NCBI RefSeq assembly: GCF_027706725.1
Contig: NZ_JAQFWQ010000046.1
Span: 1 to 49,494, forward strand
Direction of reading: 5' to 3'
Source of the DNA: Nocardiopsis endophytica
Lineage (GTDB): Bacteria; Actinomycetota; Actinomycetes; Streptosporangiales; Streptosporangiaceae
DNA length: 49,494 bases
Of the stretch, positions 1 through 49,494 are shown piece by piece. Each line of letters opens with the position of its first letter. The stretch's first letter is position 1. The notes below the pieces were generated by a model. It was not told the origin of the DNA and made no database searches. It saw only the letters and a program-made list of their open reading frames with translations. A program made the translations under genes and the position numbers.

Positions 1-2
1 TC

Positions 3-92
3 GGGCCCCTCGGCGATGATCTCGACGAAAGTGCTGTCAAAACCGCCGGAATGACAGCACCTCCGTCGAGATCATCAAGGCCAAGGGCCCGG
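3..92. repeat. Long imperfect palindrome at the window edge
   Basis: The left arm reads GATGATCTCGACG, then AAA, then GTGCTGTCA. The right arm reads TGACAGCAC, then CTC, then CGTCGAGATCATC, so both arm blocks match perfectly, with a 12-nt centre. GGGCCC blocks extend the symmetry outward on both sides. The same GATGATCTCG block with an adjacent GGGCCC recurs at the extreme right end (about 49471-49492). The two arms could form a very stable hairpin. It does not look like a simple terminator because no T-run follows. It may mark the edge or inversion point of the neighbouring repeat array; that is inference. Confidence 0.8.
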
Positions 93-99
93 CAGGCCC

Positions 100-1130
100 G
101 ACGGCCGCCACGAACGCGGACGACCACCCGGCCGAGGCCCGTAACCAGCCCAGCCGCCTGCCCTCCCGGACTGCGAGAGGCCTGCCGCCCGGCTGGTGGG
201 GCCGGGGAACCGCCCGGCTTGCTCCATCGCTGCTCTTCACGGTGACCGCCCGCACGCGCTGCGGCCGACAGCGCTGCCGCAAGGGCCGCCAGCCTGCCCT
301 CGTCGCCGCCCTCCCGCCTCACACCCCACCAGCCCGCCGCCCGGCTGGGGCCCTGAAGTGCGGGACCTGTTCAGCCGCCCGCCGACCCGGACAGCGAGAG
401 ACACCCCGCCCGGCAGGCAGGGCCCGGGAACCACCCGGCTGGCTCCGTCGCCGCCAACCACGGCGACCGCCCACACGCGCTGCAGCCGACAGCGCTGCGA
501 CGAGGACCGCTGACCTTTCCTCGTCGCTGCTCTCCTCGCCGCACTCTGTCGGCCCGCCGCCCGGCCGGGGCCCTGTAGCGGGGGACCTGCTGATCCGCCC
601 GCCTCCGGTCGTATGGGGCCTGACGCCCGACAGACAAGGCCCGGGAACCGCCCGGCTTGCTCCGTCGCCGCCCGCTCCGGTGACCATGCACGCGCCGGAT
701 GGCCGACGACGCTGCGGCGAGGGCCGCTGACCTGTCCTCGTCGCCGCCCTCCCACCTCACCCCCCATCGGCCTGCCGCCCGGCCGGGGCCCTTGAGCGGG
801 GTACCAGCCCAGCCGCCTGCCGCTCTGGACCGCGAGGAGCCCGCCGCCCGGCACCACCGCACGCGTTGGGGTGGGGTGGGCCCACAAAGCAGGAGCGACC
901 GCCCACCTTCGGACGGTGGGGATAGAACCTGAACCACACTTCAAAAGCGAACCGAAGGCCGCCGAACGGCGGGCAAGACCGGCGGCCCGCCTCCCGGCCG
1001 GGAGCGGTGAGTGGGGGCCTGCCCAGCCGACCTCCTGTATGAACCGCCAGCGGCCCACCGGCCGGTGCCACCGCGCACTCTCGGGTGGGACGGGCCCACC
1101 ACGTAGCAGTCCCCCAAGGGGGTCCCCACG
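100..1130 (+). repeat. Degenerate tandem array, about five ~215 bp units
   Basis: The landmark GGAACCNCCCGG occurs at about 206, 427 and 644, giving periods of 221 and 217 bp. Each of these units then carries an anchor CCCGGCTTGCTCC-like block, a CGACAGCGCTGC or CGACGACGCTGC block, a CTCGTCGCCGCCCTCC block and a GCCGCCCGGCCGGGGCCC block. More diverged parts of the unit continue on both sides: CCAGCCCAGCCGCCTGCC at about 150 and 806 (related sequence near 1018), and GGGTGGG..GGGCCCAC near 876 and 1084. Short open frames run through it on both strands but follow the repeat rather than any protein family. I see no gene in 1-1165. Confidence 0.75.
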
Positions 1131-1165
1131 ATGGGCTCTCCACGAAGGGTGGCTCGCTTGCGTCG

Positions 1166-2146
1166 TCAAGGGGGAGGGGCGCCTCCGCTGCCTGGGGTGG
1201 GCTCTCCTGCTTCCCTCAGGGCTTGAGGAGCGGTCAAAGCCGCGCGGACCATCTCGGCGATCTGGTCGGGGTGGCGCAGGTCGCTCCAGGTGAAGCGGAG
1301 CAGCACCAGCCTCCCCGGGGCGGCGGCCATGCGGTTGTGCCGCTCGCGGTCGGCGAAGAGCGCCTCCGGAAGCGTGTGCGGCCCCGCTCCGTCGGCCTCG
1401 GCCACCACGCCGCGGTCCGGCCAGGCCAGGTCGGCGCGCCCGGCCAGCTCGCCGGCGGCCGTGAACACCGGGTACTGCAGCTCCTGCGGCGCCAGCCCGC
1501 GGTCGGTCAGCACCAGCCGCAGCCGGGTCTCGAACGTGCTCTCCGCCCGCCCGTCGGCCTCGGTCCACCAGGCGCGGCTGCGCGGGGCGCCGATCCGCCC
1601 GGCGTTGGCGGCGGCCAGCTCGGCCAGGTCGCCCCGGTCCACCAGGCCCAGGTTGAGCGCCGAGTCGACCACGCTGACCGCGCAATAGCGGTCGGTGAGC
1701 AGCACCGTGTCGCGCACGGTGCGCCCCGGGGTGGTCAGCCGCAGGCCGCCGCGGACCGTGGTCTCCCCCGCCGGGACGTCCCAGCCGTGCCGCCGCACCC
1801 CCGCCGAGGCGCCCGACCCCCGCCCCGGCGCGCTGACGTGGACGTGCTCGTACCCCGGGCCGGGCATGGGCCCCTGCATCCCCCACAGCCGGGCGGCCGT
1901 GGGCCCCACCGCCACCGCGCGGGGCCCCAGCACCAGCTGCACCGCCTTGACCCGGGCGGCCAGCGGCGGCGGCCCCGGTTCCACCCGGTAGACGTTGGGG
2001 CGGACCTTGGCCCACCGGCGGGACCGCACCAGGCGGTCGACCGCGCGGTCGGACAGCCCGCAGGAGCGGGCCTGGTCGCGGGAGACCACCCCGTGCTGGG
2101 AGGCGGCCAGGGAGGTGACAGCGCCGAACTCGTCCATGGGCCCCAT
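1166..2146 (-). CDS. AbiEi-like / DUF559-domain protein
   Basis: This is a soluble protein of about 326 residues. The N-terminal ~60 residues resemble the winged-helix domain of AbiEi-type proteins (SLAASQHGVVSRDQARSCG..., then a VYRVEPGP turn). The C-terminal ~110 residues look like the DUF559/Vsr-like nuclease fold: a FETRLRLVL helix, then a GRADLAWPDRGVVAEADG strand pair and a late arginine-rich helix. Such single genes are common and often multicopy in actinomycetes. No partner toxin gene lies beside it, so a toxin-antitoxin role is not supported. The ATG at 2146 is chosen. An upstream start at 2239 would run almost into the divergent gene at 2245. Confidence 0.7.
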   Translation of the reverse strand: MGPMDEFGAVTSLAASQHGVVSRDQARSCGLSDRAVDRLVRSRRWAKVRPNVYRVEPGPPPLAARVKAVQLVLGPRAVAVGPTAARLWGMQGPMPGPGYEHVHVSAPGRGSGASAGVRRHGWDVPAGETTVRGGLRLTTPGRTVRDTVLLTDRYCAVSVVDSALNLGLVDRGDLAELAAANAGRIGAPRSRAWWTEADGRAESTFETRLRLVLTDRGLAPQELQYPVFTAAGELAGRADLAWPDRGVVAEADGAGPHTLPEALFADRERHNRMAAAPGRLVLLRFTWSDLRHPDQIAEMVRAALTAPQALREAGEPTPGSGGAPPP

Positions 2147-2244
2147 CGGACACCCGCGCGCCCGGCGCCGCCATACGGTTCCGTCCGCCTGTGGACAACG
2201 GCCGGGGTCCGCGCCGGTCCCGGCGGTCGGTAGGCTCACCCACC

Positions 2245-3126
2245 ATGATCACCGCCGTTCGCGACGTCTTCTCCGGGGCGGGGCTGCTGGTGCGCGGCGC
2301 CGGCATCGTGCTGAGCCGCCCCAAGCTGTTCTTCCTGGGGGCCATCCCCCCGCTGTTCACGTCGCTGCTCTTCCTGGGCGCGCTCGTGGCGCTGCTGTAC
2401 AACATCTCCGACCTGGCCGCCTGGGCCACCCCCTTCGCCGACGCCTGGGCCGAGGGCTGGCGGAACACCGTGCGCATCACCGCGGGGGTGCTGATGGTGG
2501 GCGCGGCCGTGCTGGTGATGGTGGTCGGCTTCACCGGCCTGACGCTGGCGCTCGGGGCGCCGCTGTACGACCTGATCGCCGAGGACGTCGAGAACCGCCT
2601 GGGCGGCGCGCCCGAGGTGGACGAGTCGCTCGCCGGGTCCATCGCCCGGTCGGTGCGCCAGTCGCTGGTGCTGGTCCTGATCTCGGCGCTGGTCTCGCTG
2701 CCGCTGCTGATCGCCGGGTTCGTCCCGGTGGCCGGGCAGACGGTGGTGCCGGTGGTCTCGGCGCTGTTCGGCGGGTTCATGCTCGGCATGGAGCTGGTGG
2801 GCGCCGCCTTCGACCGGCGGGGGCTGCGGCGCCTGGGCGACCGGCGGCGCGCCCTGTGGTCCCGCAAGGCCCTGTCGCTGGGCTTCGCCGTGCCCGCCTA
2901 CTTCCTGCTGGCGATCCCGTTCGTGGCGGTGGTGGTCTTCCCCGCCGCGACCGCCGGAGGCACCCTGTTGGCGCGGCGGATCCTGCCCGCCGCGCCCCCG
3001 GCCGCGCCGCCCGCCGCGCCGCCGCACGGGTACCCGCAGGGCGGGTACCCGCCGCACCCGCCCCACCCGCCGCAGCACTGGCAGCCGCCCCACGGGCCGG
3101 GGCAGGGACCGGGGCTGCCCCGCTAG
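2245..3126 (+). CDS. EI24/CysZ-family membrane protein
   Basis: This 293-residue protein has about four hydrophobic segments (roughly residues 25-55, 75-105, 135-165 and 205-235) and the EI24/CysZ layout with a GFTGLTLALGAPLYDLIAE-type loop. The C-terminal ~45 residues are a Pro/Gly/His-rich cytosolic tail (repeated PP, PPH and GYP). CysZ members import sulfate, but most actinobacterial EI24 proteins have no assigned substrate and nothing nearby belongs to sulfate assimilation, so transport function is not claimed. It ends four bases into the 3' end of the convergent ddl gene. The start is the ATG at 2245 (CACCATG); no strong ribosome binding site is visible. Confidence 0.8.
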   Translation: MITAVRDVFSGAGLLVRGAGIVLSRPKLFFLGAIPPLFTSLLFLGALVALLYNISDLAAWATPFADAWAEGWRNTVRITAGVLMVGAAVLVMVVGFTGLTLALGAPLYDLIAEDVENRLGGAPEVDESLAGSIARSVRQSLVLVLISALVSLPLLIAGFVPVAGQTVVPVVSALFGGFMLGMELVGAAFDRRGLRRLGDRRRALWSRKALSLGFAVPAYFLLAIPFVAVVVFPAATAGGTLLARRILPAAPPAAPPAAPPHGYPQGGYPPHPPHPPQHWQPPHGPGQGPGLPR

Positions 3127-4262
3127 CGCAGCCCGGCGGAGCGGTTCAGCGCCGACGTGATCAGGCGGTCCACCAGCTGCGCGTAGTCGACGCCGGTGGC
3201 CGCCCACATCTGCGGGAACGCCGAGCTGGGGGTGAACCCCGGCATCGTGTTCAGCTCGTTGACGTAGACCTCGCCGTCGTCGCCGTAGAAGAAGTCCACC
3301 CGGGCGAGCCCCTCGCAGCCCATGGCCTCGAAGGTGCGCACCGCCAGGGCCCGGATGCGCTCGATGACCTCATCGGGCAGGTCGGCCGGGATGGTCAGGC
3401 TGCTGCTCGACAGGTACTTGGCCTCGAAGTCGTAGAAGTCGAACCCCTCGGCCACGTGGATCTCGGCCGGCAGGGACGCCTCCGGGGCGGCCCCGTCCAC
3501 ACCCTCCAGGACGCCGCACTCCACCTCGCGCCCGGAGAGGGCCGCCTCCACGATGACCTTGGGGTCGTGCTCGCGCGCGGCCTCGATCGCGGACACCACC
3601 GCGTCGGTGTCCGAGCCGTCCTTCACCTTGGTGATGCCGACGCTGCTGCCCGCGCGCGCGGGCTTGACGAACAGCACCTCGCCCAGCTTGGCGATGTCGT
3701 CGAGCACCCGGCGGCGCTCGGTGCGCCACTCGCGGTCGGTCACCGGCACGTAGGGCCCCGTGGCGATCCCGTGCCCGGTGAGCATCGCCTTCATGAAGAC
3801 CTTGTCCATGGAGGCGGCGCTGGCGAACACGCCCGCGCCCACGTAGCGCGCGCCCATCATCTCGAAGAGGCCCTGGATGGTGCCGTCCTCGCCGTAGGGA
3901 CCGTGCAGCAGGGGCAGGACCACGTCCACCTCGGCCAGCCGCTCGGGGACCGCGCCGGGCTCCATCACCGCCAGGCCGGACCCGGCGTCGAACGGCAGCG
4001 CCAGCGCCCTGCCGCCGCCCGCGTCCTCCACGGTAGGCAGCTCGCCGCCCTCGATGGCCAGGCGGTCCGGGTCGCCGGAGGCCAGCACCCATTCGCCGGA
4101 GCGGGTGATGCCGACCGGCACCACCTCGTACCGGTCCTCGTCGATCACCGACAGGACGCTTCCCGCGGTGACGCAGCTGATCTCGTGCTCGGAACTGCGA
4201 CCGCCGAAGACCACGGCGACGCGGACCCTGTCGTTCCCGCCCGTTCTGCGCTGCTCGGCCAT
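3123..4262 (-). CDS. ddl: D-alanine--D-alanine ligase
   Basis: The product is a cytoplasmic ATP-grasp enzyme that joins two D-alanines for peptidoglycan precursor synthesis. At 379 residues it is the usual length. Diagnostic motifs are FGGRSSEHEIS near the N-terminus, HGPYGEDGTIQG, KPARAGSSVGITKV in the ATP site, and VNELNTMPGFTPSSAFP near the C-terminus. The omega loop reads FYDFEAKYLSSSS. The Lys-Tyr pair is typical of D-Ala-D-Ala ligases rather than the D-Ala-D-Lac ligases of vancomycin resistance. It is the last gene of a minus-strand run that includes the PLP enzyme, gpsA and the acyltransferase. Pairing with gpsA and plsC is common in actinomycetes. Confidence 0.96.
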   Translation of the reverse strand: MAEQRRTGGNDRVRVAVVFGGRSSEHEISCVTAGSVLSVIDEDRYEVVPVGITRSGEWVLASGDPDRLAIEGGELPTVEDAGGGRALALPFDAGSGLAVMEPGAVPERLAEVDVVLPLLHGPYGEDGTIQGLFEMMGARYVGAGVFASAASMDKVFMKAMLTGHGIATGPYVPVTDREWRTERRRVLDDIAKLGEVLFVKPARAGSSVGITKVKDGSDTDAVVSAIEAAREHDPKVIVEAALSGREVECGVLEGVDGAAPEASLPAEIHVAEGFDFYDFEAKYLSSSSLTIPADLPDEVIERIRALAVRTFEAMGCEGLARVDFFYGDDGEVYVNELNTMPGFTPSSAFPQMWAATGVDYAQLVDRLITSALNRSAGLR

Positions 4263-4371
4263 GCTGACCTACCCGATCTCGCCTCGTTCCGACCCGGGCG
4301 CCGCGGCGGCGCTCCGGTGCTGTCCGATCGGCCCCGTCCCCGGTGACCGCATACCCGCCCCGGCCCGGCTG

Positions 4372-5604
4372 TCACGCACCGCCGCAGCGGTCGAGCGCCG
4401 CGAGGGCGTCGCGGACCAGGTCCCGCGGCTCCTCCAGGCCGATGGAGAAGCGTACCGCGCTCGCCGCGATGCCCGCCCCCTCCAGCTCGGCGTCGCTCAT
4501 CTGGCGGTGCGAGGTGGAGGCGACGTGCCCGGCCAGGGTGTGCGTGCCGCCCAGCGACGCGGCCACGTCGGCCAGACCCAGCGCGTCGGCGAAGGCCATG
4601 CCCTCCTTGCGGCCGCCGTGCGGGGCGACGGTCACGACCGCGCCGTAGCGCCCCTCGTCGAACAGCGCGCGGGCGAGCCCGTGCCCGGGGTGGCCCGGCA
4701 GCGAGGGGTGGTCCACGCTCGCGACCGCCGGGTGGGCGGCCACGGCGGCGGCGAACTCGGCGGCGGTGGCGCACTGCCGGGCCACCCGCAGCGGCAGCGT
4801 CTCCAGCCCCCTGTGCAGCAGGTAGGCCTCGTCCGGCGCCAGGCAGGGCCCCAGGTCGACGCGTGCGGCGCGCACCCGGGCCATCGGCTCGCCGAACCCG
4901 GCGACGGCGCCGCCGGTGGCGTCGCTGTGCCCGCCGATGTACTTGGTGGCCGAGTGCAGAACGATGTCGGCGCCGTGCTCCAGGGGGCGGCACACCGCCG
5001 GGGAGGCGAACGTGGAGTCCACCACCAGCAGCGCCCCGGCGTCGTGGGCCGCGTCCGCCAGGGCGGGGATGTCGGAGACCAGCATGGCCGGGTTGGACAG
5101 CGTCTCGGTGAACACCAGCGCGGTCTCCGGGCGCATCGCCGCGCGCACCTGGTCGGTGTCGCCGATGTCGACGAAGTCGGTCTCCACGCCGAAGCGGCGC
5201 AGCATCCCGTCCAGGAGCGAGTAGGTGTTGCCGTACAGCGCGCGCGAGGCCACCACGTGCGACCCGGCCGAGGTCAGGGCCAGCAGCACCGTGCTGATGG
5301 CCGCCATGCCGGAGGCGAACGCCTGGCCGTGCACCTCCCGGCCGGTCCCGGCGCCCTCCATGGCCGCCAGGGCGGTGGCGAAGGCGTCGGTGGTCGGGTT
5401 GTCGATGCGCGCGTAGGAGTAGCCGCCCCGGACGCCGTCCAGCACGTCGGCGTAGTCCTGGGAGGCCTCGAAGGCGTAGGTGGTGCTGCGGTGCACCGGC
5501 GGGCGCATGGGGCGCTCGCCCCGGGGGCCGCCGCCGGTGGGCAGCCGGACCGCCCGTGTCGCCTCGCCGTACCCTCCGCCGTTCTCTCCGCCGTTCCCGG
5601 TCAT
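4372..5604 (-). CDS. Cystathionine gamma-lyase/synthase family PLP enzyme
   Basis: This 410-residue fold-type I PLP enzyme belongs to the Cys/Met metabolism family. It shows the conserved Tyr-rich N-terminal region (SYARIDNPTTDAFATALAAMEG), a substrate-side GMAAISTVLLAL helix, the VVDSTFASP aspartate that contacts the pyridine nitrogen, and the Schiff-base lysine in HSATKYIGGHSD. The C-terminus carries SIGLEEPRDLVRDA. It is most likely a cystathionine gamma-lyase or gamma-synthase. The sequence alone does not separate these, so no symbol is given. The ATG at 5604 has a strong GAGGAGG site just upstream. It starts 11 bases after gpsA stops, so the two are probably co-transcribed. Confidence 0.92.
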   Translation of the reverse strand: MTGNGGENGGGYGEATRAVRLPTGGGPRGERPMRPPVHRSTTYAFEASQDYADVLDGVRGGYSYARIDNPTTDAFATALAAMEGAGTGREVHGQAFASGMAAISTVLLALTSAGSHVVASRALYGNTYSLLDGMLRRFGVETDFVDIGDTDQVRAAMRPETALVFTETLSNPAMLVSDIPALADAAHDAGALLVVDSTFASPAVCRPLEHGADIVLHSATKYIGGHSDATGGAVAGFGEPMARVRAARVDLGPCLAPDEAYLLHRGLETLPLRVARQCATAAEFAAAVAAHPAVASVDHPSLPGHPGHGLARALFDEGRYGAVVTVAPHGGRKEGMAFADALGLADVAASLGGTHTLAGHVASTSHRQMSDAELEGAGIAASAVRFSIGLEEPRDLVRDALAALDRCGGA

Positions 5605-5615
5605 GCCGCCCCTCC

Positions 5616-6626
5616 TCAGACTCCGTACCGCTCCGGCTTGGCGGTGCGGGCCATGAAGGCCTGCAGCGCCTCCGCCGGGGAGAGGTCGTGGTGGATCATC
5701 CCGACCACGGCCTCGGTGATGGGCATGTCGATCCCGTTGGCGCGGGCCAGCGCCAGGATGGACTCGGAGGACTTGACCCCCTCGGCGGTCTGCTTGGTGT
5801 TCTCGACGGCCTGCTCGACCGTGAACCCCTTGCCGAGCTGCTCGCCGAAGGTGCGGTTGCGCGACAGCGGCGAGGAGCACGTGGCGACCAGGTCGCCCAT
5901 CCCGGCCAGCCCGGCCAGGGTGTGCTCGTCGGCGCCGAGCGCCACGGCCAGCCGCACCGTCTCGGCCAGGCCCCGGGTGATCAGCGCCGCCTTGGCGTTG
6001 TCGCCGAAGCCCATGCCCACGGCCACCCCCACCGCCAGGGCGATCACGTTCTTGACCGCGCCGCCCAGCTCCGCGCCGACCAGGTCGGTGCCGCTGTAGG
6101 GGCGGAAGTAGGAGGACTTGCACAGGTGCTGGAAGCGCACCGCGGTGGGCTCGTGCGGGCAGGCGACGACGGCGGTGGCCGGCTGCCGCTCGGCGATCTC
6201 CCGGGCCAGGTTGGGGCCGGTCACCGCGGCGACCCGCTCGGGCGGCAGGTCCAGCTCCTGGGCGATCACCTCGCTGGCGCGCAGCGAGGTGCCCAGCTCC
6301 ACGCCCTTGATCAGGCTGACGACCACGGCGCCGGGCGCGATGTGCGGGGCCCAGGCGCGCAGGTTGGCGCGCAGGGACTGGGAGGGCACCGCCACGACGG
6401 CGAACTCGGCGCCCGCGAGCGCCTTGGCCGGGTCGGCGGTGGCCGCCAGGGCCGGGTTGAGCGCGATCCCCGGCAGGTAGTCGGGGTTCTCGTGGCGGGT
6501 GGAGATCGCCTCGGCCAGTTCGGCGCGGCGGCCGCAGACCTCGACGTCGGCGGCGCCGGCGTCGGCCACCACGTTGGCGAAGGCGGTCCCCCAGGAACCG
6601 CCGCCCATGACCGCGACCTTCGTCAT
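5616..6626 (-). CDS. gpsA: NAD(P)-dependent glycerol-3-phosphate dehydrogenase
   Basis: GpsA reduces dihydroxyacetone phosphate to sn-glycerol-3-phosphate for phospholipid synthesis. The 336-residue protein begins with the Rossmann motif AVMGGGSWGTAFANVVAD. It also has VVSLIKGVE, the GPNLAREIAERQPAT block, and the catalytic-lysine region KNVIALAVGVAVGMGFGDNAKAALITRGLAE. Lengths and spacing match the bacterial enzyme. It sits between a PlsC-like acyltransferase gene and a PLP enzyme gene on the same strand, which suggests a small lipid-precursor operon. The start is the ATG at 6626. Confidence 0.97.
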   Translation of the reverse strand: MTKVAVMGGGSWGTAFANVVADAGAADVEVCGRRAELAEAISTRHENPDYLPGIALNPALAATADPAKALAGAEFAVVAVPSQSLRANLRAWAPHIAPGAVVVSLIKGVELGTSLRASEVIAQELDLPPERVAAVTGPNLAREIAERQPATAVVACPHEPTAVRFQHLCKSSYFRPYSGTDLVGAELGGAVKNVIALAVGVAVGMGFGDNAKAALITRGLAETVRLAVALGADEHTLAGLAGMGDLVATCSSPLSRNRTFGEQLGKGFTVEQAVENTKQTAEGVKSSESILALARANGIDMPITEAVVGMIHHDLSPAEALQAFMARTAKPERYGV

Positions 6627-6664
6627 GCGGCCCCTTTCCGGTCCTACTCGTGCTGTCGGTGCGC

Positions 6665-7444
6665 TCAGGAGCGCTCGGCCCCGTTCTCGGGCGCGCCGTC
6701 GTCGGCGGACCGCTCCTCCACGGCCTCGCGCCGCGCCTGCCTGGGGTCGAAGGGCACGGCGGGGGGCTCCTCGCCGCGGATGCCCGCCTGCAGGTCGGTG
6801 ATGGCGCGCATGATGTCGGCGGTGGCCTCCTTCAGGAGGGTCGACGTCAGCGGCTTGCCGCGGTACTCCGACAGGTCCACCGGCGGCCCGGCCACCATCT
6901 CGACCTTCTTCGGCGGGAAGGGGCGCAGCTTGGAGGTGCCGTAGGGCAGCAGGTGCTGCTCGCCCCAGTGCGCCAGCGGCACCACCGGGACGCCGGTGGT
7001 CAGGGCCAGCCGCGCCACGCCGGTCTTGGCCGCCATGGGCCACAGCCCCGGGTCGCGGGTGCAGGTGCCCTCGGGGTAGAAGATCACCGAGCTGCCGTCG
7101 CGGACCAGGGCCTTCTCCGCCTCGTGCAGCGCCTTGACCGCGTCGGTGCTGCCCCGCTTGACGGGGATCTGCCCGGTGCTGCGCGCGACCGACCGCACCA
7201 CGGGGATGCGCATGACGCCCTCCTTCATGGTGAAGGTGGGCCACCGGCGCGCCCCCACGTACAGGAAGTGCGCGATGGTGAGCGGATCGGTCATCGACAG
7301 GTGGTTGGCGGCGATGATCACACCGCCCTCGCGGGGGACGTTCTCCTGCCCGCTCCACCGGGGACGGGTCACCACCCGCAGGATCGGGCGCACGATGGAG
7401 GCCACCACGGCCTTCACCCACCGCGACTCGCGTTGCTGGGCCAC
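6665..7444 (-). CDS. 1-acyl-sn-glycerol-3-phosphate acyltransferase (PlsC family)
   Basis: PlsC-family enzymes transfer an acyl chain to lysophosphatidate at the inner face of the membrane. The 259-residue product carries the catalytic HX4D motif in AANHLSMTDPLTI at about residue 45, the glycerophosphate-binding FYPEGTCTRDPGLWP motif, and the later GVPVVPLAHWGE strand. The C-terminal ~35 residues are charged and low-complexity. It lies 38 bases upstream of gpsA on the same strand, so substrate supply and use are adjacent. The start is GTG at 7444 with GGAGGAAGCA immediately before it. Confidence 0.92.
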   Translation of the reverse strand: MAQQRESRWVKAVVASIVRPILRVVTRPRWSGQENVPREGGVIIAANHLSMTDPLTIAHFLYVGARRWPTFTMKEGVMRIPVVRSVARSTGQIPVKRGSTDAVKALHEAEKALVRDGSSVIFYPEGTCTRDPGLWPMAAKTGVARLALTTGVPVVPLAHWGEQHLLPYGTSKLRPFPPKKVEMVAGPPVDLSEYRGKPLTSTLLKEATADIMRAITDLQAGIRGEEPPAVPFDPRQARREAVEERSADDGAPENGAERS

Positions 7445-7674
7445 TGCTTCCTCCGGATTCGCCCCTGGTCATCGGCGCACTCCGCGCGGCCCCAGGGGGT
7501 GGGACGGTCCGTGCGCGGTCGATCCAGTCTAGGAGCCCCGGCGATCGCCCCATGTCACGGGCGCGGTGTGCGCGCCCGCACCCCGTCCTGTTTACCCTTT
7601 TTCCGGGTCCGTTTCAGTGTCCGCCCGGGTTGCCCTGTTCCAGGGGCCCATCGAAGCGAGGGGGAAGTGCGCCG

Positions 7675-8313
7675 GTGACATGGTCGGTGCTGGTCCCGGT
7701 GAAGCCCCTGGAGGGCGCCAAGACGCGGCTCGTGGGCCCCGACGACGGCCCCGACGACGCCGCGCGCGCGGAACTGGCGCTGGCCTTCGCCTGCGACACG
7801 GTGATGGCGGCGGCCGCCTGCCCGCGCGTCGGACTGGTCTTCGCGGTGACCGACGACCGGCGCGCACACGAGGCCCTGGGAGCGCTGGGGGCGCGCATCA
7901 TCGACGGAGAGCCGGGCGGCGGGCTGAACCCCGCACTGGCGCACGGCGCGGCCCGAGCGCGCGCCGTGCGGCCCGACGAGGGTGTGTGCGCGGTCTCGGC
8001 GGACCTGCCCGCCCTGCGCCCCGACGAGCTGGACCGGGTGCTCGCCGACGCCGGGCTGCACGCGCGCTCCTTCGCCGCGGACGCCCAGGGCGTGGGGACC
8101 ACGCTGTACGCCGCCGCGCCGGGGGCGTCGTTCCTGCCCGCCTTCGAGGGGCGGTCCCGCATGCGGCACCGCTCGCTGGGCACGGTCGAGATCCTCCGCA
8201 CGGACGTGCCGGGGCTGCGCCGGGACGTCGACACGCGCACGGACCTGGCGCTGGCGCGCGCTCTAGGGGTCGGGCCGCACACCGCCAAGGCGCTGGGGCG
8301 CCTGGGCCTCTAG
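7675..8313 (+). CDS. cofC: Phosphoenolpyruvate/2-phospholactate guanylyltransferase (F420 pathway)
   Basis: CofC/FbiD activates phosphoenolpyruvate (or 2-phospholactate) with GTP in coenzyme F420 biosynthesis. The 212-residue protein starts with the family's nucleotide-binding signature SVLVPVKPLEGAKTRL. It continues with VFAVTDD, IDGEPGGGLNPALAHG, the AVSADLPALRPDEL metal/nucleotide site and GTTLYAAAPG. A GTG at 7675 is preferred because GAGGGGGAA lies eight bases upstream and the signature starts immediately after. An in-frame start further upstream would add unrelated sequence. No other F420 gene is in the window. It converges on the HU gene. Confidence 0.93.
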   Translation: MTWSVLVPVKPLEGAKTRLVGPDDGPDDAARAELALAFACDTVMAAAACPRVGLVFAVTDDRRAHEALGALGARIIDGEPGGGLNPALAHGAARARAVRPDEGVCAVSADLPALRPDELDRVLADAGLHARSFAADAQGVGTTLYAAAPGASFLPAFEGRSRMRHRSLGTVEILRTDVPGLRRDVDTRTDLALARALGVGPHTAKALGRLGL

Positions 8314-8334
8314 TGGGCCCCGGGCGCACACGAC

Positions 8335-8368
8335 GGCGCCGCCCGGCCCGAGTGGGCCGAGCGGCGCC
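8335..8368. terminator. Bidirectional terminator between cofC and HU
   Basis: GGCGCCGC pairs with GCGGCGCC and, inside it, GGCCC pairs with GGGCC around a four-base loop. The element sits in the 72-bp gap between the stops of two convergent genes, which fits a shared terminator. Confidence 0.7.
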
Positions 8369-8385
8369 GCCACCGCCCCGGGGGG

Positions 8386-8667
8386 CTACTTCTTCTTGCC
8401 GTTGACCAGGTCCTTGAAGTCGGCCCCGGCCCGGAACTTCGGGACGAAGCTGGCGGGGACGTTGATGGTCTCCCCGGTGGCGGGGTTGCGGGCGGTCCGG
8501 GCGGCACGCTCGGCCTTCTCGAACACGCCGAACCCGGTGATGGCCACCTTGTCGCCCTCGGCGACGGTCTTCTGGATGGTCTCCAACACGGCGTTCACGG
8601 CCTCGGTTGCGGTTTTCTTGTCTCCCAACCGGTCGGAGATCGCGTCGATCAGGTCACGCTTGTTCAT
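8386..8667 (-). CDS. hup: HU-family DNA-binding protein
   Basis: This is a 93-residue nucleoid protein that binds and bends DNA as a dimer. It has the HU N-terminal helices (MNKRDLIDAISDRLG), the central ITGFGVFEKAERAARTARNPATGE beta-arm with the Asn-Pro tip, and a FVPKFRAGADFKDLVNGKKK end. It lacks the long lysine/alanine-rich tail of HupS/HupB, so it is the short HU type (HupA-like). The start is ATG with GGAGGATCTA upstream. A plausible promoter lies just upstream. Confidence 0.96.
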   Translation of the reverse strand: MNKRDLIDAISDRLGDKKTATEAVNAVLETIQKTVAEGDKVAITGFGVFEKAERAARTARNPATGETINVPASFVPKFRAGADFKDLVNGKKK

Positions 8668-8697
8668 TAGATCCTCCGGTTCCCCCTTGCTCGCACG

Positions 8698-8727
8698 AAA
8701 TTAGGGGACCGGAGGGCCCTGGCACAA
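8698..8727 (-). promoter_or_regulatory. Candidate sigma-70-type promoter of the HU gene
   Basis: Read on the minus strand, TTGTGC is followed after 18 bases by TAATTT, about 31 bases before the HU start codon. Both hexamers stand out from the GC-rich background. The match is reasonable but not exact, and no start site is known. Confidence 0.45.
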
Positions 8728-8746
8728 ACACAAACACCGAAAGTTC

Positions 8747-9028
8747 TCAGCGTGTCGGGGGCTCGTCCACCTGCGCAGAGATCTCCTCCAGCATGCGGTC
8801 CAGCCGCTCGGAACCACGCACGGGATCCCTTTTGACCGCTTCTGTGACCGTCAAAAGCCTACGAATAACCGGAATCCGGACACCCTCGGGGAGCGCCTCG
8901 GCCCTCCGGTGGGCCTCCCGCAGGCGCCGCGCCAAGTCCAGGTAAAATTCCGCGCCGGGCGGCACGTCCGACCCGTCCGGGCCGCCCGGGGCACCCCCGT
9001 CGGGGCCTACTGTGTCACCGGCAGCCAC
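8747..9028 (-). CDS. Small helical protein downstream of leuD
   Basis: The candidate product has 93 residues from a GTG at 9028, overlapping the leuD stop by 22 bases. A shorter start at the GTG before [13 protein letters not shown] is possible. The C-terminal ~70 residues are strongly helical and charged ([44 protein letters not shown]), with actinomycete-like third-position GC. I do not recognise the family. Its position between leuD and hup, and probable translational coupling to leuD, argue that it is a real gene. No function is proposed. Confidence 0.55.
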
Positions 9029-9597
9029 GGCGCCCGCCGCTCCTCGAAGGCGGAGATGTCGTCGGTCTCGCGCAGCGTCAGGGCGATGTCGTCGAGGCCC
9101 TCCATCAGCCGCCAGCGGGTGTAGTCGTCCAGCTCGAAGGGGTGCGCCAGACCGGGCGCGCGCACCTCGCGCTCCACCAGGTCCACGGTGACCTCCGTGG
9201 CGGGGTCGGCCTCGACCATCTCCCACAGCCGCTCGATCACCTCCTGCGGCAGCACCACCGTCAGCAGCCCGCCCTTGAGCGAGTTGCCGCGGAAGATGTC
9301 GGCGAAGCGGGGCGAGAGCACCGCCTTGAAGCCGTAGTCCTGCAGCGCCCACACCGCGTGCTCGCGGGAGGAGCCGGTGCCGAAGTCGGGCCCGGCGATG
9401 AGCACGTCGGCGCCCGCGTACTCCTCCTTGTTCAGCACGAAGTCCGGGTCGCTCGCGCGCCACGCCGAGAACAGGCCGTCCTCGAAGCCGGTGCGGGAGA
9501 CCCGCTTGAGGTACACGGCCGGGATGATCTGGTCGGTGTCCACGTTGCTCGCGCGCAGGGGGGCGCCCCTGCCGGTGTGGACGGTGAACTTCTCCAT
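9007..9597 (-). CDS. leuD: 3-isopropylmalate dehydratase small subunit
   Basis: LeuD forms the swivelling substrate-recognition subunit of isopropylmalate isomerase in leucine biosynthesis. The 196-residue protein has the typical order: [22 protein letters not shown] near the N-terminus, the [17 protein letters not shown] motif that binds the substrate gamma-carboxylate, and [17 protein letters not shown]. It follows leuC by 48 bases on the same strand, so the two subunits form an operon. The ATG at 9597 is the natural family start. Confidence 0.97.
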
Positions 9598-9645
9598 GCT
9601 CTGAGCCTTTCGGTTCCGTCGTCGCCGTCGTCGGTGGGGCCCGGC

Positions 9646-11043
9646 CTACAGGTCCGCGGGCGAGGACAGGGTGCCGCGCACCGCGGTGGCGGCGGCCACC
9701 AGCGGCGAGACCAGGTGGGTGCGGCCGCCCTTGCCCTGGCGGCCCTCGAAGTTGCGGTTGGAGGTGGAGGCGCTGCGCTCGCCCGGCTTGAGCTGGTCGG
9801 GGTTCATGCCCAGGCACATGGAGCACCCGGCCTCGCGCCACTCGGCCCCGGCGGCGGTGAACACCTCGCCCAGCCCCTCGGCGTTGGCCTGCTCCTTGAC
9901 CCGCATGGAGCCGGGGACCACCATCATCCGCACCCCGTCGGCGACCTTGCGGCCCCGGATGATCTCGGCGGCGGCGCGCAGGTCCTCGATCCGGCCGTTG
10001 GTGCACGAGCCCAGGAACACGGTGTCCACCGCGATGTCGCGCATCGGGGTGCCCGGCTCCAGGTCCATGTAGGCCAGGGCCTTCTCGGCGGAGGCGCGCG
10101 CGCTCGGGTCGTCGAAGTCCGACGGCGAGGGCACGGCCGCGTCCAGCGGCACGCCCTGCCCGGGGTTGGTGCCCCAGGTGACGAACGGCGAGATGTCCTC
10201 GGCGCGCAGCACCACCTCGTGGTCGAACTCGGCGTCCTCGTCGCTGCGCAGGCCCTCCCAGTGCGCGACGGCGGCGTCCCAGTCCGCGCCCTGCGGGGCG
10301 TGCGGGCGGCCCTTGATGTAGTCGAAGGTGGTCTCGTCGGGGGCGATCATGCCCGCGCGCGCTCCGGCCTCGATGGACATGTTGCACACGGTCATCCGGG
10401 CCTCCATCGACAGCGACCGGATGGCCTCGCCCCGGTACTCGATGACGTAGCCCTGCCCGCCGCCGGTGCCGATCTCGGCGATGACCGCGAGGATGATGTC
10501 CTTGGCGGTCACCCCCGGCCGCAGCCGCCCCTCCACCGTGACCGCCATGGTCTTGAAGGGCGCCATCGGCAGCGTCTGGGTGGCCAGCACGTGCTCGACC
10601 TGGCTGGTGCCGATGCCGAAGGCCAGCGCGCCGAAGGCACCGTGGGTGCTGGTGTGGCTGTCGCCGCAGACGATGGTCATGCCCGGCTGGGTCAGGCCCA
10701 TCTGCGGACCCACCACGTGGACGATGCCCTGGTCGATGTCGCCCATGGGGAACAGCCGCACGCCGAACTCCGAGGCGTTCTTGCGCAGCGTCTCGATCTG
10801 GGTGCGCGAGACCTTGTCGGCGATGGGGCCGAACACGTTCTCGGTGGGGACGTTGTGGTCCTCGGTGGCGACAGTGAGGTCGGGGCGGCGCACGCTCCGG
10901 CCGGCCAGGCGCAGGCCCTCGAACGCCTGGGGGCTGGTGACCTCGTGGACCAGGTGCAGGTCGATGTAGAGCAGGTCGGGCTCGCCCTCGGCACGCCGGA
11001 CGACGTGCTCCTCCCAGACCTTCTCGGCCATCGTGCGGGCCAT
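9646..11043 (-). CDS. leuC: 3-isopropylmalate dehydratase large subunit
   Basis: LeuC is the [4Fe-4S] aconitase-type subunit that isomerises 2- to 3-isopropylmalate. The 465-residue product shows [41 protein letters not shown] and [10 protein letters not shown], which carry the three cluster-ligand cysteines. Start: ATG at 11043 with GAGGAGG seven bases upstream; a longer in-frame extension to 11118 would run into the regulatory region. A divergently transcribed NdgR-type regulator follows, the standard actinomycete arrangement. Confidence 0.98.
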
Positions 11044-11109
11044 GGCGACGCCTCCTCGCGTCTCGGCGGTGCGGGTCGGTGATCGGCGGCCGGACACCCG
11101 TCCCGCGCG

Positions 11110-11141
11110 GATTTGCATTCCACATATCGAGACGGCAATAT
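11110..11141. promoter_or_regulatory. AT-rich divergent control region with imperfect dyad (leuC / ndgR-like)
   Basis: The 104-bp gap between leuC and the divergent IclR gene contains the only AT-rich stretch nearby. An imperfect dyad, ATATCGAGACGGCAATAT, lies at 11124-11141. NdgR-type proteins are known to bind the leuCD promoter region in Streptomyces. That this dyad is the operator is inference. Confidence 0.5.
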
Positions 11142-11147
11142 CAAGCC

Positions 11148-11879
11148 ATGGACAACTCTAGCCCATCGAGCGGCGTCGGCGTCCTGGACAAGACGATGTC
11201 CGTGCTCGACGCCCTGGAATCGGGGCCCGCGTCGCTGGCCCAGCTCGTCCGCATCACCGGCCTGGCCCGGCCCACCGCCCACCGGCTGGCGGTCGCGCTG
11301 GAGCGGCACCGCATGGTCTCCCGCGACAGCCAGGGGCGCTTCGTGCTGGGCCCGCGCCTGGGAGAGCTGTCCATCGCCACCGGAGAGGACCGGCTGCTCG
11401 CGGTCTCCACCCCGGTCCTGGCCCAGCTGCGCGACCTGACCGGGGAGAGCGCCCAGCTCTACCGCCGCCAGGGCGACGTGCGGGTGTGCGTGGCCGCCGC
11501 CGAGCGCACCAGCGGCCTGCGCGACACCGTGCCGGTCGGCAGCGAGCTGCCCATGAACGCCGGTTCGGCCGCCCAGATCCTGCTGGCCTGGGAGGACGCC
11601 GACCGCATCCGCCGCAGCCTGCGCGGGGCGCACTTCACCGCGCAGAGCCTGACCCAGGTGCGCCGCCGCCGCTGGGCCCAGAGCGTGGGCGAGCGCGAGC
11701 AGGGCGTGGCGTCGGTGTCGGCCCCCATCCACGGACCCGGTGGCCGCGTGATCGCCGCGGTGTCGGTGTCGGGCCCCATCGAGCGCCTGACCCGCTCCCC
11801 CGGCCGCCTGCACGCCCCGGCCGTGACCGCCGCGGCGGAGAAGATCACCGAGGCCCTGCACCACACCGAGGGGATGTAG
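11148..11879 (+). CDS. ndgR: IclR-family regulator, NdgR/AreB type
   Basis: This 243-residue protein has an N-terminal winged helix-turn-helix (about residues 15-60: [38 protein letters not shown]) and a C-terminal IclR effector domain ([25 protein letters not shown]..., [23 protein letters not shown]). NdgR proteins control leucine and other amino acid genes in actinomycetes. The divergent position next to leuCD is the classic location and underlies the assignment. Start: ATG at 11148; the extended frame upstream runs through the control region. Confidence 0.88.
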
Positions 11880-11986
11880 GGGGCACCGCCCGGGGCCGGG
11901 CGCCTGGGATTCGGTGAAACGCCGGACTAACCTGGAGGCGGATCGCTAGACTCCCGGCCGACGGGTCGATATAGGAGGTCAGGCCG

Positions 11987-12580
11987 ATGGCCGCACCACT
12001 CCCGGAGACGCCGTTCCCGGACATGCCCTTCCGGGAGGCTCCGCGCGACCTGAACGAGGTCGCCGATCACCTGGAGCCGCCCGAGGGTTACCGGGTCGAG
12101 ATCATCGACGGGAGCCTGATCTTGTCCCCCACCCCGGTCTCCGCACACGCGGCCGTCGCGACGGACCTGACCCTCGCCATGGCGCCCGTGCTTCCAAGCG
12201 ACAGCAAGCTGCTGCAGAACGTGACGCTGATGATCATGCCCAGCGGTGAGCGGTACGTCCCGGACCTGGTGCTTCTCCCCAAGCCCCTCGTCAAGAAGGA
12301 CCAGTGGAGGTTCCCCTCTTATGAGGCCCTCCTGAGCGTCGAGATCACCTCGCCCGGAAACGCCGAGACCGACCGGGTCAAGAAGACCCGCGGCTACGCA
12401 CGGGGCGAGGTCCCCGCCTACCTCCTGGTCGACATGGAAGCCGAGAGGCTGACGCTCTTCCTGGAGCCCGAAGGCGGCGTCTACCGCAAGCAGGTCTCCG
12501 ACTCCGAGGGCCTGCTCCGCCTCCCCGAGCCGTTCACCGGACCGATCGGCACTTCCGACCTCTTCGCCTTCGGGGAGTGA
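11987..12580 (+). CDS. Uma2 family (DUF820) putative nuclease-fold protein
   Basis: The 197-residue protein has the DUF820/Uma2 restriction-endonuclease-like core: YRVEIIDGSLILSP, then YVPDLVLLP, LLSVEITSPGNAETDRVKKTRGYARGEVPAYLLVD. The spaced Asp, Glu and Lys fit a PD-(D/E)XK-type active site. These proteins are highly multicopy in actinomycetes and their role is unsettled, so no activity is claimed. AGGAGG lies seven bases upstream of the ATG at 11987. It is monocistronic, with a convergent neighbour nine bases after its stop. Confidence 0.88.
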   Translation: MAAPLPETPFPDMPFREAPRDLNEVADHLEPPEGYRVEIIDGSLILSPTPVSAHAAVATDLTLAMAPVLPSDSKLLQNVTLMIMPSGERYVPDLVLLPKPLVKKDQWRFPSYEALLSVEITSPGNAETDRVKKTRGYARGEVPAYLLVDMEAERLTLFLEPEGGVYRKQVSDSEGLLRLPEPFTGPIGTSDLFAFGE

Positions 12581-12589
12581 TGGGCCGCC

Positions 12590-13741
12590 TCACTCCCCCA
12601 GCGGGATCCTGATGATCCGGTCGTCGTCGGCGGCCGGGTCGCCCCGGCCGTCGCGGTTGCTGGTGGCGATCCACACCGCCTTGCCGCCCGGTTCGGCCGC
12701 CACGTCGCGGATGCGGCCGAACTCCCCGGTGAACAGCGCCTCCGGCTCCTCCACCGGGTCCTCCGGGTCGCCGGTCAGGGGGAGGCGCCACAGGCGCTCG
12801 CCGCGCAGGGCCGCCACCCACAGCGAGCCCGCGGCCACCGCCGCCCCGCTCGGGGAGGCCTCCGGGGGCCGCCACACCACCAGCGGGTCCACGCGGCCCT
12901 CGCCGCCGCCCTCGCCCTCCGCCTCAGGCCAGCCGTGGTCGCCGCCGGGCCGCACCGCGTTCACCTCGTCCCAGGTGTCCTGGCCGAACTCGGTGGCCAG
13001 CAGCACGTTGCCGTGCCAGGCCAGCCCCTGCACGTTGCGGTGGCCGTAGCTGTAGACGAGGTTGTCGAACGGGTTGTCCGGCGCCGGTTCGCCGTCGGTG
13101 GTCATCCGCAGGATCTTCCCCGCGAGCGAGTCGGTGTCCTGGGCCGCGTCCCCCTGCCCGGCGTCGCCCGTGCCCGCGTACAGCAGGCCGTCCGGCCCGA
13201 ACTCGATCCGGCCCCCGTTGTGGAAGCGCGCCTTGGGGATGCCGTCGGCGACCACCTCCTGCTCGCCCAGCCCGTCCTCGGGGGTGTAGGGCATGCGCAC
13301 GATCCGGTTCTCGGTGTCGGCCGTGTAGTAGGCGTACACGTCCCCGCCCCCGTCGCCGGACCCGGGCTCCACCGCCAGGCCCAGCAGCCCGCCCTCGCCG
13401 CCGGCACTGACCCCCTCGACGGTGCCGACCTCCTCGGGCGCGGTGCCGGCGTCCGCATCGACGCGCAGCACCCGGCCCGACTCGCGCTCGCCGACCAGGG
13501 CCGACCCGTCCGGCAGGAACTCCATCTCCCAGGGAACGTCCAGCCCGGTGGCCACGGTCTCCGGCTCGCCGGGCGGCAGCAGGCGCTCCTGCTCCCCGGC
13601 GGCGTCCTCGCCGGAGCCCGACGCCTCGCCGGGGCCGTCCGCCTCCTGGGGGTCACCGCCCCCGCCCGCGCAGGCCGGGGCCGAGAGGAGGAGGACGGCG
13701 AGGGCCGCAGCGGCCCGCGGCGCCCGCGGTCGCGTTCGCAT
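12590..13741 (-). CDS. PQQ-dependent sugar dehydrogenase-like lipoprotein
   Basis: This 383-residue exported protein belongs to the soluble glucose dehydrogenase/sorbosone dehydrogenase beta-propeller family. It has an Arg-rich N-terminus, a hydrophobic stretch and a possible lipobox ending in Cys (SAPACAGGGG), followed by a Gly/Glu-rich linker. Propeller motifs are DVPWEMEFLPDGSALVGERESGRV, GGEGGLLGLAVEP, RFHNGGRIEFGPDGLLYAGTGDAG, YSYGHRNVQGLAW and GDHGWPEAEG. Whether it binds PQQ cannot be told; many actinobacterial members have unknown substrates. ATG at 13741 is chosen; a TTG six codons upstream is possible. Confidence 0.85.
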   Translation of the reverse strand: MRTRPRAPRAAAALAVLLLSAPACAGGGGDPQEADGPGEASGSGEDAAGEQERLLPPGEPETVATGLDVPWEMEFLPDGSALVGERESGRVLRVDADAGTAPEEVGTVEGVSAGGEGGLLGLAVEPGSGDGGGDVYAYYTADTENRIVRMPYTPEDGLGEQEVVADGIPKARFHNGGRIEFGPDGLLYAGTGDAGQGDAAQDTDSLAGKILRMTTDGEPAPDNPFDNLVYSYGHRNVQGLAWHGNVLLATEFGQDTWDEVNAVRPGGDHGWPEAEGEGGGEGRVDPLVVWRPPEASPSGAAVAAGSLWVAALRGERLWRLPLTGDPEDPVEEPEALFTGEFGRIRDVAAEPGGKAVWIATSNRDGRGDPAADDDRIIRIPLGE

Positions 13742-13823
13742 GTCCCCATTCCTGCCCAAGGCGCGCGGAACGGAATCGCCCCCGCCCCTCGCCGCTTATC
13801 GACACCTTGTCTAACATGACGCC

Positions 13824-14774
13824 ATGTCTCGCACCGATGTGACCGGCACCACTTCCGTGCGCTTCTCCGTCACCACCGGGGACGGGCTCGTGCTCGCGGC
13901 GCGCTCCTACGGCGACCCCGGCGCGCCCACCGTGCTGTGCGTCCACGGCTACCCCGACGACTCCTTGGTCTGGGAGGGCGTCGTCACCGACCTCGCGGCC
14001 GACCACCGCGTCGTCGTCTACGACGTCCGCGGCGCCGGCGCCTCTCCCGCGCCGCGTGAGCGGTCCGGGTACGCCCTGGACCGCCTCGCCGACGACATGG
14101 CCCGCGTCGCCGCCGCCGCGAGCCCCGACCGCCCCGTGCACCTGCTCGCCCACGACTGGGGCTCCCTCGCCGCCTGGCACACCGTCACCGAGGAGCGCCA
14201 CGCGCGCCTGTTCGCGTCCTACACCTCCGTCTCGGGGCCCTGCCTGGACCATGCGGCGCACTGGCTGCGCTCCCGACTGCGCCCGAGCCCGCGCGCGCTG
14301 GCGGAGGTGGCCGACGAGGCGCTGCGCTCGGCCTACATCGGCTTCTTCCACCTTCCCTGGGTGCCCGAGTTCGCCTGGCTCACCGGGATCGGCGGCGCCG
14401 CCGTGCGCGCGCTGGAGCGCGTCGGCCCGCCGAAGGGCCGCCCGCCCCGGGACAAGCGCTCCCTGCGCAACCACCTGAACGGGCTGGAGCTGTACCGGGT
14501 GAACATGCGCGACCGGCTGCTGCGCCCGCAGCCGCGGCGCACCGCCGTGCCCGTCCAGGTGCTCGCCCCCACGCACGAGCTGTTCATGGTCGAGAGCCTC
14601 CAGGCCTCCGCCGCCCAGTGGTGCGAGGACTTCCGGCTCCGCCGCGTCGCGGGAGGGCACTGGGTCCCGCGCACCCGGCCCGGGGCCGTCGCCGGGCGGG
14701 TGCGCGAGATGGTCGCCGATGTCGAGAAGGGACGGCCTAGGAGCGCCGCCGCGGCGGGTGCAGGTGCGTGGTGA
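13824..14774 (+). CDS. Alpha/beta hydrolase, epoxide hydrolase-like
   Basis: The 316-residue protein starts with the strand-turn VLCVHGYPDDSLVWEGV (oxyanion-hole HGYP) and the DVRGAGAS block. The nucleophile elbow reads LAHDWGSLAAWH, so the nucleophile is Asp rather than Ser, as in epoxide hydrolases and haloalkane dehalogenases. A cap region (about 150-230) follows, and a late GGHWVPRTRP supplies the catalytic His. The substrate is unknown. Its last 38 bases overlap the convergent AhpD-like gene, giving a low-complexity Ala/Gly tail. Confidence 0.85.
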   Translation: MSRTDVTGTTSVRFSVTTGDGLVLAARSYGDPGAPTVLCVHGYPDDSLVWEGVVTDLAADHRVVVYDVRGAGASPAPRERSGYALDRLADDMARVAAAASPDRPVHLLAHDWGSLAAWHTVTEERHARLFASYTSVSGPCLDHAAHWLRSRLRPSPRALAEVADEALRSAYIGFFHLPWVPEFAWLTGIGGAAVRALERVGPPKGRPPRDKRSLRNHLNGLELYRVNMRDRLLRPQPRRTAVPVQVLAPTHELFMVESLQASAAQWCEDFRLRRVAGGHWVPRTRPGAVAGRVREMVADVEKGRPRSAAAAGAGAW

Positions 14775-15183
14775 TGGCGACCCGGTTGAGCAGGTTCATG
14801 TGCGCGGCGGCCAGGATCAGCGCCGCGGTCTCCCGCTCGTCGAAGTGCTCGGCGGCACCGGCGTAGGCCTCGTCGCTCACCCCGTGCTCACCCAGGCGGG
14901 TGACCTGGTCGACCAGCTCCAGCGCCGCCTGCTCGGCCTCGGTGAAGTGCGCGGGCGCCTCGCGCCAGGCGGCCAGCAGGAACAGCCGCTGCCGCGACTC
15001 GCCCAGGTCCAGGGCGTCGGTGGTGTGCTTGTCGATGCAGAACGCGCACCCGTTGATGTAGGACACGCGCAGCTTCACCAGCTCGGCCAGGGTGTCCCCG
15101 AGGATCTTCTGCAGCTCGGGGCCGGCCTCCAGGATCTTGCCGTAGATCTCGGGGATCTGGTCCCGGACGGTGACGCGCTTCAT
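14737..15183 (-). CDS. Carboxymuconolactone decarboxylase (AhpD-like) family protein
   Basis: This is a 148-residue all-helical protein with the family's redox motif, YINGCAFCIDKHTTDAL (CxxC plus conserved His), in the second quarter. Such AhpD-like proteins usually act as peroxidase-linked disulfide reductases, and many have no assigned substrate. Start ATG at 15183 with AAAGGCAGG upstream. It is transcribed toward the convergent hydrolase and overlaps its 3' end. Confidence 0.88.
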   Translation of the reverse strand: MKRVTVRDQIPEIYGKILEAGPELQKILGDTLAELVKLRVSYINGCAFCIDKHTTDALDLGESRQRLFLLAAWREAPAHFTEAEQAALELVDQVTRLGEHGVSDEAYAGAAEHFDERETAALILAAAHMNLLNRVAITTHLHPPRRRS

Positions 15184-15311
15184 GGGTCGCCTGCCTTTCG
15201 TCGTCGATCGCGGACGCGGTTCGTCGACAGGGGGACACGGCGGCCCGCCGGGCCGTGACGGGCCGGCGGGGTGATCCACGGCACAGTCCGCCGTGCGGTG
15301 CCCGGCATACG

Positions 15312-15342
15312 AAAAAGCCCGGACTCGCGATGAGTCCGGGCT
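15312..15342 (-). terminator. Rho-independent terminator after tRNA-Glu copy 2
   Basis: On the minus strand AGCCCGGACT pairs perfectly with AGTCCGGGCT across a seven-base loop and is followed by TTTTT. This is a strong intrinsic terminator directly downstream of the tRNA. Confidence 0.9.
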
Positions 15343-15350
15343 CCTCCTGG

Positions 15351-15423
15351 TACCCCCGAGCGGATTCGAACCGCCGTTACCGCCTTGAGAGGGCGGCGTC
15401 CTAGGCCACTAGACGACGGGGGC
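15351..15423 (-). tRNA. tRNA-Glu (CTC), copy 2
   Basis: The 73-nt gene folds as a standard cloverleaf: acceptor stem GCCCCCG/CGGGGGT with discriminator A, anticodon stem CCGCC/GGCGG with loop CTCTCAA (anticodon CTC), and a GGTTCGAATCC T-loop. CCA is not encoded. It is identical to the copy at 15523-15595. Confidence 0.96.
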
Positions 15424-15483
15424 CTATTCGTGCCTCATCCTATCGGACCCCTGTGGGCCCGGCCGGATCCGGCCTGCTCCAGT

Positions 15484-15510
15484 AAAAAGGCTCCCATCGG
15501 GTGGGAGCCT
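15484..15510 (-). terminator. Rho-independent terminator after tRNA-Glu copy 1
   Basis: On the minus strand AGGCTCCCA pairs perfectly with TGGGAGCCT across a five-base loop, followed by a T-run. It separates the two tRNA-Glu genes, so each can be an independent unit. Confidence 0.9.
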
Positions 15511-15522
15511 CTCCCTGCTGCG

Positions 15523-15595
15523 TACCCCCGAGCGGATTCGAACCGCCGTTACCGCCTTGAGAGGGCGGCGTCCTAGGCCACTAGACGACGGGGGC
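15523..15595 (-). tRNA. tRNA-Glu (CTC), copy 1
   Basis: This 73-nt cloverleaf has anticodon CTC and is identical to the downstream copy. It lies between tRNA-Gln and the second tRNA-Glu, 262 bases downstream of gltX, whose product charges it. Confidence 0.96.
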
Positions 15596-15647
15596 CCAAG
15601 AGAACCGTTCTACCGGTCCCGCGACCTCCCTGCCGGGAGGCCGTTGG

Positions 15648-15719
15648 CTGGGGTACCAGGACTCGAACCTAGACTAACTGAACCAGAATCAGTCGTGCTG
15701 CCGATTACACCATACCCCA
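15648..15719 (-). tRNA. tRNA-Gln (CTG)
   Basis: This 72-nt cloverleaf has acceptor TGGGGTA/TACCCCA, anticodon stem ACTGA/TCAGT with loop TTCTGGT (anticodon CTG), and T-loop GGTTCGAGTCC. In actinomycetes without glutaminyl-tRNA synthetase it is first mischarged with Glu by GltX and then amidated, which fits the adjacent gltX. Confidence 0.95.
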
Positions 15720-15856
15720 GTGCTTTTCCCCGGGGGCCTTCCCTTTCGGGCCTGTCCCCCGCGGCGACGTGCTCAACTTTAGCGGACTTCCGGAGTACTC
15801 GCGAACCGGATTCCGGGGGCGGCCGGTGTGCACCCGGCCACCCCGGTCCGGCGGTC

Positions 15857-17317
15857 CTACCCCGCCGACGCGTCGGCCTGCTCCCGCTCCTGCTCGGCGC
15901 GCACACGCTCCAGCGCGGCCTTGAGGCGCGCGCGCACGCGGTCGCGGCCGAGCAGCTCCAGGGACTCGAACAGCGGCAGCCCCACGGTCCTCCCGGTCAC
16001 GGCCACGCGCACCGGCGCCTGCGCCTTGCCGAGCTTGAGGCCCTGGGCCTGGCCGACCTCCTCCAGGGCGGTCTTGAGGGCCTCGGCCTCCCAGACCTGC
16101 CCGGGGTCGCTGAAGCGCTCCAGGGCGGCCGACAGCATCTCCTCGCCCACGCCGGGCTTCATCGCCTTGTTCCAGGACTTCTCGTCGAAGACGGGCTCGT
16201 CCAGGAACAGGAAGTCGACGTTGGGAACGATCTCGCTGAGCACCGCGATGCGGCTCTGGGCCAGCGGCGCGACGGCGCGGAACGCCTTCTCGTCGAAGGC
16301 GTCCGCGGGCCAGGGGGTCCTGTCGGGGGCCAGGTAGGGGCGGCACCGCTCGACGAACTCGTCGGCGTCCAGGGCGCGGATGTACTCGCCGTTGAAGGCG
16401 CGCAGCTTCTTCTCGTCGAAGAAGGCGCTGGAGCTGTTCACGTCGGAGATGTCGAACAGCGGCTGCATCTGCTCCCAGGGCATGATCTCCCGGTCCTCGC
16501 CCGGGGCCCAGCCCAGCAGCATCAGGTAGTTGACCATCGCCTCGGGCAGGTAGCCCTCGTCCTGGTAGGACTCCAGGGCGACCTTGTCGCGGCGCTTGGA
16601 CAGCTTCTGCCGCTTCTCGTTGACGATGACCGGCAGGTGCGCCCAGACCGGCGGGGTGTGGCCCAGCGCCTCCCAGAGCAGCTGCTGCTTGGGGGTGTTG
16701 GACAGGTGCTCCTCGCCGCGGATCACCTCGTTGACGCCCATCTCGACGTCGTCGACCACGTTGGCCAGCACGAACAGCGGGGAGCCGTCGGCGCGCGCGA
16801 TGACGAAGTCCTCGATGTTGTCGTGGTCGAACTCCACGCGGCCGCGGATCTTGTCGTCGACCACGGTCGGCCCGCCGCCGGGGACGCGGAAGCGCAGGGC
16901 GCGCCCGGCGCCCGGCTCCAGGCCGCGGTCGCGGCAGAAGCCGTCGTAGCCCAGGTGGGGGTTGCCGCGGCGCTCCTGCACCTGCTCGCGGGTGCAGTCG
17001 CAGTAGTAGGCCTTGCCGCCGGAGTAGAGGCGCTCGGCGGTCTCCTTGTGCTTGTCGGCGTAGGCCGACTGGAAGTAGGGCCCCTCGAAGTGGGGGTCCG
17101 CCTCGGAGATGCCGAGCCAGGCCAGGGCGCTGATGATGCCCTCGGTCCACTCGGGCTTGTTGCGGGCGGCGTCGGTGTCCTCGATGCGGAGCACGAACCG
17201 GCCCTCGGGCGTCTGCTGGGCCAGCGCCCAGTTGAACAGTGCGGAACGGGCGCCGCCGACGTGGAACATGCCCGTCGGGGACGGCGCGAAGCGAACGCGA
17301 ATCGAAGTCTCACTCAC
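15857..17317 (-). CDS. gltX: Glutamyl-tRNA synthetase
   Basis: This class I aminoacyl-tRNA synthetase attaches glutamate to tRNA-Glu. The 486-residue protein begins [24 protein letters not shown], with the HIGH-equivalent motif HVGG. The KMSKS-equivalent is [26 protein letters not shown] region resembles a zinc-binding insertion. GTG at 17317 is preferred because homologues start just before [10 protein letters not shown]. It heads a minus-strand run into tRNA-Gln and two tRNA-Glu genes. Its product also supplies the glutamyl-tRNA used by the LanB-type protein of the thiopeptide cluster at 41671-44331. Confidence 0.97.
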
Positions 17318-17402
17318 CCGCCCAAGCCTATCGGCGCAGGATGCGGCCCCAGGGCGGCGAAGCGGCACCGCCCCGGGGCCCACGGCTGCGCGCGGGCGCG
17401 CC

Positions 17403-18737
17403 TCACCCCTGCGCGAGAGGGCCGATGTCCTCGGGGAGCGGCCGGTCGACCTCGGCCGGTTCGATGTCGCCCTCGGCGTTGTCGGTCACCGCCGGATCGC
17501 GCACGATCTCCAGCCCGCCGTCCTCGTAGCGGGTGATGAAGCCCCCGGCGAACCCGCCGCGGTCCTCGGCGGTGGAGGAGAAGGGCACCAGGCCGGGCCC
17601 CGCCCCGTCCATCGACTCCAGGGCCTCGATGAGCGATGCGCGGGTGGGGTCCTCCCCCGCCGCCTCCAGCGCCTGCACGAACATGACCGCCTGCACCATG
17701 CCGTAGACGGTGGTGTTGCTGATCGGGGCGTCCCCGCCGTACTCGTCGTAGACCCCGCGGAGGAAGTCGACCCACGGGTCGTCACCGTCCAGTTCGACCG
17801 GAGGGAGGTAGCCCAGCGTCATCAGCCCGTCCAGGAAGTCGTCGGGTTCGCCGCCGGAGCCGGACTCCTCGGTGAAGGACGACAGCAGCCCGCGCAGGGT
17901 GACCGTGTCGCCGCCGATGCTGCTGGTGATGAACTGCGGGTCGTAGCCGGTGCGGGCCGACTCCAGAAGCGCCAGCGCCACGTAGTTGGGGATGCAGGCG
18001 CAGACCACCACCTCGGCCCCCTCCCGCTCCAGCCCGGCGATCTGGGCGGACAGGTCCTCGGCGCCGGACTCGTAGTGCTCCACGGCCACGGACTGGTCGG
18101 ACAGGTACATGTCCAGGCCCCGCTGGGAGTCCACGCCCACGTCGTCGTTCTGCAGCAGGTAGCCGACCTCGGCGTCCCCGAACTCCTCGGAGACGTACTC
18201 GCCGAGGATCTTCGACTCCTTGGTGTAGTCGACCTGGTAGCCGTAGGTCAGCGGGTACTTCTCGGGGTCGTTCCACATCAGCGCCCCGGAGGAGGGGAAC
18301 AGGTCGGGCACGCCCTCGGTGTTGAGGAAGTCGACGACCTTGGAGTGGGTGGGGGTGCCGAGCCCGCCCACCATGGCGAAGATCTCGTCGTCGTGCACCA
18401 GGCCCCGGGTGACCTCGACGGTGCGGGTCGGGTCGTAGGCGTCGTCCTCGGCGATGTACTCGATGGTGCGCCCGTGCACCCCGCCGTTGGCGTTGACGAA
18501 GTCGTACACCGCCTGGGCGCCGACGGAGATCTGGCTGTACCCCGGGGCGGCGGGCCCGGTCAGGGGCATGTGCGCGCCGATGGTGACGGTGTCGTCGGTC
18601 ACCCCGGTGGAGACGTCGAGGTCGGCCGCCTCCTGGTCGCCGGTCTGCCCGGCGCCGGTGCACCCGGCCGCCAGCAGGGCCAGGGCCAGGGCGGCGGCCG
18701 CCAGGGGCCGTGCCGCGCGTGTCGGATCGGTTCTCAT
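17403..18737 (-). CDS. Branched-chain amino acid-type ABC substrate-binding lipoprotein
   Basis: The 444-residue protein has a lipoprotein signal peptide with lipobox LAAGC at about residues 22-26 and a periplasmic-binding-protein type 1 fold ([54 protein letters not shown]). It is the last gene of a five-gene Liv operon and overlaps livM by the four bases ATGA. The family binds branched-chain amino acids, amides, urea or aromatic compounds. The actual ligand is not readable from sequence. Confidence 0.93.
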
Positions 18738-19753
18738 CGTGCTTCTCCCGTCTGAAGGGGGGTGCGGAAGCGGCGGCCGAGGGCGGCCAGGGCGCCGTGC
18801 ACGCCGCGCGGCCAGGCCAGGACGACCGTGATCAGGACGGCGCCGAAGAACACCACGGGCAGGTTGTTGCGCACGTCGGTGTCCAGGTGCAGGGCGTGGG
18901 CGAGCTCGGTCCCGGCGACCTCCACGTAGACGATGGCCAGCGCCGCCCAGAAGGCGCCCCACAGGCTGCCCAGGCCGCCCAGGACGAGCGCGGCGAGCAG
19001 CACCAGGGACAGCGTCAGCGCGTAGGTGGACGGGGTGGCGGTGCCGAGCACGTAGGCCTGGCAGGCCCCGGCCAGGGAGCCCGCGCCGGCGCTGATCACG
19101 AACGCGGTGACCCGCGCGCGGCCGACGGGGATGCCCGACAGCGCCGCGGCGGTGGGGTCGTCGCGCAGCGCGCGCAGGTGGCGGCCGAGGCGCCCGCGGG
19201 TCGCCGTGGCCAGCACCACCAGCCCGAGGAGCGCGGCCGTCCAGACCACCAGCGCCCGCCACTGGGTGTCGTCGACCAGGCCGGACAGGGCCGGGGGCGC
19301 GCCGATGGCCGTGAACGCCAGGCCGTTGGCGCCGCCCAGCAGGTCCGGGAAGCGCAGGGCGACGGCGGGCAGGCCCACCGCCAGCATCAGCGTCGCGCCC
19401 GCCAGGTAGGGGCCGTGCAGGCGGGCGGTCGCCGCGCCGACGGCCAGGCCGGCCAGGCACCCGGCGGCGCAGGCGGCGGCCATGCCGGCCGCCAGGGGGA
19501 CGGCGGGCAGGTTCACCACCAGCAGGGCCATGGTGTAGGCCCCGACGAACATGAAGGCGCCGTGGCCCAGCGACACCTGGCCGCTGGTGCCCACGAGGAG
19601 CTGCAGCCCGGCGACGGCGAGCAGGTGCAGTCCCACGTCGGCGACGCGCAGGTCGGTGACGGGGCCGGTGGCCGCGGTCAGGAGGGCCACGGCGGCCAGG
19701 GCCGCGAGCGCCCACAGGCCGTGGCGCAGGAGCGGGTGGGTGGACGGGGCCAT
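18734..19753 (-). CDS. livM: Branched-chain amino acid ABC permease LivM
   Basis: This 339-residue inner-membrane permease has eight or more hydrophobic segments. The family signature is LQLLVGTSGQVSLGHGAFMFVGAYTMALL, and RHLRALRDDPTAAALSGI contacts the ATPases. The LGGLGSLWGAFWAA and PRGVHG endings are typical of LivM. It is sandwiched between LivH and the binding protein with minimal spacing, so it is one subunit of the same transporter. Confidence 0.94.
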   Translation of the reverse strand: MAPSTHPLLRHGLWALAALAAVALLTAATGPVTDLRVADVGLHLLAVAGLQLLVGTSGQVSLGHGAFMFVGAYTMALLVVNLPAVPLAAGMAAACAAGCLAGLAVGAATARLHGPYLAGATLMLAVGLPAVALRFPDLLGGANGLAFTAIGAPPALSGLVDDTQWRALVVWTAALLGLVVLATATRGRLGRHLRALRDDPTAAALSGIPVGRARVTAFVISAGAGSLAGACQAYVLGTATPSTYALTLSLVLLAALVLGGLGSLWGAFWAALAIVYVEVAGTELAHALHLDTDVRNNLPVVFFGAVLITVVLAWPRGVHGALAALGRRFRTPLQTGEAR

Positions 19754-19755
19754 GG

Positions 19756-20607
19756 TCAGACCTTTCGGGCGGCGGCCCGGGAGAACAGGCCGTCCGGTTT
19801 GAGGGCGAGCACGGTCAGCAGCACCACCAGGGCGGCGAGCGCGGTCAGTTCGGGGCCCACATAGCCGGTGACGTAGGACAGCAGCACGCCGACGGCCAGG
19901 CCCCCGGCCACGGCGCCGAAGGGGTTCTCCAGGCCGCCCGCGACGGCGGCGGCGATGGCGAACACGAAGACCGCGTCGAAGGCGTTGGGGGTGAGGAACG
20001 GCGGCGCGGCGAGCATCCCGGCCAGCGCGCCGATGGCCGAGGCCAGTGCCCAGGCGCCGGCCAGCACCGCGCCCACCCGCACCCCGGACAGGCGCGCGGC
20101 CTCGGGCCGGATGGCGGCGGCGCGCATGCGCAGCCCGGCGGGGGTGAAGCGGTACAGGGCGAACAGGGCGAGGGCCACGAGCAGGACCGAGGCCAGGGCG
20201 AAGGCGTCGGCCGGGGAGAAGCGGCCGCGGTAGTCCAGCGGGTAGGCGAAGGACAGCGGCTCGTTGCCCCACACCATGCCCACGGCGCCCTGCAGGACCA
20301 TCAGCAGGCCGAGGGTGGCGATGATGGGGCTGAGCGGGGAGGCGTTGCGCAGCGGGCGGATGAGCAGCCGTTCGGTGCCCGCGCCCAGCAGGCCGCCGGC
20401 CGCGAGCGCCGCGGCGAAGCCCGCCCAGTAGGAGCCGGTGGCGGCGGTGACGGCGTAGGCCAGGTAGGCCGAGACCAGCGCGAAGGCGGGCTGGGCGAAG
20501 TTGAGCACCCGGGTGGCCTGGTAGATCAGCACCAGGGACAGGGCCAGGGCGGCGTAGACGGCGCCGGAGGCCAGCCCGTTCAGGGTGAGGTCGGCGAAGT
20601 GCTGCAT
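19756..20607 (-). CDS. livH: Branched-chain amino acid ABC permease LivH
   Basis: The 283-residue permease opens with the LivH hallmark LNGLASGAVYAALALSLVLIYQATRVLNFAQPAFALVSAYLAY and contains RAAAIRPEAARLSGVRV (ATPase-contact loop) and GGLENPFGAVAGGLAVGV. It pairs with LivM to form the membrane channel. ATG at 20607 has GGGAG upstream. A GTG at 20622 overlapping the livF stop is an alternative. Confidence 0.94.
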   Translation of the reverse strand: MQHFADLTLNGLASGAVYAALALSLVLIYQATRVLNFAQPAFALVSAYLAYAVTAATGSYWAGFAAALAAGGLLGAGTERLLIRPLRNASPLSPIIATLGLLMVLQGAVGMVWGNEPLSFAYPLDYRGRFSPADAFALASVLLVALALFALYRFTPAGLRMRAAAIRPEAARLSGVRVGAVLAGAWALASAIGALAGMLAAPPFLTPNAFDAVFVFAIAAAVAGGLENPFGAVAGGLAVGVLLSYVTGYVGPELTALAALVVLLTVLALKPDGLFSRAAARKV

Positions 20608-20618
20608 GGTCGGCTCCC

Positions 20619-21341
20619 TCACAGACCGAGGTAGGCGGCGCGGACGCGGGGGTCGCCGAGCAGGTCGGCCGATGGGCCCTCGGCGGCGACGGCGCCCTGG
20701 TCCAGGACGTGGGCGCGGTCGGCGGCGCGCAGCGCGGTGCGGGCGTTCTGCTCGACGAGGACGACCGTCAGGCCGGTGCGGGACCGCAGGTCCTGGAGCA
20801 GGTGCATGATGCGGCGGGTGATCAGCGGCGCCAGGCCGAGCGAGGGCTCGTCCAGGAGGACGACGCGCGGCCCGGCCATCAGCGCCCTGCCGATGGCGAG
20901 CATCTGGCGCTCGCCCCCGGAGAGGGAGGAGGCCGAGCGGGTGCGGCGCTCGCGCAGGGGCGCGAAGAGGTCGTAGACCTCGCCGAGCGCGGCGGCACGG
21001 GCGGCCCGGCCCCGGCGGACCAGGCCGCCCAGGCGCAGGTTCTCCTCCACGGTGAGCTCGGTGAGCACGCCGCCGCCCTCGGGCACGTGCAGCAGGCCGC
21101 GGCGGACCAGCTCCTCGGCGGGGGCGCCGGTGACGTCCTCGCCGAAGAGCAGGACGCGGCCGGAGCGGGGCGGGTGGAGTCCGGAGGCGGCGCGCAGGAA
21201 GGTGGTCTTCCCGGCGCCGTTGGCGCCCAGGACGGCGTGCAGGGCGCCGGGGGCGACCTCCAGGTCGACGGCGTCGAGGGCGCGGACGGCGCCGTAGTGG
21301 ACGGTGAGGCCCTCGGTGCGCAGGGCGGGGTCAGCGGCCAT
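20619..21341 (-). CDS. livF: Branched-chain amino acid ABC ATPase LivF
   Basis: The 240-residue ABC ATPase has Walker A GANGAGKTT, signature LSGGERQ, Walker B VVLLDEPSLGLAP and switch loop VLVEQN. The RGLLHVPEGGGVL Q-loop region resembles the LivF pattern. It overlaps the 3' end of livG by 11 bases, implying coupled translation. Confidence 0.95.
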   Translation of the reverse strand: MAADPALRTEGLTVHYGAVRALDAVDLEVAPGALHAVLGANGAGKTTFLRAASGLHPPRSGRVLLFGEDVTGAPAEELVRRGLLHVPEGGGVLTELTVEENLRLGGLVRRGRAARAAALGEVYDLFAPLRERRTRSASSLSGGERQMLAIGRALMAGPRVVLLDEPSLGLAPLITRRIMHLLQDLRSRTGLTVVLVEQNARTALRAADRAHVLDQGAVAAEGPSADLLGDPRVRAAYLGL

Positions 21342-22149
21342 CGTGGGCCTCCCCGGGGCCGCCGGGGGCGAGCAGGTCGCCGTCGTCCTCGGGCGGCCCC
21401 AGGTAGGCGCGCTCGACGGCGGGGTCGGCGCGCACCTCGTCCGGTGTCCCGTCGGCGATCACCCGGCCGAAGTCGAGCACCACGACGCGGTCGCACACCC
21501 GCATGACCAGGTCCATGTGGTGCTCGACCAGGAGCACCGACCCGTGGGCGCGCATCATCCGCACCCGCTCGGCCAGCTCGGAGACCTCGTCGGCGGCCAG
21601 TCCGGAGGCGGGCTCGTCGAGCAGCAGCAGCTCCGGGAAGCAGACGCAGGCGCGGGCCAGGGCCACGCGCTTCTGCACGCCGTAGGGCAGGGTGCCGGGC
21701 AGGGCGTGGGCGGCGTCGGCGACGCCGAACTCGTGGAGGGCGGCCTCGGCCCGCCCGCGCACCCGGCGCTCGTCGCGCGGGGCGCGGCCCAGGCCGGTGA
21801 GCATGCCGGGCAGGCCGCCGGTGGCCAGCGGGTCGGCGCCCACCATCACGTTCTCCAGCACGGTCATCCCGGGGAACAGGCCCAGACCCTGCAGCATGCG
21901 GGAGATGCCCAGGCGCGGCAGGTGGTGGGGGCGGTGGCGGCGGAGCGGGCGGCCGTGCCGCCGCAGGGTGCCCTCGCGGGGGCGGACGACGCCGCTGACC
22001 GCGTTGAACACGGTGGTCTTGCCGGCGCCGTTGGGGCCGATCAGCCCGACGACGCTGCGGTGGGGCACGTCGAAGGTGACGCGGTCGAGTGCGGTGAGGC
22101 CGCCGAAGGCGACGGTGAGGTGCTCGACCGACAGGACTGGGCCGTCCAT
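21331..22149 (-). CDS. livG: Branched-chain amino acid ABC ATPase LivG
   Basis: The 272-residue ATPase has Walker A GPNGAGKTT, signature LPYGVQKR (in place of the common LSYGQQR), Walker B LLLLDEPASGLAADE and switch loop LLVEHHM, plus the LivG-specific GISRMLQGLGLFPGMTVLENV. It is the first gene of the operon; the control region with a perfect palindrome lies 49-68 bases upstream of its start. Confidence 0.95.
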   Translation of the reverse strand: MDGPVLSVEHLTVAFGGLTALDRVTFDVPHRSVVGLIGPNGAGKTTVFNAVSGVVRPREGTLRRHGRPLRRHRPHHLPRLGISRMLQGLGLFPGMTVLENVMVGADPLATGGLPGMLTGLGRAPRDERRVRGRAEAALHEFGVADAAHALPGTLPYGVQKRVALARACVCFPELLLLDEPASGLAADEVSELAERVRMMRAHGSVLLVEHHMDLVMRVCDRVVVLDFGRVIADGTPDEVRADPAVERAYLGPPEDDGDLLAPGGPGEAHDGR

Positions 22150-22197
22150 GGGCTCCTCTCGGGTCGCGGCGCGCGGCGCCGGGGGAGTCCGCGACAC

Positions 22198-22217
22198 GAC
22201 CGACCATCCGGTCGGTC
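22198..22217. promoter_or_regulatory. Perfect palindromic operator upstream of the liv operon
   Basis: GACCGACC-ATCC-GGTCGGTC is a perfect dyad 49-68 bases before the livG start. Its form resembles TetR-family operators. No TetR gene is in the window, so the regulator would act from elsewhere. A role in repressing the liv operon is inference. Confidence 0.6.
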
Positions 22218-22339
22218 GGGGATCCGCGAGACCCCCGCCCACCGGCGCCGACGCCGTCGCGGCTGCCTCGAACGCTAGTCGCGGCGGCGGTGGGCCCGGA
22301 AGGTCCGCGGGCGCAGACCGGTGGTTTCCCTGACCCCCG

Positions 22340-23509
22340 TCACGCGTGCGCGGAGACCACGACCCCGTCGGAGTAGTCGCCCTTGTGCCACCCCTTGTCG
22401 GCGCGGACCTGGAAGGTGTACTCGGAGCCGGGTTCGACGTCCTCCAGGGCCCAGGTGCGCACGTGGGCGGGGAGCGGCCGGGCGCGCGACCAGACCTGGT
22501 CCGCGCCTTCAGGTCCCCCTTCCCCGCGCTGCTTCCAGCGCACGCGGTAGGTGGTCGCTCCCGGGACGGGATCCCAGGTCACGACGGCGCCCTGGCCGGG
22601 GACGAGTTCGGCGGCCGGCTCGGGGGCCGCCTGCGGCCCGAACTCGGTCTCGGGGAGCGGGCGGGGGTAGGCCGCGCCGTAGCCGAACTCGGTGTGCAGG
22701 GCGTCGGCGAAGGCGGCCGCGATCTTGAGCTCGCCCCGGGCGTTGGGGTGGGTGCCGTCGTAGGTGTCGCGGTCGGGGACGTAGGACTCGGCGTCGGCGA
22801 TGTCGAGGTGGACGACGCGGGCGCCGGCGCGGGACTCCTCTTCGGCGATGGCGTCCAGGCCGGAGTTGTAGGCGCCGGCCTTGGCGGAGAAGGAGGGGTC
22901 GTCCACTCCGCGCTGGGTGGGGAGGACGCCGGACAGGACCACCTGGGGCGGGTCGTCGCCCTTGCGCGCCTCGTCCAGGAGGCCCCGGACCCGCTCGTGC
23001 ATGCGGTCGGGCCCAGCACCCAGCCAGCCGAGGTCGTTGATGCCGAGGAGGACGAGGAGGACGTCGGGGTCGTACTCGGCGACGGTGCCGCCGATCTCCC
23101 GGGAGGCGTCGTCGAGGGTGCGGCCCCACATGGCGTCGTGGGCGGTGTCGAAGCCGGGGTCGGCGTAGCCGTCGTGCTCGTCCTCGCCCTCGGTGGCGCG
23201 GTTCTCGACCCCGTCGCGCGGGCCGACGAACTCCAGGCCGGGGTCGGTGTCGGAGAGGTGGTTCCAGAGCCGGTAGCGCCAGGTGAGGTCGCCGGTCCCG
23301 CCATGGGTGAGGGAGTCCCCGACCGCCATGACCCGGACCCCGCGCCCGCCGTCCCCGAGCGGAGCGGCGCCCCCGGGGCCGGAGGCCCCGCCCCCGTCCT
23401 GCGCCCCGTCGCTCCCGCACCCGGCCACGAGGACGACGGCGAGCACGGCGGAGAGCACAGCGGCCGGGACGGCGGACACCCGGCCGCGGAGGCGGTTCGG
23501 AACCGGCAT
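22340..23509 (-). CDS. SGNH/GDSL-family hydrolase lipoprotein with fibronectin type III domain
   Basis: The 389-residue exported protein has a signal peptide ending at lipobox VAGC (about residue 30), then a Gly-rich linker. The SGNH blocks are VMAVGDSLTHGG (Ser nucleophile), a G block, LLGINDLGW (Asn) and GTHPNARGELKIA (Asp/His dyad as DGTHPN). The C-terminal ~95 residues (AVVTWDPVPGATTYRVRWKQ... SEYTFQVRADKGWHKGDYSD) form a fibronectin type III-like fold, typical of secreted polysaccharide or ester hydrolases. The substrate is unknown. ATG at 23509 is chosen over upstream frames that lack a signal peptide. Confidence 0.88.
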   Translation of the reverse strand: MPVPNRLRGRVSAVPAAVLSAVLAVVLVAGCGSDGAQDGGGASGPGGAAPLGDGGRGVRVMAVGDSLTHGGTGDLTWRYRLWNHLSDTDPGLEFVGPRDGVENRATEGEDEHDGYADPGFDTAHDAMWGRTLDDASREIGGTVAEYDPDVLLVLLGINDLGWLGAGPDRMHERVRGLLDEARKGDDPPQVVLSGVLPTQRGVDDPSFSAKAGAYNSGLDAIAEEESRAGARVVHLDIADAESYVPDRDTYDGTHPNARGELKIAAAFADALHTEFGYGAAYPRPLPETEFGPQAAPEPAAELVPGQGAVVTWDPVPGATTYRVRWKQRGEGGPEGADQVWSRARPLPAHVRTWALEDVEPGSEYTFQVRADKGWHKGDYSDGVVVSAHA

Positions 23510-23676
23510 CGGGAGACCTCTCAACGCGGGACCAAGCGACTGACCTAGGCGAACACCGAGGAATGCCGCATACAGGACTACCCGCCAAAGATCACGCGCA
23601 GGCCACTGCCCGGACGCACGGCCAGGGCGATATGTGAGGCATGTCACTCGGGCTGTGCGTTTCCGGCGCACCAGTG

Positions 23677-23721
23677 GGAAAATTACCTTCTGAGGATTGA
23701 AGGGCGAGGAAGGAAACCTTC
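23677..23721 (+). promoter_or_regulatory. Paired regulator boxes upstream of murQ
   Basis: Two similar 14-base partial palindromes, GGAAAATTACCTTC (23677-23690) and GGAAGGAAACCTTC (23708-23721), start 31 bases apart, about three helical turns. They lie 19-63 bases before the murQ start. Their GGAA...CCTTC form resembles RpiR-type (MurR-like) operators, but no such regulator is encoded here. Confidence 0.5.
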
Positions 23722-23739
23722 ACCAGGAGGGGCGCACGC

Positions 23740-24690
23740 ATGGCCAGTACCGGGACCGACCACCAAGGGCTCGACCATCGGGGACTGCGGGACGAGCTCG
23801 CCGGGTTGGCGACCGAGGCGCGCCGGGACGACCTCGCCGACATCGACCGGATGGCCACGGCGGACATCCTGCGCACCATGAACGCCGAGGACGCCAAGGT
23901 CCCCGCCGCCGTCGCCGACGCCGTGCCCGCGCTCGCCGCCGCGGTGGACGCCGCCGCCGAGCGCATGCGCCGCGGCGGGCGGCTCATCTACGCCGGCGCG
24001 GGCACCGCAGGGCGCCTCGGGGTGCTCGACGCCTCCGAGTGCCCTCCCACCTTCGGCACCGACCCCGCGCAGGTCGTCGGGCTCATCGCGGGCGGTCCGG
24101 GAGCCATCGGAACCGCCGTGGAGGGCGCCGAGGACGATACCGCCGCGGCCGCCGCCGACATCACCGGCCTGGGCGTTGGGCCCAACGACACCGTCGTGGG
24201 CGTCTCGGCCTCCGGGCGCACCCCCTACGCCGTGCAGGCCGTGCGCACCGCCCGCGCGGCCGGGGCGCTGACCGTCGGCGTCTCCTGCAACCCCGGCTCC
24301 CCGCTGGGCGCCGCCGCCGAGCACCCCGTGGAGGTCGTCGTCGGCCCCGAGCTGATCGCCGGGTCCACCCGGCTCAAGGCCGGGACGGCGCAGAAGCTCG
24401 TGCTCAACATGCTCTCCACCGTCGTCATGATCCGCCTCGGCAAGACCTACGGGAACCTCATGGTGGACCTGCGCGCCACCAACGAGAAGCTGCGCGCCCG
24501 CTCCCTGGGCATCGTCGAGGCCGCCACCGGCGCCTCCCCCGAGGACGCCGAGGCCGCCCTCACCTCCACCGGCGGCGCGGTCAAGGAGGCCATCCTCGTC
24601 CTCGCCGCCGACGTCGACGCCGCGACCGCCGTCCGCCTGCTGCGCGACAGCGACGGGCGCCTGCGCGAGGCCATCGCCGCCGCCCCCTGA
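23740..24690 (+). CDS. murQ: N-acetylmuramic acid 6-phosphate etherase
   Basis: MurQ cleaves the lactyl ether of MurNAc-6-phosphate to give GlcNAc-6-phosphate in cell-wall recycling. The 316-residue protein carries the SIS-domain signatures RLIYAGAGTAGRLGVLDASECPPTFGTDP and TVVGVSASGRTPYAV, and TRLKAGTAQKLVLNMLSTVVMIRLGKTYGNLMVDL. The length is typical. It has an AGGAGGGG site. The PTS gene begins 35 bases after its stop, so uptake plus phosphorylation is directly coupled to this step. Confidence 0.96.
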   Translation: MASTGTDHQGLDHRGLRDELAGLATEARRDDLADIDRMATADILRTMNAEDAKVPAAVADAVPALAAAVDAAAERMRRGGRLIYAGAGTAGRLGVLDASECPPTFGTDPAQVVGLIAGGPGAIGTAVEGAEDDTAAAAADITGLGVGPNDTVVGVSASGRTPYAVQAVRTARAAGALTVGVSCNPGSPLGAAAEHPVEVVVGPELIAGSTRLKAGTAQKLVLNMLSTVVMIRLGKTYGNLMVDLRATNEKLRARSLGIVEAATGASPEDAEAALTSTGGAVKEAILVLAADVDAATAVRLLRDSDGRLREAIAAAP

Positions 24691-24724
24691 GGCCACGGCG
24701 CCCCCCGGTTGAAAGGAGCCCCCC

Positions 24725-26206
24725 ATGTCCGACCGGTCCGGCCCCGGCACCGCCCCGAGGCCCGAGGACACCGCCCGCGCGCTGCTCCCGCTCGTCGGCG
24801 GCGCCGCCAACGTCACCTCGGTGGCGAACTGCATCAGCCGCCTGCGGCTCGGCCTGGCCGACCGGTCGCGGGTCCGCGACGCCGACGTGCGCGCCCTGCC
24901 CGGCGTCCTCGGCGTCGTCGAGGACGACACCTACCAGGTGGTGGTCGGCCCCCAGGCGGTGAACGCCGTCGCCGCCGCCTTCGGGAGACTGGTGGAGGAG
25001 GAGAGAGCAGGCGACGGAGAGCAGGGCGGGACGGATACGGCCGAGGAGCTCGCGGAGCGGGGCGCGGCCATCCGGGCCGCCAACAAGCGCCGCAACGCCA
25101 CCCCCTTCAAGCTCTTCCTGCGCCGCATCGCCAACATCTTCGTCCCACTCATCCCCGCCCTCATCGCCTGCGGCATCATCGCCGGGGTCACCGGCCTGCT
25201 GCGCAACCTCGGCTGGCTGGAGGGCGCCGTCCCCGCGCTCACCGCGATCAGCTCCGGCTTCATGTCGCTGATCACCGTGTTCGTCGGAATGAACGCCGCC
25301 AAGGAGTTCGGCGGCACCCCCGTGCTGGGCGGCGCCGTCGCCGCCATCATCCCCTTCGCCGGGGTCGCCGACGTGCAGGTCTTCGGCACCGCCCTCTCCC
25401 CCGGCCAGGGCGGCGTGCTGGGCGCCCTCGGCGCGGCGGTGCTGTGCGCCTATGTGGAGCGCCGGGTGCGCCGCCACATGCCCGGCACCCTGGACGTGCT
25501 GCTCACCCCCACCATCGCGGTGCTGGTGGCGGGCCTGGCCACGGTCTTCGGGCTGATGCTGGCCGCCGGTGCCCTGTCCGAGGCGATCGGGGCGGGGGCC
25601 GATTGGCTGCTGGGGACCGCGGGAGCCTTCGCCGGGCTGGTGCTGGGCGGGCTCTTCCTGCCGCTGGTGATGCTCGGCCTGCACCAGGCCCTCATCCCCA
25701 TCCACACCACCCTCATCGACCTGGAGGGCTACACCACCCTGCTGCCGATCCTGTCCATGGCCGGTGCCGGGCAGGTGGGCGCGGCGCTGGCGGTCTACCG
25801 GCGCTTGAAGCACGACGCGGGCATCCGCGCCACCGTCCGCTCCGCCCTGCCCGCGGGCCTGCTGGGCGTGGGCGAGCCGCTCATCTACGGCGTGACGCTG
25901 CCGCTGGGCCGCCCGTTCATCACCGCCTGCGCGGGCGGCGCCGTCGGCGGCGCGTTCGTGGGGCTGATGGGCCAGCTGTGGGCGACCACCGGGTCGACCG
26001 CCATCGGCCCATCCGGGTGGGCGCTGTTCCCGCTGGTGCAGGGCAGCGCCGGGATCGGACCGGCCGTGGCGGTCTACGGCGGCGGGCTGCTGGTGGGCTA
26101 CGTCGCCGGGTTCGTGCTCACCGCGCTCTTCGGATTCCCGAAGGGGGCGGCGCTCCCGGCGGAGGCGGTCGAGGAGGCGGTCGCCCCCGGGTCTACTCCC
26201 GGGTGA
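24725..26206 (+). CDS. PTS EIIBC component, MurNAc-type
   Basis: The 493-residue membrane protein has an N-terminal EIIB domain (residues 1-90) with the phosphorylatable Cys in VANCISRLRLGL. A charged linker of about 45 residues follows, then an EIIC domain with about ten membrane segments. EIIC motifs include GTPVLGGAVAAIIPFAGV, GLHQALIPIHTTLIDLEGYTTLLPILSMAGAGQ and VGEPLIYGVTLPLGRPF. There is no EIIA domain, so phosphate must come from a separate EIIA(Glc)-like protein. The operon position after murQ points to MurNAc uptake (MurP-like); glucosides or GlcNAc cannot be ruled out. Confidence 0.92.
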   Translation: MSDRSGPGTAPRPEDTARALLPLVGGAANVTSVANCISRLRLGLADRSRVRDADVRALPGVLGVVEDDTYQVVVGPQAVNAVAAAFGRLVEEERAGDGEQGGTDTAEELAERGAAIRAANKRRNATPFKLFLRRIANIFVPLIPALIACGIIAGVTGLLRNLGWLEGAVPALTAISSGFMSLITVFVGMNAAKEFGGTPVLGGAVAAIIPFAGVADVQVFGTALSPGQGGVLGALGAAVLCAYVERRVRRHMPGTLDVLLTPTIAVLVAGLATVFGLMLAAGALSEAIGAGADWLLGTAGAFAGLVLGGLFLPLVMLGLHQALIPIHTTLIDLEGYTTLLPILSMAGAGQVGAALAVYRRLKHDAGIRATVRSALPAGLLGVGEPLIYGVTLPLGRPFITACAGGAVGGAFVGLMGQLWATTGSTAIGPSGWALFPLVQGSAGIGPAVAVYGGGLLVGYVAGFVLTALFGFPKGAALPAEAVEEAVAPGSTPG

Positions 26207-26993
26207 CCACGGGGTTGGACAGCTCGCCGACCCCCTCCACCGCGACGCTGACGCGCTGCCCGGGCTCGACCGGCCCGACCCCGGCCGGGGTGCCGGTCAG
26301 GATGATGTCCCCGGGCAGCAGGGTCATGAAGGAGCTGACGTAGGAGATCAGCTCGGGGATGGGGTGCATCAGGGCCGAGGTGCGCGCGTCCTGGCGCACC
26401 TCGCCGTCCACGGTGGTGGTGATGCGCAGGTCGGAGGCCTCCTCCACGGTCAGGCCGGTCTCCACCCACGGCCCGACCGGGCAGAAGGAGTCGAACCCCT
26501 TGGCCCGCGTCCACTGCTTGTCGGTGCGCTGCAGGTCGCGGGCGGTCACGTCGTTGGCGACGGTGTAGCCGAACACCATCTCCTTGGCGCGCTCCACCGG
26601 CACCTCTCGGCCCATCCGCCCGATGACCACGGCCAGCTCGCCCTCGTACTCCACCTGCGAGGAGGCCGCCGGGTAGAACACCGGGTCGCCCGGCCCGGTC
26701 ACCGCGGTGGAGGGCTTGAGGAAGACCACCGGCTCGGCCGTGGCCCCGCCGGTCACGTGCTTCATCTCCTCGACGTGGTCGGCGTAGTTCTTGCCGATGC
26801 ACACCACCTTGCTGGGCAGCACCGGCGACAGCAGCCGCACGTCCTCCAGCTTGGCGCGCTCCCCGGTCAGCTGGATGTTGCCGAGCAGGGGGTGCCCGCT
26901 GATGCGGGACACGAACTCCTGCCCGCTCTCGGCGTCGGTGTCGACCAGGCCGAACCCGACGTCGTCCCCGGAAGAGAATCTCGCGATGCGCAC
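26193..26993 (-). CDS. Fumarylacetoacetate hydrolase family protein
   Basis: The 266-residue enzyme has the FAH core KVVCIGKNYADHVEEM, the metal ligands in VEYEGELAVVIG, FGYTVANDVTARDLQ, and GDIILTGTPAGVGPVEPGQ near the end. Family members include acylpyruvases, 2-hydroxyhepta-2,4-diene isomerases and oxaloacetate decarboxylases; I cannot choose between them. Start GTG at 26993. Its 3' end overlaps the convergent PTS gene by 14 bases. Confidence 0.9.
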   Translation of the reverse strand: MRIARFSSGDDVGFGLVDTDAESGQEFVSRISGHPLLGNIQLTGERAKLEDVRLLSPVLPSKVVCIGKNYADHVEEMKHVTGGATAEPVVFLKPSTAVTGPGDPVFYPAASSQVEYEGELAVVIGRMGREVPVERAKEMVFGYTVANDVTARDLQRTDKQWTRAKGFDSFCPVGPWVETGLTVEEASDLRITTTVDGEVRQDARTSALMHPIPELISYVSSFMTLLPGDIILTGTPAGVGPVEPGQRVSVAVEGVGELSNPVVTRE

Positions 26994-27086
26994 GGCTGCC
27001 CTACCTAGCCTTCATTGGGGAGAACACGACCCGTCCGAGGGTACCGAGCCGCACGGCGCGGGCGCGCACGCCGTTCCCGGAACCGC

Positions 27087-27111
27087 TGAACGGTCGGTGC
27101 GCGACCGTTCA
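27087..27111. promoter_or_regulatory. Perfect 10-bp-arm palindrome upstream of the LysR gene
   Basis: TGAACGGTCG, five bases, then CGACCGTTCA form a perfect dyad 22-46 bases before the LysR start, in the gap with the divergent FAH gene. LysR regulators usually autoregulate from such sites. A related TGAACGGT half-site occurs at about 28138, before allantoicase. Confidence 0.65.
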
Positions 27112-27132
27112 GGCGCACTTACCCTTTGCGGT

Positions 27133-28083
27133 ATGACCGACTGGGATCTGCGCAAGCTGCGGGTGCTGCGCGCGCTCGGTGAGCACCGCACCGTCCGGGC
27201 CACCGCCGAGGCCTTGAACATGACCCCCTCCGCCGTGTCCCAGCAGCTCGCCGGGTTGTCCCGGGAGACGGGGGTGCAGCTGCTGGAGGCGCACGGGCGG
27301 CGGGTGCGCCTGACCGACGCCGCCCATGTGCTGCTGCGCCACGGCGACGCCGTCTTCGCCGAGCTGGAGCGGGCCGAGGCCGAGCTGGAGGCCTTCGCCC
27401 GCGGCGAGGCCGGGCGGGTGGCCGTGGGCGCGTTCGCCACCGCGATCCCGGCGCTGGTCGTCCCGGCCGCGGCCGACCTGCGGCGGCGCTGGCCCGACCT
27501 GGCGGTGCGGGTGCGCGAGGCCGAGGCCGCCGAGGCCTACGAGCTGCTGGCCGCCGGGGAGGTGGACCTGGCGCTGTCGCTGGCGGCCGACGCCCCCTCC
27601 CCGCGCGATGCCACCTTCGAGCGCACGGTGCTGCTGGCCGACCCGCTGCGGGCGGCGCTGCCCGCGCACCACCGGCTGGCCGCCGCGCCCGGGCTGCGCC
27701 TGGCCGACCTGGCCGAGGAGCCGTGGATCTTCGGCGACTCCGGGCCGTGGCGGCAGATCACCGAGCACGCCTGCGCGGCGGCCGGGTTCACCCCCGACCA
27801 GGCGCACTCGGCCGCCGACTGGTCGGCGGTGCTGTCCCTGGTGGAGGCCGGGATGGGGGTGGCGCTGGTGCCGCGGCTGGCGGCCCCGGCGGCCCGGCCC
27901 GGGGTGGCCGTGCGCGAGCTGCGCGCCGACCGCCCGCTGCGGCACGTGGTGGCGGCGGTGCGCGCGGGCGCGGGCGGGCGGCCGCGGCTGGCCCGGGTGC
28001 TGGGGGCGCTGCAGCGGGCGGCGGCCGAGCACGCCGAGGGCCCGGCGCAACCGTTCAGTGATCATGAACAGTCTGAACAGTAA
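27133..28083 (+). CDS. LysR-family transcriptional regulator
   Basis: The 316-residue protein has an N-terminal winged helix-turn-helix (about residues 4-62, LRKLRVLRALGEHRTVRATAEALNMTPSAVSQQLAGLSRETG) and a periplasmic-binding-like effector domain (RVAVGAFATAIPALVVPAAADLRRRWPDL..., ALSLVEAGMGVALVPRLAA). A perfect palindrome lies just upstream. The 3' end encodes TGAAC/GTTCA half-sites that may also face the next gene. Adjacency suggests it regulates allantoicase, but the FAH gene is equally close and divergent. Confidence 0.92.
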   Translation: MTDWDLRKLRVLRALGEHRTVRATAEALNMTPSAVSQQLAGLSRETGVQLLEAHGRRVRLTDAAHVLLRHGDAVFAELERAEAELEAFARGEAGRVAVGAFATAIPALVVPAAADLRRRWPDLAVRVREAEAAEAYELLAAGEVDLALSLAADAPSPRDATFERTVLLADPLRAALPAHHRLAAAPGLRLADLAEEPWIFGDSGPWRQITEHACAAAGFTPDQAHSAADWSAVLSLVEAGMGVALVPRLAAPAARPGVAVRELRADRPLRHVVAAVRAGAGGRPRLARVLGALQRAAAEHAEGPAQPFSDHEQSEQ

Positions 28084-28178
28084 TCGTCGATGGACACGAA
28101 AGATCGTCCGGGAGCACACTGGGGGACGTACGCGTCTTGAACGGTACAAAATTCACATCCCCGACAGTGAGGAGCACC

Positions 28179-29306
28179 GTGGCCGAGGCCCCGACCGATC
28201 CGCACGCCCACGACGCCCGGCCCTACTCCGGCGGCGACCCCTGGGCCGACTACCGGAGTACCGAGCACGCCTTCACCGGCCTGGTCGACCTGGCCGACCG
28301 CCGCCTGGGCGGCTCCGTCGTGGCCGCCAACGACGAGTTCTTCGCCCACCGCGAGAACCTGCTCAAGCCCGGGCCGGCGGAGTTCGACCCCGAGGCCTTC
28401 GGGCACAAGGGCAAGGTCATGGACGGCTGGGAGACCCGGCGGCGGCGCAACACCGCCGAGGAGCCCTTCCCCGGCGACGGCGCCCACGACTGGGCGCTCA
28501 TCCGTCTGGGCCTGCCCGGCGTGGTGCGCGGCGTGATGGTCGACACCGCCCACTTCCGCGGCAACTACCCCCAGCAGGCCTCGGTCGAGGCCGTCTGCCT
28601 GCCGGGCACCCCCTCCCCCGAGGAGCTGCTCGAGGCCGAGTGGACCGAGATCGTTCCCCGCTCCCAGCTGCGCGGGCACGCCGCCAACGGGTTCGCCGTG
28701 GACAGCGAGCGGCGCTGGACCCACCTGCGCCTCAAGCAGTACCCCGACGGCGGCATCGCCCGCCTCCGCGTGCACGGCGAGGTCGTCCCCGACCCCGAGT
28801 GGCTGTCCGCCCTGGGCACCTTCGACCTGGCCGCGCTGGAGAACGGCGGCGTCGTCGAGGACGCCTCCGACCGCTTCTACTCCCCGCCCGAGAACACCAT
28901 CCTCCCCGGCCGCTCCCGCAAGATGGACGACGGCTGGGAGAACCGCCGCCGCCGCGTCCGGGAGAGCAACGACTGGGTGCTCTACCGCCTGGCCGCGCAC
29001 GGCGAGGTACGGGCGATCGAGATCGACACCGCCTACCTCAAGGGCAACGCCGCCGGGTGGATCGAGGTGTCCTTCGCCGACGCCGCCAAGGGCGACCTGT
29101 CCGACCCGTCGGTGTGGACGACGGTGCTGCCGCGCACCCGCCTGCAGCCCGACTCCCCGCACCGGTTCCTGCTCGACGGGGCGCCCCAGGCCACCCACGC
29201 GCGCATCGACGTCTTCCCCGACGGCGGGTACTCGCGCGTGCGGTTCCACGGCAGCCTGACCCCCGCCGGCCTGGAGGCCCTGCGCGCCCGCCGCGCCAGG
29301 CACTAG
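28179..29306 (+). CDS. alc: Allantoicase
   Basis: Allantoicase hydrolyses allantoate to ureidoglycolate and urea in purine nitrogen use. The 375-residue protein is a tandem duplication: KVMDGWETRRRRNT...HDWALIRLGLPG in the first half and KMDDGWENRRRRVRESNDWVLYRLAAHG in the second, with matching YPDGGIARLRVHG and FPDGGYSRVRFHG strands. Both copies have the expected Asp-Gly-Trp-Glu motif. GTG at 28179 follows GTGAGGAGCACC; a TTG 14 codons upstream lacks a site. No other purine catabolism gene is in the window. Confidence 0.95.
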   Translation: MAEAPTDPHAHDARPYSGGDPWADYRSTEHAFTGLVDLADRRLGGSVVAANDEFFAHRENLLKPGPAEFDPEAFGHKGKVMDGWETRRRRNTAEEPFPGDGAHDWALIRLGLPGVVRGVMVDTAHFRGNYPQQASVEAVCLPGTPSPEELLEAEWTEIVPRSQLRGHAANGFAVDSERRWTHLRLKQYPDGGIARLRVHGEVVPDPEWLSALGTFDLAALENGGVVEDASDRFYSPPENTILPGRSRKMDDGWENRRRRVRESNDWVLYRLAAHGEVRAIEIDTAYLKGNAAGWIEVSFADAAKGDLSDPSVWTTVLPRTRLQPDSPHRFLLDGAPQATHARIDVFPDGGYSRVRFHGSLTPAGLEALRARRARH

Positions 29307-29347
29307 GCCGCCCCTTCCGGCGCGGCCGCCGCCCTCCTTCGCCCGCC

Positions 29348-30838
29348 TCAGGCCAGGGCGGCGGCCGCGCCGACGAACACGCACACCAGCACGAACAGCA
29401 GGCCCAGCAGCGGCGCGACGAACCGCAGGTAGGCGCCGTAGCCCACCTTCGCCAGCGCCAGGCCGCCCATCACCACCGCGGTGGTGGGCACCCACAGGTT
29501 CATCCACCCCGAGGCGGCCTGCCAGGCGGTGACCACGATGTCGGCCGGGACCCCGGCGAAGTGCGCCAGCGGGGCCAGGACCGGCATCGCCAGCGTGGAG
29601 TGGCCCGAGGTGGAGGGGATCAGGAACGCCAGCGGCAGGTTCACCGCGAACACCAGCACCGCGAACACCGCCGAGGAGGTCCCCGACACCGCCGCCTCCA
29701 TGGAGTGCAGCACGGTGTCGGTGATCCGCGCGTTGTTCATGATCACCGTGACGCCGCGCGCGGCCACGATCACCAGCGCCGGGCCGATGAAGTCGGCGGC
29801 GCCGCGCACCAGCGTGTCGGTGAGGCGCGCCTCCCCCATCCGGCCGACCAGGCCGACCACGATCGCCGCGACGATGAACAGCGCCGAGAGCTGCCCGAAG
29901 GACCAGTCGAGCTGCCAGGGGTAGGGCGCGGCGGCCGCGTCGCCGGTGACCACGCTCGCCCACGGGACGACCGCGAACACCATGAAGGCGAACACCAGCC
30001 CCATGAAGGACACGACGACGCGGTGGGTCGGGGTCAGCGGCTCGGGTTCGGCGCCCCGGGCGGCGTTTTCGGCCGCCCCGGCGTCCCCGGGCAGGAACCC
30101 GGTGAGCGAGCGTTCGGGGCGCGCCCGCACGCGCGCGGCGTAGCGCAGGACGTAGCCGATGGTGACGGCGGTGAGCACGGCCCACATCAGCAGGCGCAGC
30201 GGAAGCCCGTCGCCGAGGGACACCCCGGCGGCCGAGGAGGCGACCCCGGTGGCGAAGGGGTTGACGGTCGAGCCGAGCACGCCCACCCCGGCGCCCAGGA
30301 TGATCGCGCCGGCCGCCGTCATCCGGTCGTAGCCCAGGGCCAGCACCATCGGGACGATCAGGCCGTAGAAGCCCAGGGTCTCCTCGGCGAAGCCCTCGAT
30401 GGAGCCGAGCACCGCGAAGACCCCCATCACCGCCCCGACGAGCAGGCCGCCGCGCCGCCGCAGGCGGTGGGCCAGCCGGGCGATGGCCCGCTCCAGGGCG
30501 CCGGTCGCGAAGACCATGGTGACGAAGGCGCCGATGGCCAGGACGAACAGGAAGACGCCCGCGCTGCCGAACAGCTCGCCGGTGTTGTCCGGGCCGACCG
30601 TGCCGGTGCCGGGGTCGAGGATGCCGTACAGGCCGTTGACCGGGGACAGGAACAGGTCCATGAGCCGGTCGGTGAAGGTGCGGTCGGCGTCGATGCGCGC
30701 GTAGGTGCCCGCGATCGGCGCGCCGTCGGCGTCGCGCTCGTAGGCGCCGGGCGGGATGAGGAACGCGGCGAGCCAGACGCCGATGGTGACGACGGCCAGG
30801 ACGGTGAGGGCGCTGGGGAAGCGCCACTCCCTGCTCAC
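29348..30838 (-). CDS. YfcC/DcuC-family membrane transporter
   Basis: The 496-residue protein has about 12 hydrophobic segments and the YfcC/DcuC (ion transporter superfamily) pattern: LAAFLIPPGAYERD near the N-terminus, GSIEGFAEETLGFYGLIVPMVLALGYDRM, GAGVGVLGSTVNPFATGVAS and FLIPSTSGHSTLAMPVLAPLA. Family substrates include dicarboxylates, amino acids and peptide-derived compounds. Its GTG start overlaps the stop of the M20 peptidase gene, so the two form an uptake-plus-cleavage pair, analogous in layout to other peptidase-transporter operons. Confidence 0.86.
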   Translation of the reverse strand: MSREWRFPSALTVLAVVTIGVWLAAFLIPPGAYERDADGAPIAGTYARIDADRTFTDRLMDLFLSPVNGLYGILDPGTGTVGPDNTGELFGSAGVFLFVLAIGAFVTMVFATGALERAIARLAHRLRRRGGLLVGAVMGVFAVLGSIEGFAEETLGFYGLIVPMVLALGYDRMTAAGAIILGAGVGVLGSTVNPFATGVASSAAGVSLGDGLPLRLLMWAVLTAVTIGYVLRYAARVRARPERSLTGFLPGDAGAAENAARGAEPEPLTPTHRVVVSFMGLVFAFMVFAVVPWASVVTGDAAAAPYPWQLDWSFGQLSALFIVAAIVVGLVGRMGEARLTDTLVRGAADFIGPALVIVAARGVTVIMNNARITDTVLHSMEAAVSGTSSAVFAVLVFAVNLPLAFLIPSTSGHSTLAMPVLAPLAHFAGVPADIVVTAWQAASGWMNLWVPTTAVVMGGLALAKVGYGAYLRFVAPLLGLLFVLVCVFVGAAAALA

Positions 30839-32202
30839 GCCTCCCCCCTCTCCCGGTACCGGCGCGCGTACTCGCGGAAGAAGACCGCCTCGGCCACCAC
30901 CGCGCGCTTGAGCTCGTCCACCAGGACGCGTTCGTTGGGGGCGTGCAGGTGGGACTCGGAGTCCTGGGCGCCGAAGAGGAGGATCTCCGCGCCGGGGACG
31001 GCCTTGGCCAGCCCGGCCACGAGGGGGATGGCCCCGCCGCTGGCCATGTGCACCGGTTCGGCGCCCCAGGCCTCGCGCATCGCGTCGGCGGCGGCGCGGT
31101 AGGCGGGGCCGCCCGTCTGCGCGGCGAACCCGGACCCGGAGTCCCCGGCGTGCACGCTCAGCGGGACGCCGAACGGGCGCAGGCCCTCCAGGTGGCGGAC
31201 GAGCGCGCGCTGGGCCTCGGCGGCGTCCTGCCTCGGGTGGACGCGGAGGTTGATCTTGGCGCGCGCGTAGGGGACGACGGCCGCGGCCGCGGTGTCGACG
31301 GCGGGTGCGTCCAACCCCATGACGGTGATGGCGGGGCCGGTCCACAGGCGGCGCCCCAGGCTCCCGGTGCCGATCAGCGGCGCGTCCGGCCGTACTCCGG
31401 CCATGCGGCGGAACTCGGCCTCGTCCAGGGTGGTGCCGTCCCACTCCTCGCTGAGCAGCCCCGGCACGGCCACGTTGCCGTCCGCGTCGTGCAGGGTCGA
31501 CAGTGCGTGCAGGAGCGCGATGAGCGCGTCGGGCGCCGCTCCCCCGAACTCGCCGCTGTGGCGCGGACCGTCCAGGGTGCGGACCTCGACCACGACCTCG
31601 GCGTCGCCGCGCAGCGCGACCGTGAAGGTGGGCACGCCGGGGCGGACGTTGCCCATGTCGGCGATGACCATGGCGTCGGAGCCGAACAGCTCCGGATCGC
31701 TGGGCGGGTAGGTGTCGAACGGCCCGCCGTACTCCTCCTGGCCCTCGATGACCACCTTGACCCCCACGGGCGGGCGGCCGCCGAAGACGCGGAGCGCTCC
31801 GATGTGGACGAGGATGTTGGCCTTGTCGTCGGCGATCCCGCGCGCGCGGATGGCCGGTCCCAGCGGTCCGGCGTCGTACTCGGTGGGCTCGAAGGGCGGG
31901 CTGTCCCAGTGGGACTCGTCGCCGGGCGGCTGGACGTCGTAGTGGGCGTAGAGCAGTACCGTCGGGGCCCCTTCGGGGGCGGGCAGGGAACCGGTCACGA
32001 CCGGATAGGAGCCGGGCAGCTCCAGGGCGCCGACGGACTCCATGCCCGCGGCGCGGAGCAGTTCGGCCACCTGGTCGCGGGCGCGCAGCACCGGCGCCTC
32101 CGGGTGGCCCGGGAAGGCGATGGAGGGGATGCGCGCCAGCTCCACCAGGTCCGAGCGCAGCCCGTCGGCCAGGCCTTCGACGGTCCGGGCGATGTCCCGC
32201 AT
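30835..32202 (-). CDS. M20-family metallopeptidase (dipeptidase type)
   Basis: The 455-residue di-zinc peptidase has the active-site blocks LLYAHYDVQPPGDESHWDSPPF, ARGIADDKANILVHI, VVIEGQEEYGGP and, at the C-terminus, FGAQDSESHLHAPNER. The ADDKAN sequence replaces the more common DDKGQ but keeps the metal-bridging Asp. A dimerisation domain lies in the middle. The most likely role is cleavage of dipeptides or N-acyl amino acids. It precedes the transporter gene on the minus strand with a four-base overlap. Confidence 0.92.
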   Translation of the reverse strand: MRDIARTVEGLADGLRSDLVELARIPSIAFPGHPEAPVLRARDQVAELLRAAGMESVGALELPGSYPVVTGSLPAPEGAPTVLLYAHYDVQPPGDESHWDSPPFEPTEYDAGPLGPAIRARGIADDKANILVHIGALRVFGGRPPVGVKVVIEGQEEYGGPFDTYPPSDPELFGSDAMVIADMGNVRPGVPTFTVALRGDAEVVVEVRTLDGPRHSGEFGGAAPDALIALLHALSTLHDADGNVAVPGLLSEEWDGTTLDEAEFRRMAGVRPDAPLIGTGSLGRRLWTGPAITVMGLDAPAVDTAAAAVVPYARAKINLRVHPRQDAAEAQRALVRHLEGLRPFGVPLSVHAGDSGSGFAAQTGGPAYRAAADAMREAWGAEPVHMASGGAIPLVAGLAKAVPGAEILLFGAQDSESHLHAPNERVLVDELKRAVVAEAVFFREYARRYRERGEA

Positions 32203-32387
32203 ACGGCTCCTCCAGGTCGGCGATGCCCGCATCCTGCCTGGCCACAGGCGGGGCGGGCCGCCCGCCGCGCCCTGGGCGCGGTACGCGGTCGGCAAAGAGT
32301 GGGTGTTGCCGCGGTCATGCGCCGGGAGTGGTGGAGACTGATCGCGGATCCATTCCGAACGTGTCGCGATCGAGAAGGGACACCGCC

Positions 32388-32783
32388 ATGAGCGTGGTCA
32401 AGTTCAACGTGCTCACCGTGCCCGAGGGCGAGGGCCGGACGCTGGAGGAGCGCTTCGCCAAGCGGGCCGGGCTGGTGGAGGGGCAGCCGGGCTTCGAGGA
32501 GTTCATGCTGCTGCGGCCGGTGGAGGGCACCGACCGGTACCTGGTGTACACGCGGTGGAGGGACGAGGAGTCGTTCCGGTCGTGGCTGGAGAGCAGCGCC
32601 TTCAAATCGGGTCACGCGCAGGCGGCGGCGGAGGCGGCGAAGGAGGCCGGTTCCGCCGGGCACGGCCACGGGCACGGCCATGGGCACGGGCACGGCGGCC
32701 CCGCCGCGACGGGGAGCGAGCTGTGGGGCTTCGAGGTCGTGCAGCGGGTGAGCGCGGAGGACGGCGGGAGCGGGGGCGCGTAA
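32388..32783 (+). CDS. Antibiotic biosynthesis monooxygenase-domain protein (heme-degrading HmoA-like)
   Basis: The 131-residue protein has an ABM ferredoxin-like fold: VVKFNVLTVPEGEGRTLEERFAKRAG, PGFEEFMLLRPVEGTDRYLVYTRWRDEESFRSWLES, with His75 in the position of the heme-ligand His of HmoA/IsdG-type enzymes. Residues 91-102 are six consecutive Gly-His pairs inserted before the last strand (GSELWGFEVVQRV), a metal-binding-like segment not usual in the family. Cytosolic heme turnover is the best guess from similarity. ATG at 32388 follows GAGAAGGGA. Confidence 0.82.
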   Translation: MSVVKFNVLTVPEGEGRTLEERFAKRAGLVEGQPGFEEFMLLRPVEGTDRYLVYTRWRDEESFRSWLESSAFKSGHAQAAAEAAKEAGSAGHGHGHGHGHGHGGPAATGSELWGFEVVQRVSAEDGGSGGA

Positions 32784-32901
32784 TGTCCTGACATCTCCCG
32801 CCCTGGGGATGACCAGGGCCGTGGTGTCCGGATTCGAGCCGTGGCGGATTTCTGGGATGCTGGGGAGCCCGCTCCCGCCCCGATTCCAGGAAGGTCCGCG
32901 C

Positions 32902-33696
32902 GTGCCCGAGCGTGCTCCGCAGTCCGGCGGTCGCCGCTACCGGCCGGAGGTGCTGGTCGGTCTGGCCGTGGTCGCCCTCGGCTGCGCCCTGCTGGTGGCC
33001 GACAACCTGCCGTGGATGCCCGGCCCGGGGGCGGGCCGGGGGGCCGCCGTCTCGCCGACGCCCTCCCCGAGCAGCGGGGGCGACGCCCAGGGCGGGCCGT
33101 CCGCCTCGCCCTCCCCGTCGTCGTCCCCCTCCCCGTCCTCCTCGCCGTCGCCCATCATGCGCTCGGTGGTCGAGGAGGTGACGAGCGCCGATGGTGAGCT
33201 GGAGGCCGTCGGGGGCGGCGCGGGACCCGTGGGCGACGGCCCGGTGGTCCGCTACACGGTCGAGGTGGAGAAGGGGCTGCCCGGCAAGGCGGAGGACTTC
33301 GCGGACGCCGTGCACGCCATCCTCGGCGACGAGCGCGGGTGGACCTCCAAGGGGCACTCCTTCGAGCGGGTGGAGGAGGGGCCGGTCGACTTCCGGGTGG
33401 CGCTGGCCTCGCCGGACACGGTCGACGCGATGTGCGCGCCGCTGCGGACCAACGGCTACACCTCGTGCAAGGCGAACGGGCGGGCGATCATCAACCAGAA
33501 CCGGTGGGTGTCGGGGGTCGAGCACTTCGACGGGGACCTGGAGACGTACCGGATCTATGTGATCAACCACGAGGTGGGCCACGCGCTGGGCCACGGCCAC
33601 GTCGGCTGCCCCGGCCAGGGGAAGCGGGCCCCGGTGATGATGCAGCAGACCTTGCGCCTCGACGGCTGCGAGCCCAACGGGTGGCTGGAGCCGTAG
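32902..33696 (+). CDS. DUF3152 putative secreted metalloprotease
   Basis: The 264-residue protein has one N-terminal membrane segment (about residues 18-36) and a Ser/Pro-rich linker (about 50-95), then a DUF3152 domain (RYTVEVEKGLPGKAEDFADAVHAILGDERGW, DFRVALASPDTVDAMC). It ends with a zincin-like motif, NHEVGHALGHGHVGCPG. The HExxHxxxxxH pattern predicts zinc-dependent peptidase activity outside the membrane. GTG at 32902 with AGGAAGG upstream is chosen; the longer frame begins before a weak site. Confidence 0.88.
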   Translation: MPERAPQSGGRRYRPEVLVGLAVVALGCALLVADNLPWMPGPGAGRGAAVSPTPSPSSGGDAQGGPSASPSPSSSPSPSSSPSPIMRSVVEEVTSADGELEAVGGGAGPVGDGPVVRYTVEVEKGLPGKAEDFADAVHAILGDERGWTSKGHSFERVEEGPVDFRVALASPDTVDAMCAPLRTNGYTSCKANGRAIINQNRWVSGVEHFDGDLETYRIYVINHEVGHALGHGHVGCPGQGKRAPVMMQQTLRLDGCEPNGWLEP

Positions 33697-33702
33697 CCGC
33701 CG

Positions 33703-34116
33703 TCAGCCGGCTCCCCCGGTGGACTCCACCTCGCCTCCGACGGAGCGGATGAGGACCCCGTCCGGAGATTCGAGGGCCCAGTCGGCCGGTCCGCCGTCGG
33801 GGTCGTATCGCCCCGGGGCGGTGATGTGCCGCCCGTCGCCGAAGACCAGGCGCAGGTGCCCGGACGGGAAGGCCACGGACACCAGCACCTTGGTGCCGAC
33901 GAGCGTCCGAAGGACGTCGGCGGCGTCACGCAATGCGAGCGGCGCGGCCCCGGGGGCGCGCGGCGTCCCCTTGGAGAGCAGGCAGTCCTTCGACAGCTCC
34001 AGCACGAAGGGCGGCGCGGCGACAGCGACACGGACCTCGCCGCCCCGCTCCTCGACACTCCCGACCCGAAGCCCCCGGAGCCCGAGGTCCCACCGGTCCT
34101 CCCTGAAGCGAACCAT
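33703..34116 (-). CDS. DUF6188-like hypothetical protein
   Basis: The 137-residue soluble protein ends with LVGTKVLVSVAFPSGHLRLVFGDGRHITAPG...DWALESPDGVLIRSVGGEVE, which matches the DUF6188 pattern of paired small beta hairpins common in streptomycete-type genomes. Function is unknown. It abuts the DUF3152 gene convergently (six bases between stops) and marks the downstream border of the thiopeptide cluster 22 bases away. ATG at 34116 is chosen; a TTG at 34125 is possible. Confidence 0.68.
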   Translation of the reverse strand: MVRFREDRWDLGLRGLRVGSVEERGGEVRVAVAAPPFVLELSKDCLLSKGTPRAPGAAPLALRDAADVLRTLVGTKVLVSVAFPSGHLRLVFGDGRHITAPGRYDPDGGPADWALESPDGVLIRSVGGEVESTGGAG

Positions 34117-34138
34117 GGAGCTCAATTCTGCGGCAGGG

Positions 34139-34483
34139 TCAGCGTTCCTGCATCGCTCGGCCCAGGTCGGCGAAGGCCTGCCATGCGTCGCCTTGCGCGG
34201 TGATCGCCTCGACCTCGAACACCGACTCCGACGTCGGCGGGTAGCCGATCAGCTCGATCGACTTGCTCGGTGCGGGCGGGCGGTTGCGCGCGATCGCCTC
34301 GGCGGAGTCCCACAGGTAGACGGCGCCCCAGATCTGCTGCGCGGGATGGGAGAACCACACCTTCAGGTGCATCCCGTCGACCTCGGAGAACGCCTCCACG
34401 GCGTAGTCGCGGAGGTACTCCCGCAGCCCTTCCACGGTCCGCTCCGAGTCCCGCAGGTCCCAGGCGAGGATCATCACGTACAC
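34139..34483 (-). CDS. Small YdhR/ABM-like alpha+beta-barrel protein at end of thiopeptide operon
   Basis: The 114-residue product (VYVMILAWDLRDSERTVEGLREYLRD..., GMHLKVWFSHPAQQIWGAVYLWDSAEAIARN) has the strand-helix pattern and KVW...GAVYLWDS block of YdhR-like dimeric alpha+beta barrels, a fold shared with cofactor-free monooxygenases and cyclases. GTG at 34483 has CCGGAG six bases upstream and lies 31 bases after the YcaO stop, so it is probably the last gene of the operon. The fold assignment is moderate and no reaction is claimed; a tailoring role is inference from position. Confidence 0.6.
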   Translation of the reverse strand: MYVMILAWDLRDSERTVEGLREYLRDYAVEAFSEVDGMHLKVWFSHPAQQIWGAVYLWDSAEAIARNRPPAPSKSIELIGYPPTSESVFEVEAITAQGDAWQAFADLGRAMQER

Positions 34484-34514
34484 GGCGCACTCCGGAATCG
34501 GTGGCGGTCGGGGG

Positions 34515-36476
34515 TCAGGGGAACGGATGCGGGAACGGGTTGATGTCCGCATCGTCCAGGGGGCGGGGTGCATACCCCAACCGGTAGGGCACCTCGCGCA
34601 GGCGGGGCAGCCCGTGGATCCGGCGGTAGGCGTGACCGAACGTCATCGGCAGCATCCCGGGCACGAGCACCTTCACGCAGCTCAGCCCGGCGCGGCGGTG
34701 CTCCGACGTGGTCTGGTCCACGGCGACCACGTCCAGCCCGTCGGCCAGCAGCCGCCCGGCCAGCGCGAGCAGGTCCCCGGTCAGGTCGGCGCCGGCGATC
34801 GGCGGCCACTCCGGCGTACCGAACGACGCGCCGATCGGCACGCCGGGACGCGGTTCGGTCCCGGTGAGGAACCGCAGCCGGTCGAACACCCGGGAGTCGG
34901 CGTACAGCAGACCGTGGTCGGCCATCCGCTGCACCTGCTCCGGATCCGCCACCATCTCCCCGACCCGCTCGGCCTCCCCGGGGTAGGTGCCGATCAGCCC
35001 GTCCAGGATCGGGCCGAGCTCGGCGAGCGCGCCCAGCACGGCCCGCTCCGGCTGCAGGTGCGCGCCGGCCGCGCAGGACAGCCGCGGCCGGCTCTCGTCG
35101 CCGTCCAAACGGACCGCCATCGCCCACACGCTGGGGACGCCGTGGTCGAGCGTGGTGTCGTACAGCGACACCGCGTAGCCCTGCTCGTGCCGGATCTGCT
35201 CGACCAGCATGGGGATCGTGCGGTCGGCCGCCGAGTAGGGGTCGACCCTCGGGACCGGCAGTCGTGCGTACCACGTCATCAGGAACGCGTCCCGCTCCAC
35301 CACTTCGAGCAGGCCATGCAGGACCGCCTCCTCCAGGCAGCTCCCGGTGGCGCCGCCGTTGGAGGACTCGAGCACGAACATCGGGTCGCGCCCGGGCTCC
35401 CCGCCGGTGCCGTAGTAGGCGAGCCGTTCGGGGACCAGGACCGGTCCGCGCCGGGCGAACGAGTACCCCTGCACCCAGCCGTACTCCCGGCCGGGGTCGA
35501 ACGGCGTGCAGCCGAAGCCCTCCTGTGCGTACGACTCCGGCGGGTGGAGGCCGATCGCCGAGACGTCGACCGCCCGCTCGGCGACCTCGTGGTAGGTCGC
35601 GCGCACCACCTCGGGCCGGTCGCCCTGCCGCAGCCCGCCGTACCGTTCCAGCGCCTCGCAGATCGCGACCGTCTCACTGGTCCGGAAGTCGCGGGTCCGC
35701 CCGTAGCCGGACTCGGTGCTCTTGGACCGGTGCCGGTCGCGCAGCCGCATCGGCGCCCGTACCAGCGCCATCCCGGCCGTCGTCCCGTACTGCAGCTCGC
35801 GGATCAGTCCGGCCTCGGGCTCCACGAAGCGGGCGCGCAGGTCGGCGGGGTCGAGGTCGGGCCGCAGCCGGTAGGTGTGCGGGTCCGGCTTCGGCCGCGG
35901 ACGCGACGCGACCGGCTCGCCGGGGCCGCCCGGAGGGGCGGCGGAGTGCTCAGCGCAGTCCGGGCAGCGCGGGTCGGGCAGGAACGGATGCCGGGACACT
36001 TCGAGCGTGCGCAGGTCGACGCGCAGGAACGCCTCCGCTGTGCGCAGGAGCCCGCCGTCGGCCGCCCGCGCGGCTTCGGCGGCGACCAGTGCGGCCACGG
36101 TGTCGGCGGCGAGCGGGGTCAGCAGCGTCGACGGGGTGGCGGCCAGCGTGTCGCGGTGCGCGGTGAACGCGGCGAGCGTGCCTTCCGGATCGGGGCTCGC
36201 CCGGTGCCGCCGCTCCTGCGCGCACCGCAGGCAGCCGCCTGCGCCGGGCCGTTCGAGCGGGCCGACGACCACGGTGCCGAGCTCGGTGCGCACCGGAAGC
36301 CACGGCACTGCGTGGTCGCGGGCCCACCGCCGCAGCTCCTCGTCGTCGCGCCAGCAGTCGCTGACCGAGACGGCGAGCTCCGGGGGCTCGGCGGCGACCG
36401 GCTCGCGGACCGCGCCGGTCACGGCCGCGGCCAGCAGGCCGGTGCCCTCGACGCGCACCCCTGGGGAGTCAGCCAT
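34515..36476 (-). CDS. YcaO cyclodehydratase of thiopeptide cluster (TbtG-like)
   Basis: This enzyme uses ATP to cyclise precursor cysteines to thiazolines. The 653-residue protein has an N-terminal region (1-200) with two CxxC pairs, Cys82/Cys85 and Cys171/Cys174, a likely structural zinc site. The YcaO domain follows: KSTESGYGRTRDFRTSETVAICEALERY and EEAVLHGLLEVVERDAFLMTW carry ATP/Mg contacts. The C-terminus is NPFPHPFP, the proline-rich tail needed for activity in YcaO cyclodehydratases. It overlaps the preceding ocin-ThiF gene by eight bases, matching the known two-protein complex. Confidence 0.94.
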   Translation of the reverse strand: MADSPGVRVEGTGLLAAAVTGAVREPVAAEPPELAVSVSDCWRDDEELRRWARDHAVPWLPVRTELGTVVVGPLERPGAGGCLRCAQERRHRASPDPEGTLAAFTAHRDTLAATPSTLLTPLAADTVAALVAAEAARAADGGLLRTAEAFLRVDLRTLEVSRHPFLPDPRCPDCAEHSAAPPGGPGEPVASRPRPKPDPHTYRLRPDLDPADLRARFVEPEAGLIRELQYGTTAGMALVRAPMRLRDRHRSKSTESGYGRTRDFRTSETVAICEALERYGGLRQGDRPEVVRATYHEVAERAVDVSAIGLHPPESYAQEGFGCTPFDPGREYGWVQGYSFARRGPVLVPERLAYYGTGGEPGRDPMFVLESSNGGATGSCLEEAVLHGLLEVVERDAFLMTWYARLPVPRVDPYSAADRTIPMLVEQIRHEQGYAVSLYDTTLDHGVPSVWAMAVRLDGDESRPRLSCAAGAHLQPERAVLGALAELGPILDGLIGTYPGEAERVGEMVADPEQVQRMADHGLLYADSRVFDRLRFLTGTEPRPGVPIGASFGTPEWPPIAGADLTGDLLALAGRLLADGLDVVAVDQTTSEHRRAGLSCVKVLVPGMLPMTFGHAYRRIHGLPRLREVPYRLGYAPRPLDDADINPFPHPFP

Positions 36477-38265
36477 CCGCCAGCACCACCTGCAGCAGGT
36501 TCGGCATACGCCGGGTCACCTCGGGATCGTGGTCGAGCGGGACGACGACCGGGTCGTGCCCGGTGGCCGCCACCGCGGCGGCGAGCCGGTCGAGCGTCAG
36601 CGGGGCTTCGTCCGGCCTGCGGCGGATCGGGCCGCTCAGGTGCGGCGGCAGCGGGTCCAGGGCGGGCGGCGCGTACGCCGGTTCGGCGTGCCGCCTGGAC
36701 TGGTAGCCGAGCAGCGACTGTTCGAGCGCGTCCCGGAGCGCCGCTCCGATCGACGTGCCGAAGGCGCAGACCCTGACGGTGCCGTGTGGGCCCGAGCGGA
36801 CCAGCACGCCCGGTACGCCGAGCAGCCCGCCGAGGTCGAGCACGGTGACAGGGTCTCCGGTGGCGTGCAGCAGCGCGCGGTAGCGGCCTCCGATCGGGTC
36901 CAGCTCCATGTCGTCCAGTGCGAGCGACGGCAGCGGCTCGCTCACGGAGCGGAGGGCGGCGACGGCCAGCGCGCGGCAGTGGTCCAGTAGCGCCTTCTCG
37001 ACCGCCTGCTCCCAGCTGTACCCGGCGGCGGCGCCGGGCACCGGCCAGGTCCGGACCGCGCCGTCCAGCACGGGGAACGCCTGCCGCGCGGGCACGTCCC
37101 GCGGCGTACCGTCGAGGAGCCGGAGGCCGCGCACCGTCCCGCCCGACAGCCGGCGCGGGTCCACCGCGAGCGAGCCGTAGACCGCGTATCCGCGCAGCGC
37201 GGCGTCGTAGCGGGCCGCCGCGAAGTCCGGCCCCGCGCCGACCACGCGCACCGGGCCGCCGGCGAGCGCCATCGGGTCGGCGACCACGGCCTCACTGACG
37301 TGCACGGGGAACTGCGCGTAGCCGCGCTGGGCGATCTCGGCGAACACGCCGGCGTGGTCGTCGACCAGGGGCGCGGTACGGCGGGACAGCTCCTCCTCGG
37401 TCAGCCGTTCCCCGGGGGTCGGGTCTGCGGGCGGCGGGAACTCCATCGGGTGCGGCAGGAAGGCGTGGTGGGCGGTCTCCAGGTCGGCGTACCGGATGCT
37501 CGTCAGCCGGTCGCGCTCGGCATCGTCGGCGACGCCGGTGGCGACCCGGAACACCCGCTGTACCAGCTGGTTCGCGACCACCGTGAGGTGCTCGGCGGGC
37601 GGCGCAGGGGCGTCTGTGGGCCCAGGCCGCAGCGCCGCCAGCCGCCGCCGACCGCTCGCCCCGTCCGCGGCCGTGCTCGCGACCGGGCCGAGGACGGCGC
37701 GGTCGCCCAGGTGTGCGGCGTATCCGATCAGCGAACCGGCGCAGCGTTCGCGCACCCGGCGCACCAGCGGGAGGTCCGGCCCGTCGGAGACCAGCAGCAC
37801 GATGCCGCCCGCGTCCCCGTCGGGCGGCTCGGCGTCGGACGAGACGACGCTCGCGGCTCCGGACCGCTCGCAGGCCAGGGCGACCGCGTCCGCCAACGGG
37901 CCCTCACCGACCACGAGGACCGTGCTCCCCCGGTAGTCGCGGAGCGCGGCGTCCGGTGACTCCCGGAAGTATCCGAGGTAGCGCTCCTCCGGGGTGCCGC
38001 CGCCGGGGGGCTCGTCCTCCAGCTCGCGCAGCACCCCCGCCTCGACCAGCGCTCCCACGACCCGCTCCAGCATCGGCCGGTGCCGGTCGTCCAGCCGGGA
38101 GGCCAGGTCCTCGAGGCCGAACCGCCCGTCCAGGAAGGGCTCCAGCCGGTCCAGCCACGCCGCGATCGAGGTGCCCTCGAACGACACCGGCCCGTGGTGG
38201 GTCAGGAAGGCCAGCCCGGTCGGCGTGGTCGCGCGGTAGACGTCGCGGCGCAGCACCAGCCTCAT
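36469..38265 (-). CDS. Ocin-ThiF-type leader-binding partner of YcaO (TbtF-like)
   Basis: Partner proteins of this type bind the precursor leader and present the core to YcaO. In the 598-residue product the first ~85 residues (RLVLRRDVYRATTPTGLAFLTHHGPVSFEGTSIAAWLDRLEPFLDG...) look like a RiPP recognition element (winged helix), and STVLVVGEGPLADAVALACERSG resembles a ThiF/E1-like nucleotide fold. The C-terminal ~300 residues resemble a catalytically dead YcaO-like/ocin domain. It overlaps the SagB-type gene upstream by four bases and YcaO downstream by eight, so all three are translationally linked. Confidence 0.88.
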   Translation of the reverse strand: MRLVLRRDVYRATTPTGLAFLTHHGPVSFEGTSIAAWLDRLEPFLDGRFGLEDLASRLDDRHRPMLERVVGALVEAGVLRELEDEPPGGGTPEERYLGYFRESPDAALRDYRGSTVLVVGEGPLADAVALACERSGAASVVSSDAEPPDGDAGGIVLLVSDGPDLPLVRRVRERCAGSLIGYAAHLGDRAVLGPVASTAADGASGRRRLAALRPGPTDAPAPPAEHLTVVANQLVQRVFRVATGVADDAERDRLTSIRYADLETAHHAFLPHPMEFPPPADPTPGERLTEEELSRRTAPLVDDHAGVFAEIAQRGYAQFPVHVSEAVVADPMALAGGPVRVVGAGPDFAAARYDAALRGYAVYGSLAVDPRRLSGGTVRGLRLLDGTPRDVPARQAFPVLDGAVRTWPVPGAAAGYSWEQAVEKALLDHCRALAVAALRSVSEPLPSLALDDMELDPIGGRYRALLHATGDPVTVLDLGGLLGVPGVLVRSGPHGTVRVCAFGTSIGAALRDALEQSLLGYQSRRHAEPAYAPPALDPLPPHLSGPIRRRPDEAPLTLDRLAAAVAATGHDPVVVPLDHDPEVTRRMPNLLQVVLADG

Positions 38266-39641
38266 GCGCGGCTCCCATCCGTACCGGGCCGGGTGCCGAG
38301 CATGAACTCCCCGACCGTGCCCTCGGCCAGCGGGTCGATGCCGGTGGCGGCGGCGAACTCCTCGGAGTCGCCGGTGCCGACCGCGCACGCCGCCAGCCCC
38401 ATCGCGGTGGCCACCATGTACATCACCTGGAACAGGACGCCGACGTGCTTGAGGATCAGCGCGTAGCCGAAGGCCTCGTACTTCCACATCACCCGCCCGA
38501 ACCGCGCGGTGACCAGCACCAGCACGTGCGGCGGCGCGGGGATGCCCTGGAGCGCCTGGTTGACCCCGGTGATCCGGCGCAGCGCGGCCGGGTCGGCGGC
38601 GACGCGCTCCAACCGGTGGCCGTCCTGGTCGTACCGGTACAGGCCCGGTTCGAGCCCGTCCACCCGGCGGACGAGGGGGTACAGCTCCAGTTCGTAGGCC
38701 GCTCCGCCGGACGGGTACGGGCGGCCCAGGAACTCCGTGCCGTCCTGCTTGGCCTTCGCCCGGGTGCTCGCGCACCGGTACAGGAACTCGGCCAGCTGCC
38801 GCTCGGAGAGGGGGTGCTCGTCGTCGTACGCGCGCTCGGAGGTCCGGTCCTCCAGCACCGCGGTCAGCGGCGGGTCGGTCGCGCGCAGGGCGGCGAGGTC
38901 GGGGCGGTGCAGGTCGATGCCCGGCCCGGCCGGCGCCCGCAGCGGGGGGAGCGGGGCGGCGACGCCCTCGAACCGCGCCGTCCTGCCGATGTCCTCGCCG
39001 AGCGTCCGCCGCCCGCCCAGCCTGCTGTGCGTGTGGAACCACAACTCGTGCGGGCTCCACTGCCGCATCCGCAGGTCGTCGGGGGCGTGGTCGGCCTCCG
39101 CATCGAGGACGCCGGCGTGCGCGAGGTCCTCGAGGAACCGGTGCACGACGGCGGTGTCGAGGTCCTCGGCCAGCTCGACCGCGTCGGCGCCCCCTGCCAG
39201 ACGGCTCACGGCCGCGACCGCGCGCGGGTCGTGCAGGCGTACGTCGTGGGCCGCGCCGGGCACCGCGAGCACCAGCTCACCGGCGTCCGGCGCCAGCACG
39301 GCATGGCGGGACAGGCGCGCGGGCGACGGCGGGGCCGGGCGCTCCCGCCCGGGCGCGCGCAGCGGCTCCAACGTGTAGAGCGGGGTGCCGGAGGCGGGGG
39401 CGGCGACGGTGACGCGCAGCCAGCCGGCGGGCCGCAGCCGGTCCACCAGCCCGGTGCCGTCGAGCTCCTCGGGGCCGCACCGCCCACCGGACAGGCGGTC
39501 CAGTGCGCTCCGCTGCTCGGGGGACAGGGCGCCGAGCGGCTCGACGTGCGGCCAGCGGATCAGGTGCACCCCGCCGGACTCCGAGGTCGCCGCGTGCACG
39601 CCGGTGCGCAGGCTGAACAGCTCGGTGACGGCGCCGCTCAT
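38262..39641 (-). CDS. SagB-type azoline dehydrogenase (TbtE-like)
   Basis: This FMN-dependent enzyme oxidises thiazolines to thiazoles. The 459-residue protein has an N-terminal helical region and a C-terminal nitroreductase fold. Recognisable blocks are SERAYDDEHPLSERQLAEFLYRCA (FMN phosphate site), PYPSGGAAYELELYPLV, and MWKYEAFGYALILKHVGVLFQVMYMVATAMGLAACAVG, including the Lys-Tyr pair expected at the active site. It overlaps the pyridine synthase stop by four bases. Confidence 0.93.
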   Translation of the reverse strand: MSGAVTELFSLRTGVHAATSESGGVHLIRWPHVEPLGALSPEQRSALDRLSGGRCGPEELDGTGLVDRLRPAGWLRVTVAAPASGTPLYTLEPLRAPGRERPAPPSPARLSRHAVLAPDAGELVLAVPGAAHDVRLHDPRAVAAVSRLAGGADAVELAEDLDTAVVHRFLEDLAHAGVLDAEADHAPDDLRMRQWSPHELWFHTHSRLGGRRTLGEDIGRTARFEGVAAPLPPLRAPAGPGIDLHRPDLAALRATDPPLTAVLEDRTSERAYDDEHPLSERQLAEFLYRCASTRAKAKQDGTEFLGRPYPSGGAAYELELYPLVRRVDGLEPGLYRYDQDGHRLERVAADPAALRRITGVNQALQGIPAPPHVLVLVTARFGRVMWKYEAFGYALILKHVGVLFQVMYMVATAMGLAACAVGTGDSEEFAAATGIDPLAEGTVGEFMLGTRPGTDGSRA

Positions 39642-40696
39642 CCGGCCGCCCCGGAGATCACCTCGACGGACGTCCTGCCGTAGTGGCGCTCGGCGGTGTT
39701 CGCCGCGAAATGGCAGAGGGCGTGGCGCTCGATGGGGCTGATCCCGAGCCGGGTCAGTTGGAGGTAGGCGTAGTTGATCAGCTGCCGGAAGACCGAGAAG
39801 TCGTCGCCGCGCATCCGCTCCAGCGCCGCGGGGTTGGCGACCAGCGCGCGGTGGAACTCGCTGGACAGGTCCTCGAATCTGCGGGGCTCCACCGGCGGCA
39901 GGTAGAGGCGGCCGTCCTCGACCAGGGCGCGCACCGCCGCCTCGATCGGGCGCAGCGTGTCCACCCAGCGGCGGACGAACGGCACCGCCGTGCGGGTGCC
40001 GTCGAGGGTGGCCAGCACCCCGGTGAGCTCGGCGGCGAAGTGGTCGGCGTTGCGGGCGTACTGCGCGTCCCACTCGCGACGGCTCTCGGCGCCGCCGGCC
40101 GCCGCGTGCAGGAACGCCTCCGTGTGCGAGCGGAACGTCACGAAGTCCCGCTCCAGCCCGTCGGCGGAGAACGCCTCCACCGTCGCGAGCAGCAGGGCGA
40201 ACGCGAGCCGCCGCCGCTGCGCAGGGTTCGGGGTGGCGGCGATCGCGTCGAAGGTCAGCGGCGTGGTGGCGACGTGGAAGCGGGCCAGCATCTCGGCGGT
40301 GTCGGCATTGCCGTGCACGTGAAGGCGCTCGTCGTAGGCCGCGGGGACGATCGTGTTGTTCGGCGGCCACGGGCCCAGGGGGCCGCGCTCGCCTTCGAGG
40401 GCCGCCAACCGCTCGTGCAGCGGGAGGATCGCGGCCGGATCCAGCTCGGTCGTGGACGGGTGCGCGCGCAGGAACCCGCCCACGATCTCGTCGGTGGCGG
40501 GCAGCACCAGCCGGTCGTACACCGCGTCGTCGGCGCGCACGTGGAGTCGCAGGTGCGGACCGAGCCGCCAGTGCGGGACGAAGTAGGCCTCGGGCACGTC
40601 CTCGGCGAGCCGCTCGAACAGCGGACGGACGCCCTCCAGGATCAGCCGGTCCCGGTCGTCGTCATGGTAGTGGACGTGGATCGCCCGCCACGGCAT
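39638..40696 (-). CDS. Pyridine synthase, thiopeptide macrocyclisation (TbtD-like)
   Basis: TbtD-type enzymes catalyse the formal [4+2] cycloaddition of two dehydroalanines, then aromatise and eject the leader as the C-terminal amide. The 352-residue protein opens WRAIHVHYHDDDRDRLILEGVRPLFERL and VPEAYFVPHWRLGPHLRLHVR, the thiopeptide-type bacteriocin (split LanB C-terminal) pattern, and ends GISPIERHALCHFAANTAERHYG. ATG at 40696 has a strong GAGGGGGAGAGG site. Its start lies 35 bases inside the C-like gene. The assignment to the pyridine synthase over the elimination protein rests on gene order and this N-terminal block. Confidence 0.88.
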   Translation of the reverse strand: MPWRAIHVHYHDDDRDRLILEGVRPLFERLAEDVPEAYFVPHWRLGPHLRLHVRADDAVYDRLVLPATDEIVGGFLRAHPSTTELDPAAILPLHERLAALEGERGPLGPWPPNNTIVPAAYDERLHVHGNADTAEMLARFHVATTPLTFDAIAATPNPAQRRRLAFALLLATVEAFSADGLERDFVTFRSHTEAFLHAAAGGAESRREWDAQYARNADHFAAELTGVLATLDGTRTAVPFVRRWVDTLRPIEAAVRALVEDGRLYLPPVEPRRFEDLSSEFHRALVANPAALERMRGDDFSVFRQLINYAYLQLTRLGISPIERHALCHFAANTAERHYGRTSVEVISGAAG

Positions 40697-41678
40697 GCCT
40701 CTCCCCCTCTTCCCCCTCTGTGTCGCGCACCGCGCGCATCGCGAGCACGCGGACATAGCTCTCGTCGGCCAACGACAGCCCGATCCGGTTGCAGAACAGG
40801 TGCGCGCAGATGTCGATGACGGGCAGCACGCTGGCCGGTGTACCGGGCGGCAGCGGACCGGCGCCCTCCCACGCCCGGGCCGGGGGCGTGAACCGGCCGG
40901 CCGCGGCCTCGGCGGTCAGCACCCGCTTCAGCCGGTCGACCGACCCCGTCCATTCGGCGAGGTCGCCGCGCCCCTGCCGCCCGGCCACCGCACGCAGCCG
41001 CCCGGTCAGCGCGGTCAGCGTGGACCGCTGCCGCTGCCATCGCCGTTCCAGCTCCGCCTGGTCCAGCTCGCCGCCGATCGGGATGCGGGTGTCCATCTCC
41101 GCCCACGCGGACCGCCACGCCGGGTCGTCGCGGAAGCCCAACCAGGCGAGCACCAGCAGCGAGTAGGCCGCGGTGAACCGCTGATCGTCGTCCAGACCCC
41201 CCGCGAGCAGGCGCAGCGCCAACCGGCTGGACTCGGCGAAGTGCCGCTCGACCGCCGCCATCGCCGCCCCGGTGCCGAACCGGTGCCGCTCGCGCACGTA
41301 GGGCCGGAACTCGACGGAGTTGTTCGGGCGCAGTTCGGCGTAGGCCTCAAGCCCTTCCCATCCGGCGATCCGGGCCGCCGAGCGCTGGTATTCCGTCGGC
41401 TCCACCCGGTCGGCGGCCGGACGCTCGGCGAGGTACCGCTCGAACCGGCCGCGCACCAGTTCCCCGACCTCGGCTCGCGCGGAGGCGTCCCGGGGAAGGA
41501 CACGGAACCGCAGGTGCGGCCCGCCGTCCCAGTAGCGCAGGAAGAACCACTCGGAGGCGAGATCGCGCTCCCGCAGCTCGGCGACCAGCGGCGCGACCGC
41601 CTCGACCAGCAGGGGGTCGAGCCGGTCGTGGTAGAAGACGTGCGCGGCGAGCCAGTCGGCCTCGGTGTGCTCAGCCAT
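40662..41678 (-). CDS. Glutamyl-Ser elimination protein, split LanB C-terminal domain (TbtC-like)
   Basis: In split thiopeptide dehydratases this protein removes glutamate from glutamylated serines to give dehydroalanine. The 338-residue product begins WLAAHVFYHDRLDPLLVEAVAPLVAEL and SEWFFLRYWDGGPHLRFRVLPRD, related to but distinct from the next gene. PNNSVEFRPYVRERHRFG is typical of the elimination domain, and the C-terminal ICAHLFCNRIGLSL fits the family. The gene overlaps TbtB by eight bases and TbtD by 35, indicating tight coupling. Confidence 0.88.
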   Translation of the reverse strand: MAEHTEADWLAAHVFYHDRLDPLLVEAVAPLVAELRERDLASEWFFLRYWDGGPHLRFRVLPRDASARAEVGELVRGRFERYLAERPAADRVEPTEYQRSAARIAGWEGLEAYAELRPNNSVEFRPYVRERHRFGTGAAMAAVERHFAESSRLALRLLAGGLDDDQRFTAAYSLLVLAWLGFRDDPAWRSAWAEMDTRIPIGGELDQAELERRWQRQRSTLTALTGRLRAVAGRQGRGDLAEWTGSVDRLKRVLTAEAAAGRFTPPARAWEGAGPLPPGTPASVLPVIDICAHLFCNRIGLSLADESYVRVLAMRAVRDTEGEEGERHAVAGDPRPLP

Positions 41679-44331
41679 CGGCGCCCCGTTCGGGGTCGCG
41701 TTCGGGGATCTCCACGACGAACTCGGCGACCCGCTGCTCCCCGTCGTGCGCGGTCGGCGCGTCGCCCGGCTCCGGCAGCGCCTCCTCGATCAGGAGTACG
41801 GCGGTGTCCGGGTCGGCCGCCAACTGGTCGAACAGCTCGACCAGGAAGGGGTTTCCGGCATCGACGTACAGCGGCTTGCGGGACTTGCGGAACGCCCAGT
41901 AGGGCAGCGATTCCGCGGCCAGCTCCTGGTCGAACAGCGCGGCGCCGAGCGCGCGGACGAAGCAGGTGCGCGGCATGCCGTGCTCGTGGAGCCAGTCGAG
42001 CAGCCGGTAGAGGTGGTCGGCCGGGCGCTCCCCCGGGCCGCGGACCGGGGCGAGGCCGGCGGGCACCAGCCAACTCGCGCGGCGGAGTACGACGTGGCCC
42101 ATGCGCAGCCTCGGCTGGTGGACGAGCCGGTCGGGGACCCCGGTCTCGGCCAGGTCGCTCAACAGCGTGACCGCGGGGTGCTTGAGGTAGCTGCCGCCGA
42201 ACACGTGCGTGAGCAGACGGGCGGCCGGGGGCAGCAGCGAGTCGGCCATCGTGCCCAGGTGCAGCGGCGTCACCGGGCGGCCGAGCGACTCCGACTCCAG
42301 CCGGGGCAGCTCCCGCTCTGCGTCGAGGGTGACGACCAGATCGTGCAGGGCGATCCGCGCGTGTTCCGGGGCGGCGGTCACCACGCCGGGGTAGTCGAGT
42401 TCCCGGTCGGCGGTCGGCCGCTTACGGTTCAGTCCCGATCCGAACGCTCCGGCGAGCTCGGCGGTCAGGGCGCCGTCTCCGGCGGTGGTGACGCCGAGCG
42501 GTTCCGGTCGGGCACCGGCCGTCTCCAGCTGGCGGTGCAGCCGGTTGCGGCCGCGGCCGAAGCCGGTGGCGGCGGCGTTCAGCACCAGGTGGGCGGAGGG
42601 GTGGGCCGAGGCGTCGGCGGGACGGCCGGGCACTTGCTGGACGAAGCACACGAGCGAGCGCGGCGGCCGGATCCACGCGGGCCAGCCGTCGGTCATCGCG
42701 GCGATCCGCGCGGGGTCGGTGTACAACTCGCCGTCCATCTCGCCGTCGCTCCCGCCCTCGGTGAGCAGGGCGCGCGCGGCCTCGTCCTGCAGCCGGTAGA
42801 GCTCGCGCACTCGGTCCAGCCCGCTGGACCGTCGCAGCAGGGGGTTCGTGGTGAACGCGAGCTCCATCGCGGACCGCAGCTCGTCGGCGTACGGCCCTCC
42901 TCCGTCGATCTCCTCGTGGATCGCACGCTGCAGGTCGACCACCGGCAGGCGGCAGCCGGGCCCGAACCGGGCGGCCAGGAAGGAGCCGAGCACCAGCCGC
43001 AGCGGCGCGACCGGGTCGTGGACGGCCAACCAGCGGCGCACGACGTCGAGGTCGTCCAGCGCCGACCGCCACTCCGGCAGCGCGCACTCCGCGGGTACGC
43101 CGGTGTGGACGGCGTTCTCGTGCAGGGTGATCCGGTCCGGCTCGGCGTCGGTGAGCGCGGCGGCCGTCTCGCGGACCGCGCGCGCCCGGGCCGTACCGGC
43201 GTCGAGGTCGGCGGGCGGGACGGTCCGGCTCAGTTCAAGGTCGAGCGTGCTCGCCGACTTCCGGCACGCCTCGAAGCCGTCCGGCGCGGCGCGCTCGAGC
43301 CAGTCGGCCAGCTCCGCGAACGGCCGTTCGGCCTGGTCGGCGACGGGCAGCTGCGCCTCCAACAGCCCGCCGGCGAGGAGCTTGTCGACGTACCGGCGGA
43401 CCGCGTCGGGGTTCCCGCCCGAGCGGCCGAGGTGCGCGCACAGCTCCGAGACCGTGAGCGGCCCGTGCTCGCCGACGGCCCGCAGGACCGCGGCCACCGT
43501 CGCCGAAGCGGGCAGCGACACGATCGGCTCGTCCCGGCTCGGCGCGAGGAACCGCACCGTGCCGTCGCGTTCGGTCGCGCTCGGGTTCACCCGTACGACG
43601 AGCTCACCGGCCAACCGCGGGTCGTGCGCGAGCGCGTCGCGGACCCGCTCGAAGACGAGCCGGTCGGTTTCGAGCAGCACCCGCGCCTCGCCGGGATCGG
43701 GGAGGCGCGTCGCCGGCCGGTCGGTCCACCGGCCGAGGCCGCTGATCGTGAACGTGCTGTTGGGGCTGGTCTTCGCGGCCGCGCGCGCGACGTACTTGAC
43801 CAGCCGGTCGATGCTCTTCCGGCGCGGCCGGCGCCCGGGGTCGGCCTGCCATTTCCGCAGCACCGCGTACAGCGGCGGGCTGGACAGGGAGAGCGCGTGC
43901 AGGAACAGCGGGTCCGCGGTGACCTCCCGCAGCCGGTTCCGGGCCGCGCGGGTCTCCGCCTCGAACACGCCGCGGGCGTCGGCGAGGCGCGTGTGGTGGG
44001 CGCGCAGGCGGGTCACCCAGTCCGCGACCCGGTCGCGCAGCCCGTCCGGCAGCAGCGCCGCGATGCCGTCGTTCCACTCGCGTGCGCCGGGCACCCGGGT
44101 CTGGAACACGGCCCGGCGCAGGCCCACGAGCCCGGGCCTGGCGGCCGGATCGGCCAGGCCGCCGATCACCGGGTACAGCTCGTCCGACAGCAGTGCGCCC
44201 CGCTCGGTGAGCCGCTCGCGGTCGGCGCGGCACGCGTCGAGCAGGGCGATCGACTCGGGGCACCTCAGGTCGGAGAGCGCGGACAGCGGGAGGCCGGCGA
44301 TGCGCACGGCGGGCGGGTCGGTTGCTGGCAA
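41671..44331 (-). CDS. LanB-type glutamyl-tRNA-dependent serine glutamylation protein (TbtB-like)
   Basis: The N-terminal part of a class I lantibiotic dehydratase transfers glutamate from glutamyl-tRNA to core serines. At 886 residues it is the size of the split thiopeptide form. Features are LYAVLRKWQADPGRRPRRKSIDRLVKYVARAAAKTSPNSTFTISGLG (conserved Lys/Arg-rich RNA-facing patch and SPNSTF) and the C-terminal YWAFRKSRKPLYVDAGNPFLVELFDQL. The start TTG at 44331 is tentative; a GTG at 44307 is an alternative. A stable hairpin separates it from the precursor gene. Confidence 0.92.
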   Translation of the reverse strand: MPATDPPAVRIAGLPLSALSDLRCPESIALLDACRADRERLTERGALLSDELYPVIGGLADPAARPGLVGLRRAVFQTRVPGAREWNDGIAALLPDGLRDRVADWVTRLRAHHTRLADARGVFEAETRAARNRLREVTADPLFLHALSLSSPPLYAVLRKWQADPGRRPRRKSIDRLVKYVARAAAKTSPNSTFTISGLGRWTDRPATRLPDPGEARVLLETDRLVFERVRDALAHDPRLAGELVVRVNPSATERDGTVRFLAPSRDEPIVSLPASATVAAVLRAVGEHGPLTVSELCAHLGRSGGNPDAVRRYVDKLLAGGLLEAQLPVADQAERPFAELADWLERAAPDGFEACRKSASTLDLELSRTVPPADLDAGTARARAVRETAAALTDAEPDRITLHENAVHTGVPAECALPEWRSALDDLDVVRRWLAVHDPVAPLRLVLGSFLAARFGPGCRLPVVDLQRAIHEEIDGGGPYADELRSAMELAFTTNPLLRRSSGLDRVRELYRLQDEAARALLTEGGSDGEMDGELYTDPARIAAMTDGWPAWIRPPRSLVCFVQQVPGRPADASAHPSAHLVLNAAATGFGRGRNRLHRQLETAGARPEPLGVTTAGDGALTAELAGAFGSGLNRKRPTADRELDYPGVVTAAPEHARIALHDLVVTLDAERELPRLESESLGRPVTPLHLGTMADSLLPPAARLLTHVFGGSYLKHPAVTLLSDLAETGVPDRLVHQPRLRMGHVVLRRASWLVPAGLAPVRGPGERPADHLYRLLDWLHEHGMPRTCFVRALGAALFDQELAAESLPYWAFRKSRKPLYVDAGNPFLVELFDQLAADPDTAVLLIEEALPEPGDAPTAHDGEQRVAEFVVEIPERDPERGADG

Positions 44332-44368
44332 TACGGCTCTCGTCCCTCTCCTGCTGGGAGCCTGGGGG

Positions 44369-44413
44369 CGCCCGCGCCGGCGGGGCCGTTTCCGGCACCC
44401 ACCGGCGCGGGCG
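44369..44413 (-). terminator. Hairpin between precursor and tbtB-like gene (attenuator candidate)
   Basis: CGCCCGCGCCGG (44369-44380) and CCGGCGCGGGCG (44402-44413) form a perfect 12-bp stem with a 21-base loop in the 101-bp gap between precursor and LanB genes. No T-run follows on the minus strand, so partial termination or mRNA stabilisation would favour excess precursor transcript. That role is inference. Confidence 0.6.
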
Positions 44414-44432
44414 GATCACGCAGGGGTCGTCG

Positions 44433-44612
44433 TCAGGAACACGAGCAGCAGGAACCCTGGTCCAGGCTGCAGCACGACGCGCCGTTCTCCGGAAGACCGT
44501 GTCCGGCGGTCAGCGATTCGACGGTGAGGCCCTTCGACGTCAGCGAGAACACGTCCATGGGCAGGTCGTCGACCTCGAAGTCCACTTGGTCCGGGCTGTC
44601 AGGGGATTGCAT
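44433..44612 (-). CDS. Thiopeptide precursor peptide (TbtA-like)
   Basis: The 59-residue precursor has a 45-residue acidic leader and a 14-residue core. The leader carries DDLPMDVFSLTSKGL and VESLTAGHGLPENGA; as I recall it, the thiomuracin precursor leader has the same DLPMDVF...VESLTAGHGM..GA framework. The core is SCCSLDQGSCCSCS. Start ATG at 44612 with AAAGGAG seven bases upstream; an in-frame extension to 44732 lacks a leader pattern. It is first in the biosynthetic operon. Expected product: thiazoles at Cys2, 3, 10, 11 and 13, dehydroalanine-type residues at Ser4 and Ser9, and a pyridine from Ser1 and Ser12. Confidence 0.95.
   Translation of the reverse strand: MQSPDSPDQVDFEVDDLPMDVFSLTSKGLTVESLTAGHGLPENGASCCSLDQGSCCSCS
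44436..44477 (-). other. Predicted thiopeptide core peptide, 14 residues
   Basis: The codons spell SCCSLDQGSCCSCS followed directly by TGA. The cut after Gly-Ala matches thiomuracin/GE2270-type precursors. The terminal CCSCS resembles the CCSCS of those cores, which aligns Ser12 with their second pyridine serine. The middle L-D-Q-G has no cyclisable residue. The final Ser14 would follow the last thiazole, as in other family members. Confidence 0.85.
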
Positions 44613-44784
44613 TGACCACTCCTTTTGCCGGCACTCTCCAGCTACCGCGGGCCGCGGTCGAAAAGAAAGGACGGGATACCGGTCGGCTGTGAAGGGCGCG
44701 GCATTCACCGGCACGGGAACACAATGCACCAAGGAAAGCGCGGATCGCCTTTCTCAGCCCCCCTCCGCCCCTCGAACCGCCGCC

Positions 44785-44820
44785 TGCGGGCCGCCGGACC
44801 CGCATGCCGCAGGATCCGGC
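44785..44820 (-). terminator. Possible terminator downstream of P450
   Basis: CCTGCG and CGCAGG arms enclose an inner GCGGG/CCCGC pairing, about 70 bases after the P450 stop and 170 before the precursor start. There is no T-run. It may separate the P450 transcript from the biosynthetic operon. The rest of 44613-44889 must hold the precursor promoter, which I could not pinpoint. Confidence 0.35.
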
Positions 44821-44889
44821 GTTGGCCGGGAGCGTAAGCGAGATACGGACGAGTCGTCAATACCGGAAATTTCCCCCGCTGGTCAGGCG

Positions 44890-46026
44890 CTACCAGGCCA
44901 CCGGAAGCCCGGTCGAGCCCACCGCGAGCCGGGGATCGCGGGGCCGGATCTCCTCCGGCGGAACGGCGGGGCGCATGGCCGGAAAACGCCCGACCAGGGT
45001 GTGGAAAAGAATGCTCAGCTGCATGCGGGCCAGCGGCGCGCCCAGACAATAATGCGCACCGGCACCGAAGATCAGCGTGGACTTTCCGGACCGGCGCACG
45101 TCGAGCCGGTCCGGCTCGGCGATGTGCCGCTCATCATGGCTCGCCGCGTGGATGTCGAGCAGCACCAGCTCGCCCTTCCGGATCGTGGTCCCGTCGACGG
45201 TGACGTCGGTGGCGGCCCAGCGGGGAATCCCGAACGGCGTCCGTGTCCCGGCGGCCGTGATCGCCGAGAGGCGGAGCAGCTCCTCCACGGCGTTCTCGAC
45301 CAGCTCGGGGTCCTCGCGCACCGCGGCCCACTGGTCGGCGTCGGCCGACAGCCTCACCAGCGAGTCGTCGATCGCGTCCATCGTCGGGCCGACGCCCGCG
45401 AGCAGGACCAGGCAGGCCACCCGGGTCAGCCGCTCCATCGTCCAGCTCTCGGGGTCCTCGGCGTGCGCGGCCGCGAGATCGGTGGGCACATCACCGCGCG
45501 GCTCGGCGGCCCGCCGCTGAAGGAGCGTCCCGACGTACGCCGAAAGGCCGGTGATGCCGCGCACCATCCGGCCGGGATCGTGGTCGCTGATCGCGTCGTG
45601 CAGCCATCCGTCGAAATCCGCGCCCTCGTCGTCGGGGACGCCGAACAGCTCGCGCAGCACCAGCGGCGGCAGCGGAGCCGACACCAGGCGGTGGAAGTCG
45701 GCGGGTCGCGGGGCCTCGGCGAGGTCGTCGAGCAGGCCGTCCACGATCGCCTGGATCCGCGGCCGCAGTCCCGCGAGCCGGCGCGCGGACATCGAGCGGC
45801 CGACCAGCCTCCGCATCCGCAGGTGCTCGTCCGCGGCGTCGGGCGTCCACTGCTGCGGCGGACCGAAGGGGCCGGAGTCGAAGCAGCGCGGGGCGCCCGC
45901 CGGATCCTCGTGGTAGACGTCCAGGCGCGGATCGGTGAGCAGCCGCCGCACCGTGCCGTGGCCGCCGACCAGCCAGGCCGGGTGGCCGCTCGCGGTGGTG
46001 GTGCGTCGGACCTCGCCGTCTTCCAT
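44890..46026 (-). CDS. Cytochrome P450 associated with thiopeptide cluster
   Basis: The 378-residue soluble P450 has HLRMRRLVG (C-helix, about 68), I-helix LLAGVGPTMDAI (about 208-219), ExxR as E249-L-L-R252, and heme loop FGAGAHYCLGAPLAR with Cys327. The I-helix reads G-P-T where most bacterial P450s have acid-Thr (AG.[ED]T); loss of the acid suggests altered oxygen activation. The N-terminus is about 25 residues shorter than usual, with an in-frame stop nine codons before the start. Start ATG at 46026 (GTG one codon upstream also possible). Hydroxylation or epoxidation of the thiopeptide is likely by analogy. Confidence 0.88.
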   Translation of the reverse strand: MEDGEVRRTTTASGHPAWLVGGHGTVRRLLTDPRLDVYHEDPAGAPRCFDSGPFGPPQQWTPDAADEHLRMRRLVGRSMSARRLAGLRPRIQAIVDGLLDDLAEAPRPADFHRLVSAPLPPLVLRELFGVPDDEGADFDGWLHDAISDHDPGRMVRGITGLSAYVGTLLQRRAAEPRGDVPTDLAAAHAEDPESWTMERLTRVACLVLLAGVGPTMDAIDDSLVRLSADADQWAAVREDPELVENAVEELLRLSAITAAGTRTPFGIPRWAATDVTVDGTTIRKGELVLLDIHAASHDERHIAEPDRLDVRRSGKSTLIFGAGAHYCLGAPLARMQLSILFHTLVGRFPAMRPAVPPEEIRPRDPRLAVGSTGLPVAW

Positions 46027-46141
46027 CACGCCGCCCCCGGAGCCGAAGAGAACTCAAAACAGGACCGCCACCCAACCAGGCGGGCCGAGGACCCGCAAGC
46101 GGTCGGCGCCGCCCGCATTGAAGGCTTCGGCCCGTCTCGGG

Positions 46142-46564
46142 CTAACGCTCGAACGCCTGGGCGACGGCGAGGCTGTCCTCGTAGATGTGGAACCGGGTGA
46201 CGCGGCCGTCCTCAACGGTGAGGTGCAGGGCGAACCGCGCGCGGTAGGCGCGTCCGGTGGGTCGGGCGGTCCGGCGGATCTCGCCGAGCACGACCGCGTC
46301 GCCGCCGTCGATGAGGATGCGCTCGACCTCGGTCGCCGCGCCCTCGGCGACGTGGTGCTCGGCGAGCTCACGGAAGTTGGCGGCGGCGTCGGCCGGGGTG
46401 GACCGGTGGCGGATCCACGGAGTGGCCGGGCGCCCGTGCTCGGCCTCGGGCCAGTCCAGTTTCCAGTCGACGTCGTCGGCGAACAGTTCGGCGATGCGTT
46501 CGGTGTCGCCCTCGCCGATCCTGTACAGCAGCTCCTCGGCCACGGTGCGCGTGCTGGTGGGCAT
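46142..46564 (-). CDS. SnoaL-like (NTF2-fold) protein
   Basis: The 140-residue protein shows the SnoaL-like cone fold pattern: TVAEELLYRIGEGDTERIAELFADDVDWKLDWP, then VERILIDGGDAVVLGEIRRTARPTGRAYRARFALHLTVEDGRVTRFHIYEDSLAVAQAF. Related proteins act as cyclases, hydroxylases or isomerases, or simply bind ligands. It is 115 bases upstream of the P450 on the same strand. It may belong to the cluster or be a neighbour; the sequence does not decide. A GGAG-containing site precedes the ATG at 46564. Confidence 0.78.
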   Translation of the reverse strand: MPTSTRTVAEELLYRIGEGDTERIAELFADDVDWKLDWPEAEHGRPATPWIRHRSTPADAAANFRELAEHHVAEGAATEVERILIDGGDAVVLGEIRRTARPTGRAYRARFALHLTVEDGRVTRFHIYEDSLAVAQAFER

Positions 46565-46710
46565 CGCATCTCCTTCTGTTCCGGCCCGCGTCGTGTCGTC
46601 GCCGATCTTGGCAGCGCGCGTGGAACACGGCGATTACCTCTGAGGTAAGGCGGGAGCGGAGCACTGCCGTCGGCGGAACCGTGTCGTAGGGGTGAACTAG
46701 TGTTCGACGC

Positions 46711-47294
46711 ATGTCCGACTCCTTCTCCGCGGTTCCGGGACTGAAGTACATCGCCGACTGGCTGGCCGCCGACGCCTGCCGGGACCTGCTCTCGGAAATC
46801 GACGCGGCGGAGTGGTCGGCGCAGTTGAAACGGCGGGTGCAGCACTACGGCCGCCGTTATGACTACGGTCGCCGCAGCGTGGCGGGCGATGGGCGGGACG
46901 ACGCCCCGCCGCTGCCGCCATGGGCCCACGCAATGGCCGCCCGCCTCGCGGACGAGGGGCTGATGGACCGGGAGGCCGAGCAGGTGATCGTCAACGAGTA
47001 CCTGCCGGGGCAGGGGATCAGCGCCCATGTGGACTGCGTGCCCGCTTCGGCCCGGTCGTCGCCGCGGTGTCGCTGGGGTCGGGGTGCCTCATGGACTTCA
47101 CCGATCCCGAGGACGGAGCGAAGGCGGCGGTACCGCTCGCGCCGGGCGGCCTGCTGGTCATGACCGGCCCGGCACGCTACACCTGGCGCCACGCCATCGC
47201 CGCCCGCAAGAGCGACCCCGGCCCCGCCGGCCGCGTCCCCCGCGGCCGACGCGTGTCGGTGACCTTCCGGACCCTTCTGGAGTCCGACCGGTAG
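46711..47294 (+). pseudogene. AlkB-like 2OG-Fe(II) dioxygenase with frameshift
   Basis: The first frame encodes GLKYIADWLAADACRDLLSEID..., YDYGRRSV and EQVIVNEYLPGQGISAHVDCVP (iron ligands His and Asp in HVD). At about 47040-47050 the reading frame shifts: GPVVAAVSLGSGCLMDFTD..., LLVMTGPARYTWRHAI (second His) and VSVTFR (2OG-binding Arg) continue in a different frame to the stop at 47294. A single missing base near GTGCCCGCTTCGG would restore one protein of about 195 residues. It is either a recent pseudogene or a sequence error. Confidence 0.85.
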
Positions 47295-47313
47295 CCCTCA
47301 CTGAGCCGGGTGG

Positions 47314-48381
47314 TCAGGCCGTATCCGTGCGTGCCTCATCGAGCAGGCGCAGCAGCCAGCGGTCCACACCGCCATCGCTGCGGTCGAAGTCGAAGTGGCG
47401 CAGCCAGCGCGCGCCCAGCAGAACCGAAGCCGTCCCGCGCGACACCTCGTCGGTGACCAGCTCGGACAGCTGTTCCGGCGGCGGCACGTCGGTCAGGCAC
47501 AGCCACCCGACCGCCGCCGCCAGACGTGTCCCGGGCGGCTCGCCGGCGTCTTCCCACACGCTCTGTGCCCAGCGCATGCCCTCGGCACGGCTGCCGTAGG
47601 TGCTCATCCGTTCGGCGATGGCGAGAACGAGGCCGGCGCATACGGCGGCTTGGGCCTCCCGGCTCAACTGCCGGCGCAGCAGCGCCGTCGGCGTCTCCCC
47701 CGCAGCCGCGGACGCGGTGGCCAACGCGAAGGCCGCACACGCACGCGTTCCGGCGTCGGCATCGGCGAGGAGCCGCGCCAGCAGCGGGGTGTCGGCGGCC
47801 AGCGCATCCCGCGCCGCCTGCTGCGTCCAGTTCATCGGGTACCCGCAGTTGTCCACCATCAACGCGGTCTCCCCGGCGACGGCGTTGAGCACGTCGGTGC
47901 GCAAGGTGCCGAACGGGTTATCGCGCCCGGCCGCCACCGCCACGGAGACGAGGCCGACGCGGCGCGGGGCCGGTGCGTCGACCGCCGAGCGCAGCAGGAA
48001 CGGGATGCAGAACGGCGCCGCGACGCTACTACCGCCCTGATGACAGATCTTGTTGTCCAGGTGAATGAGGGCCTGCTTCGCGGCCGCGTCGTCACCACCG
48101 CGGACCTGAGCAAGCAATTCCGGAACATCCGTGGCCCACCCGTAGGCATGGCAGAGCCGATCCCACGGCACGTCGCCCATCACCGGACCGCCGGGGCTCG
48201 CGTACAGCCGGGCCACCTCCACCCGAACGTCCCAGATGGGCCGCGCCGTGCCGTGGTCGTCCTCGTACCACAACGAAGTGAGGTCCAGGGCGGCGGCATC
48301 GTCGTCGCCGAGAGGTACGCCCCAGACCGGCCCCGGGCCTGGAGTACCGGCATCTTCAGTGACGTCGGGGGTGCCCGCCAT
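47314..48381 (-). CDS. Hypothetical HEAT-like helical protein
   Basis: The 355-residue soluble protein is rich in Ala/Leu helix pairs in its second half (AARDALAADTPLLARLLADADAGTRACAAFALATASA..., LLRRQLSREAQAAVCAGLVLAIAERMS), which resembles HEAT-type repeats. The N-terminal half contains a conserved-looking SLWYEDDHGTARPIWDVRVEVARLYASPGG and LIHLDNKICHQGGSSVAAPFCIPFLLR. Streptomycete genomes have similar unassigned proteins. ATG at 48381 has AAAGGAG five bases upstream and is preferred over the ATG at 48402. Function unknown. Confidence 0.75.
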   Translation of the reverse strand: MAGTPDVTEDAGTPGPGPVWGVPLGDDDAAALDLTSLWYEDDHGTARPIWDVRVEVARLYASPGGPVMGDVPWDRLCHAYGWATDVPELLAQVRGGDDAAAKQALIHLDNKICHQGGSSVAAPFCIPFLLRSAVDAPAPRRVGLVSVAVAAGRDNPFGTLRTDVLNAVAGETALMVDNCGYPMNWTQQAARDALAADTPLLARLLADADAGTRACAAFALATASAAAGETPTALLRRQLSREAQAAVCAGLVLAIAERMSTYGSRAEGMRWAQSVWEDAGEPPGTRLAAAVGWLCLTDVPPPEQLSELVTDEVSRGTASVLLGARWLRHFDFDRSDGGVDRWLLRLLDEARTDTA

Positions 48382-48460
48382 GGACTCTCCTTTTGTCGGC
48401 ATCGTCGCCTATGGGCCAAAGATTATGGCGAAGGCCGACGACACCGAGGCACGCGATGAA

Positions 48461-48500
48461 CCCGCCCGGCGAGGGGCCCCGCGATCCCTCGCCGGGCGGG
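48461..48500. terminator. Perfect 15-bp stem hairpin
   Basis: CCCGCCCGGCGAGGG and CCCTCGCCGGGCGGG form a perfect stem with a 10-base loop. No T-run follows on either strand. It lies between the start of the HEAT-like gene and the end of the broken gene at 48660, where it could terminate minus-strand transcription. GC-rich, weaker dyads follow to about 48575. I see no gene in 48403-48659. Confidence 0.55.
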
Positions 48501-48659
48501 GCGGCCGCCCTCCCCCTCCGTGCAGGGGCGGCCTGGGAGGCCGCCGGTCCGGGGGCGTGGACCGGCGGCGGGCCATAGGAGAGCGGTGGCCCGCCCACCG
48601 CGCCGCCCGGCATCGGGGCAGGGCATCGGGCGCGGCGGGTGCACTTCCGCCCGCGGTGA

Positions 48660-48931
48660 TCAGGTGTTCGGGGCCCTCTGCACGATGGCGTTCGCGGCCT
48701 GACGCCTGAGGGACGGCTCCAGCAGCGCGGCGAGGTCGATGCGCTCCTGTGCGGCCGCCTCGGCTTCGCGCGCGTCGCCGTCCTTCACCTTGGTCGGCGC
48801 AAGGCCCAGGTACCGATCGGCGGTCCCCAGGAGAAGGGCGAAGACCTCCAGGTCGTGACAGGCGAGCCCGAAGCCGTGGACCGCGTGTTCGGCGGTCGAC
48901 CGGCCACCTGAAGCGTCTGCTCGCTGATCAT
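48660..48931 (-). pseudogene. Small helical protein, start not intact
   Basis: The minus strand encodes a clean, GC3-rich frame (STAEHAVHGFGLACHDLEVFALLLGTADRYLGLAPTKVKDGDAREAEAAAQERIDLAALLEPSLRRQAANAIVQRAPNT) ending at 48660. It has no plausible in-frame start: the only one, a TTG at 48980, lies inside the DUF397 gene. A different frame starting at ATG 48931 (MISEQTLQVAGR) would join it after one base change near 48890-48900. So it is probably a frameshifted gene. Family unknown. Confidence 0.4.
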
Positions 48932-48945
48932 CCAGAGGAACACCA

Positions 48946-49143
48946 TTGATTAAGCAACTCCACGACCTGGATTTCCGCAAGTCGAGCTACAGCGTCGGCA
49001 AGGGCCAGGACTGTGTAGAGGTCGCCGACCTTCTCAAGGGGGCGGCCGTTCGGGACAGCAAGAACCCCGAACGCGGGCATCTCGCCTTCAGCGCTGACGA
49101 GTGGAGCGCCTTCTTCCAAGAGATCAAGACCGACAGACTCTAG
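48946..49143 (+). CDS. DUF397 domain protein
   Basis: The 65-residue protein is almost entirely a DUF397 domain: LDFRKSSYSVGKGQDCVEVADLLKGAAVRDSKNPERGHLAFSADEWSAFFQEIK. These small proteins normally follow an XRE-type helix-turn-helix regulator gene in actinomycetes and often act as its partner; no such gene precedes it here. Start TTG at 48946 with GAGGAA upstream. A terminator follows. Confidence 0.9.
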   Translation: MIKQLHDLDFRKSSYSVGKGQDCVEVADLLKGAAVRDSKNPERGHLAFSADEWSAFFQEIKTDRL

Positions 49144-49153
49144 GCGCAGTACG

Positions 49154-49179
49154 AAGGCCCCGGCGTACGCCGGGGCCTT
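49154..49179 (+). terminator. Terminator after DUF397 gene
   Basis: AAGGCCCCGGCG and CGCCGGGGCCTT pair perfectly around a minimal TA loop, 11 bases after the stop codon. From 49181 to 49276 I see nothing. Confidence 0.8.
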
Positions 49180-49276
49180 CCTGCTGTACCTGAACAGCAT
49201 TCCCAAGGAGAGGCTGCCCCGCCCCCAGGTGGATGGCCACCACGCCGACCACTAGGGATGGGGTGGCCAAGGGGAC

Positions 49277-49475
49277 GGGCGGAACAGCAGGTACCCCGCT
49301 CACGCTCCTTGGCCGGGTGGCGGCCGACCGGAGTGTGAGGTGGAGGGCAGCGACGACGAAGGTCAGTGGCCCGCACCGCAGCGCTGTCGGGTGCCCGGCG
49401 TGTGCGTGGTCGCCGTTGTCGGCGGCGACGGCGACAGCAGGGTGGTTCTCGGCCCTGCCTGCCGGGCGCCGGGCC
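49277..49475 (-). repeat. Inverted copy of the left-end ~215 bp repeat unit
   Basis: Read on the minus strand this segment contains the same ordered blocks as the 100-1130 array: GGCAGGCAGGGCC, GAGAACCACCCTGC, a CGACAGCGCTGCGG block, a CTTCGTCGTCGCTGCCCTCCACCTCAC-like block and AGCGGGGTACC. It is followed at 49471-49492 by the GGGCCC...GATGATCTCG block found in the palindrome at 3-92. The orientation is opposite to the left-end array. Confidence 0.75.
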
Positions 49476-49494
49476 CCTCCGCGATGATCTCGGG

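Follow-up and report, generated by a model that had tools for sequence, protein, structure and literature searches.

Among the thiopeptides with which the locus described here can be compared, those that bind EF-Tu have in common an Asn and a ring of 29 atoms (PMC7136475), and the rings of thiomuracin and GE2270 are of this size. The ring of lactazole, formed from Ser1 and Ser12, has 32 members, a size described as unusual for a thiopeptide; the compound is not antibacterial and is not known to have a primary role (PMC7210931). Nosiheptide owes its terminal amide to the synthase NosA, which requires residues K49 and E101 as well as a C-terminal loop (112-151), acts on serine-extended precursors and has PbtH and TpdK as named homologues (PMC4525488). 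TP-1161 is the only Nocardiopsis thiopeptide mentioned in the available parts of PMC4603692 and PMC3634020, and a search of PMC text for Nocardiopsis chromatogenes together with thiopeptides yielded one paper, in whose excerpts thiopeptides are named a single time, in the title of a reference on TP-1161.

The window analysed here, a contig of 49,494 nucleotides from the 7.26 Mb genome of Nocardiopsis endophytica, carries a thiopeptide gene cluster that we confirm to be real and intact. Its core appears to be new and its enzymes are of known kinds; the cluster adds a member to the known thiopeptide family.

The gene cluster and its conservation in Nocardiopsis

All genes of the locus lie on the minus strand and follow one another, in the direction of transcription, as a SnoaL-like gene, a P450 gene, genes A to G and a gene for a 111-residue homologue of NosA. 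A preliminary description had claimed a complete thiopeptide cluster, and this claim holds: all features are present at the coordinates given. Gene A (44433..44612) encodes a precursor peptide of 59 residues, with the core SCCSLDQGSCCSCS after a leader ending in LPENGA, of which the final GA is conserved; its scores against NCBIfam thiazolyl_GetA NF033399 (90.5 bits where 29 is the cut-off) and Pfam Thiopep_pre PF19409 (28.4 bits, cut-off 23.5) place it, by profile match, in the precursor family of thiomuracin and GE37468. The two halves of a split LanB follow. B (41671..44331, 886 residues, Lant_dehydr_N PF04738) is of the N-terminal, TbtB-like type, begins with a TTG codon preceded by AGGAG and has a match in PDB 6ec7 (E 5e-120) that spans residues 5-876, and C (40662..41678, 338 residues, thiopep_ocin TIGR03891 and Lant_dehydr_C PF14028) is of the C-terminal type; by analogy, B is predicted to carry out tRNA-dependent glutamylation and C the elimination of glutamate. 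D (39638..40696, 352 residues) is a pyridine synthase, or [4+2] cyclase, which scores 436.9 bits against TbtD_PbtD_pyrid NF045556 (cut-off 325) and matches the solved structures of TbtD (5wa3, E 1e-68) and PbtD (5w98, E 3e-57). E (38262..39641, 459 residues) is a SagB-type azoline dehydrogenase (TIGR03605, 159.1 bits, cut-off 78.4) and G (34515..36476, 653 residues) a SagD-type YcaO cyclodehydratase (TIGR03604, 338.9 bits, cut-off 219.25; PF02624, 285.1 bits). Between them, F (36469..38265, 598 residues) matches ocin_ThiF_like TIGR03693 weakly, with 30.5 bits, far below the cut-off of 561.9; its homologues occupy the equivalent place in the loci of relatives, and it is taken as the ocin-ThiF-like leader-binding partner. 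The locus thus brings together what characterises a thiopeptide cluster, namely a precursor with a leader and a Ser/Cys-rich core, a YcaO protein with its partner and dehydrogenase, a split LanB and a pyridine synthase.

Neighbouring genes from B to G overlap by 4 to 35 nt (B/C 8, C/D 35, D/E 4, E/F 4 and F/G 8, from the gene coordinates), in agreement with the collinear, mostly overlapping arrangement first described, and a gap of about 40 nt separates G from the NosA homologue. The likeness of the gene order to that of thiomuracin was rightly noted: the same A-to-G order is found in the thiomuracin-type loci G321, G158 and G174. The recurrence of this order in relatives and the conservation of the genes from species to species exclude a chance origin.

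The genes, their order, their homology and their conservation can all be observed directly. Three of six genomes of the genus carry the precursor, counting the window strain; the other two carriers are N. suaedae LSu2-4 and N. chromatogenes YIM 90109. The peptide is identical over its 59 residues in all three, its DNA differing between the window and the two others by 7 and 4 synonymous and no non-synonymous changes, a stronger constraint than that on B to G (Fisher p 0.006). The enzyme and P450 genes are under moderate constraint, with pairwise dN/dS of 0.32-0.55, and B, E, F and G vary in length from one species to another; for B the comparison is with N. suaedae alone, the N. chromatogenes gene being split by a contig gap that leaves residues 1-590 on one contig and 757-886 on another.

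The block from the P450 gene to the NosA homologue is present in all three species, and this delimits the cluster at both ends. The P450 (44890..46026, 378 residues, PF00067) adjoins A in each of them, shows 90% and 89% identity to its two counterparts, and keeps an identical haem motif (FGAGAHYCLG) and I-helix (AGVGPT), the latter lacking the usual acid-alcohol pair. Of the flanking genes proposed earlier, the P450 is thus upheld and the SnoaL-like gene (46142..46564, 140 residues, SnoaL_2 PF12680) is not: it has no match in the corresponding loci of N. suaedae and N. chromatogenes, and we rejected it as a tailoring enzyme since, not standing beside the cluster in these two species, it is probably outside the pathway. 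On the other side, N. suaedae and N. chromatogenes have two genes, and others, between the NosA homologue and ORF 33703, and the window strain has none of them, only 14 nt separating the two. By eye, one of the two genes encodes a hydrolase resembling beta-lactamases and the other a protein resembling histidine kinases. We do not count these intervening genes as pathway members, because the same two adjoin ORF 33703 in G129, a genome of the genus without the cluster.

A tree of 34 D proteins, from which that of N. chromatogenes was left out, groups the window with N. suaedae and with two loci of another genus of the family, G062_5711k and G061_C34 (support 100/99). This clade stands apart from the thiomuracin-type (G321, G158, G174) and GE2270-type (G139, G195) pyridine synthases, the deeper forks being weak; loci that have the core types of TbtD and PbtD stand for these two proteins in the tree. 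A search of genome contigs with the D protein returned two loci; in a plasmid collection D matches four records, each below 60% identity, and the precursor none.

A hairpin with a stem of 15 + 4 bp and a single bulged base is predicted by folding between A and B (44370..44412, minus strand). It is present in three of the four relatives folded, and in the window and these three it beats all 200 shuffles (z -5.0, -5.0, -5.5 and -6.0); in G061_C34 it does not rise above them (z -0.9, 32 of 200 shuffles as good). Four pairs are altered on both sides among the four sequences, three of them distinct, as many as in 3 of 500 shuffles, and 96% of the cells in the alignment are paired, against 38-48% in slid versions, one of which (-3) also gives three both-side pairs. 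Coming from three distinct sequences, these figures are suggestive of compensatory change, and the hairpin may lower enzyme expression relative to the precursor or protect the precursor transcript. Promoter and terminator scans, the former covering one promoter type, gave nothing above chance, and Rfam found three tRNAs across the window and nothing else. The same genome also contains a second thiopeptide-type cluster.

The NosA homologue and the C-terminus

The last gene (34139..34474, taken from the first in-frame ATG, at 34474) had been described as a YdhR-like flank. Its score against Pfam ydhR is 21.8 bits, below the cut-off of 27.1, and its sole significant structure match is NosA (PDB 4za1, E 3.6e-25; next match E 0.52); judged from its sequence, it is a NosA-type terminal amide synthase and a member of the pathway. 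The catalytic K49 and E101 of NosA align with its K38 and E89, and both are retained, by eye, in all 17 NosA homologues compared. In relatives possessing such a gene it is the next matched gene past G. It shows 11 synonymous and 1 non-synonymous differences from N. suaedae and 8 and 0 from N. chromatogenes; only the precursor is more strongly constrained (Fisher p 0.002 for the comparison with B to G pooled). The core ends in Cys13-Ser14, as for the serine-extended precursors of this enzyme family, and by analogy with NosA we infer that Ser14 is dehydrated and then cut by the homologue to leave a thiazole carboxamide.

The association of the gene with Ser-ending cores extends to other loci. 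Among 35 cores (an initial table of 28 and seven more), 10 of the 12 with a NosA homologue at their locus end in Ser, against 1 of the 23 without (p 4e-6); with look-alike cores merged the counts are 8/10 and 1/18 (p 1e-4), and in the initial table they were 9/11 and 0/17 (p 8e-6), statistics that all ignore kinship among loci. The precursor search across genomes listed 60 places, each multi-precursor locus giving one core to the count; the precursors of G065, G175, G253, G145, G163, G149, G154, G078 and G071 were left out, eight of these nine genomes scoring below the family cut-off. Absence of the gene means absence from a whole-genome search at E 0.001, so that distant homologues may be missed, and in G148_C321 the gene is on a separate contig. 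Three of the 35 cores break the pattern: the gene accompanies the GE2270-type (PSA) and G294/G225 (SPAC) cores and is missing for the Ser-ending G257_C3 (HDES). The association provides a simple rule by which amidation of a thiopeptide can be predicted from sequence.

One could nevertheless suppose that the terminal Ser is kept and that the homologue is inactive or has another role. The protein, which ends at 111 residues where NosA has 151, is without most of loop 112-151, and two of the twelve cores accompanied by the gene end in a residue other than Ser. Yet the GE2270-type homologues are likewise short-tailed, so that the loop is perhaps not typical of the whole family, and the retention of both catalytic residues, the near-absence of non-synonymous change and the co-occurrence with Ser-ending cores make a retained Ser unlikely.

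The predicted ring and the question of the target

Neither the core SCCSLDQGSCCSCS nor any of three fragments of it occurs in the CC-licensed PMC text, to which the search was confined (subscription papers, figures, supplements and RiPP databases lay outside its scope), and to this extent the core is as unfamiliar as it had first seemed. It contains five Cys. If the second ring-forming Ser is sought, from position 4 onward, among those whose two neighbours are each Cys, Ser or Thr, Ser12 is the only candidate, being flanked by Cys. Applied to GE2270-type cores, this rule picks Ser11; in the thiomuracin-type core it picks both Ser11 and Ser13, of which Ser11 is the sole Cys-Ser-Cys; it gives several candidates in other loci and none in G061_C34, G062_4563k, G062_5711k and G008, and since the first and third of these four are nearest relatives of the window, it is not universal. 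By the formula 3(n-1)-1, pairing of Ser1 with Ser12 predicts a 32-membered ring, compared with 29 in thiomuracin and GE2270. The calculated mass of the product, with leader-amide and water losses as given in PMC7210931, would be about 1087-1139 [M+H]+: 1123.210 for C44H46N14O12S5, 1105.199 or 1087.188 if one or two more Dha are formed, and 15.995 more in each case for an oxygen added by the P450. The Dha14 acid from which the amide would arise is predicted to be heavier by 70.005 (1193.215, unoxidised and with Ser4 and Ser9 intact).

Closure at another Ser, giving a 23-membered ring at Ser9, a 38-membered one at Ser14, or a ring starting from Ser4, finds some encouragement in the nearest relatives, whose cores have no Ser flanked by azole-forming residues, and in the 14- to 62-membered rings made by the lactazole enzymes (PMC7210931). 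We consider it improbable, however: Ser9 follows Gly, Ser4 precedes Leu, and Ser14, at the terminus, is the expected substrate of the NosA homologue.

The gene order could also be read as pointing to a thiopeptide of the thiomuracin/GE2270 kind, with a 29-membered ring and binding to EF-Tu, a reading to which the precursor family and the identical order of the thiomuracin-type loci lend weight. The core speaks against it, with no Ser at position 11 for a Ser1-Ser11 closure and no Asn of the kind (Asn or MeAsn) that contacts EF-Tu, and D belongs to a clade of its own. EF-Tu gives a single match past E 1e-60 in each of the six genomes of the genus, and none of 410 aligned columns splits the three carriers from the three others. 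We think this reading very improbable, and the core does not point to a product of thiomuracin type.

No transporter, regulator, immunity or resistance gene lies inside the conserved unit. L11 is single-copy in all six genomes, and 2 of its 143 columns split carriers from non-carriers (column 93, A/T, and column 102, T/S); we do not accept these differences as resistance, the comparison being of three genomes with three in a genus that has other thiopeptide clusters. A TsnR-type methylase is found in four of the six genomes, and because the cluster-free G129 is among them, and two of the four (the window genome and N. suaedae) have it near another YcaO-like match, we do not assign it to the cluster.

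That the cluster is decayed or silent and makes no product is hardly credible with genes that are all open, a dN/dS below 0.56 in every comparison made and an invariant precursor, the want of a promoter-like site being weak evidence from a scan that knows one promoter type.

Proposed pathway and comparison with known systems

On the model of characterised homologues, from which all chemical steps, the ring size and the amide are inferred, a nine-gene pathway can be proposed that we regard as probable. F and G would bind the leader of A and the five core cysteines would be cyclised, then oxidised to thiazoles by E; B and C would dehydrate serines through glutamyl-tRNA; D would join Dha1 and Dha12 into the pyridine, closing the 32-membered ring and releasing the leader as an amide; and the NosA homologue would remove Dha14 as pyruvate, leaving the C-terminal thiazole carboxamide. 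The addition of one oxygen, perhaps on Leu5, is a guess at the probable role of the P450. Against the proposal weigh the shortened tail of the NosA homologue, the failure of the Ser rule in the two nearest relatives, the three cores that break the Ser-ending pattern, the weak family match of F, the atypical I-helix of the P450 and the lack of transporter, regulator and immunity genes in the unit.

Interest centres on three points: the size of the ring predicted, the target, and the separate clade of D proteins whose cores are acidic. The nearest D proteins, those of G062_5711k and G061_C34 (61% and 48% identity), accompany precursors whose leader is similar to that of the window and whose cores, SSDMSGAGSCSPGGCASF and SCFEDDPTGSLSCTS, also contain acidic residues and differ from the window core. 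G061_C34 has a NosA homologue as well, 71% identical to that of the window, and G062_5711k has none adjoining. It is a tentative suggestion, which we advance with more doubt than conviction, that these three form a separate subclass, with thiomuracin-type enzymes, acidic cores (LDQ, EDDP, SDM) without Asn, unusual ring sizes (32-membered and NosA-amidated in Nocardiopsis) and a target other than the two already known for thiopeptides.

With thiomuracin (tbt), the window cluster has in common the precursor family, the TbtB/TbtD-type enzymes and the A-to-G order, judged from G321, G158 and G174 and not from the tbt record itself; it differs in its core, in the predicted ring, in the missing Asn, in the separate position of D and in its amide synthase, no NosA homologue being found in a whole-genome search of these three. 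GE2270 (pbt/tpd) has, like the window, a split LanB, a PbtD-like D and a NosA homologue after G, but its core is SCNCVCGFCCSCSPSA instead of SCCSLDQGSCCSCS, its D proteins group apart, and the GE2270-type NosA homologues are only 35-36% identical to that of the window. Nosiheptide is matched in the NosA residues K49 and E101 and in the Ser-extended precursor, and differs in the length of the enzyme (151 residues against 111) and in most of its C-terminal loop. The Ser1 and Ser12 spacing and 32-membered ring of lactazole (laz; PMC7210931) fit the ring predicted here, a likeness drawn from the cores alone, in which the window has Cys2 and more Cys and lactazole an unmodified Trp2. If the prediction is true, Nocardiopsis would provide a second natural route to a 32-membered ring, one that uses enzymes of thiomuracin type and a core under strict conservation, and ring size, residue choice and target could be compared directly between the two.

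Precursors and clusters in other genomes

One such cluster lies in G062, a genome from another genus of the family, where the locus L130 (G062:C1:4563000-4579000) encodes two near-identical precursors with the C-terminal end SESCQGPPGSQCCS, together with the enzymes B, C, E, F and G and a NosA homologue that is 72% identical to that of the window. Because no pyridine synthase match is present between C and E of this locus, its product could possibly be a linear azole peptide bearing a terminal amide.

The locus L131 of genome G166 (G166:C1:7394000-7412000) is a cluster remnant, in which about 1.7 kb holds a precursor, fragments of B and G, and a NosA homologue. Several distinct precursors stand adjacent to one another in G293, G208 and G322 (L080, L084 and L092), and two precursors in divergent orientation, with the predicted Ser1-Ser14 spacing, are found in G214:C97 (L075).

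Other features of the window and its genus

Three consecutive tRNA genes (Rfam) occupy 15351-15719 of the window, on the minus strand. When ribosomal protein L11 was compared between the three Nocardiopsis genomes carrying the window cluster and the three that do not (L169-L173 and L168), columns 93 (A/T) and 102 (T/S) distinguished the two sets. N. chromatogenes, one of the carriers, has another thiopeptide-type cluster (L072, G127:C76), in whose precursor the Cys-rich part is followed by a long acidic tail; precursors with acidic tails also occur in G178 and at G166_8319k.

A second thiopeptide-type cluster in the window genome

The genome of the window strain (G000) contains seven YcaO matches and, on contig C19 (L174), a thiostrepton-resistance-type methylase match adjoining a partial YcaO match. 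It also holds a second thiopeptide-type cluster, at about 65,600-84,800 of contig C11 (L124, L125), with the precursor core SCTTTGCTTSSSSSSSS. Two genes of this cluster are of the YcaO type. Its B-like protein shows 29% identity, its elimination-type protein matches TIGR03891, and its D-like protein scores far below the cut-off of the family. The cluster further encodes a NosA homologue, a P450 and a radical SAM C-methyltransferase that matches TIGR03975 with 578 bits. It may resemble the TP-1161/berninamycin kind.
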